Origin: Bacillota bacterium
Lineage (GTDB): Bacteria; Bacillota; Bacilli; Alicyclobacillales; SLC66
NCBI GenBank assembly: GCA_026627345.1
Contig: JAPNUP010000016.1
Location: forward strand, 1 to 35,526
Length of the DNA: 35,526 nucleotides
Reading direction: 5' to 3'
Part shown: positions 1 to 35,526 of the stretch, one piece after another
How positions within the stretch are numbered: position 1 is the stretch's first letter
Layout of the letters: the number at the start of each line of letters is the position of its first letter
Program-made: the position numbers and the translations under genes
Notes under the pieces: model-generated
Database searches by the model: none
What the model saw: the letters and a program-made list of their open reading frames with translations, nothing else
What the model was told of the DNA's origin: nothing

Positions 1-186
1 TGGCGAAAGGCCCACCATGTCTCCGAGCCGTTCACGGTTCTGTAGCACCCGCTTCGGATCGTCTCCGACATGGAGCCCTAAGTTCAAACTTGCATAGCCA
101 CCCTCACTCGTGCCGCCCGAGTTTCTTGTAAAGACAGCTACGATCCCTGCGCGCTCAAAATCCTGAAGTAAAATGCGGTCTTCCAT
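1..186 (-). CDS. pgeF: PgeF/YlmD family purine nucleoside phosphorylase-like protein, N-terminal part
   Basis: The gene runs off the left edge; 62 codons are visible. The N-terminus contains VFTRNSGGTSEGGYASLNLG followed by HVGDDPKRVLQNRERL, typical of the former 'laccase domain' (Cu-oxidase_4/DUF152) proteins. Family knowledge: these zinc enzymes act on purine nucleosides, and E. coli YfiH/PgeF also corrects mis-built peptidoglycan precursors. The ATG at 186 follows a purine-rich ribosome site (GGGAGGGGG). It lies downstream of sigG and ylmC, the same order as ylmC-ylmD in B. subtilis, which supports the assignment. The catalytic His/Cys residues lie beyond the window and cannot be checked. 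Confidence 0.88.
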   Translation of the reverse strand, partial: MEDRILLQDFERAGIVAVFTRNSGGTSEGGYASLNLGLHVGDDPKRVLQNRERLGDMVGLSP

Positions 187-280
187 GCGCGCCCCCTCCC
201 TGTCGCCCTCATTATATCATTGCCGCAAAACAAAGAAGCGCATGGGCATACCCCAGCGCGCACTTGTTTTTTGGGCGCCA

Positions 281-315
281 GAGTCTCACCTCAGTATCCT
301 CCTGAAGTGAGACTC
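281..315. repeat. Inverted repeat across the ylmC stop codon
   Basis: GAGTCTCAC at 281-289 pairs with GTGAGACTC at 307-315, and TCAG/CTGA inside adds four base pairs after one mismatch, leaving a 7-base loop. The ylmC stop codon (291-293) sits in the stem. On the transcribed minus strand the hairpin is followed by GC-rich sequence and an A-run, not a T-run, so it is not a standard Rho-independent terminator. It may stabilise an mRNA 3' end or be an attenuator before pgeF. Confidence 0.5.
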
Positions 316-590
316 GAGCGCGATGTATTCAGGTAGGCGTTGTCAGACTCACCTGCACGTATATCCACGAGTACGACATCAGACCCGATCTTGACAATTT
401 GGCTCCATGGGATCACGACTTCTTCGCCATTGGCTATCATGCCAAAGAATTTACCAGACGGCGGAATGATCATCGACCGCACAAGTCCGCTGTCCAAATC
501 GATATCTAAATCCCCAATCACACCCAGTTTGCGGCCGTCTGCGACGTTAACGACATCCTTGGCCTGCAGTTCCGAAGCTCTCAAACCCAC
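291..590 (-). CDS. ylmC: YlmC/YmxH family PRC-barrel sporulation protein
   Basis: A 99-residue protein with a single PRC-barrel-like fold: MGLRASELQAKDVVNVADG, then GVIGDLDIDLDSGLV and IIPPSGKFFG, the standard pattern of the YlmC/YmxH family. The molecular role is not established; the family is confined to spore formers and usually follows sigG. The start is a GTG at 590 preceded by GGGAGGCGA. There are 75 bases to sigG and 104 to pgeF, so all three could be co-transcribed. The C-terminal tail rich in Ser/Gly after about residue 85 is variable in the family. Confidence 0.9.
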   Translation of the reverse strand: MGLRASELQAKDVVNVADGRKLGVIGDLDIDLDSGLVRSMIIPPSGKFFGMIANGEEVVIPWSQIVKIGSDVVLVDIRAGESDNAYLNTSRSSLTSGGY

Positions 591-665
591 TCGCCTCCCT
601 GCAAGGGGCAGTCCCTATCGGCTGCGCTCATCCACTACTCTATGATTGAATGAGTAAAAGATTGC

Positions 666-1442
666 TTACTGGATGAATTTTTGCATGTGTCCGATCGCAG
701 CTTTCTCAAGGCGCGACACCTGGGCCTGCGAAATACCGATTTCCTCGGCCACTTCCATCTGCGTCTTCCCTTCAAAAAAGCGCATCGATAATATCCGCTT
801 CTCGCGAACTGACAAGCGTCGCATCGCTTCGCGAATCGAGATCTCTTCGACCCAGGTGGTGTCTTTATTCTTTTCGTCGCTAATCTGGTCCATGACAAAT
901 ATCGGATCTCCACCATCGTGATAGATCGGCTCGAATAAGGACACTGGGTCTTGAATGGCATCGAGGGCAAAAACGACTTCTTCTTTGGGCACATCCATGC
1001 GCTTGGAAATCTCGGCAATCGTCGGTTCTCGTAAATTCTGATTGGTCAATTGATCGCGTATTTGCAGAGCTTTATAAGCGATGTCGCGCAAGGATCGACT
1101 GACGCGAATAGGGTTGTTGTCGCGCAGATAACGGCGAATCTCTCCGATAATCATTGGGACCGCATAAGTGGAAAACTTCACGTTTTGAGAGAGATCGAAG
1201 TTATCGATAGCTTTCATAAGACCGATACAACCGACTTGAAAAAGATCGTCCACGTACTCTCCGCGATTGTTAAATCGCTGGATCACGGACAGCACGAGCC
1301 GCAAGTTGCCACTCACCAGCTTCTCGCGCGACTCGACTTGTCCACTTTGAAGTTGCGTAAAAAGCTGCCTCATCTCGGCATTAGTCAGAACAGGAAGCTG
1401 AGATGTGTTGACGCCGCAGATCTCGACTTTGTTGCGCTTCAA
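666..1442 (-). CDS. sigG: RNA polymerase sigma-G factor (late forespore)
   Basis: This sigma-70 family protein directs late forespore transcription. Region 2 contains NLRLVLSVIQRFNNRGEY and VGCIGLMKAIDNFD; region 4 ends with the helix-turn-helix MEVAEEIGISQAQVSRLEKA. It is very close to B. subtilis SigG in sequence and length (258 residues). The start is placed at a TTG at 1442 because GGAGGGA lies 6-7 bases upstream and the protein then begins (M)KRNKVEICG, like the B. subtilis protein. The open frame continues upstream to an ATG at 1475, but that codon nearly coincides with the predicted transcription start of the sigma-F/G promoter. The gene follows sigE with 95 bases between, as in B. subtilis. 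Confidence 0.96.
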   Translation of the reverse strand: MKRNKVEICGVNTSQLPVLTNAEMRQLFTQLQSGQVESREKLVSGNLRLVLSVIQRFNNRGEYVDDLFQVGCIGLMKAIDNFDLSQNVKFSTYAVPMIIGEIRRYLRDNNPIRVSRSLRDIAYKALQIRDQLTNQNLREPTIAEISKRMDVPKEEVVFALDAIQDPVSLFEPIYHDGGDPIFVMDQISDEKNKDTTWVEEISIREAMRRLSVREKRILSMRFFEGKTQMEVAEEIGISQAQVSRLEKAAIGHMQKFIQ

Positions 1443-1485
1443 GGTGCGTCCCTCCATACGAGCATTCCGGTCCAATTCGAGTACC

Positions 1486-1513
1486 AGTATGTCCTCGGAG
1501 GAAAGAATTATGC
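1486..1513 (-). promoter_or_regulatory. Sigma-F/sigma-G type promoter of sigG
   Basis: On the minus strand GCATA (1509-1513) is followed after 14 bases by GGACATACT (1486-1494). This fits the sigma-F consensus GYATA-N14/16-GGHNANANHT except for the last base, and also the sigma-G pattern (-35 GCATA, -10 CATACTG, 17-base spacer). A transcript would start near 1478, leaving a 35-base leader to the TTG at 1442. In B. subtilis sigG is transcribed by sigma-F and then by sigma-G itself. Confidence 0.7.
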
Positions 1514-1537
1514 AGAGCGAGACGCGCCTTGAAGACC

Positions 1538-2263
1538 CTACAAGAGCTTGTGAAACTCTTTTTGCAATCGCTTGATAATGCGCTTTTCCAGTCGTGAAAT
1601 GTACGATTGCGAAATGCCCAGGAGGTCTGCCACGTCCTTTTGCGTCATCTCCGTCTCACCAGCCAAGCCGAAGCGCAATTCCATAATCTTGCGCTCACGC
1701 TCTGAAAGCTTGTCGAGCGCTCCGTACAACAGGTCACGATCAACCTCGTCTTCGATATCTTTGGTGATCGTGTCACTTTCCGTGCCCAGCACGTCTGATA
1801 AAAGCAGCTCGTTACCATCCCAATCGACGTTCAACGGCTCATCAAAAGAGACTTCCACACGCACTTTGTTGTTCCGTCGCAGGAACATGAGAATTTCGTT
1901 TTCGATACACCGCGAGGCATAGGTCGCCAGTTTGATCTTTTTCTCCGTATCAAAAGTGTTGACCGCTTTGATCAGTCCGATTGTCCCGATAGACACCAAA
2001 TCCTCTATGTTGATCCCTGTATTTTCAAACTTGCGAGCAATATACACGACGAGCCGAAGATTGCGTTCAATCAGCAATGCACGAACCGCTTCGTCCCCAC
2101 TCGGCAGACGGGCGAGTAGGTACTCTTCTTCCTCCCGCGTCAGCGGCGGTGGCAGGGCCTCGCTCCCGCCGACGTAGTAGATAGGGTCTGGCCCCATACG
2201 TAAAGTGAGCAACACGCGCAACACGAGTAATCTAAGAAACAGCCGTATGCGAACCGGTATCAA
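1538..2263 (-). CDS. sigE: RNA polymerase sigma-E factor precursor (mother cell)
   Basis: Pro-sigma-E controls early mother-cell transcription. The core carries [48 protein letters not shown] and the region 4 motif [18 protein letters not shown], all near-identical to B. subtilis SigE. Before the conserved YYVGG processing site is a hydrophobic and basic pro-sequence ([19 protein letters not shown]) that would hold the precursor at the membrane until SpoIIGA cleaves it. The TTG at 2263 is chosen because GGAAGGGAG lies just upstream and gives a pro-sequence of about 30 residues (27 removed in B. subtilis). This makes it overlap spoIIGA by 32 bases, which suggests translational coupling. The frame is open to 2326. 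Confidence 0.96.
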
Positions 2264-3227
2264 CAGACTCTCTCCCTTCCTCAAACGCACTTTGTGCGCT
2301 CGCAGGCAATATGCAGGTATAGGCATCAGAAGCTGTCAAGGGCGCCTGTTGCAGCGCGATCAGCAGACGGGGAACGGTGAATCCTGCGCCGTCTGGAGTT
2401 GCAGCGATCGTCACGCGATCCGGGCGCAGTGCCAACAGTTGACCGCCGCGCCCCCCCACGCCCCGGTATGGCACGATAGCGATGCGACTTTGCAGATCAC
2501 CGAAGTCCACATTGTCGTAGAGCGCCTGTAAAGGGTCGCCACCAGACTTTAGTACAGTCGCGAGACTGTCTGGCAGAAGATCCAATAGCGCCTCACCATG
2601 AACGACTGCGACAGGCATGCGCGTGATCGGGTCGATCAGCTCATTTCCTGTATCGAGCAGGGCCCGGACGGTGACGGTGTGACCAAACAGTTCGATCGCC
2701 ACGTGACAGGTGCGAGCGTGGTCGTGCTGACGCTTTTGCACTTGCGTGAATGCGAAGCGAATGATCAAAAGTCCGACCGGCAAGGCAATGACGAGTCCAA
2801 GCGTTGTGACGCTGGTCCACCAGACTACCTGTCCGTCTACTAAAGCAAGACCCGCAAACGGCGAACTCGCAGGTGCGAACAGATTATGGATAGCATACAC
2901 CGCGCCTCCCAAAGCGAAGGTCACGCCATAAAACGCTGCCACCTGACGCAGAAGTTTCAACCACTTGCGATAAGACAAGGTACGCCAAGCCCCAGTGGCA
3001 AACGCCATCTCCACCATCACCACGGAGCACAACCACTTGGCCAACAGCGTCCGCAGGAGTGCAGTGCCTGGAAACAGTGTCGCCACAGCGTAGACAGATC
3101 CCAGTGCAGCGGCCGCAAGAACACGTCGCCAGCGCCATCGTTCGCGCATCAGTGCGGCGGTGAGGATGAGGAGCGCACTATCGATCAGCAGGTTGATCAT
3201 CCCGGCAAGATCTACATAGACGACCAC
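2232..3227 (-). CDS. spoIIGA: Sporulation sigma-E processing aspartic peptidase
   Basis: SpoIIGA is the septal membrane protease that activates pro-sigma-E when the forespore sends SpoIIR. The N-terminal half (to about residue 160) is strongly hydrophobic with about five membrane spans; the C-terminal half is the protease domain, with the catalytic Asp in [17 protein letters not shown] (Asp192 from the chosen start; Asp183 in B. subtilis). The GTG at 3227 is favoured: TAGGAGG lies 9 bases upstream and the product starts [16 protein letters not shown], matching family N-termini; an upstream extension to 3311 lacks support. It overlaps sigE, forming the spoIIG operon, and is set apart from ftsZ by a terminator. 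Confidence 0.94.
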
Positions 3228-3257
3228 ATGGACGAGCCTCCTAGTAGAGTTGCCCAC

Positions 3258-3324
3258 AGTATAATTGATGTGTATTGCGAACTTTGTCATAACTTGCAAG
3301 GGTTCGAGCAAAAAGTATTCGACA
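3258..3324 (-). promoter_or_regulatory. Putative spoIIG promoter with Spo0A box
   Basis: The minus strand has a -10 TATACT (plus 3258-3263) and ATGACA as a poor -35 (3285-3290) separated by 21 bases, resembling the unusually long spacing of the B. subtilis spoIIG promoter, which sigma-A uses only with phosphorylated Spo0A. A perfect 0A box (TTCGACA on the plus strand, 3318-3324) lies about 70 bases upstream of the predicted start, and a weaker TTCGAGC lies at 3303-3309. Leader length to the GTG is about 24 bases. Confidence 0.6.
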
Positions 3325-3402
3325 GCAGGTTAGATTAGTCATATCGCAGAATCCGACTCGCCTACAGGGAGGGTAGACGGCTCTCTCGAACCTCAAAATG
3401 GA

Positions 3403-3438
3403 CACAAAAAAAAGAGCCTCTGTGATTCCAGAGGCTCT
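3403..3438 (-). terminator. Rho-independent terminator after ftsZ
   Basis: AGAGCCTCTG (3413-3422) and CAGAGGCTCT (3429-3438) form a perfect 10-bp stem with a 6-base loop. On the minus strand the stem is followed directly by a run of seven to eight T residues. It closes the dcw transcription unit and insulates spoIIGA, which therefore depends on its own promoter. Confidence 0.93.
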
Positions 3439-3465
3439 GCGTGATAGATGTTTGACAATAGGCGT

Positions 3466-4554
3466 CTACGGTCGCGTGACCGATCCATTGTTACGATTGC
3501 GTAGGAAAGTGGGAACTTCGAGGTTCTCAGTGACACCCACGGCTGCAGGTCGTACCATCTCAGGCTTACTGCCGATCGGCCGCGGTGTAGCCGTGCCAGG
3601 CCGGTGTTCGAATCCTGTGGCGATGACGGTGACAATCAACTCATCTTTCAGTTCAGGCTTAATCACTGCACCAAAGATAAAGTTGACATCTGGATCTGCC
3701 GCTTCGGCGACGATGTTCGCCGCCTCATTAGCTTCAAACAGACTGAGATTCTCACCGCCTGCAACATGGATCAGCACGCCTCGCGCGCCATCGATCGGCG
3801 TGTCGAGCAGTGGGCTGCGAATCGCCTTTTGGGCCGCCTCCGCCGCGCGCTTCTCACCAGAAGCGATCCCGATACCCATGAGCGCCGAGCCACGTTCTGT
3901 CATGATCGTCTTGACGTCAGCGAAGTCGACGTTGATCAGCCCTGTTTCTGCGATCAGCTCGGATATCCCGGACACGCCTTGGCGCAAGACGTTATCCGCT
4001 TCGCGAAATGCGTCTAGCATAGGCGTGTTCTTCTCGACGATCTCCAGCAAACGATCGTTCGGGATAACGATCAAGGTGTCCACTTTTTCCTTCAGCGCAG
4101 CGATCCCTTGCTCCGCTTGATTCAACCGGCGACGACCTTCGAAAGTAAAAGGCTTGGTCACCACGCCGACCGTCAGCGCACCGAGTTCCTTGGCGATCTC
4201 GGCGATGACAGGAGCTGCTCCCGTCCCGGTGCCACCACCCATACCAGCGGTGACAAACACCATATCGGCACCGCGCAGTGCATCCATCACGAGTTCGCGG
4301 GTCTCTTCCGCCGCGCGCTTCCCGATGTCTGGGTTGGCGCCTGCCCCGAGGCCACGTGTCAACTTCTCTCCGATCTGAATACGATCCACCGCTTTCGACA
4401 AGTGGAGGGCTTGGGCGTCTGTGTTGACTGTAATAAAGTCCACATTACGAACGCCTGCTTCTATCATCCGGTTAACGGCGTTACATCCGCCGCCCCCTAC
4501 ACCAATGACTTTAATATGGGCCAGCGATTCCGTCTCAAAATCAAATTCCAGCAT
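3466..4554 (-). CDS. ftsZ: Cell division protein FtsZ
   Basis: Tubulin-like GTPase that forms the Z-ring at mid-cell and, during sporulation, at the polar septum. Visible motifs: [17 protein letters not shown] near the N-terminus, the tubulin signature [27 protein letters not shown], and the C-terminal peptide [11 protein letters not shown] that binds FtsA, SepF and ZapA-type partners. Length 362 residues, a little shorter than the roughly 380 of B. subtilis because the linker before the C-terminal peptide is short (about 35 residues). The ATG at 4554 follows AAGGAGGA; the frame upstream of it (to 4647) overlaps ftsA and is not conserved. It lies 46 bases after ftsA. Confidence 0.98.
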
Positions 4555-4600
4555 TCCGTGTCCTCCTTGAGAGTTGCGAAAACGGCGGAGCCGATCACGC

Positions 4601-5827
4601 TTAGATAAAGTCTTGAAACCAACCGCGAATTTTTTGTAAGGCTCCACCGTTACTGCGCGGGCGCTTGGCAGGGGCTGTGGCAGCCGCTGCGCTGCGCGTA
4701 AAATACCGGGAAACGTACTTAATCATACCGACACATCCTACATACGATGGATCCCGCACACCCACGTAGTCCGGAACCGCAATTCGCACGGTCGCTCCAA
4801 GCTCGCGCTCCGCCAGTTTATCTGCACCTTTCAGAAGCATGGCTCCGCCCGAGAACACATACCCGCTCGCAAGCCCACGTGGATAACCCATACGCTCGAC
4901 TTCGTGTTTCACTAGCGTAAAAATCTCCTGCATCCGCGGTTCGATAATGTAACCGAGTTCGACGGTCGTGTATTCCTTGTCCGTACTACTACCTATTCGC
5001 TGTACTTTGAATTTTTCCTCTTCTCGCGCAAGCGCAACTTCTGCTATCCCATGGCGGCACTTGACTGCTTCAGCCGCATCAAAACCACACTGCAAACCAA
5101 CCGTAATGTCGTTGGTCACACTTTCTCCGCCTACTGGCAGTACCGCGAAACGCTCTAGCGTTCCGCGCTCAAAGATGGAGATACTCGTCGACCCTGCCCC
5201 CACGTCCACTAATACGACGCCAAGACGCTTCTCATCTGCTGACAGCACCATGCCTGCCGCTGCGAGGGGCAACAAGACCGTTCCCGCCACCTCGATACCA
5301 GCGCGCTCAACACAACGCAAAAGGTTATGCAAGACAGTGCGCGACCCGGTCACCACATAAGTGTCGACTTCGAGGCGCACCCCGATCATCCCGCGTGGAT
5401 CCGTGACTTCATCCAGCCCGTCCACCGTAAATTCACGAGGTACGACATCGACGATCTCACGCTCCGCAGATAAATTCATCACACGCGCGGCTGAGATGAC
5501 ACGTTCGACATCCTCATCGCCGATCTCACGGTCAGTAGCAGAGACCGCCACAATTCCGTGGCTAGGCTGTAGCGCGATATGGCTCCCTGAAACACCTACA
5601 TACGCCGCATTGATCGTAATGCCAACCATGCGCTCAGCATGGTCGACCGCAGCACGAATCGCGGCCACCGTCTTGTCGATATCGACAATGGCGCCTTTCT
5701 TAATCCCATCACTCTTAGCTGTCCCAACTCCGATGATGCTAATGTTCAGTCCATCAATTTCACCAATAATCGCTCGTATGGTAGATGTACCGATATCGAG
5801 CCCAACGATAATTTCTCCCTTAGTCAA
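4601..5827 (-). CDS. ftsA: Cell division protein FtsA
   Basis: Actin-like ATPase that tethers FtsZ filaments to the membrane. The N-terminal phosphate-1 motif is [15 protein letters not shown], phosphate-2 is [16 protein letters not shown], and the adenosine motif is [13 protein letters not shown]. After a Pro/Ala/Arg-rich linker the last residues, [12 protein letters not shown], form the amphipathic membrane-targeting helix. The start is TTG at 5827 with GAAGGGAG about 9 bases upstream. At 408 residues it is near the usual length. It is directly followed by ftsZ, as in most bacteria. Confidence 0.97.
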
Positions 5828-5872
5828 GGAGTGGCACTCCCTTCAATCGCACGCATGCAAAAATACAACTCT

Positions 5873-5881
5873 ATCATAGCA
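5873..5881 (-). promoter_or_regulatory. Possible extended -10 promoter for ftsA-ftsZ
   Basis: In the 63-base gap between sbp and ftsA, the minus strand carries TGCTATGAT, an extended -10 element (TG-N-TATGAT). No convincing -35 lies 16-18 bases upstream. In B. subtilis ftsAZ has its own promoters in this same gap, which makes a site here plausible; I did not find the sigma-H element known there. Confidence 0.4.
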
Positions 5882-5890
5882 TGAAAATCA

Positions 5891-6247
5891 CTAGTTTTGG
5901 GAAGGAACTTTTTGACGCTGCAATAAAATGTGTCGGATCGCGCCCAAATTGGTAAATATCCGCACACCAAATGCCACAACGGCTGCCAATGCGAGATCAA
6001 TGCCGAGTAGCGAACCAATAAAAGCCAACAACGCTGCCAACAAAGTATTCGAAAAAAAGCCTGTGAGAAAGACCCGGTGGTCAAATTGCTTGGCGAGGCC
6101 CGACTTGATCCCGCCGAACACCGTATCAAAGGCAGCCAGTATGGCCACTGAAAGATAAGAGGCGTACTGTAGCGGCAGATGAATATTGATCAAAAGTCCA
6201 GCAAACAGACCGATGAGAAGACCCAACAAAGGGATGACGATAACCAC
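5891..6247 (-). CDS. sbp: Small basic protein Sbp (DUF1290 family)
   Basis: A 118-residue membrane protein with about three to four hydrophobic segments and the conserved motif YLSVAILAAFDTVFGGIKSG, followed by VFLTGFFSNTLLA and AFGVRIFTNLGAIR. Function is unknown; the gene sits between the DUF881 genes and ftsA in B. subtilis and relatives, suggesting a link with division. The start is GTG at 6247, just past the stop of the upstream gene (6252), whose end supplies the ribosome site (GAGGTGGGGG). A longer open frame to 6310 overlaps the upstream gene and lacks family support. Confidence 0.9.
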   Translation of the reverse strand: MVIVIPLLGLLIGLFAGLLINIHLPLQYASYLSVAILAAFDTVFGGIKSGLAKQFDHRVFLTGFFSNTLLAALLAFIGSLLGIDLALAAVVAFGVRIFTNLGAIRHILLQRQKVPSQN

Positions 6248-6251
6248 CGAT

Positions 6252-6992
6252 TTATTCCCCCACCTCTGTCGAATAGGCACCCGGCAATACCCCCGTGTAT
6301 CCTGGCACACGCACGAGGTGCGAACTGGCGAACGTTTGTAGCCGAAAAGACTGATCTAGTAGCTGAAATTGCCCCGCCAGATCCTCAACGCTCAACATAT
6401 TGGCAATGGCGGCCGCAGGTCCAATCACAGCAACTTTGTAAGGCGCCTTGACTGGCACCTCATTGACTTGCAAGATTCCGCTAAAAGGTCCTGGCACTTC
6501 ATTTAGTCCATTCACGGAGCGGATAGACGACGTCGTCACGAGACGCTGACCGTTGATGGCAATCGCCTCAGCGCCGCTTGCCATCAGATAATTCACCAAC
6601 ATCTGAATCTGCGTGGCTTCATCCACGTAACGCAGTCCCGGAATAACCGGCAAATTCGGATCAAAATTAATCGTGATGATCACCCCAGGTCCTGCCTCGG
6701 GCGTCAGGCCAGCCTCTTTGTCAAGGCGCAAAGCCTCGGCTCGCAGTAGCGTCATCCCCAGGCGATCATGCGACAGCGTTGCCGCCAGAGCCGTATGCTC
6801 CTGCTGCGCGCGCGTGAACGCCGTACGCAGTAGTGGTGTTTGCGCAAGCGCGCTCGTTAACTGATCCGATACTTCCAGGTAAGATGTATAACCGGCCACT
6901 GTACTGCTACGGTCGATGTGCGCCTCTAGGCTCAGCATGAAACCGAGCACGATCGATACACCAAACAGGGCTTGGCGTGCTGCCTTGTTCAC
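6252..6992 (-). CDS. ylxX: DUF881 family membrane protein (YlxX-like)
   Basis: 246 residues: a short basic N-terminus, one membrane span (about residues 8-23), a stretch likely to be helical, then the DUF881 domain with GPGVIITIND-like sequence (GPGVIITINFDPNLPV) and LVNYLMASGAEAIAINGQR, the most conserved part of the family. The domain would lie outside the membrane. Its role is unknown, but the place next to divIB and ftsA is conserved. The start is a GTG whose bases overlap the upstream stop as GTGA, implying translational coupling. It is a paralogue of the upstream gene, sharing the same layout. Confidence 0.88.
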   Translation of the reverse strand: MNKAARQALFGVSIVLGFMLSLEAHIDRSSTVAGYTSYLEVSDQLTSALAQTPLLRTAFTRAQQEHTALAATLSHDRLGMTLLRAEALRLDKEAGLTPEAGPGVIITINFDPNLPVIPGLRYVDEATQIQMLVNYLMASGAEAIAINGQRLVTTSSIRSVNGLNEVPGPFSGILQVNEVPVKAPYKVAVIGPAAAIANMLSVEDLAGQFQLLDQSFRLQTFASSHLVRVPGYTGVLPGAYSTEVGE

Positions 6993-7711
6993 TGTGTCTC
7001 ACCGCCTTGCAGCGTCGTCAGCGGCGCATCGTACGCTGGCACATGGACACTATTTTCTCGGATCGGCCCGACGATGCGTAGTCCCCGATTTGCACCGCGC
7101 AGCGCATCGAGCACGCCACCGGGCATGGCCAAGGCGGCGGCCATTGTCCCTGGATTGCCAATGGCCCGGATCACGAACGGCGGGCCCAAACGGATGGTTC
7201 CCACACGTACGACTGGCCCAATACAGAAGATGCCTGTCTGTGCTGTTACGCGTGCGCTATTGATCGCCACTGCATCAGCGCCTGCCAAAAAAAGTTCATT
7301 GACCACCGAACGCAAGTCCCAATCATGTGTGAGAAACTGTTCCTGGTCGACTGGACTCATACCACCATCATCGATGGTCACAATCACCCCAGTTCCTTGA
7401 AGCGGGGCAAATCCAGTCAACACGGTCGCCGCGTGCATCTGGCGCTCCAGTTGCGCAGTCTCCCCCCCGCGCAACAGAGCGGAGTGCTGCAAACGAACGG
7501 TGCTTTGCAACATCTCCGCGGTCTTGTTACGCAAGCTGGCGTTTACCGCATTTACCGCCTGCAGACGCTCCGAAACGGAAGCGATGTCAGGTTGCGAAGA
7601 CCAGATGGCCGCTCCACCGAGCACGACGTCGTGATACTGCAAAGACACCATCGCGCCGATCAAAGTCGTGACAATCGTCCACACTGCAATTCGTTTCCGT
7701 CGCGTATCCAA
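6989..7711 (-). CDS. ylxW: DUF881 family membrane protein (YlxW-like)
   Basis: 240 residues with a basic N-terminus (MDTRRKR), one membrane span (about 8-23), a likely coiled-coil segment (45-90) and the DUF881 domain: GTGVIVTIDDGG, then VVNELFLAGADAVAINSARV and RIVGPI near the end. The TTG at 7711 is the first possible start, because an in-frame TAG lies three codons upstream; the TTGGAGG ribosome site is 13 bases away, rather far. It overlaps the next gene by four bases. The tandem of two DUF881 genes before sbp matches ylxW-ylxX-sbp in B. subtilis. Confidence 0.87.
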   Translation of the reverse strand: MDTRRKRIAVWTIVTTLIGAMVSLQYHDVVLGGAAIWSSQPDIASVSERLQAVNAVNASLRNKTAEMLQSTVRLQHSALLRGGETAQLERQMHAATVLTGFAPLQGTGVIVTIDDGGMSPVDQEQFLTHDWDLRSVVNELFLAGADAVAINSARVTAQTGIFCIGPVVRVGTIRLGPPFVIRAIGNPGTMAAALAMPGGVLDALRGANRGLRIVGPIRENSVHVPAYDAPLTTLQGGETQ

Positions 7712-7787
7712 TGGTTGCTAAACGCCTCCAAGAAGGTGACACGGTGCTCTTGCACCTTTTGTCTACGGGAAAAATTAGCGGCTAACA

Positions 7788-8678
7788 CTACGCAAAAGGC
7801 TTGTACACGGCTTCTTGACCAGACATCAAGTCGACTAGTCCAGGTGCCACGTGAGAGGCAACTAGCTTACTGTGCACGGCATAGTACAGTCGTAACGATG
7901 CTGCCAGACCAGTGACCGGCATGCGCACTTCAAAACCGTCGCGCGTAAATGCCATAATCACCGGACTGCCGTTGTACATCTCAATATGAAGCTCCGACAG
8001 CGGACTGGTGTAGGCACTTGGCAACTTCGGCAGTTGTTCGCAAAGGGAGAGCAGCGCTGGATTGTTTACTCGCTGTCCGAGACTGATCGACACTGGCATC
8101 GCAGTCGTGATGATCGGCTCACTTGCCCCAACCCCGGCCGGATCGCGATCGAGCACAGTCCCGTCGGCCAGTATCTGGTACAGTGATCCGTCTGCGGCGA
8201 GAATGCCTGCCAGCGATCGTTCACGCAGCCGGATGACAATCGACTGCTGAGTAAAACTGCGTGTAACTGTCACCGCTGAGAGAATCGGAAAGTCCTCGAG
8301 CAGGCGGTTTTGCGTGCGGTTAGGTTCAACCTGAAACAGGTTTTCTCCGACCGTGATCCCGGAATCGCTCAAAATTTCCTGCGGCGATACAGACTGCGCG
8401 CCTTGCACCGCGACGGACTTGACCAGTGCAAAAGGTGAACGCAGATACACGACAAGCAAGACAGCTATGAAAAAGATGAGTATAAACAGGGTGAAAAATA
8501 TCCGGTTGCGCACCCCAGCCTGTGACTTCGTATGGGTCACCCGCAAGCCTCCATCCTTACTCGCATTAAGGTTCTGCGCACGATCGGCACCGCCTTCACG
8601 CAGAAAGTGGGCAAAGCCCTGATCAGGGCCCTGCCCACCGACCTCTAGCCTGCCACGCTCATACGCCGAAAGGTTCAA
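7788..8678 (-). CDS. divIB: Cell division protein DivIB/FtsQ
   Basis: Bitopic division protein. One membrane span (RIFFTLFILIFFIAVLLVVY) is followed by a POTRA domain starting SPFALVKSVAVQGAQSVSPQEI and the FtsQ/DivIB beta domain (LEDFPILSAVTVTRSF, VIRLRERSLAGIL). Family role: with FtsL and DivIC it controls septal synthases. The coordinates use the longest frame, a TTG overlapping the murA stop as TTGA, giving a cytoplasmic tail of about 57 residues but no clear ribosome site. A GTG at 8540 has GGAGG seven bases upstream and would give a 250-residue protein with an 11-residue tail; this is a serious alternative. Confidence 0.92.
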   Translation of the reverse strand: MNLSAYERGRLEVGGQGPDQGFAHFLREGGADRAQNLNASKDGGLRVTHTKSQAGVRNRIFFTLFILIFFIAVLLVVYLRSPFALVKSVAVQGAQSVSPQEILSDSGITVGENLFQVEPNRTQNRLLEDFPILSAVTVTRSFTQQSIVIRLRERSLAGILAADGSLYQILADGTVLDRDPAGVGASEPIITTAMPVSISLGQRVNNPALLSLCEQLPKLPSAYTSPLSELHIEMYNGSPVIMAFTRDGFEVRMPVTGLAASLRLYYAVHSKLVASHVAPGLVDLMSGQEAVYKPFA

Positions 8679-9961
8679 GTGCCATACGTAGCATCCGCGA
8701 CGGTGTGTGGGCGAGTGCGAGCAATGCGCGCACCCAGATCTCGCAACTGGCTTTCTATCGCCTCGTACCCGCGATCAATGTGATAGATGCGATCGATCAC
8801 CGTCGGCCCTTGTGCCGCCAATCCTGCCAGCACAAGCGCCGCACCTGCACGCAGATCAGTCGCTTCTACCGCAGCACCTGACAGCTCGCGGACGCCTTGC
8901 ACGAAGGCGGTACGCAAATCGACTTTAATCGAGGCACCCATCCGTTGCAGTTCACTGACATGTTTAAACCGATCCTCAAAAATCGTTTCCGAAACCACAC
9001 TGGTGCCGTTGGCGAGTGTGAGGAGCGCCATGAAAGGCGCCTGTAGATCAGTCGGAAACCCTGGAAATGGAGCTGTCTGCAAACGATCAACAGCTTGGAG
9101 TACACCTGTACTCTTCACCTCTAGTATATCACGAGAGACATTGACCTGCACGCCAGTTTCGCGCAATTTTGTGATCACAGCGGTCAGGTCGGCTGGCCGC
9201 ACATTCGTTAACTGAACCTGTCCGCGCGTGATCGCTCCAGCTAAGAGCAGCGTTCCTGCCACGACCCGATCAGGCGCAATCTGAAAATCGCGCGCGCGTA
9301 GTCGCTCGACGCCTTCAATGTAGATCGTGTCCTCGCCGGCCCCTGTGATGCGAGCGCCACAACAGTTCAGAAAGTCTGCGAGGTCACGGATTTCCGGCTC
9401 GCGTGCAGCGTTTCCGATCATCGTTTCCCCGTCTGCCAAACAAGCGGCCATCATCAAATTTTCCGTTGCACCGACACTCGGCAGATCGAGAAAAATGTTC
9501 GCGCCGCGCAACCTGGTCGCCGTACATGCGATAAAGCCGTGACTCTCCTCAATGTGCGCGCCAAGGAGTGAAAGGCCTTTGAGATGCAAGTCGATCGGCC
9601 TCGTTCCAATCGTACACCCGCCTGGCTTCGATACGCGTACCGATCCAAATCGCGTGAGCAAAGGCCCTAGTAGAAAAATAGACGAACGCATTTGTCGCAT
9701 CAAATGCTCAGGCACGTCTGTCGTGTCAATGCTGCTCGCCTGAATAGACACCGTTCGCCCTTCTTGTAACACCCGCGCACCTAATGAACGCAAGATGTCT
9801 AACATCACCTGCACATCGTCCAAATTCGGCACATCGTGCAGTACACTTTCTCCATCTAACATCGTGACAGCTGCTAAAATGGGCAAAGCCGCATTCTTTG
9901 CGCCATGCACGCGAATGGATCCTTCGAGGCGCTGGCCTCCATCAATCACTAGACGTTCCAC
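8675..9961 (-). CDS. murA: UDP-N-acetylglucosamine 1-carboxyvinyltransferase
   Basis: MurA adds enolpyruvate from PEP to UDP-GlcNAc, the first committed step of peptidoglycan synthesis, in the cytoplasm. Visible: the substrate-binding HGAKNAALPILAA with Lys22-Asn23, the loop SKPGGCTIGTRPIDLH with the fosfomycin-sensitive Cys116, and APDRVVAGTLL and GFPTDLQAPFMAL further on. 428 residues, the usual length. The GTG at 9961 uses GGGGGTGA, which overlaps the murB stop. murA is not in the B. subtilis dcw cluster; here it is inserted between murB and divIB. Firmicutes often carry two MurA copies; only this one is in view. Confidence 0.97.
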   Translation of the reverse strand: MERLVIDGGQRLEGSIRVHGAKNAALPILAAVTMLDGESVLHDVPNLDDVQVMLDILRSLGARVLQEGRTVSIQASSIDTTDVPEHLMRQMRSSIFLLGPLLTRFGSVRVSKPGGCTIGTRPIDLHLKGLSLLGAHIEESHGFIACTATRLRGANIFLDLPSVGATENLMMAACLADGETMIGNAAREPEIRDLADFLNCCGARITGAGEDTIYIEGVERLRARDFQIAPDRVVAGTLLLAGAITRGQVQLTNVRPADLTAVITKLRETGVQVNVSRDILEVKSTGVLQAVDRLQTAPFPGFPTDLQAPFMALLTLANGTSVVSETIFEDRFKHVSELQRMGASIKVDLRTAFVQGVRELSGAAVEATDLRAGAALVLAGLAAQGPTVIDRIYHIDRGYEAIESQLRDLGARIARTRPHTVADATYGT

Positions 9962-9970
9962 AACTTGTTG

Positions 9971-10894
9971 TCACCCCCGCGTTGCGCCCTCTCCCACTAC
10001 TCTCACTTCCGGAATCAGCGTAACGCCAAAACGCTCTGCCACTACTTGTCGGACCTGCTCGATGAGCATCTGCACATCCGTCGCTCGCGCCTGCCCGAGG
10101 TTAACGATAAAATTGGCGTGCAGATCCGACACCGCCGCATTGCCTATGCGCAATCCCTTTAACCCTGATGCCTCAATGAGGCGGGCAGCATGGTCGCCTG
10201 GCGGATTGCGAAAGACACTGCCACAGTTTGGCAAGGAAAGCGGTTGTGTCTGTTGACGTTTGCGACTCCAGGCTCGCACTCGCTCTTGCATCTCCTGAAT
10301 ATCGCCTGATTTAAGCAAGAACGCCGCTTCCAGCACAACGTAACCGCGTTCGCGCACCGTGCTGTGTCGATAACCAAATTGCAGTTCTTCGGCTGTCAGC
10401 GTCTGAACTTCCAAATCCGGCGTCATGACCGTAGCTGTCGTGAGGACATCTTTGATTTCACCGCCATGAGCACCTGCATTCATGGCTACCGCACCGCCGA
10501 CTGACCCCGGAATCAAAGTAGCAAATTCAAGGCCTGATAGGCCGTGACGGATCGCTTGATTCGCCGCAGATACAATCGATCGCCCTGCTTGGGCGGTCAT
10601 CCTATCGCCCGCAAACGTAAGGCAAGCAAAGTCGTCTCCGAAGTGGATGGTCAGGCCACGCACACCATTGTCCGCAACCAGTACATTGCTGCCGCGACCA
10701 AAGGTGAAGACAGGTAATCCGTGCTCGCGCGCTACAGAAAGCGCCGCTTGCAACTGATGGATATCCTCCGGTTCAATCAGTACATCCGCTGTCCCTCCGA
10801 TTCGCCACGTCGTATAACGTGCGAGCGGTTCGTCAAACCGCACTTTCGGGCAGATCTCCGCGAACCTTTTCTTCAGCGCATCGCCATCATCCAC
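9971..10894 (-). CDS. murB: UDP-N-acetylenolpyruvoylglucosamine reductase
   Basis: MurB is the FAD enzyme that reduces the MurA product to UDP-MurNAc with NADPH. Motifs: TTWRIGGTADVL, the FAD-binding FGRGSNVLVADNGVRG, ATLIPGSVGGAVAMNAGAHG, and the active-site loop PNCGSVFRNP with the catalytic Ser. The protein is a short type II enzyme of 307 residues. The start is GTG at 10894 with AGGAGGAG about 10 bases upstream. It directly follows spoVE; the murG gene usual between them is absent. The 103-base gap on its 5' side holds no gene or obvious signal. Confidence 0.97.
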   Translation of the reverse strand: MDDGDALKKRFAEICPKVRFDEPLARYTTWRIGGTADVLIEPEDIHQLQAALSVAREHGLPVFTFGRGSNVLVADNGVRGLTIHFGDDFACLTFAGDRMTAQAGRSIVSAANQAIRHGLSGLEFATLIPGSVGGAVAMNAGAHGGEIKDVLTTATVMTPDLEVQTLTAEELQFGYRHSTVRERGYVVLEAAFLLKSGDIQEMQERVRAWSRKRQQTQPLSLPNCGSVFRNPPGDHAARLIEASGLKGLRIGNAAVSDLHANFIVNLGQARATDVQMLIEQVRQVVAERFGVTLIPEVRVVGEGATRG

Positions 10895-10997
10895 GTCGGT
10901 TTAACTCCTCCTGCCAGACATCTCGCGAAGCGAAGGTCTGCTGTGTAAATTATGATATGTATCACGCCCATCCTGTGACACCTGCCCACGCCGTCCT

Positions 10998-12101
10998 TCA
11001 GTGTTCCGCTCGCCGCGAAATCGACATGAGGATGCCGATCGCTGTGAGCATTAACGTAAGGGACGAACCCCCATAACTGATAAAAGGAAGCGTGATACCT
11101 GTCACCGGCATGGCGCCTGAGACAACACCGATATTGATCACCACTTGCACCGCTATGACGCCTGTGAGTCCTGCGGCCAAATACGCGCCAAAGCGATCCG
11201 GTGCCCGAAGCGCTGTGCGCATACCGCGCCAAAGTAGGGTCATGAACAAAAGGATGGTGAACGCCGCGCCGATGAGCCCCAGTTCTTCAGTCAAGATGGC
11301 AAAGACAAAGTCCGTCTGTGGTTCTGGTAGGTACAAAAACTTCTGTGTGCTACCACCTAGACCCGTGCCAAGCAGCGAACCACGGCCCAAGGCAATCAGA
11401 GACATAATAATATGATAGCCAATGGTGTCGGGATATTTCCACGGATCCATAAATGCGAGGATACGCTCTAAGCGGTACGGCGCCGTGATCACCAGTCCGA
11501 CAAAAGCCAGTGCGCCGATGGCCACCAACGAAAGCAAGTGACGAACGCGCGCCCCGGCCACGATAACCATGATCATCGTGGCGCCCGCGATCACGGCGCT
11601 TTGGCCGAGATCCGGTTCTAGCATGATCAGACCGACGACAAACGCCATGACGCCGAGTGTCGGTAGCAGGCCTTTGCGAAACGATAGCATGCGATCCGGT
11701 TCGCGACTAAGCAACCAACTAAAAAAGATGATCAGACCAAATTTTGCAAACTCCGAAGGTTGGATCCCGAATGTTCCAATGCCGAGCCAAGCGCGCGACC
11801 CGCCGCGTACCTGACCAACGTGCGGAATCAGCACTAGGCTGAGAAAAATCAGGCACATCAACATAATGAGGCGAGCATAGCGTTCAAACAAACGATAGTC
11901 AATGCGACTGACGACGACCATCAAGATGAGGCCGATGCCAGCCCACATCGCTTGACGTTTGACATAGAAAAACGCATCGTGCAGCTTTTCAGCTGAAAGC
12001 ACGGTACTGGCGCTGTGCACCATCAAGATGCCGATGGCAAGCAGTGTAATGGTGACGAGCGGAATGAGAAAATCGGGTGACTTCTGTGTATATGCGCGCA
12101 C
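10998..12101 (-). CDS. spoVE: SEDS-family glycosyltransferase SpoVE/FtsW
   Basis: Polytopic SEDS protein (about 10 spans, 367 residues) that polymerises lipid II in partnership with a class B PBP. Conserved features are RGGSRAWLGIG, QPSEFAKFGLIIF, the stretch EPDLGQSAVIAGATM, PEPQTDFVFAILTEELG and the family signature TGITLPFISYGGSS. Position between murD and murB is that of spoVE in B. subtilis, whose product makes cortex with SpoVD; since no other SEDS gene is visible, it could equally serve vegetative division as FtsW. The start is GTG at 12101, seven bases after GGGAGG; the TTG two codons upstream is too close to the ribosome site. Confidence 0.95.
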   Translation of the reverse strand: MRAYTQKSPDFLIPLVTITLLAIGILMVHSASTVLSAEKLHDAFFYVKRQAMWAGIGLILMVVVSRIDYRLFERYARLIMLMCLIFLSLVLIPHVGQVRGGSRAWLGIGTFGIQPSEFAKFGLIIFFSWLLSREPDRMLSFRKGLLPTLGVMAFVVGLIMLEPDLGQSAVIAGATMIMVIVAGARVRHLLSLVAIGALAFVGLVITAPYRLERILAFMDPWKYPDTIGYHIIMSLIALGRGSLLGTGLGGSTQKFLYLPEPQTDFVFAILTEELGLIGAAFTILLFMTLLWRGMRTALRAPDRFGAYLAAGLTGVIAVQVVINIGVVSGAMPVTGITLPFISYGGSSLTLMLTAIGILMSISRRAEH

Positions 12102-12130
12102 GAACAAACCTCCCAGAAAGCGTGTCCACG

Positions 12131-13507
12131 CTAGAGCATATGCACAGCCTCCTTGAAGATTCGTCCCCGCTCCTCATAAGATGAAAACATGTCCCAACTC
12201 GCCGCCGCAGGTGATAACAACACCACGTCTCCGGCAGTCGCGTATGTTGCCGCGAGTGCCACCGCCTCTGGCAAACTGCCTGCTCGCACGACATGTGGGA
12301 CATGGGCCACACGCGCCAAATCAGCCATGCGATCGCCTGATTCACCAAGACAAATGGCGACTTTGACCTTAGCTTGTAACAGAGGTAGTAAAGGGCTTAA
12401 ATCGTCTCCTCGTTCTAGGCCGCCCAAAATAGCCACCAGCGGCTCACTAAAAGCCGACAGCGCTTGGATCGCTGCCACTGGATTGGTCGCTTTAGAATCG
12501 TTGTACCATTTGGCTCCGCCTACTTCTCGGACAAATTCCAGACGGTGTTCAACCCCTGTAAAAGCCCGCAGCGCACCTCGCACGCCTATCATCGTCACGC
12601 CAGACGCCAGCGCGATGGCGCAGGCAGCCACAGCATTGGCCAGGTTGTGTCTACCGCGCAGGCCGATCTCATCGGCGGGCATCACCTTCACAAGCTCACC
12701 TGGCTTGTCTGGCGGCGCAAACACAATCATGCCGGCTTCGTCCACAAACACACCAGGGCGAACAGCCTGTTGCAAACTGAACCACCATACATCTGCGCGG
12801 ATCTCTGCCGCCAGCGCTGCGAGATCTTCGTCATCCGCCGGCAGTACAGCGATGTCACCAGGGCTTTGATTGGCGAAGAGTTTGCGTTTCGCGTTGCGAT
12901 ATTCATCCCACGTTTTGTGATAATCCAGATGAGCCGGCGTCAGGTTCAGCAAGGCGGCCACACGCGGATGAAAGGTCTCTGTACCGGCCAGTTGAAAACT
13001 CGACAGCTCCGTCACCAGCCAAGTCGCTGCGCCTGTCGACTGCACGACCGCAGACAAAGGTGTACCGATATTCCCAGCCACCATAGCGGAAATGCCAGCT
13101 TGCTCGAACATATGGCCGACCAGCGAAGTCGTCGTCGTCTTACCGTTAGTACCTGTGATCCCGATGATCGGAGATACGGCGAGAAGAGCCGCTACTTCGA
13201 CTTCCGTGCGCACAGGAATCCCCCGTCGCAGCGCCTCTGCCACCAACGGCTGATCATAGGGGATCCCTGGATTTTTCACCATGAGTGCGCAGTCGTCGAG
13301 CAAGCTTTGCGGGTGCGAGCCCGTGACGACGCGGATCCCTGCCTCTTGCAAGACGCGGATGTCCGCCGCCATTTTCTCCGGTTGCGCCCCGTCATTGACA
13401 GTCACACGCGCTCCTTGCTGTGCCAAAAGCTGCGCAACCGCAAAGCCGCTGCGCGCAAGCCCGAGAACGAGCACGCGTGCATCAGCAAAACGCACGTCTC
13501 CATCCAT
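12131..13507 (-). CDS. murD: UDP-N-acetylmuramoyl-L-alanine--D-glutamate ligase
   Basis: MurD adds D-Glu to UDP-MurNAc-L-Ala, using ATP. The N-terminal Rossmann-like domain has VLVLGLARSGFAVAQLL; the central ATPase domain has IIGITGTNGKTTTTSLVGHM, ELSSFQLAGTETFHP and NLTPAHLDYHKTWDEY; the C-terminal ligase domain has GVEHRLEFVREVGG and YNDSKATNPVAAIQAL. 458 residues, normal size. The ATG at 13507 lies only a base or two after AAAGGAGA, so a GTG four codons later (13495) may be the true start. It follows the mraY stop after six bases. Confidence 0.97.
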   Translation of the reverse strand: MDGDVRFADARVLVLGLARSGFAVAQLLAQQGARVTVNDGAQPEKMAADIRVLQEAGIRVVTGSHPQSLLDDCALMVKNPGIPYDQPLVAEALRRGIPVRTEVEVAALLAVSPIIGITGTNGKTTTTSLVGHMFEQAGISAMVAGNIGTPLSAVVQSTGAATWLVTELSSFQLAGTETFHPRVAALLNLTPAHLDYHKTWDEYRNAKRKLFANQSPGDIAVLPADDEDLAALAAEIRADVWWFSLQQAVRPGVFVDEAGMIVFAPPDKPGELVKVMPADEIGLRGRHNLANAVAACAIALASGVTMIGVRGALRAFTGVEHRLEFVREVGGAKWYNDSKATNPVAAIQALSAFSEPLVAILGGLERGDDLSPLLPLLQAKVKVAICLGESGDRMADLARVAHVPHVVRAGSLPEAVALAATYATAGDVVLLSPAAASWDMFSSYEERGRIFKEAVHML

Positions 13508-13513
13508 TCTCCT

Positions 13514-14473
13514 TTACCCCCTGAGATAGAGCATCAAGGCGACCGCAGACAAAGCGGCTGTCGCGCCCCAAAAGACAGACACGACCTTCCACTCCGACCA
13601 TCCTACGAGTTCAAAGTGATGGTGAAGCGGGCTCATTTTAAACACTCGTCGTCCAAACGTTTGAAACGAGAATACCTGGATAATAACCGATAATGTCTCG
13701 AGAACAAATACGCCTCCGATCAGAAGCAACCAAAACTCCGTACGCGTAAGCACAGCGACGGCCGACAAGGCGCCGCCTAGCGCCAGCGATCCGGTGTCGC
13801 CCATGAACACTTTGGCCGGATGGCGGTTATATACGAGAAAGCCGAGCAAAGCGCCGACGACAGCCATGGCAAACACTGACACGTTCCACTCACTGTTCCA
13901 CCAGGCCAGAAAGGCAAAAGCAGCAAAGGCAATCGCCGCCGTTCCGGAGGCCAGTCCATCGAGCCCGTCAGTGATATTGACCGCATTAGAAAAACCGACC
14001 ATGAAAAAAGCGAGAAAAGGGAGATAAAAGATGCCGAGTGAAAGTGGCTGTGAGACAAATGGCAAATCGAGTTGAAAGTGCCATCCATGTGCGTATAAAG
14101 CCAGGTAGAAGAGAACGGATACAAGGACTTGCAACAGGAGTTTTTGCCGCGCTGTAAGCCCGAGATTGCGCTTTCTAACAACTTTAATGCTGTCGTCGAC
14201 AAAGCCGATCAACCCAAAGCCTACCATAGCCAGAATCATGATCCAAGTCTGTGCAGAGTTTGAGAATCGCCAAGCGGTAAAAGCGACGGCGAGGATAATC
14301 ATGACCCCTCCCATCGTCGGCGTCCCTTGCTTTTGCTGATGGCGCATCGGGCCCTCTGCACGAATCGCTTGACCGAACTTGAAGCGCCGCAAAAGCGGAA
14401 TGACAATAGGCCCCAAACAAAGCACGATCACGAACGCAATGCCAGTGGTCCAAGCTAACGATTGACCGTCCAT
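13514..14473 (-). CDS. mraY: Phospho-N-acetylmuramoyl-pentapeptide-transferase
   Basis: MraY is the membrane enzyme that moves phospho-MurNAc-pentapeptide to undecaprenyl phosphate, giving lipid I. About ten membrane spans are visible with the motifs GTPTMGGVMII, GFVDDSIKVVRKRN (Mg-binding Asp pair), NAVNITDGLDGLASG, NRHPAKVFMGDTGSLALGG and the C-terminal MSPLHHHFELVGW. 319 residues, as expected. The ATG at 14473 is seven bases after AGGGGG. The next step, lipid II formation by MurG, has no gene in this cluster. Confidence 0.98.
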   Translation of the reverse strand: MDGQSLAWTTGIAFVIVLCLGPIVIPLLRRFKFGQAIRAEGPMRHQQKQGTPTMGGVMIILAVAFTAWRFSNSAQTWIMILAMVGFGLIGFVDDSIKVVRKRNLGLTARQKLLLQVLVSVLFYLALYAHGWHFQLDLPFVSQPLSLGIFYLPFLAFFMVGFSNAVNITDGLDGLASGTAAIAFAAFAFLAWWNSEWNVSVFAMAVVGALLGFLVYNRHPAKVFMGDTGSLALGGALSAVAVLTRTEFWLLLIGGVFVLETLSVIIQVFSFQTFGRRVFKMSPLHHHFELVGWSEWKVVSVFWGATAALSAVALMLYLRG

Positions 14474-14515
14474 CTGAATCCCCCTAAGTGACTTTGGCTT
14501 CGCTGTGCACCACCA

Positions 14516-15910
14516 CTATACGGACGCGTCATCGGCATAAGCCTCTTGCACAGCTTTGGCGACCGTGCCGAGTCCCATGCGATTAGACCCTTTGCAAAGT
14601 AGAGCCAGACGCTGTCCTTCTTGCGCCGCCAAGTAGCGAAGCAACGGCAGCACAGCATCATGGGCAGTGGCCACCGACGCAATCACGGATACGCCAGAAG
14701 CCTGTGCCCGACGTGCGTAGGCGGTCGCGAGATCACCTACGGCGACGAGTGCGGTCACTCCATACTCTGCTAATGCATCACCGATTTGCTCATGCATCGA
14801 GACAGCATTCTCTCCGAGTTCCAACATGTCGCCGAGCACAGCCACCCGCTTGTCACAATCGATGTCTTTGAGGACCTGAAGACCTGCTTGCATAGAGACC
14901 GGTGAGGCATTATAGCTGTCGTCAATCACAGTGACGAGGCCACACTCCTGCACGCTCATTCGCTGTCCGGTCAATTCGGCGTGCGCCAACGCATGCGCGG
15001 CAGTCATCAGATCAATTTCCATATGCGCGGCGATGAGCAAGGCGATCAATGCGTTTCTACCTTGATGAACTCCTGGCGTCGGTAACCGTACGGGTTCGCC
15101 CAAGCCTGCGACGACAATTTCTGACCCTTGTCCAAGCGGCTGATATGACACCATCTGCAAATCGGCTTTAGGCGTCTGGCCAAAGGTCTTGACGCCAACA
15201 CCAGACGGCACGGCAAGAGGCGCTAACAGCGGCTCATCGTCAGGTAAAACAGCGAGTCCCCCCATGGGCAAAGAAGCGATCAATTCCCACTTAGCAGCTG
15301 CAATCGCAGCGCGTGTACCGAGCAGTTCTAAGTGCGCTTCGCCGATGATCGTGATCGCCCCGATATCCGGGCGCGCAATGCTGCATAACTCAGCGATCTG
15401 CCCACGACCACGCATCCCCATCTCGAGAACGGCCACTTCCACATCCGGCTCCCAGTCGAGAATGCACAGGGGTAGACCGATATGACTATTCAGATTGCCG
15501 GGTGTCTTGTACGTTTTGTACCGCGTAGCTAGCACTGCGGCAACGAGATCTTTTGTCGAAGTCTTGCCATTGCTTCCGGTGACCGCGACGACTTTGGCTC
15601 GATGCCCTCGCCGATAGGCTGCAGCAAGCTTTTGCAGCGCAACCAGCGCATCGTTCACGCAAACATGTGGTTGGCCTGCCAGTGCCGGTGGTAACTCGCG
15701 ATCGCGCTGCCACAAAAAGGCGGCGGCCCCCTGCTCCATAGCGGTCTGGCAGTAATCGTGCCCGTCGAAAGACGGGCCGGACAGCGGAATGAACAGCCGC
15801 CCGGCCACGTCTTGCCGTGAATCAGTCACGACTCCAGCAAAAGTCACGTCGTTTCCTGAGAGCTCGCCTGCGCAAGCCTCCGCCACAAAGGAAAGTCGAC
15901 TGCGAATCAT
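14516..15910 (-). CDS. murF: UDP-N-acetylmuramoyl-tripeptide--D-alanyl-D-alanine ligase
   Basis: MurF adds D-Ala-D-Ala to the UDP-MurNAc-tripeptide. The N-terminal domain has VVTDSRQDVAGRLFIPLSG; the ATPase domain has VVAVTGSNGKTSTKDLVAAVL and LEMGMRGRGQIAELCSI; the C-terminal domain has VIDDSYNASPVSMQAGL and VAVLGDMLELGE. 464 residues. The start overlaps the murE stop by four bases (ATGA) with GAGGGGC upstream, so the two ligases are probably translationally coupled. In B. subtilis murF lies elsewhere on the chromosome; its place here between murE and mraY is the arrangement seen in proteobacterial dcw clusters and many clostridia. Confidence 0.97.
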   Translation of the reverse strand: MIRSRLSFVAEACAGELSGNDVTFAGVVTDSRQDVAGRLFIPLSGPSFDGHDYCQTAMEQGAAAFLWQRDRELPPALAGQPHVCVNDALVALQKLAAAYRRGHRAKVVAVTGSNGKTSTKDLVAAVLATRYKTYKTPGNLNSHIGLPLCILDWEPDVEVAVLEMGMRGRGQIAELCSIARPDIGAITIIGEAHLELLGTRAAIAAAKWELIASLPMGGLAVLPDDEPLLAPLAVPSGVGVKTFGQTPKADLQMVSYQPLGQGSEIVVAGLGEPVRLPTPGVHQGRNALIALLIAAHMEIDLMTAAHALAHAELTGQRMSVQECGLVTVIDDSYNASPVSMQAGLQVLKDIDCDKRVAVLGDMLELGENAVSMHEQIGDALAEYGVTALVAVGDLATAYARRAQASGVSVIASVATAHDAVLPLLRYLAAQEGQRLALLCKGSNRMGLGTVAKAVQEAYADDASV

Positions 15911-17400
15911 CGCTCGCCCCTCACAATCTCCGCCGCCACGACACGATCATCAAAATCGTGGTACGTCTTGCCAATGATTTGGTACGTCTCGTGTCCTTTG
16001 CCAGCGATTAAAACGACATCGCCTGGCTGCGCATGCGCCAAAGCCATCCGAATCCCTTCGGCTCGCGCTACTTCGCGCACATACTTGCCTTTGGCGCTGT
16101 CTTTGATAGCGACTTCCATATCGTCGAGGATCGTCTCTGGATCTTCCGTGCGTGGATTATCGGAAGTCAGTACCGTCAGATCGCTGTACTGTGTCGCGAC
16201 GCGTGCCATTATCGGCCGCTTAGTACGGTCACGGTCGCCGCCGCAGCCGACCACCGTGATCACCTTGCCTGTCACAAACTCACGCACTGTCGTCAGCGCA
16301 TTCTCTAGGCTGTCTGGTGTATGTGAGTAGTCCACCAGGATCGTGTACGGCTGCCCGGCAAGCACTGGTTCAAAGCGTCCGGGCACGCCTTGGATCCTTT
16401 CTAGCGATTGCACGATGGTCGCTAAAGGGAGCCCGAGCGCGAGACAGGTGGTCGCTGCAGCCAGCGCATTGTACACACTGAACCGACCGGTCATCTGCAA
16501 CTTGACGCGCGCGTCTCCTGCATAAGCGTGCAAAGCAAAGGTCACCCCGTCACCGCTTATCTGCACATCCGTGGCACGCACATCGGCTTCTTTGTCGATT
16601 GCGTAGGTAAGCACTTGCTGTACAGTTCCCTCGGCGTACACTTCACTCCACGCATCATCCGCATTGAGCACAGCGACCGGTAAAAAGCCGTCCGCGCACG
16701 GGGCATAGTCGTTACCGAGGCGAGAAAACAGCAGACCTTTGGCTTGTCCGTACGCCTCCATCGTACGATGGTAATCCAAGTGGTCCTGCGTCAAATTGGT
16801 AAACACAGCCACTCGGTACGCTACACCCGCGGACCGTCCTTGCACCAGCGCATGAGAAGATGTCTCCATGACGACATAATCCGTATGTAGATCGGCCATT
16901 TCACGCAGTACGCGGGCAAATTCTACCGGCATCGGCGTCGTGGGTGTCGTGATGCTTTTGGTCTTGAGTTCACCATTACTAGCGCGTAGCTCCACAGATC
17001 CGATGAGACCTGTAGCTTTGCCATGGTCCTGTAGGATCTGTTCGATGAACATCGTAGTCGTTGTTTTGCCGTTCGTCCCAGTCACGCCAATCACGGACAA
17101 CGCACGCGCCGGATACCCGTATAACGCATGTGCTAAAAGCGGCGTCACACGGCGCGTAGATGGGACAATCAGTTGGGCAACAGCAACGTCGAGCGGATAT
17201 TCGGCGAGGACTGCAACCGCCCCTTTGTCCACTGCTTGTTGCGCGTACTGATGCCCGTCTTGATGATCGCCGCGAAAGGCAACGAATAGGTCACCCGGCT
17301 GCGTGGTACGGCTGTCCTCCGTCATCCCGCTGATCTCGACTTCACCATCTCCGAGGAGTTCTTTGCGTAAAAGCAGTTTCGCTAAATCTTTGAGTTGCAT
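15907..17400 (-). CDS. murE: UDP-N-acetylmuramoyl-L-alanyl-D-glutamate--2,6-diaminopimelate ligase
   Basis: MurE adds the third stem-peptide residue. It has the N-terminal MTEDSRTTQPGDLFVAFRG, the ATP loop GVTGTNGKTTTT, the carbamylated-lysine region (AYGQAKGLLFSRL) and VDYSHTPDSLENAL. The late motif TSDNPRTEDP is the signature of meso-diaminopimelate specificity (Lys enzymes differ at the Arg), so the wall should contain mDAP. The ATG at 17400 is seven bases after TTGGAGGA; an ATG seven codons upstream lacks a ribosome site. 497 residues. It is preceded by its own promoter. Confidence 0.97.
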   Translation of the reverse strand: MQLKDLAKLLLRKELLGDGEVEISGMTEDSRTTQPGDLFVAFRGDHQDGHQYAQQAVDKGAVAVLAEYPLDVAVAQLIVPSTRRVTPLLAHALYGYPARALSVIGVTGTNGKTTTTMFIEQILQDHGKATGLIGSVELRASNGELKTKSITTPTTPMPVEFARVLREMADLHTDYVVMETSSHALVQGRSAGVAYRVAVFTNLTQDHLDYHRTMEAYGQAKGLLFSRLGNDYAPCADGFLPVAVLNADDAWSEVYAEGTVQQVLTYAIDKEADVRATDVQISGDGVTFALHAYAGDARVKLQMTGRFSVYNALAAATTCLALGLPLATIVQSLERIQGVPGRFEPVLAGQPYTILVDYSHTPDSLENALTTVREFVTGKVITVVGCGGDRDRTKRPIMARVATQYSDLTVLTSDNPRTEDPETILDDMEVAIKDSAKGKYVREVARAEGIRMALAHAQPGDVVLIAGKGHETYQIIGKTYHDFDDRVVAAEIVRGER

Positions 17401-17450
17401 CTCATCTTCCTCCAATTCCATAAACGACGAGCGTCTTCGGCTAATAATTT

Positions 17451-17479
17451 AGGATAGGACGCCACTCCATGGTTGTCAA
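17451..17479 (-). promoter_or_regulatory. Sigma-A promoter upstream of murE
   Basis: On the minus strand a perfect -35 TTGACA (17474-17479) and a -10 TATCCT (17451-17456) are separated by exactly 17 bases. The predicted start is near 17444, about 44 bases before the murE ATG. It would allow precursor and division genes from murE onward to be expressed independently of spoVD and mraZ. Confidence 0.75.
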
Positions 17480-17505
17480 CGACCCTGTCGAGTCACCCAG
17501 TGCCG

Positions 17506-19437
17506 TTACCCTTGCGGACTCGGTCCGAGATAAAGTCGCACCATGCTGCCTTGCGGGAGTTTGACACCTGCCGCCGGCGCTTGACCGATCACGTACGGAC
17601 CATCACCTACGACTGACAGGCGCAGGATCGATCCGCCTTCGATAATGGAGCGCGCTGCGTCTCGATAGCTCTTACCGGCAAGGCTTGGCACTGTCGTCAT
17701 CACCGGATCGATGCCGTACCGATACTTCTTCGCAATTCCTGTTACTTGCGGCTGAACACCCATATACTGCAGGCTGTCGGCCAGCACATTGCCAATCACG
17801 GGCGCCGCGATGACCCCGCCAAAAACCAGTTTGCCTTTGGGGCGCGGATAGTCAATCGCGACATACGCCACCAGCCGCGGGTGGTTGGCAGGTGCCATTC
17901 CGATAAACGATACGATATAGTGCTGTCGCGAGTAACCACCATTTTCAACAACCTGAGCTGTCCCTGTCTTGCCGCCGATCCGATACCCTTCATGAAAAGC
18001 GTTGGCGCCAGAACCTTGCGCCACAACACTTTCCAGCGCGTTGCGCACCTCAGCTGCCACTTGCGTCGATACGACGCGACGAACCACCTGCGGGGCATAC
18101 GAGACTACGGTTTTGCCAGTTTGCGGGTCGATGACTTTCTCCACAATTTGCGGCTTCATCAGGAGTCCGCCGTTGGCAATCGCTGACACGGCCATCACTT
18201 GCTGAATCGGCGTCACCGAAACGCCTTGCCCGAATGCTGTAGTAGCGAGTTCAAGCGGACCGACACGACTCGGTGAAAACAAGATACCGCGGCTTTCTCC
18301 AGGCAGCGCAATCCCAGTCTTTTGGCCAAATCCAAAGGCTTTGATATACGAGAACAGCGACTGTTTGCCCAGACGCTCCCCAAGTTGGATGAAACCAGGG
18401 TTGCAGGAGTTTTCGACGACATTCAGATACGACTGCTTGCCATGCCCGCCAGCTTTCCAGCAACGAATTTTATGTCCAGCTACTTCGTAATATCCTGGAT
18501 CATAAAAACCTTCCGACAGACTGACCTTCTTCTCTTGTAGAGCGGCTGCCAAAGTCACGATCTTGAACGTCGATCCCGGCTCAAAGGTCTGCCAGATCGC
18601 GAGATTGCGGTTATACACTTCTTGCGGCACCTTGCGCCATTCGACTGGATTGAACGACGGATAATTGGCCATCGCCAAGATCTGTCCGGTCTGTGGATTG
18701 GCCACTAAGAGGGTCACGTGATCCGGTGAATACTCGCTGACCACACTTTGAATCTCGCGTTCTGCGAACTGCTGAATCTGCTTGTTGAGCGTCAGTTCCA
18801 CGTTGTCGCCAGGTACAGGCGGCACGTAAACGTCATTGGTCCCTGGAATCTCTTCTCCGCGGGCATTCGCGACAAAGCGAATGGCGCCTGATTTGCCAGT
18901 CAGATACTTGTTGAACGTCAGCTCTATGCCGCTGAGTCCTTGCCCTTCGCCACCTGTGACCCCGAGAACTTGAGCCGCCATCGAACCGTCCGGGTACGTG
19001 CGCCGCCCTTCTTCCGTCAGGTAGATGCCAGGCAACTGTAAAGCGCGAATGGCGCGCGTCTTGGCCTCATCAAGGCGTCGCCCCCACGGCCTGATGTAGA
19101 CCATCAAAGCGTTTTTGGAGATCATTTTTTGGATCTTGGCAGGCGTGCCTCCTATGATCTGCGATAAGAGCGCTGCCGTGCGCGCCTTGTCTTTGATCTG
19201 ACGTGGCACGGCGATAATCGACGAGGCGCTGGCGGTAAACACCAGCGGCTGACCTTGATCATCCAGGATCTCTCCACGTGGAGCGGTCACAGGCACGCTT
19301 CTGTACAGACGGTTCCAATCGGCCGCCGCGATCACCGTCACGTGCACGAGTCGCCCAAGAAGCAGCGACAGGGCGCATACGCAACCTAACAAAACCAGAA
19401 AAATTCTTCGCCTTACCTTTGTTTGCGTCACTCTCAT
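17506..19437 (-). CDS. spoVD: Sporulation-specific class B penicillin-binding protein SpoVD
   Basis: Transpeptidase needed for spore cortex, expected to work with SpoVE in the outer forespore membrane. One N-terminal span (about 12-34), PBP dimer domain (50-210), and the catalytic domain with S289-TFK, S344-C-N and KTGT 490-493; one PASTA domain at about 580-640. Two cysteines, Cys326 and Cys345 (in the SCN motif), have the same 19-residue spacing as the pair in B. subtilis SpoVD that is oxidised and then reduced by StoA. 643 residues. The ATG at 19437 has only a weak ribosome site (GCGGGTGA). It carries its own sigma-E promoter. Two PASTA domains in the upstream PBP tell the two apart. Confidence 0.94.
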   Translation of the reverse strand: MRVTQTKVRRRIFLVLLGCVCALSLLLGRLVHVTVIAAADWNRLYRSVPVTAPRGEILDDQGQPLVFTASASSIIAVPRQIKDKARTAALLSQIIGGTPAKIQKMISKNALMVYIRPWGRRLDEAKTRAIRALQLPGIYLTEEGRRTYPDGSMAAQVLGVTGGEGQGLSGIELTFNKYLTGKSGAIRFVANARGEEIPGTNDVYVPPVPGDNVELTLNKQIQQFAEREIQSVVSEYSPDHVTLLVANPQTGQILAMANYPSFNPVEWRKVPQEVYNRNLAIWQTFEPGSTFKIVTLAAALQEKKVSLSEGFYDPGYYEVAGHKIRCWKAGGHGKQSYLNVVENSCNPGFIQLGERLGKQSLFSYIKAFGFGQKTGIALPGESRGILFSPSRVGPLELATTAFGQGVSVTPIQQVMAVSAIANGGLLMKPQIVEKVIDPQTGKTVVSYAPQVVRRVVSTQVAAEVRNALESVVAQGSGANAFHEGYRIGGKTGTAQVVENGGYSRQHYIVSFIGMAPANHPRLVAYVAIDYPRPKGKLVFGGVIAAPVIGNVLADSLQYMGVQPQVTGIAKKYRYGIDPVMTTVPSLAGKSYRDAARSIIEGGSILRLSVVGDGPYVIGQAPAAGVKLPQGSMVRLYLGPSPQG

Positions 19438-19471
19438 CTATCGTCACCCGCGCGTCTGTCTTGTCCTCAAA

Positions 19472-19500
19472 ATTGTATGCGCCCGATAGGTTTCATAGAC
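19472..19500 (-). promoter_or_regulatory. Sigma-E promoter of spoVD
   Basis: On the minus strand the -10 CATACAAT (19472-19479) is a perfect sigma-E element. GTCTATGA (19493-19500), 13 bases upstream, is a degenerate match to the sigma-E -35 (GTCATATT-like). The transcript would start near 19465, giving a leader of about 28 bases. B. subtilis spoVD is also sigma-E dependent. Confidence 0.75.
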
Positions 19501-19549
19501 TTAAAGGGGCAACGGTCAAAGTGAGGAGAGGCAGACAGGCCGCAGGCGA

Positions 19550-21700
19550 TTATTCGCGCGCGGCCACGGGACTAAAGTGTACTGTCAACTTCGTGCCAAG
19601 TGGTACAATGCGACCCGCCGGCAAAGACTGAGCCGACACATACCCGTCTCCGACGGGATTCAATTCGATGCCGAGCAAGGAACATACACTAACCGCTTCA
19701 ACCATCGGCATCCCTCTGAGATCAGGCACTTTGACCCGACCGGTCAGTGCAGTCGAAGACGAACTGGCGATCACCACTTGCGTGCCTTGCGCTTCACGCG
19801 TGCCCACAGCCGGCCACTGACGCGTGACGGTGCCTGTATGATCGATAGATGCGACCGCAAAACCTGCGGCTTTGAGCACCGTGTCCGCCCGACTAACTGA
19901 AAGCCCTGTGACGTTCGGTACAGGCGCATACGGTTTGACGCTCACGTCAGCAAACGGGTTGGTCCCGGTCTTCCCTTGCGGCGGAACGCGCAGATACTGC
20001 ATCGTCTTGCTCATCACGAACGCAGCTGCCGGGGAGGCCACGTCGTTGCCGAATTGGGCCGTGTTGTGCGGATCGCTGACAGTGACGATGATCGCGATAC
20101 GCGGATGATTGGCTGGCACGAATCCGACAAAAGACAGATTGTAGCGATTGGCATAGTAGGTGCCAGTTTTCGGATCAGGAATATTGGCGGTCCCCGACTT
20201 GCCGGCTACACTGTACCCTGGGATGGCAGCAGCAGTGTCAATACCTGGGTAAACGGAGACGTCTTCCACCATGACATTCGCAATTTCTTTCATGATCGCT
20301 TTTGGCGCCACGCGTCGAACAAAGCGTGGCCTGCGGTTATAGACGACTTTGCCATTCGGTGCAACCACTTTTTGCACGACATAAGGCGTCAGCAGTCTCC
20401 CGCCGTTCGCTACCGCATCCACCTCTTGCATTTGCTGAATCGGGGTGACCGCGAGGCCTTGTCCGAAGGTCGTGGTAGCAAAATCGACTGCGTTGATATT
20501 GTGCGGATTAAAGAGAATCGAAGTTCCCTCACCAGGCAGATCTATGCCAGTCGGTTTGTCCATCCCATATAGGTGAATATAGTGAGCCAGTGTCAGCGGG
20601 CCTTCCGCCTGTCCGATATGAATGAATCCAACGTTGCTAGAGAGCATCATCGCTTCGCGGTAGGTAATGCGTCCCCAACCCCAAATGTTCCAGTCGTGAA
20701 TCGGCACGCCATTGACATAATCCACGCCCGACATGTACGTCTGGTTCAAGCTGATGGCATGTGTCGCCAAGGCGCCGGTGAGCGTGACAATTTTAAACGT
20801 CGAACCAGGCTCAAAAGGATCTGAAATCGCCCAGTTCGTATCGAGCGTCGAGCTAGGAAACTTCCAATAGTCGTTAGGATTATAATTCGGCAGTGTAGCC
20901 ATCGCCAGTATGGCACCTGTGTTCGGATTGGACACGATGATGGTGGCATGCTCCGGTGTAAAGCGCTGTTTGATGACAGCAAGCGCCTCTTCTGCGTAGT
21001 GCTGAATCGATGCATTCAGACTCAGATAGACGCTGTCCCCGTTGTGCACGGGCTTGGTCACTACAGGGTGAAAAGGTAAGGGATTACCTGCCGCATCCTG
21101 TTGAAACTTTTCTGTTCCCGGAATACCGTTTAGCCACTTGTTATATTCAAGCTCGACCCCTGCAGCCCCTTGCCCCGTCTGGTCGACAAATCCGACTACT
21201 TCAGACGCGAAGCGCCCATCCGGATACATTCGATCGTAAATTTCTGTAGGGTTGATATCATTGTCAAGACCGTACTTGTGAAATAACGCCACAAGCTGGT
21301 CTTTATGGGCGAGTGTGACATTGACAAGATACGGATAGATTTGCACCCATCCGCTACGCTTCATTTCTTTGTCCATAAACTGCGTCGGAGCACCTACGAT
21401 CGAAGCGATACCAGACGCGACTGCTTGTGCGACGGCGGCGCCTGACTTTGCCACACCCGAGGGATAAATATCCACATCGTAGGCTGGCATGTCAAATGCG
21501 AGCTGATCGCCATTCGCGTCGTAAATCGAGCCGCGCATCGGCATGATCGTCTGCGTTGCATCCCACTGCTTGGCCGCGATGCTAGGCAAGGTGGCATCAG
21601 CGTGCTGTACATAAGTCACTCGCGCAATGACGACTGCCAAAAGTCCTATAAATCCGTAGCGCAACAACTGTGACCGAATGCGTGTACTCGAGGCGTTCAA
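19550..21700 (-). CDS. pbpB: Class B penicillin-binding protein 2B (division transpeptidase, FtsI)
   Basis: Septal transpeptidase of vegetative division. One N-terminal span (about 13-30), PBP dimer domain (50-215), catalytic domain with S300-TFK, S354-S-N and KSGT 501-504, then two PASTA domains (about 590-648 and 655-712), the arrangement of B. subtilis PBP2B. 716 residues. The start is a TTG overlapping the ftsL stop as TTGA, with GTGGGGACGAG as a loose ribosome site. Its order after ftsL and before spoVD is conserved. It is the enzyme partner expected for FtsL, DivIB and an FtsW-type protein. Confidence 0.95.
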   Translation of the reverse strand: MNASSTRIRSQLLRYGFIGLLAVVIARVTYVQHADATLPSIAAKQWDATQTIMPMRGSIYDANGDQLAFDMPAYDVDIYPSGVAKSGAAVAQAVASGIASIVGAPTQFMDKEMKRSGWVQIYPYLVNVTLAHKDQLVALFHKYGLDNDINPTEIYDRMYPDGRFASEVVGFVDQTGQGAAGVELEYNKWLNGIPGTEKFQQDAAGNPLPFHPVVTKPVHNGDSVYLSLNASIQHYAEEALAVIKQRFTPEHATIIVSNPNTGAILAMATLPNYNPNDYWKFPSSTLDTNWAISDPFEPGSTFKIVTLTGALATHAISLNQTYMSGVDYVNGVPIHDWNIWGWGRITYREAMMLSSNVGFIHIGQAEGPLTLAHYIHLYGMDKPTGIDLPGEGTSILFNPHNINAVDFATTTFGQGLAVTPIQQMQEVDAVANGGRLLTPYVVQKVVAPNGKVVYNRRPRFVRRVAPKAIMKEIANVMVEDVSVYPGIDTAAAIPGYSVAGKSGTANIPDPKTGTYYANRYNLSFVGFVPANHPRIAIIVTVSDPHNTAQFGNDVASPAAAFVMSKTMQYLRVPPQGKTGTNPFADVSVKPYAPVPNVTGLSVSRADTVLKAAGFAVASIDHTGTVTRQWPAVGTREAQGTQVVIASSSSTALTGRVKVPDLRGMPMVEAVSVCSLLGIELNPVGDGYVSAQSLPAGRIVPLGTKLTVHFSPVAARE

Positions 21701-22080
21701 CGGCCACTCGTCCCCACGACAACGGGCGTGGCTGGCGTCATCTTCAGTACATTCTCAGCGATGTTCAAAATCCGCGTAGGCGAAGACAGTTCGTATACGG
21801 TAGATTGCAAAGCGGCGTCACGCGTCTGTTGATGAGATAGAACGATCTTCAACCCCTGCACATCGTAATTGTTGGTCACTAGAGTAGCATAGCGACTGAC
21901 AAGCAAGAGTGCAATGAGGACGCAGAAAATAAGTACGCCAATAAGTCCCAGTCGGTCGCGCGTTTGCGCCGCTTCCTGCGCGCGTTGACGCTCTCTCGTC
22001 AGATCTGCTTGCGCATGGTCTGGTTGCGTCGGTCTTTCTGCTGGCAATGCGTATTCTCTCATTGGATCTATGGCCATCAT
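21697..22080 (-). CDS. ftsL: Cell division protein FtsL
   Basis: A 127-residue bitopic protein: a charged cytoplasmic part rich in Arg/Gln (to about 42), one membrane span (LIGVLIFCVLIALLLVSRY, about 45-63), then an extracellular leucine-repeat coiled coil ending ILNIAENVLKMTPATP, the FtsL/DivIC septum-formation pattern. FtsL sequences diverge strongly, so position between rsmH and pbpB is part of the evidence. Start ATG 22080 (or the next ATG, 22077) after AGAGGAA. It ends overlapping pbpB by four bases. Confidence 0.9.
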   Translation of the reverse strand: MMAIDPMREYALPAERPTQPDHAQADLTRERQRAQEAAQTRDRLGLIGVLIFCVLIALLLVSRYATLVTNNYDVQGLKIVLSHQQTRDAALQSTVYELSSPTRILNIAENVLKMTPATPVVVGTSGR

Positions 22081-22152
22081 TCATGTTCCTCTCTTCCTAT
22101 ATGAAAACCTGCAACTAAAAACAACACGCTACGATACGGTCCATCTATGTGT

Positions 22153-23094
22153 TTATACACGCTCAGCCACACGCAGTTTCGCGGATCGGGCCCTCTGGTT
22201 GCGTTCGAGCTCTGCATCCGATGGCTCTATGGGCTTACGCGTCAATACACGCAGCGTTTGTCTCTTGTTGCAAGTGCACATAGGTTGCTGCGGCGGGCAG
22301 ACGCACGTTTTCGCGGCGTTTGCGTAAGCCTGTTTAACAATGCGATCTTCAAGGGAATGAAAAGAAATAACTGCCATGCGTCCGCCTACACGCAGTAGGT
22401 CGGGCGCTTCTTGCAAAAAACGCTCAAGTACGCTGAGTTCACCATTGACGGCTATGCGCAAGGCTTGAAAGACCCGTTTCGCGGGATGCCCACCTTCGCG
22501 GCGAGCGGCCGCTGGGATCGCGGCTTTGATGAGATCCACCAGTTGACCTGTGGTCTCAACAGGGCGCTGTCCACGCTCGCGAACTACAAAAGAGGCGATG
22601 CGCGCTGCCCACTTTTCTTCGCCGTAGTCCCGAAAAAGGACGGTCAACTCACGCTCTGTCCGGTCCCTCAACAAATCTGCAGCCGTCGTTTCCATCCGGC
22701 GGTCCATCCGCATATCGAGCGGGGCGTCGTGCTGATAGGAAAAGCCGCGCTGTGCTTCATCAAGCTGCGGTGAAGACACGCCTAGATCGAGCAGTATGCC
22801 GTCTACTGCGTCGACACCGAGCTCGCGCAAAACGCTCCCGGCGTCCTCAAAGTTAGCCCGTACCACTTGCAGGCGGTCGCCGTACGCCGCCCCCCACTGC
22901 TGCGCGTGCCGAATCGCACGCTCGTCCTGGTCGATCGCGATCACACGACCAGACGGTCCACTTCGTTCCAACCAGAGTCGCGTGTGTCCGCCACCACCGA
23001 GTGTGCCGTCGAGGATGACGCTGTCGCCTGTAGGCTGCAAAGCCGCCACCGTCTCTTCGAGCAGCACTGTCTCGTGTTGAAATGCACTGTGCAC
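22153..23094 (-). CDS. rsmH: 16S rRNA (cytosine(1402)-N(4))-methyltransferase
   Basis: RsmH (MraW) methylates C1402 in the ribosomal P site using SAM. Visible motifs: FQHETVLLEETV, the SAM loop ILDGTLGGGGHTRLWLE, GRVIAIDQDERA, DGILLDLGVSSPQLDEAQRGFSY, and ISFHSLEDRIVKQ. The late CVCPPQQPMC contains a Cys cluster common in Gram-positive members. The GTG at 23094, preceded by GGGGGTC, gives MHSAFQHETVLL and 313 residues, as in relatives; the ATG at 23124 lacks a ribosome site. Confidence 0.97.
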   Translation of the reverse strand: MHSAFQHETVLLEETVAALQPTGDSVILDGTLGGGGHTRLWLERSGPSGRVIAIDQDERAIRHAQQWGAAYGDRLQVVRANFEDAGSVLRELGVDAVDGILLDLGVSSPQLDEAQRGFSYQHDAPLDMRMDRRMETTAADLLRDRTERELTVLFRDYGEEKWAARIASFVVRERGQRPVETTGQLVDLIKAAIPAAARREGGHPAKRVFQALRIAVNGELSVLERFLQEAPDLLRVGGRMAVISFHSLEDRIVKQAYANAAKTCVCPPQQPMCTCNKRQTLRVLTRKPIEPSDAELERNQRARSAKLRVAERV

Positions 23095-23127
23095 GCTGCG
23101 ACCCCCATACCTATCATCTTGCATCCA

Positions 23128-23559
23128 CTAGAAATCCAGATCGACCAGCCCAGAGGCAAGCTCACTAAACGCCCCTTGCGCACTCGTGGAGTACGACTTC
23201 CAGCGCTGTGCATCCCAGATCTCCATCCGGGCGCCAACCCCAATAACGACACAGTCTTGCGTGATCCCGGCATACTCCCGCAGATTCACCGGAACGACTA
23301 CGCGCCCTTGCCGGTCCAAATCACATTCTGACGCGCCACTGAAGAAAAAACGAATAAACTGCCGAGCGTCTCCTCGCGCCAGTGGCATAGCGCGCAGTTT
23401 CGCTTCTAGGTTCTCCCAATCTTTGCGCGGGTAAACAAAAAGACATTCGTCAAGACCTCTTGTCATGACAAAGGAGGAGCCAAGGTCTTCGCGAAACTTG
23501 GCAGGTATCGTGATGCGCGCTTTATCGTCCAGACTGTGCTGGTATTCACCCATAAACAC
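23128..23559 (-). CDS. mraZ: Transcriptional regulator MraZ
   Basis: MraZ is a ring-forming DNA-binding protein of the AbrB fold that controls its own dcw operon. The two repeated swapped-hairpin halves each carry the DxxxR motif: DDKARITIPAKFRE and DRQGRVVVPVNLRE. The start is set at GTG 23559 (MFMGEYQHSLD, the usual N-terminus), preceded by GGGTGAT; the open frame continues 12 codons upstream into the MraZ binding boxes, where it is unlikely to be translated. 143 residues. First gene of the cluster. Confidence 0.96.
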   Translation of the reverse strand: MFMGEYQHSLDDKARITIPAKFREDLGSSFVMTRGLDECLFVYPRKDWENLEAKLRAMPLARGDARQFIRFFFSGASECDLDRQGRVVVPVNLREYAGITQDCVVIGVGARMEIWDAQRWKSYSTSAQGAFSELASGLVDLDF

Positions 23560-23589
23560 GCATCGATCACCCACATTCCTCGCAAAGTC

Positions 23590-23615
23590 CTCCACAACGC
23601 CCCACTTTACCCCAC
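23590..23615 (-). promoter_or_regulatory. MraZ operator: three direct boxes at 10-bp spacing
   Basis: On the minus strand GTGGGG (23610-23615), GTGGGG (23600-23605) and GTGGAG (23590-23595) repeat at exactly 10-bp intervals, one helical turn, between the promoter and mraZ. E. coli MraZ binds three TGGGN repeats with N5 spacers; these match that pattern (TGGGG, TGGGG, TGGAG). Binding here would lie just downstream of the start site and repress the operon. Confidence 0.8.
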
Positions 23616-23624
23616 TTATAAGTT

Positions 23625-23653
23625 AGATTCGCCTCAAAAACACGAAATCCTGC
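23625..23653 (-). promoter_or_regulatory. Sigma-H-like promoter of mraZ
   Basis: GCAGGATTT (23645-23653, minus strand) fits the sigma-H -35 consensus RNAGGAWWW at every position. After 12 bases GCGAATCT (23625-23632) fits RNGAATWW at all but one. The start would be close to 23618. The -35 is also the falling arm of the bshC terminator stem, so the match could be partly coincidental. No good sigma-A -35 is visible for the TTATAA at 23617-23622. Confidence 0.5.
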
Positions 23654-23682
23654 TTTCTCATGAAGAGAAGGCAGGATTTTTT
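23645..23682. terminator. Terminator hairpin between bshC and mraZ
   Basis: AAATCCTGC (23645-23653) pairs with GCAGGATTT (23671-23679); after a T-G wobble, TTCTC pairs with GAGAA, giving about 15 bp with a 5-base loop. On the minus strand it is followed by TTTCGTGTTTTT, a broken T-run, so it should end the namA-bshC transcript. The best T-run is on the plus strand, where no gene points into it. Confidence 0.8.
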
Positions 23683-23707
23683 ATTGACCATTTTTCGCAC
23701 ACCGTAT

Positions 23708-25333
23708 CTACCACTTCAACATCACGAGATTCTCGCTTGTCCAAGCGAACTCAGCAAGCTCCGCCACCCAATCCGTTCCGTACTTCGCGATCATCGACAA
23801 TGGCGACAAAAGACGCTCTTGCTCATGGTGGTTTGGATATAGCCAAGCCGTCAATTTCGTGTGCGCTTCAACCGTTTCCCGGTGCTTGCGGCCGAGCGCG
23901 CTTAGCGCCTTGCCCTCGAGCTTGCCGACGCTATGCGAAAGCGAGCGTTTGGTCTTATCCAGCGACTTTTGCAAAAGCGGGTCGAGTTGAAGAAAGTAGT
24001 CCGCAGATTCATCAATCAAGGCTGCAACCGCTTGTTGCAGCGATGCCACCCGCTCAGCCAATGGCGGGTTCACTTCACGGCGCAGCCAGTCTTGCAAAAG
24101 CGTCGGATCGGAAACCTGATCAAGCCCGACGCCAAACGCCTCCAGGGTCCTTGCCACCCCTGACGGCAGGTGCAAGGCACGCATCCGCAAGTACAACGGC
24201 GGCACTTTGCGTCCTGCGGCATGGAATATCGGACCCATCATCCCGTGATAGGCGACTTCCGCCGCGCCTCCCACATAGGCAAGCACGGGTAAGAGAACAT
24301 CTTGTGTGACAGGCCGATAGAGCACCCCTCCTGAAAAGTCCTGAGGACGCTCTTGTAGGCGAGATTGTAAGGACGAGCGAGACAATGATTCGTTACTGTC
24401 CCTCACAACGAGCGTCTGCGGCTGATCGCTAAGGTCAAGTGCGGAACGCGTCTGACCATGAATCAAGTACAGCAGCGTATGCTTATCATGAAACTCCACT
24501 TGCGGTGTATAGCCTTTGGCGCGAACCTGTTGCGCTCCTTCGCGAGCGGCCTGGACAAATCGCTCGGGTTGCTCCAAGACACTTGAAAATGCGGGACGCA
24601 TGAGCGCGCGCAGATCCGGGCGCAGTGGATTCACATATAACATCGGTGTACCTTGTAGCCAGATGCCGAGCAGCGCAGCAAAGCCGTCAGCCATATTCCC
24701 CGTCTCGCGATATGCACGAGACACCGCCTCAATCACATCTTCGCGGTACAGACCGTCAGGCAGATCAGCCGAGAGTTCTTGGATCAAACGATCCAGGTCC
24801 CGGTCACTGATCACGTGCTGACCGACTGGCGTGCGTAGCGCTGGTCGGTCTTTGATCACCGCGCGTCCAAGATTCCCATGACGCGTGACATAATATGCAG
24901 ATGCCGCCTCATCAAAGTCGTGATCTTCAGCGGCAATCCAAAACACCGGCACGACTGGGCGAGACAACACGCGCTCGAGTCGCTTGGCTAAAGAGACCGT
25001 GGAAATGGCCTTGTATACCGTGTAAGAGGGCCCTGTGAAAAGACCGGCTTGCTGCCCTGTGACCACCGTCAGACAGCCGGGTTGGGCAAGTTTCTGTAAT
25101 AAAGGCTCCGCTGTTTCCAGTGTGCCGATCTCACCCGCATACGCGCGCAGCGCCTCTACAAGTAGCGGACGCTGCGTTTCATCATACAGGCCATCCACGT
25201 CACTCGCGCGCCGTACAGCAAAGCGGTCATCACGCGTGTCGTAATCGTACAAGGACAGTGCTTCACTGTTGCCGTCTAAACAAGCGTCAGTCAACGCGTT
25301 ACCAGTGGGTTGAACGCGACAGTCTATATCCAT
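23708..25333 (-). CDS. bshC: Bacillithiol biosynthesis cysteine-adding enzyme BshC
   Basis: Putative cysteine ligase of the last step of bacillithiol synthesis (Cys joined to GlcN-malate). 541 residues, full length. Diagnostic stretches are VVTGQQAGLFTGPSYTVYKA, VPVFWIAAEDHDFDEA, LLPVLAYVGGAAEVAYHG and IFHAAGRKVPPLYLR; the C-terminal part (about 425-490) is a helical coiled coil. The ATG at 25333 follows CGGGAG after 11 bases. It lies directly upstream of mraZ, as yllA (bshC) does in B. subtilis, and 34 bases after namA, so the two redox genes probably form one unit. Confidence 0.96.
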   Translation of the reverse strand: MDIDCRVQPTGNALTDACLDGNSEALSLYDYDTRDDRFAVRRASDVDGLYDETQRPLLVEALRAYAGEIGTLETAEPLLQKLAQPGCLTVVTGQQAGLFTGPSYTVYKAISTVSLAKRLERVLSRPVVPVFWIAAEDHDFDEAASAYYVTRHGNLGRAVIKDRPALRTPVGQHVISDRDLDRLIQELSADLPDGLYREDVIEAVSRAYRETGNMADGFAALLGIWLQGTPMLYVNPLRPDLRALMRPAFSSVLEQPERFVQAAREGAQQVRAKGYTPQVEFHDKHTLLYLIHGQTRSALDLSDQPQTLVVRDSNESLSRSSLQSRLQERPQDFSGGVLYRPVTQDVLLPVLAYVGGAAEVAYHGMMGPIFHAAGRKVPPLYLRMRALHLPSGVARTLEAFGVGLDQVSDPTLLQDWLRREVNPPLAERVASLQQAVAALIDESADYFLQLDPLLQKSLDKTKRSLSHSVGKLEGKALSALGRKHRETVEAHTKLTAWLYPNHHEQERLLSPLSMIAKYGTDWVAELAEFAWTSENLVMLKW

Positions 25334-25367
25334 AATTAAACAAACTCCCGTTCATCAAAAGACATCA

Positions 25368-26387
25368 CTACATGTAAGCCCGCGCGTAAGGGGTAGGCGG
25401 AGTCACTGGATGGCCCAAGGTCTGCAGCGCCTTGTGCCCCCAGTGCGGGTCGCGCAAGAAGCCACGGGCAATGGCGACTGCGTCGGCTTGTCCGGACTGT
25501 ATAACGTGCTCAGCCAACAGCGGATCGTCGAGCATACCGACCGCGATGACGGGGACTGACACCTGCGCTTTGACGAGGGCCGCCAGCGGCACCTGATAGC
25601 CTGGATACACGTGTGGCGGTACAGGTGTGTTACCTCCCGAGCTAACATCGATAAAAGCCGCACCAGCATCTGCAAAGCGCTTGCTAAAACGCGCGGCTTC
25701 GTGGCCATCATAACCATCCGCATGATAGTCAGTGGCAGAGATCCGCACCCCGACTGGAACCGAACTCGAAACCGTGGCACGTACTGCCGCGATGACTTCG
25801 AGCGTCAAGCGGATGCGGCCTTCAAAATCACCACCGTACCGATCCTCTCGCTTGTTCGAAAACGGCGACAGAAATTGATGAAGTAGGTAACCGTGAGCCG
25901 CATGGATCTCCAGGACATCAAATCCGGCTTCCACCGCCCTTTTAGCAGCGGCCGCAAAACGCTCTACAATCTCGGCGATTTCGCCCTCTTGCAATGCCCG
26001 CGGCGTTTGGTAGCGGTCATTGAACGCGAGCGCAGAAGGCGCGACGATTGGCTCCGGAACGTCCGCTTTACGTCCGGCGTGCGCGAGCTGGATCCCCATC
26101 TTTGTTCCGTGCTGATGCGCAAACGAAACGATTCTGCTAAGGCCTTCGACTTGCTGCGAATCATATAACCCAAGATCCCGTGTAGAGATAAATCCACGCG
26201 CTTCTACTGCACTTGCCTCAACCATCGTCAGAGCGGCCCCACCAAGCGCCAAAGATCCATAATGCACCATGTGCCAATCTGTCACGCGTCCATCGCCTTG
26301 CGCCATGTACTGGCACATCGACGAAACGACTATCCGATTATGCAGTTCGAGCGTCCCCACTGACCAAGAGTCTGAGAGTGATGGCAT
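25368..26387 (-). CDS. namA: NADPH dehydrogenase NamA (old yellow enzyme, YqjM type)
   Basis: FMN-dependent ene-reductase of the thermophilic-like OYE class, likely used against electrophilic enones, quinones or nitro compounds. Visible: IVVSSMCQYMA with the redox-tuning Cys, GIQLAHAGRKA, the substrate-binding His pair in EIHAAHGYLLHQFLSPFSN, and DPHWG near the C-terminus. 339 residues (YqjM 338). The ATG at 26387 sits 10 bases after AAGGAGG; a GTG three codons upstream is too close to it. Linked with bshC, suggesting a shared role in thiol/electrophile stress. Confidence 0.93.
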   Translation of the reverse strand: MPSLSDSWSVGTLELHNRIVVSSMCQYMAQGDGRVTDWHMVHYGSLALGGAALTMVEASAVEARGFISTRDLGLYDSQQVEGLSRIVSFAHQHGTKMGIQLAHAGRKADVPEPIVAPSALAFNDRYQTPRALQEGEIAEIVERFAAAAKRAVEAGFDVLEIHAAHGYLLHQFLSPFSNKREDRYGGDFEGRIRLTLEVIAAVRATVSSSVPVGVRISATDYHADGYDGHEAARFSKRFADAGAAFIDVSSGGNTPVPPHVYPGYQVPLAALVKAQVSVPVIAVGMLDDPLLAEHVIQSGQADAVAIARGFLRDPHWGHKALQTLGHPVTPPTPYARAYM

Positions 26388-26435
26388 AGTGAACACGCCT
26401 CCTTACCACGAGTGTCTGCAAGACGCAGCCCTCTT

Positions 26436-26464
26436 ACTATACAAAAGAGAGCAACTAAAGTAAA
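26436..26464 (-). promoter_or_regulatory. Sigma-A promoter of namA-bshC
   Basis: On the minus strand TTTACT (26459-26464) and TATAGT (26436-26441) are separated by exactly 17 bases. The start would be near 26429, about 42 bases before the namA ATG. The elements overlap the terminator of the upstream ComFB-like gene. Confidence 0.55.
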
Positions 26465-26480
26465 ATCGAGCCGCTCTCTT
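26441..26480 (-). terminator. Terminator-like hairpin after the ComFB-like gene
   Basis: GCTCTCTT (26473-26480) and AAGAGAGC (26445-26452) form a perfect 8-bp stem with a 20-base loop. On the minus strand it is followed by TTTTG. The long loop weakens the call. Confidence 0.5.
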
Positions 26481-26486
26481 AGCCTA

Positions 26487-26750
26487 TCAAGCGTGTCTTG
26501 TGCTTTTAGACACAATGTCCGCCGCATGTGTCAGTTCTCGGAGCACGTCGACTTTCCACTGATCCGCAAACAGTCTCGCTTTAATGTAGGCTTCGCCTGT
26601 CTGGCGTGAACTGTACTGGGGCGGCAGACGATTAAGCGCAATCGCCAATATGTCATTTTGGCAAACTTCGCACATGCAGCCGGTATAACCGTCTTCGAAT
26701 ATATCTTGAAGCGCGTTGCGAGCTATTTCCTCCATTACGTTGACCACCAT
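26487..26750 (-). CDS. Late competence development ComFB family protein
   Basis: A small cytoplasmic protein of 87 residues: NVMEEIARNALQDIF, then GCMCEVCQNDILAIALNRLPPQY with cysteines 25, 27 and 30, then GEAYIKARLF. This is the ComFB (PF10719) pattern. In B. subtilis comFB sits in the comF operon but is dispensable for competence; I recall recent work proposing some ComFB proteins as cyclic dinucleotide receptors, which cannot be judged here. The ATG at 26750 follows AAAGGAGAG by seven bases; an upstream ATG at 26786 overlaps the promoter. No comF gene is nearby. It is divergent from the ATPase-like gene. Confidence 0.85.
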   Translation of the reverse strand: MVVNVMEEIARNALQDIFEDGYTGCMCEVCQNDILAIALNRLPPQYSSRQTGEAYIKARLFADQWKVDVLRELTHAADIVSKSTRHA

Positions 26751-26784
26751 GGAAGATCTCTCCTTTAAGGTATATATCGCGTCC

Positions 26785-26812
26785 ATTGTATCACGGGTTC
26801 TTTGGGTATACT
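26785..26812. promoter_or_regulatory. Back-to-back promoter region
   Basis: In the 91-base gap between two divergent genes, the minus strand has TGATACAAT (26785-26793), an extended -10 element leaving a leader of about 28 bases to the ComFB-like ATG. The plus strand has TATACT (26807-26812), with a transcript start near 26819 and GGAGGGAAGACG before the ATG at 26842. Neither has a clear -35. The two -10 regions lie close enough for the promoters to interfere. Confidence 0.5.
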
Positions 26813-26841
26813 ACCAGACACACTGACTCGGAGGGAAGACG

Positions 26842-28155
26842 ATGGCGGCTGACTACTGTAAGAAGCGTCTGCGTATCCACATGCCAGGCCTTCTGGACGA
26901 AAACTTGCAAACCCTCACGCGGAGTCTATTGTCGATGGTTCGCGGCGTACACACGGTAACGCTCAGTCCCATTTCCCAGCGCGTGCTGATTATCTACGAC
27001 GATCGTCTGGTTGAAGCTGGACAACTGACAGCGCTCACTGGACACTTGTGCGAACGTCAGCATGCGCTCACTCCTGCTACTACCTACACGCAAAACCGTG
27101 CGAAGACTGTGGTGGCACTCCCATTGCTGCTTCTCACCGCGACAGGGCTGCGGCGCCTCGTTTTCGGTCGCTCGCCAGCGACGCAAAGCATCGTGCTCTT
27201 CGAAGTCGCTACAGCCCTCTCCGTATTTAGCGGCTACCCGCAACTGCGCTCGCGCGTTCGCGCGTTGGCCCGCCGGCTACACATCAGCGACGATGCGCTG
27301 CTAACGAGTGCCGCACTCGTACTGGCAGTACTTCGCGAATCGCCGCTTGTATTTCTCAGCCTCTTTACACTGAGCTACAGCGCCTTCAAAAAACGCGATA
27401 ACGTCATAGCGGCAGCAGCACGCGCAGGGGAATCTGTGGCCGATCTCACTTCAGAAAACCTGGAACCTACTCCGGTTGCCCGCTATGGACAGTACAGTGG
27501 ACGTGTAGGGGCCGTAATTGCCGTACTGACCGCCTTCATGCGACAAGATCCTTTGCAAGCCTCCGCTGTGCTACTCGCAGCCAACCCGCGGCCAGCCGTC
27601 GTCGGCGCGCGGTATACTTTGAATTACGGCGAAATTCTCACGCATGAAGAGTGTGCCTATATACCACTGCACACTGGGATGGATCTCTATGAACTGGCCG
27701 ATGCACAAGAAGTGGTATGTCTGCACGCGCGTAGCGATCGCTTTCAGACCCCCGCTGCACACGGGCTGTATGTGCACAGTCACCATATTCGCGAATTCAC
27801 TGAAGCTCCACCTGCACAGGGGAAAAAACGCAACTGTGAGCGCCCTTTGCGGCGTGTCGTACTGTTAGACGCCACCGTCGAGATGCCTGCGTGCCATCAA
27901 CGACAAGGAGACACGCTTTATCTACGCGGCGATATGGCCGCCTTATTACGCACACGCGCGCTCAGCCAATCTCTACGTACACACATCAAATTCACAACCC
28001 AACTCACGGCGGTGTTTAACCTCATAGCCGTGACAGCGGTGATCGCCCTAAAACAGACCCGCACGATCAACGTGGCCTCGGATCTCTTCACGCTTTTGGT
28101 GCTCGCCTTGCCAAACCAACTACGACGACAAGCGAATCTCACTTTACGGGCATGA
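26842..28155 (+). CDS. HMA-domain pseudo-P-type ATPase lacking catalytic domains
   Basis: 437 residues, no frame break. Residues about 8-70 look like an HMA_2-type domain without the CxxC metal site (RLRIHMPGLL; RVLIIYDDRLVEAGQL). Membrane segments follow at about 88-108, 114-132 and 151-180. Where a P1B ATPase has its actuator domain (TGES) there are only some 35 residues (183-218). The next span ends SAVLLAANPRPAVVGARYTL: NPRP (248-251) stands in for the metal-binding CPC. Then MDLYELADAQEVVCLHARSD (280-299) parallels RALEELARVDTVVFDKTGTL, but the phosphorylated Asp is gone. The nucleotide and hinge domains are reduced to about 60 residues. The end (RGDMAALLRTRALSQSLRTH, then two spans) is that of a normal metal ATPase. 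It cannot pump by the known cycle; a scaffold, sensor or channel role is open. Its neighbours resemble ATPase partner proteins. Confidence 0.75.
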   Translation: MAADYCKKRLRIHMPGLLDENLQTLTRSLLSMVRGVHTVTLSPISQRVLIIYDDRLVEAGQLTALTGHLCERQHALTPATTYTQNRAKTVVALPLLLLTATGLRRLVFGRSPATQSIVLFEVATALSVFSGYPQLRSRVRALARRLHISDDALLTSAALVLAVLRESPLVFLSLFTLSYSAFKKRDNVIAAAARAGESVADLTSENLEPTPVARYGQYSGRVGAVIAVLTAFMRQDPLQASAVLLAANPRPAVVGARYTLNYGEILTHEECAYIPLHTGMDLYELADAQEVVCLHARSDRFQTPAAHGLYVHSHHIREFTEAPPAQGKKRNCERPLRRVVLLDATVEMPACHQRQGDTLYLRGDMAALLRTRALSQSLRTHIKFTTQLTAVFNLIAVTAVIALKQTRTINVASDLFTLLVLALPNQLRRQANLTLRA

Positions 28156-28156
28156 A

Positions 28157-28183
28157 AAAGGGCAGCTCGATTGGCTGCCCTTT
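28157..28183. terminator. Bidirectional terminator
   Basis: AAAGGGCAGC (28157-28166) and GCTGCCCTTT (28174-28183) form a perfect 10-bp stem with a 7-base loop between two convergent genes. On the minus strand it is followed by a T-run of five (counting stem T's) and serves the gene ending at 28195; on the plus strand the T-run is only three. Confidence 0.85.
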
Positions 28184-28194
28184 GCGTGGGGTTA

Positions 28195-28887
28195 TCAGCG
28201 TTCAGACTCAGGCTGAATATCTGACATCACCGTTTCCAGCAACTCTTGATATTCTGGCTTCAGTCCTGCCCCCACTTCTTCCACAGCATCTGCAAATTGG
28301 GCCAGCGCCTCCGGGTTGCGAACTGCGAGATCGCCCGGCACATGGCGCCCCGTGTGTGGATGAGCTTGCGTACTGCTTAGTGGTTTCGGCATCAAATGCT
28401 CAGGTAACACCTTTTGCTCAGGCACATTTTCAGTAGCAGCCGATTCCACCGCCTGCCACGACGCGCCTTCAGACAGGGTAGGCGCCTGTGCATCTGAGCC
28501 ACCTATGGCCCCAGTCTCCATTTGCACAGCGGAGCGCCCACGAAAGAAGGTTCGGCGCGCGCCTTCTGAAACATTGTCTGCCACACCCAGGGTGCTGGCC
28601 AGCCCACCAACCACTGTTTTGCGCAGCCAAGATTCTCCGCTTCCTTGTTGCTCGTGCTGCCGCCACTGTTCGCGCTTATCTGATGCATCGGCCAAAATGG
28701 CTTTTGATTCCTCTGTTACACGTCCTCCGACATCAGCAAGACGGTCGCCTAGTTTCAAAACCCCTACTGCTGCACTGACTGTCGCTGCCCGCAAGGCTCT
28801 GCGTACTGGCGGGATCGCCAACACACCTACGACGCCAAGCGCAATCCACGCTGCCGGATTGTCCCTAAAGGGTCGTCCGAATGCCAC
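28195..28887 (-). CDS. Membrane-anchored protein with PacL/DUF5132-like module and His-rich tail
   Basis: No firm family assignment. 230 residues. One membrane span (about 12-26) is followed by PPVRRALRAATVSAAVGVLK and ends a conserved-looking helix with EESKAILADA (59-68). This 44-residue stretch aligns without gaps to the next gene's product (13 identities counted by eye). Small proteins with a span, a PVRR-like turn and an Ala-rich helix ending in (V/I)xADA are known partners of P-type ATPases (DUF1490/PacL, DUF5132, DUF6110); similarity is by memory, not by search. The remaining 160 residues are polar and low-complexity, with HPHTGRH at 176-182, a possible metal ligand group. GTG start at 28887 after AAGGGGA. 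Convergent with the ATPase-like gene. Confidence 0.6.
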   Translation of the reverse strand: MAFGRPFRDNPAAWIALGVVGVLAIPPVRRALRAATVSAAVGVLKLGDRLADVGGRVTEESKAILADASDKREQWRQHEQQGSGESWLRKTVVGGLASTLGVADNVSEGARRTFFRGRSAVQMETGAIGGSDAQAPTLSEGASWQAVESAATENVPEQKVLPEHLMPKPLSSTQAHPHTGRHVPGDLAVRNPEALAQFADAVEEVGAGLKPEYQELLETVMSDIQPESER

Positions 28888-29007
28888 CGTTCACCGTCCC
28901 CTTTCCTGCGTACCACTGTCTTTACTTGGTATAGAATGCCCTGACAAACGTCATCGCATGCGAACCTGACGCGTGGCGCATCCTAGTGGTAAAGGGGGTA
29001 GCGGACT

Positions 29008-29256
29008 ATGGACGCGACTAAACTGCAAGGAGTGGCTGTCGTTGCTGCCATCTCCGTCATCGCCTGGTTAACGGCGCCCGCCGTCCGACGCAACTATAGA
29101 CACGTGACAAAAACGGTGGGAGAAGGACTCTCAAACACATGGCGCCAAGGCCGTAGGTGGGTAGAAATTGGACGCGAAGAGATCGCAGATATCGTAGCGG
29201 ACGCTCAACTCGAGCGTATGCGCCGAGCGATCGACCGTGAGCTTGCAGACTCCTAA
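29008..29256 (+). CDS. Small membrane protein with PacL/DUF5132-like module
   Basis: 82 residues: one membrane span (about 8-23), APAVRRNYRHVT, a basic amphipathic stretch (NTWRQGRRWVEIGR) and EEIADIVADA at 57-66, then a short charged tail. The positions of the P-x-VRR turn and the EE...ADA end are the same distance apart (32 residues) as in the neighbouring 230-residue protein, so the two are probably paralogues, one with a long extra tail. ATG at 29008 follows AAAGGGGGT. It is divergent from its paralogue across a 120-base gap in which no clear promoter pair was found. Confidence 0.65.
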   Translation: MDATKLQGVAVVAAISVIAWLTAPAVRRNYRHVTKTVGEGLSNTWRQGRRWVEIGREEIADIVADAQLERMRRAIDRELADS

Positions 29257-29264
29257 CCGGGTAA

Positions 29265-29309
29265 GGCAAAGGCGATGGGCATTGTGAGCCATCGCCTTTG
29301 CCCGCTTTT
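29265..29309 (+). terminator. Strong hairpin terminator between convergent genes
   Basis: GGCAAAGGCGATGG (29265-29278) and CCATCGCCTTTGCC (29289-29302) form a perfect 14-bp stem followed on the plus strand by CGCTTTT. It serves the small membrane protein gene; on the minus strand there is no T-run, though the stem would also face transcripts from the carboxyltransferase gene. Confidence 0.85.
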
Positions 29310-30870
29310 ACACAGGATAGACCGCATGTTTACGCATAGAAAATGTCGGATCCTTTTGAGCGAGATGACGATATCGACGAACTAACTCTTCTCGCAGTTG
29401 ACTCGGTTGCACCACCACATCAACCACCAAATCAGACGCCAAGCGGAAGATATCAATATCTTCTTTGTACTCGTCACGTTTCTCTTGCACAAAAGCGGCT
29501 CTTTCGGCGTCCGGCAATTCTGCGATTTTGTTGCTGTACACGGCATTGACAGCCGCCTCGGGCCCCATGACCGCGATCTGTGCGCCTGGTAGAGCGATGC
29601 AGACATCAGGTTCAAACGCAGGGCCGGCCATCGCATAGAGACCCGCTCCGTAAGCTTTGCGCACGACCACAGAAATTTTCGGCACAGTGGCTTCAGCCAT
29701 CGCCGCAATCATCTTGGCGCCATGCCTGATGATACCTGCACGCTCGACTTTGGTTCCGATCATAAAGCCTGGGACATCCGCCAAAAACAAAAGAGCGATG
29801 CCAAAAGCGTCGCACAAAGTGACGAACTTGGCCGCCTTGTCCGCCGAGTCGACAAACAATACGCCGCCTTTGACACGCGGTTGATTAGCCACAATCCCGA
29901 CAGGTTTCCCGTCAATGCGGGCAAATCCCGTGATCAGCTCGCCGGCAAACAGCTTTTTGATTTCAAAGAACGACCCTTCATCGATGAGCGTGTCAATTAA
30001 CTCGTACATATTGAACGGTGCATTCTGGTTGTCTGGAATAATGTCTTCTAGTGGACGCAGTCCTGCTTTTGGCGCCTCTGCTGGGTGCTCAGGCGGCTTC
30101 TGTGCAAAATGTCCCGGGAAATAACTCAGATAGGTGCGTGCCAGTGAGAGAGCCTCTTCTTCTGACTTGGCCAACACATCCCCACATCCACTGACTGAAC
30201 AGTGCATGCGCGCACCGCCCATCTCTTCGAGCGTGACTTTCTCCCCAATGACCATCTCTGCCATCCGCGGTGATCCAAGGTACATACTCGCGTTACCTTC
30301 AACCATCATCACAACATCGCAAAAAGCCGGAATATAAGCGCCCCCTGCCGCAGAAGGCCCAAATAGTACACACACCTGCGGTACCATGCCAGACATCTTG
30401 ACTTGATTGTAGAAGATGCGCCCCGCACCTCGACGTCCTGGAAACATCTCCAACTGATCAGTGATGCGCGCTCCGGCCGAGTCGACAAGATAAATCATTG
30501 GCACGCGCAGCCGGATCGCCGTCTCTTGAATGCGAATGATTTTTTCCACTGTGCGCATGCCCCACGACCCGGCCTTCACGGTGGAGTCATTGGCCATCAC
30601 GCAGACCGTCTGACCATGAATACGCCCAAGCCCGGTCACAACGCCATCGGCCGGTAGATCCCCCGCCTGGCAGTTAGCGAACAATCCATCTTCGACTTCA
30701 CAATCGTCATCAAGCAACAGGCGCAGCCGTTCGCGTGCAAAGAGCTTCCCTACTTCGCGATTTTTATCATGGTACTTTTGTGCGCCGCCGCTACGCACCT
30801 TCTGCGTGCGGGCGGTCAGTGAACTCTGCTGTGTATCGTCAGTCAATTTCAGCACCGCCTCATCTGTCAT
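29308..30870 (-). CDS. yngE: Acyl-CoA carboxylase carboxyltransferase subunit (YngE type)
   Basis: Biotin-dependent carboxyltransferase, 520 residues, most likely the beta subunit of methylcrotonyl-CoA carboxylase. N-terminal crotonase-like half: KLFARERLRLLLDD, VYLVDSAGAR-like YLVDSAGARITDQ and FGPSAAGGAYIPAFCD; C-terminal half: ADVPGFMIGTKVERAGIIRH and YGAGLYAMAGPAFEPD. It is the last gene of a set in the yngH-HB-G-F-E order, which points to leucine breakdown rather than propionyl-CoA. The ATG at 30870 has almost no ribosome site and abuts a palindrome; a TTG eight codons later (30846), after GAGGCGG, is a possible start. Confidence 0.93.
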   Translation of the reverse strand: MTDEAVLKLTDDTQQSSLTARTQKVRSGGAQKYHDKNREVGKLFARERLRLLLDDDCEVEDGLFANCQAGDLPADGVVTGLGRIHGQTVCVMANDSTVKAGSWGMRTVEKIIRIQETAIRLRVPMIYLVDSAGARITDQLEMFPGRRGAGRIFYNQVKMSGMVPQVCVLFGPSAAGGAYIPAFCDVVMMVEGNASMYLGSPRMAEMVIGEKVTLEEMGGARMHCSVSGCGDVLAKSEEEALSLARTYLSYFPGHFAQKPPEHPAEAPKAGLRPLEDIIPDNQNAPFNMYELIDTLIDEGSFFEIKKLFAGELITGFARIDGKPVGIVANQPRVKGGVLFVDSADKAAKFVTLCDAFGIALLFLADVPGFMIGTKVERAGIIRHGAKMIAAMAEATVPKISVVVRKAYGAGLYAMAGPAFEPDVCIALPGAQIAVMGPEAAVNAVYSNKIAELPDAERAAFVQEKRDEYKEDIDIFRLASDLVVDVVVQPSQLREELVRRYRHLAQKDPTFSMRKHAVYPV

Positions 30871-30874
30871 TTCT

Positions 30875-30901
30875 CAGCATTACGGCGTAGCCGCATCGCT
30901 G
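30875..30901. repeat. Palindromic repeat, copy 3
   Basis: CAGC (30875-30878) and GCTG (30898-30901) enclose CGGC-GTA-GCCG (30883-30893). The core CGGCTACGCCGT (minus strand) is identical to that of the copy at 34660. It fills the whole gap between the yngF stop and the yngE start, so it would fold in the mRNA right before the carboxyltransferase start. Confidence 0.65.
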
Positions 30902-31678
30902 TTAGCGCCCTTCGTAACGAGGCGCACGCTTTTGCGCGAAGGCAGTCAGTCCTTCTAAGCGATCCTGTGAATGCAATACGCGCTCGTAGGCTCTTCGCTC
31001 TATTTCGAGACCTTCCTCAAGCGGACGACCTAAGCCATGGTCGATCGCCGCTTTGGCAGCGCGAAGGGCGATCGGGCCCCCTTGCGCCATCTCTTGTGCC
31101 AAGGTCACCGCGGTCGTCAGCACCTCCTGCGCCTCTGTAAGACGTTCGACCATTCCGAGCTTGAAAGCTTCCTCACCAGTGATCCGTCTTCCTGTCAAGA
31201 TGAGATCCTTCGCCCGTCCAGGACCGATCAGCCGCGCCATCCGCTGCGTGCCACCAGCTCCTGGAATGATCGCGAGACGTGTTTCCGTCAGGCCGATGAC
31301 CGCGTCTTTCGCAATCACGCGCACATCACAAGCCAGCGCGAGCTCACACCCCCCACCTAGCGCCACGCCCGCGACCGCTGCGATCACCGGTTGCTCAAGC
31401 GCGGCGATCCGTTCGATGACCGTTCGGATGCGTCCGACAGCGTTTTGCGCTTGCTCTTCTGACATCGTGCGTCGTTCCTTGAGATCAGCCCCGGCGCAAA
31501 ACGCTTTTGTTCCTGCCCCTGCTATGACCACGCAGCGTATATCTTCGCGCTGTTCAACCTCGGTCAGTCGGGCATCCATCTCATCGAGCAAGGCGAGTGA
31601 CAGTGCGTTCATCGCCTCGGGTCGCTGTAGCGTGACGATGGCCACTCCGTTTTCTACGTTGAGCGTACACAGTGTCAT
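30902..31678 (-). CDS. yngF: Enoyl-CoA hydratase/isomerase family protein (YngF type)
   Basis: Crotonase-fold enzyme of 258 residues, probably methylglutaconyl-CoA hydratase given its neighbours. It shows RPEAMNALSLALLDEMD, AFCAGADLKERR (oxyanion-hole loop), VAGVALGGGCELALACDVRV, and ETRLAIIPGAGGTQRMARLIG with the catalytic Glu region. The ATG overlaps the upstream HMG-CoA lyase stop as ATGA, with AAGGAG eight bases before. Sequence alone does not fix the substrate. Confidence 0.92.
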   Translation of the reverse strand: MTLCTLNVENGVAIVTLQRPEAMNALSLALLDEMDARLTEVEQREDIRCVVIAGAGTKAFCAGADLKERRTMSEEQAQNAVGRIRTVIERIAALEQPVIAAVAGVALGGGCELALACDVRVIAKDAVIGLTETRLAIIPGAGGTQRMARLIGPGRAKDLILTGRRITGEEAFKLGMVERLTEAQEVLTTAVTLAQEMAQGGPIALRAAKAAIDHGLGRPLEEGLEIERRAYERVLHSQDRLEGLTAFAQKRAPRYEGR

Positions 31679-32589
31679 GAGCAGGCTCCTTTCTCTGTTG
31701 CAAGCACTTGGCTCATGCGGCTGTTGAGCGGTTTGCCGAGTTCTCGCGACAAATGTTGTCCCGCCTCGCCGAGCAAGACTTCATCGATGCCGGTGTGTAC
31801 TTGGCAGCCGTGTAACAAGTGTACCAAGTCATCCGTCGCCACATTGCCCGCCGCTCCTGGCGCATATGGGCAGCCGCCCAGACCGCCTAGTGAACTGTCA
31901 AAACGCGTAATCCCCATCTCGAGCCCCGTCAGGATGTTGGCCAGCGCTGCGCCGCGCGTATCATGCATGTGCAAAGCGAGCCGGTCGGCGGGTACATCGC
32001 GCAGCAGTACTTCGAGTACGGCCTCTGTCTGACGTGGACTGGCCACCCCGATCGTATCGCCGAGCGCGATTTCATCGACGCCTCCTGCAAGCAAGGTCAG
32101 CGCGATACGGCGCACTGTCGATACGTCTACAGCCCCTTCGTAGGGGCAGCCAAAGACAGTGGATATATAACCGCGTACGCGCATCCCACTGGCGCGCGCC
32201 TGTTTCGCGACTTCTGTGAGAAGCGGTAGCGTCTGTTCGATCGATTTATTGATGTTGCGTTGGTTGTGCGTCTCACTAGCTGACATAAAGACGGCTGCTA
32301 CGTCTATGCGCGCAGCGATGGCCCGTTCCAACCCGCGCAGGTTTGGCACCAAAGCTGCGTAAGTCACTCCTGCGTCGCGCGGCAGCGCAGCACAGACCTC
32401 ATCGGCGTCGGCCAGACGCGGGATCCACTGCGGACTCACAAAACTGCTGGCTTCGATATGCTTGACTCCCGCCGCCACCAAATCCTGAATGAATGCAATC
32501 TTTTGCTCGGCGCAAAGCGTAACCGCCTCATTTTGCAAGCCATCGCGAGGACCGACTTCCCACAGTGTGACGCGATCCGGCCAGCGCAT
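31675..32589 (-). CDS. yngG: Hydroxymethylglutaryl-CoA lyase (YngG type)
   Basis: Cleaves HMG-CoA to acetoacetate and acetyl-CoA, the last step of leucine degradation. TIM-barrel motifs: VTLWEVGPRDGLQNE (metal-binding Asp), HIEASSFVSPQWIPRLAD, ALHMHDTRGAALANI (metal-binding His pair) and the flexible loop GGLGGCPYAPGAAGN with the catalytic Cys. The ATG at 32589 starts one base after the carrier-protein stop, with TGGAGC in that gene's end as ribosome site; 304 residues, like other bacterial lyases. The longer frame to 32646 overlaps the carrier gene and is rejected. Confidence 0.95.
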   Translation of the reverse strand: MRWPDRVTLWEVGPRDGLQNEAVTLCAEQKIAFIQDLVAAGVKHIEASSFVSPQWIPRLADADEVCAALPRDAGVTYAALVPNLRGLERAIAARIDVAAVFMSASETHNQRNINKSIEQTLPLLTEVAKQARASGMRVRGYISTVFGCPYEGAVDVSTVRRIALTLLAGGVDEIALGDTIGVASPRQTEAVLEVLLRDVPADRLALHMHDTRGAALANILTGLEMGITRFDSSLGGLGGCPYAPGAAGNVATDDLVHLLHGCQVHTGIDEVLLGEAGQHLSRELGKPLNSRMSQVLATEKGACS

Positions 32590-32590
32590 C

Positions 32591-32803
32591 TTACGCGAGC
32601 TCCACAACGACATCGCCATCATTGACGAAGTCGCCTTCTTGCACAAGAATGCGAGTCACAGTCCCGCCCACTTCCGCGGTCACAGGAACCTCCATCTTCA
32701 TCGATTCGAGAATCACTGTGTCGTCCCCGACAGATACCACTTGACCTACTTGTACCAAAATCTTATACACAGTACCTGCCATATTCGATGCAATCGCTGC
32801 CAT
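32591..32803 (-). CDS. yngHB: Biotin/lipoyl attachment carrier protein (YngHB type)
   Basis: A standalone biotinyl domain of 70 residues: NMAGTVYKILVQVGQVV, then ESMKMEVPV with the biotinylated Lys36, then GGTVTRILVQEGDFVNDGDV. It carries carboxybiotin between the biotin carboxylase upstream and the carboxyltransferase downstream. Start ATG at 32803 after AGGAGG. Separate short carriers of this kind are typical of the yng operon. Confidence 0.95.
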   Translation of the reverse strand: MAAIASNMAGTVYKILVQVGQVVSVGDDTVILESMKMEVPVTAEVGGTVTRILVQEGDFVNDGDVVVELA

Positions 32804-32848
32804 ATCGTGTCAGCCTCCTGATATGATGAATGGTTACCACAGCCCATC

Positions 32849-34192
32849 TTATGAAGATGCCTGCGCTTGCAGTGCTGCGATGAAGCCGGTGTGGGTCTGC
32901 CCTTGCACAAAAGCTTGACTGTTCATAATCGTGATCAAAAGCGGCAGATTGGTCTTGACCCCTGACACCACATAGCCTTCTAGGGCTTCGAGCATCTTGC
33001 GCCGCGCCTCGTCTCGCGTCTTACCGTAGACAATCAACTTTGCAAACATCGGATCATAATAAGGCGTAATCACGTCTCCTGCTTGCACGCCGATTTCGTG
33101 CCGAATACCGTCGCCCACCGGCAATTCAAGCGCTGAGATCGTGCCTGGACTCGGTAAGAAGCGAACCGGGTCCTCGGCGCAGAGGCGACACTCTATGGCA
33201 TGACCGCGCACCCGCGCGTTCATCACATCATCACTGAGCGCTTCTCCTTGCGCGATGCGCAGTTGCCACTGCACAATGTCAACAGAGGTCACCTCTTCTG
33301 TGATCGGATGCTCGACTTGTAGCCGGGTGTTCATCTCCAGAAAGTAAAATTCCTTGCCGCTGGCGATAAACTCAACTGTACCGGCCCCAACGTAGCCAAG
33401 CGTACTGGCCAGCCGCACCGCAGCTTGCCCCATAGCGGTGCGTGTCTCCTCATTAAGCCCAGGCGAAGGGGCTTCCTCGACTACCTTTTGGTGGCGGCGC
33501 TGAATACTGCATTCGCGCTCCCCCAAGGATGCCACATGCCCATGCTGATCTGCCAAAATCTGAATTTCAATGTGCCTTGGATTTTCTATGTACTTCTCAA
33601 CATACATCGTACTGTCGCCAAAGTATGCTGCGACGCGTTTCGATGAAGTCACGAAGGCTTGTTCGAGTTCGCCGTCATCTTTGGCCACCGTCATGCCGAT
33701 CCCACCGCCACCAGCGGACGCCTTTAGCATGACAGGATACCCGATGGACTGTGCGACGGCAACCGCATCTGACACAGTGGCCACAGCCCCAACAGACCCT
33801 GGTACAATAGGTACGCCTGCGGCTTTTGCAAACGCGCGCGCCTCTACTTTGCTACCCATCTGCCGGATCGCTTCAGGCGTAGGTCCGATGAAAGTCAACC
33901 CCGCTTCGACGCATAGGCGCGCGAATTCCGCGTTTTCAGACAGCAGGCCGTAGCCTGGATGAATCGCGTCTGCCCCGGCCTCTTTGGCTGCCTGAACGAT
34001 CGATGCCGCTTGCAAATAGCTCTGCGCCACAGGCGGTGGACCGATACGGACTGCCTGGTCCGCTTCTTGGACATAGAGCGCGCCTGCGTCGGCGTCACTA
34101 TAGATCGCAACAGTGCCCATGCCCATCTGACGGCAGGCCCGCAAGATACGGCGCGCGATCTCGCCGCGATTAGCCACCAAAACAGTCTTCAT
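32849..34192 (-). CDS. yngH: Acetyl/acyl-CoA carboxylase biotin carboxylase subunit (YngH type)
   Basis: ATP-dependent carboxylation of the biotin carrier. 447 residues: VLVANRGEIARRILRA, DAIHPGYGLLSENAEFA, the glycine-rich ATP loop KASAGGGGIGMTVA, HIEIQILADQHGHVASLGER (metal/bicarbonate site), SIQRRHQKVVEEAPSP and FLEMNTRLQVEHPITE. Start ATG at 34192, seven bases after AGGGGG. The AccC paralogue for fatty acid synthesis is expected elsewhere; gene context argues for the catabolic acyl-CoA carboxylase. Only 11 bases separate it from the lipoprotein gene upstream. Confidence 0.94.
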   Translation of the reverse strand: MKTVLVANRGEIARRILRACRQMGMGTVAIYSDADAGALYVQEADQAVRIGPPPVAQSYLQAASIVQAAKEAGADAIHPGYGLLSENAEFARLCVEAGLTFIGPTPEAIRQMGSKVEARAFAKAAGVPIVPGSVGAVATVSDAVAVAQSIGYPVMLKASAGGGGIGMTVAKDDGELEQAFVTSSKRVAAYFGDSTMYVEKYIENPRHIEIQILADQHGHVASLGERECSIQRRHQKVVEEAPSPGLNEETRTAMGQAAVRLASTLGYVGAGTVEFIASGKEFYFLEMNTRLQVEHPITEEVTSVDIVQWQLRIAQGEALSDDVMNARVRGHAIECRLCAEDPVRFLPSPGTISALELPVGDGIRHEIGVQAGDVITPYYDPMFAKLIVYGKTRDEARRKMLEALEGYVVSGVKTNLPLLITIMNSQAFVQGQTHTGFIAALQAQASS

Positions 34193-34203
34193 CCAGCTTC
34201 CCC

Positions 34204-34641
34204 CTAGCTCACAGTGAAATTCGTCTGCATCTTGTCATGGCCAGCACCGCAATAGACGTTGCACGCGAGCGTGTAAGTCCCTTTGGCTGGAGGGGTCCAG
34301 TAAATCACCTGCGGCGTTTGGGCTGCCCCTACCGCTTCTGAAACGTTTGTACCGGCAATCGAAAAACCGTGAATCCCGTCTTTTGATCGCACTTCAAACT
34401 TGACTGCCTCGCCCATTTTCAAGTGCAGATTACTCATCGTCCAGTGCCAATCTTGCGCTGTCACCTGCACGAGTTGATAAGGGCCTTTCGGCGGAGCACT
34501 TTGTGCCACCTGGTCCGAAGCGCAACCGGACAAAAGCCCCGTCACTGTGAGCGCCGAAACCCAACCAAACGTTCGTTCGAAAGATCGATAGCCATGCCGA
34601 GCAATCAGATTGTGTCTCCTCCTTTTACAAGGTATACGCAT
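34204..34641 (-). CDS. CuA-domain (COX2-like) cupredoxin lipoprotein
   Basis: 145 residues. A signal sequence ends in the lipobox LSGC (37-40), so the mature protein is an outer-leaflet lipoprotein. The rest is a single cupredoxin domain like the extracytoplasmic part of cytochrome oxidase subunit II: DWHWTM, SKDGIHGFSI with His91, and CNVYCGAGHDKM giving Cys127, Cys131, His135 and Met138. All side-chain ligands of a binuclear CuA site are present, but there are no COX2 membrane helices and no oxidase genes nearby. It could be an electron carrier or copper donor. The ATG at 34641 lacks a ribosome site, while AAGGAGGAG lies inside the frame just before CTG (34608) and ATT (34605), so a rare start is possible. 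Confidence 0.85.
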   Translation of the reverse strand: MRIPCKRRRHNLIARHGYRSFERTFGWVSALTVTGLLSGCASDQVAQSAPPKGPYQLVQVTAQDWHWTMSNLHLKMGEAVKFEVRSKDGIHGFSIAGTNVSEAVGAAQTPQVIYWTPPAKGTYTLACNVYCGAGHDKMQTNFTVS

Positions 34642-34659
34642 CCACTATGCTATCATCAC

Positions 34660-34685
34660 AGAATAACGGCGTAGCCGTTTATTCT
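34660..34685. repeat. Palindromic repeat, copy 1
   Basis: AGAATAACGGC (34660-34670), GTA, GCCGTTTATTCT (34674-34685): an imperfect palindrome with one bulged base. Related copies lie at 34728-34756 and 30875-30901. No T-run of terminator type follows on either strand. Confidence 0.75.
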
Positions 34686-34691
34686 TCCCGT

Positions 34692-34724
34692 AGACGGTGG
34701 TGCGACAGCACCATGTCACCGTCT
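34692..34724. repeat. Two-part hairpin between palindrome copies
   Basis: AGACGGT (34692-34698) pairs with ACCGTCT (34718-34724), and inside it GGTGC (34699-34703) pairs with GCACC (34708-34712) across GACA, leaving ATGTC as a one-sided bulge. It sits midway between two copies of the AATAACGGC palindrome, so the gap could fold as three hairpins in a row. I see no gene in 34642-34811. Confidence 0.55.
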
Positions 34725-34727
34725 CTC

Positions 34728-34756
34728 CAGAATAACGGCGTTAGCCGCTTATTCTG
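34728..34756. repeat. Palindromic repeat, copy 2
   Basis: CAGAATAACGGC (34728-34739), GTTA, GCCGCTTATTCTG (34744-34756): the same palindrome as copy 1 with one base added in the loop and C for T in the right arm. Differences in the two arms partly keep pairing, which is expected of a mobile or structural palindrome rather than a chance repeat. Confidence 0.75.
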
Positions 34757-34811
34757 AGTGTATGAGAACGGTCATCTGACATATGTAAGAAGACAAGCAC
34801 CACTTGGGCCA

Positions 34812-35526
34812 TCAGGCGTCACGAACGCATCGAAATCCGATGTTTCCCGTGGAACTTTCCGGCGTATTGGACGATCGCGCAGCCACGCGGTAGCGGTTGC
34901 AATAAGACTTGTGACAGAGATACGAGCCGCCACGTGTGACTTTGGCTGTACCGCGATGCGGACCTTTCGGATTACGATGAGTACTTTTCAGATGATAGTC
35001 CGCACTAAACCAATCTTCACACCATTCCCATACATTCCCGCAGACGTTGTAAAGCCCATACCCATTGGGCGCATAAGCATCTGCCGGGGCGGTGCCGAAG
35101 TATCCGTCTGAGCCATGGTTGACATCAGGGAACTTGCCTTGCCAGATGTTACACATGTGTTTGCCGTCTGGGTGAAGTTCATCCCCCCAGGCAAAGCGTT
35201 TTTGGACCAGTCCTCCGCGCGCGGCGCACTCCCATTCTGCCTCCGTAGGGAGACGTTTGCCGGCCCATGCTGCATAGGCTTTGGCATCGTGCCAGGAAAT
35301 GTGCACGACCGGGTGCGTCTCTCGGCCCGTGAGATCCGAATCCGGCCCTTCCGGATGTGCAAAATCGGCACCTTCGACCAACCACCACCACGGGGTATGT
35401 TGCACCACCTGCTGCACGGTTTGCGCAGTCTTCGGTGATACAAACTGTCCGAAAACAAAGGAAGCGCCAAACCGTCCCGCCTCCGTCTGGTAGCCCGTGG
35501 CTTTTACAAAAGCGAGAAACTGCGCA
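34812..35526 (-). CDS. Formylglycine-generating enzyme (sulfatase-modifying factor), N-terminus cut off
   Basis: The frame is open to the window edge, so at least 237 codons are seen and the start lies outside. It is close to true FGE: FVKATGYQTEAGRFGASFVF, PWWWLVEGADFAHPEGPDS, HPVVHISWHDAKAYAAWAGK, RLPTEAEWECAARGG, IWQGKFPDVNHGSDGYFGTA, NGYGLYNVCGNVWEW, and RGGSYLCHKSYCNRYRVAAR. The last holds the two catalytic cysteines five residues apart (336 and 341 in human SUMF1), which bind Cu(I). The enzyme oxidises a Cys in CxPxR motifs to formylglycine, activating sulfatases. No sulfatase is in view, so the client lies elsewhere. It ends 170 bases before the CuA lipoprotein gene, on the same strand. 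Confidence 0.95.
   Translation of the reverse strand, partial: AQFLAFVKATGYQTEAGRFGASFVFGQFVSPKTAQTVQQVVQHTPWWWLVEGADFAHPEGPDSDLTGRETHPVVHISWHDAKAYAAWAGKRLPTEAEWECAARGGLVQKRFAWGDELHPDGKHMCNIWQGKFPDVNHGSDGYFGTAPADAYAPNGYGLYNVCGNVWEWCEDWFSADYHLKSTHRNPKGPHRGTAKVTRGGSYLCHKSYCNRYRVAARSSNTPESSTGNIGFRCVRDA

Follow-up and report, generated by a model that had tools for sequence, protein, structure and literature searches.

A degenerate P-type ATPase and two related single-span membrane proteins form a conserved gene module in Sulfoacidibacillus, Ferroacidibacillus and relatives: a candidate scaffold or regulator of the forespore membrane

By architecture, the closest described counterparts of the system considered here are the tandem P-type ATPases of family FUPA24 (TC 3.A.3.24), among them the mycobacterial CtpH and CtpI, which are about twice the normal length and confine their catalytic motifs to the C-terminal half (PMC3573892). 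Large tandem ATPases of the CtpH/CtpI type are called uncharacterised, with function unknown, in a 2023 review (PMC10654040). Another point of comparison is PacL1 (DUF1490), which forms effluxosome platforms together with CtpC (PMC9374683, PMC13043812); contact between PacL molecules requires a GxxG motif in the transmembrane (TM) helix (PMC13043812). Proteins of the DUF6110 family lie beside P1B6 ATPases (PMC9374683). Our literature search returned no paper on DUF5132, and none on inactive or pseudo P-type ATPases.

The DNA analysed here (the window) is a stretch of 35,526 nucleotides from a 2.76-Mb draft genome of a Bacillota bacterium (GTDB lineage Alicyclobacillales, SLC66). Related genomes include those of Sulfoacidibacillus thermotolerans, Ferroacidibacillus organovorans and metagenome-assembled genomes recorded only as Bacillota. 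The module consists of three genes. The pseudo-ATPase gene (26842-28155, plus strand, 437 aa) adjoins a gene on the minus strand for a 230-aa single-span membrane protein with a GTG start (28195-28887; "long"), which is followed by a plus-strand gene for an 82-aa single-span membrane protein with an ATG start (29008-29256; "short"). Both small frames are where a first-pass annotation of the window, made from its letters alone, had placed them.

Homologues of the pseudo-ATPase are present in 13 of the 18 genomes of the family, each time with long and short beside it, and the arrangement is constant, with long in reverse between a forward pseudo-ATPase and a forward short. The first-pass annotation had looked to two things for support, a conserved three-gene neighbourhood and profile matches of the small proteins to families with domains of unknown function; the former is found in all 13 genomes, and no such family scores above its cut-off (see below).

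The pseudo-ATPase and the tandem pumps of Bacilli

The pseudo-ATPase begins with an HMA_2-like domain (residues 6-73), followed by a P1B-type membrane core in which NPR replaces CPC (residues 248-250) and a truncated P domain missing the phosphorylated Asp; the last two TM helices are retained, and both the A domain and the N domain are absent. DKTGT, TGE, GDGxND and CPC do not occur anywhere in the family alignment, where the aligned stretch is degenerate. The protein thus has none of the motifs expected of a catalytically competent P-type ATPase, namely DKTGT, TGE of the A domain, and GDGxND, and its earlier description as a dead pump with an HMA_2-like domain holds.

The AlphaFold model of the pseudo-ATPase has a pTM of 0.81. 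Foldseek alone gave no PDB match to it with E below 0.001. In a VIA-align search, residues 79-437 matched P1B ATPases best, with CopA (7r0g, Z 12.9) and a cadmium-translocating ATPase (7qbz, Z 12.4) at the top and 284-290 residues aligned, and residues 6-72 matched HMA metallochaperone folds. The predicted structure is therefore of the P1B type, an HMA domain joined to a P1B membrane core. The model shares these two elements with heavy-metal ATPases such as CopA and ZntA; it differs from them in lacking the four motifs named above as well as the A and N domains. At the level of sequence profiles, the window protein scores 16.7 bits against HMA_2 (PF19991; gathering score 30), and 10 of the 13 orthologues have likewise sub-threshold matches to this family. 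The HMA domain has no CxxC. Separately, Cys6, His268 and Cys271 (codons at 26857-26859, 27643-27645 and 27652-27654) show no variation among the 13 family members, in contrast to the Bacilli tandem ATPases, and might represent a new set of ligands.

Searched against the sister family and other Bacilli, the family profile of the pseudo-ATPase matches the N-terminal part of open reading frames of 1,400-1,660 aa. In Pfam terms, these tandem proteins open with HMA_2, which passes the threshold here (47 and 41 bits); a degenerate P1B half lacking DKTGT and TGE comes next, and this is followed by a complete P2-type ATPase. P1B P and N domains can be aligned to the degenerate half, in which an EDTSLL-like stretch replaces FDKTGTL; the pseudo halves of Bacilli share P-domain homology with the P1B heavy-metal ATPases. 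In some genomes the two halves are split within one cluster, a free-standing pseudo half of 616-678 aa standing beside an HMA_2-P2A ATPase of about 1,040 aa. The catalytic halves and their relatives retain the P2A ion-site residues PEGL, GNLAE and N-x-LTD-x-x-P. An alignment-based scan of the genome contigs gave named relatives, where a single-sequence scan gave no match; the plasmid collection contained only ordinary P1B and P2A pumps, with no tandem ATPase reaching 80% coverage of the query.

As judged from these alignments and from gene order, the locus is a Bacilli tandem-pump system that has been stripped down, the catalytic half being gone from the locus and three genes kept; this stripped form is found in Sulfoacidibacillus, Ferroacidibacillus and relatives. 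The three-part system proposed by the first-pass annotation accordingly keeps its dead pump and its neighbourhood; the descent from tandem HMA_2-pseudoATPase-P2A proteins, the catalytic relative that eight of the 13 genomes encode at another site and the forespore-type promoters of the small genes (both discussed below) had escaped it. The ancestor would resemble FUPA24 in architecture, a likeness drawn from the described layout of CtpH and CtpI and not from sequence. A size of about 1,500 aa with the catalytic motifs in the C-terminal part is found in the Bacilli homologues, whose N-terminal half is homologous to the window protein, and not in the 437-aa pseudo-ATPase itself. The latter corresponds to the N-terminal part only, is shortened further by the loss of the N domain, and has no catalytic half. 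The N-terminal half of a tandem pump can thus exist as a separate gene, and there is a natural lineage that has kept this half and its partners while dropping the pump half from the locus. The hosts of the dead-pump version are acid-loving iron oxidisers, and the giant-pump version occurs in many spore-forming bacteria.

Two related single-span partners

Long consists of a TM helix, a P-x-VRR turn, a low-confidence linker, and a conserved C-terminal peptide (FAV-N ... VGA-x-KPEY). In short, a TM helix is followed by a proline plus basic patch and a helix of the EExxDIVADA type. P-x-VRR starts at residue 26 in long and at residue 24 in short, and EExxxIxADA at residues 59 and 57, so that the two motifs are 33 positions apart in both proteins, with 32 residues between them, exactly as first noticed; the 13 identities in the best 44-residue ungapped window were also reproduced. 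For the two window sequences alone this likeness exceeds chance only modestly (p about 0.016 in shuffles, and about 0.024 when the TM block is kept), values that would still allow it to be ascribed to coincidence or to the common composition of membrane proteins. Such an explanation becomes highly improbable when profiles built from 13 orthologues of each protein are compared, since hhalign aligns them over 56 ungapped columns with a score of 48.6 (probability 94.4, E 9e-8) whereas none of 150 column-shuffled controls scored above 27.4, and since the single partner of HMA_2-P2A ATPases (see below) bridges the two. Their kinship is therefore real, and long and short are, by profile comparison, related proteins.

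Across the family, only long preserves VRR exactly; short retains the proline and basic patch, followed by EE-x-x-D-(I/V)-V-A-(E/D)-A. The AlphaFold model of long (pLDDT 58 overall and 77-82 at the C-terminal helices; pTM 0.24) is too poor for a structure search.

Genes homologous to both proteins accompany the tandem pumps. In the usual Bacilli arrangement, the pump gene is followed directly by a short-type gene of the same strand and preceded closely by a long-type gene in divergent orientation. Both flank the pump gene at 29 of 33 loci outside the family, including a rearranged one in genome G187; the remaining four comprise one cut by a contig end, one with the short type only, and two with neither partner. 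Each of the two genomes with a partnerless tandem ATPase has a further copy, beside which at least one partner gene lies. The 33 include 19 loci left out of profile building, of which 18 carry both. In profile comparisons short matches the Bacilli downstream gene over 82 columns (hhalign probability 99.3, E 1e-20), and long matches the divergent upstream gene (probability 93.5, E 2e-7). Profiles made from the Bacilli neighbours only found 29008-29256 (51 bits) and 28195-28887 (24.6 bits) as their top matches in the window. Two small membrane partners can now be assigned to tandem pumps across Bacilli that are built in a similar way to CtpH and CtpI.

The first-pass annotation had compared both proteins with PacL1, DUF5132 and DUF6110. 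Membership in these families was not borne out, all profile scores being below the curated cut-offs. For DUF1490 (PF07371), long scores 13.5 bits (cut-off 28.4), and one member of each of the long and short alignments matches, with E of 0.017 and 0.076. For DUF6110 (PF19605), the best relative reaches 14.7 bits (gathering score 26), and one of the 13 short proteins matches at E 0.054. The suggestion of DUF5132 (PF17195) fared better, in that the resemblance is real: this is the Pfam family matched most often, by 5 of 13 short proteins and 7 of 11 Bacilli orthologues, all below threshold, the best score being 24.7 bits in a Bacilli orthologue (gathering score 25), and the window short itself having no match. 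Whole-genome Pfam searches for DUF5132 and DUF6110 gave no match anywhere, controls included, and are uninformative. DUF6110 had also brought to mind the ferrosome, with its P1B6 fez clusters, which we rejected because the catalytic relatives are P2A-like proteins with PEGL and not P1B6 ATPases.

The module may nevertheless work somewhat like PacL-CtpC, an analogy based on gene order and predicted layout. As with PacL1, a small single-span protein is encoded beside a P-type ATPase gene, and it consists of a TM helix, an acidic and alanine-rich helix, and a disordered tail. The differences are that there are two distinct partners and not one, that the partner pump is catalytically dead, that the orthologue alignment has no conserved C-terminal His/Asp metal motif, and that GxxG is not conserved: it occurs in the window long (G18-G21) and not consistently in its orthologues, and is absent from the window short. 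The module here is, moreover, from Bacilli, whereas DUF1490 has been reported only from Actinobacteria. The HPHTGRH stretch of long (residues 176-182, window 28342-28362), earlier proposed to bind metal, is internal and not C-terminal; the family alignment of long has no counterpart of it in the orthologues, and on this ground we rejected it as a metal site.

Promoters and terminators of the module

The intergenic region between long and short contains two elements similar to promoters recognised by sigmaF or sigmaG, arranged back to back. That of long (28932-28961, minus strand) reads GCATG-N18-CATTCTA, with GG upstream of the -10, and that of short (28956-28985, plus strand) reads GCATG-N18-CATCCTA. 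The conserved GCATGC is common to both, and the -10 elements lie about 18 bp away on each side. We searched with the patterns GHATR-N17/18-CANNHTA or GYWTR-N14/16-GGNNA, set from consensus sequences after the motif had been seen. The sigmaF pattern is found upstream of long in all 13 genomes and upstream of 7 of 164 other genes of the same loci, 13 loci of shared ancestry for which p-values overstate independence; the strict pattern is found upstream of short in 5 of 13 orthologues. The strict sigmaG pattern has two matches in the whole window, both in this intergenic region. In other Bacilli the enrichment is only moderate (7 of 27 and 9 of 27; p 0.02 and 0.002).

A -10-like element, GGGTATACTA (26804-26813, plus strand), lies 28 bp upstream of the pseudo-ATPase gene. 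Elements of this type, with the family consensus GGGCATACTA, are present at 12 of 13 loci, as compared to 0.18 expected from their density in the loci. No clear -35 was seen upstream of the pseudo-ATPase, nor were sigmaE, sigmaK or sigmaA patterns, and the consensus promoter scan found no sigma-70 promoter. The match to a forespore promoter pattern is thus complete in front of long in every genome, strict in a minority for short, and represented by the -10 only for the pseudo-ATPase.

The sigG gene itself (TIGR02850, 498 bits) is at the left end of the window (672-1433, minus strand), and is present in all 18 family genomes, in 17 of them above the family cut-off. The same pattern scan also recovers the sigG promoter (1486-1513, minus strand), in which the spacing is 14 nt, as for sigG of B. 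subtilis; this spacing is reported to be conserved in spore-forming Bacilli (PMC5942855). A second sigma factor gene beside sigG (1538-2326, minus strand; TIGR02850 sub-threshold) is probably sigE. Since the promoters recognised by sigmaF and by sigmaG are much alike (PMC3789822), we do not choose between the two. The motifs strongly suggest that sigmaF or sigmaG directs forespore transcription of both small genes from a common -35 palindrome, and that the -10 of the pseudo-ATPase gene is of a forespore-like kind.

Between the convergent 3' ends of the pseudo-ATPase and long there is a perfect inverted repeat with an 11-bp stem (28157-28183; RNA fold -17.4 kcal/mol), which a terminator scan that needs a T run did not report. 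Another, with a 14-bp stem (29265-29302; RNA fold -26.4 kcal/mol), follows short, towards an acyl-CoA carboxylase gene. Both repeats are probable bidirectional terminators.

Possible function and the separate HMA_2-P2A ATPase

The best explanation of the whole, to which we assign a probability of roughly 0.6, is that the dead pump and its two partners form a scaffold or regulator module of the forespore membrane, presumably one concerned with cation handling. The module would consist of a catalytically dead HMA-bearing P-type ATPase with two dedicated single-span proteins. Its genes descend from a Bacilli system in which the pseudo-ATPase is joined to a working-type P2A cation ATPase, in one polypeptide or as a neighbouring gene, with the two small genes flanking. 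Long and short may pack against the membrane helices of the pseudo-ATPase through their TM and charged helices, and may cluster or stabilise it, by analogy with PacL1 and CtpC; that the three proteins interact is suggested by their gene neighbourhood only. Without turning over ATP, the complex could serve the membrane of the developing spore as a scaffold, a regulator or a cation-sensing subunit, and where the separate HMA_2-P2A ATPase or another P2A pump is present it would probably do so in trans with that pump. The forespore-type promoters offer a concrete physiological setting, that of spore cation handling, and the lineage separates a scaffold or regulatory role from transport, which makes this role testable.

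A wider proposal, which we regard as tentative, is that many Bacilli use a forespore-specific pump complex, tandem or split and made of an HMA_2 pseudo-pump, a P2A pump and two partners, to handle a divalent cation during spore formation (Ca2+ and Mn2+ are candidates), and that in relatives of Sulfoacidibacillus and Ferroacidibacillus the pseudo-pump and partners became a stand-alone, non-catalytic scaffold or cation sensor of the spore membrane. To our knowledge, the route of Ca2+ into the developing spore is still not settled, and our literature search found no paper joining the forespore with P-type ATPases, calcium and dipicolinate.

Eight of the 13 genomes with the module, this one included, also encode a separate HMA_2-P2A ATPase of about 1,000-1,070 aa at another site; here it is a 999-aa kin of the catalytic half (contig C176 of genome G000, 32370-35366; locus L115, 8367-11366, minus strand); none of the five family genomes without the module has it. 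In at least four relatives this pump has a single-span partner of its own (A6), encoded by the next gene downstream; A6 combines features of long and short. The module could then be an obligate regulatory subunit of this pump, the two polypeptides making up a split tandem cation pump that works in trans, much as the pseudo half and the catalytic HMA_2-P2A gene occupy the same cluster in other Bacilli. We hold this to be possible but doubtful: the five module genomes without the pump, four of which are 92-98% complete, indicate that a dedicated pump partner is not universal, the strict forespore pattern is not seen upstream of the HMA_2-P2A gene, and kinship and completeness confound the co-occurrence (hand-calculated p about 0.03).

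Less probable is a vegetative metal-resistance platform, in which a PacL-like complex would efflux or sequester the metals of acidic mine water with HPHTGRH or the invariant Cys6, His268 and Cys271 as ligands. The hosts do oxidise iron in metal-rich acid (PMC11123200), and the distant resemblance to DUF1490, DUF5132 and DUF6110, the HMA_2-like domain and the three family-specific residues are in keeping with it. However, HPHTGRH is not conserved, the HMA domain is without CxxC and the ion-binding CPC has become NPR, the promoters are of the forespore type and not vegetative or metal-responsive, and the locus has no ATPase for efflux.

All three genes are under purifying selection, with dN/dS of 0.05-0.10 in one close pair of genomes and 0.08-0.19 in another, so none of them is decaying; we therefore reject the idea, very improbable also in view of intact reading frames in 13 genomes, new family-specific invariant residues and conserved promoter elements, that the module is a remnant of a tandem-pump locus which lost its catalytic half and is itself being lost, even though the A, N and catalytic domains are gone and the proteins of one genus are shorter. 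In that genus (g4, genomes G006 and G007; L025 13924-14307 and L026 10316-10678), long is only 120-127 aa in length and the pseudo-ATPase 365-376 aa, so that parts of both proteins are dispensable.

Upstream of the module are genes for a ComFB-family protein (26487-26786, minus strand) and for BshC of bacillithiol synthesis (23708-25333, minus strand), with no evident functional link to it. Beside the Bacilli tandem ATPases, a fourth small gene recurs, which codes for a glycine-zipper protein (S-LWAG-I-GG ... Q-D); it is found at L110 16305-16679, L119 11512-11862, L121 10590-10907, L062 3362-3838, L060 13696-14124 and L059 13380-13754, the last of which matches PF13488.
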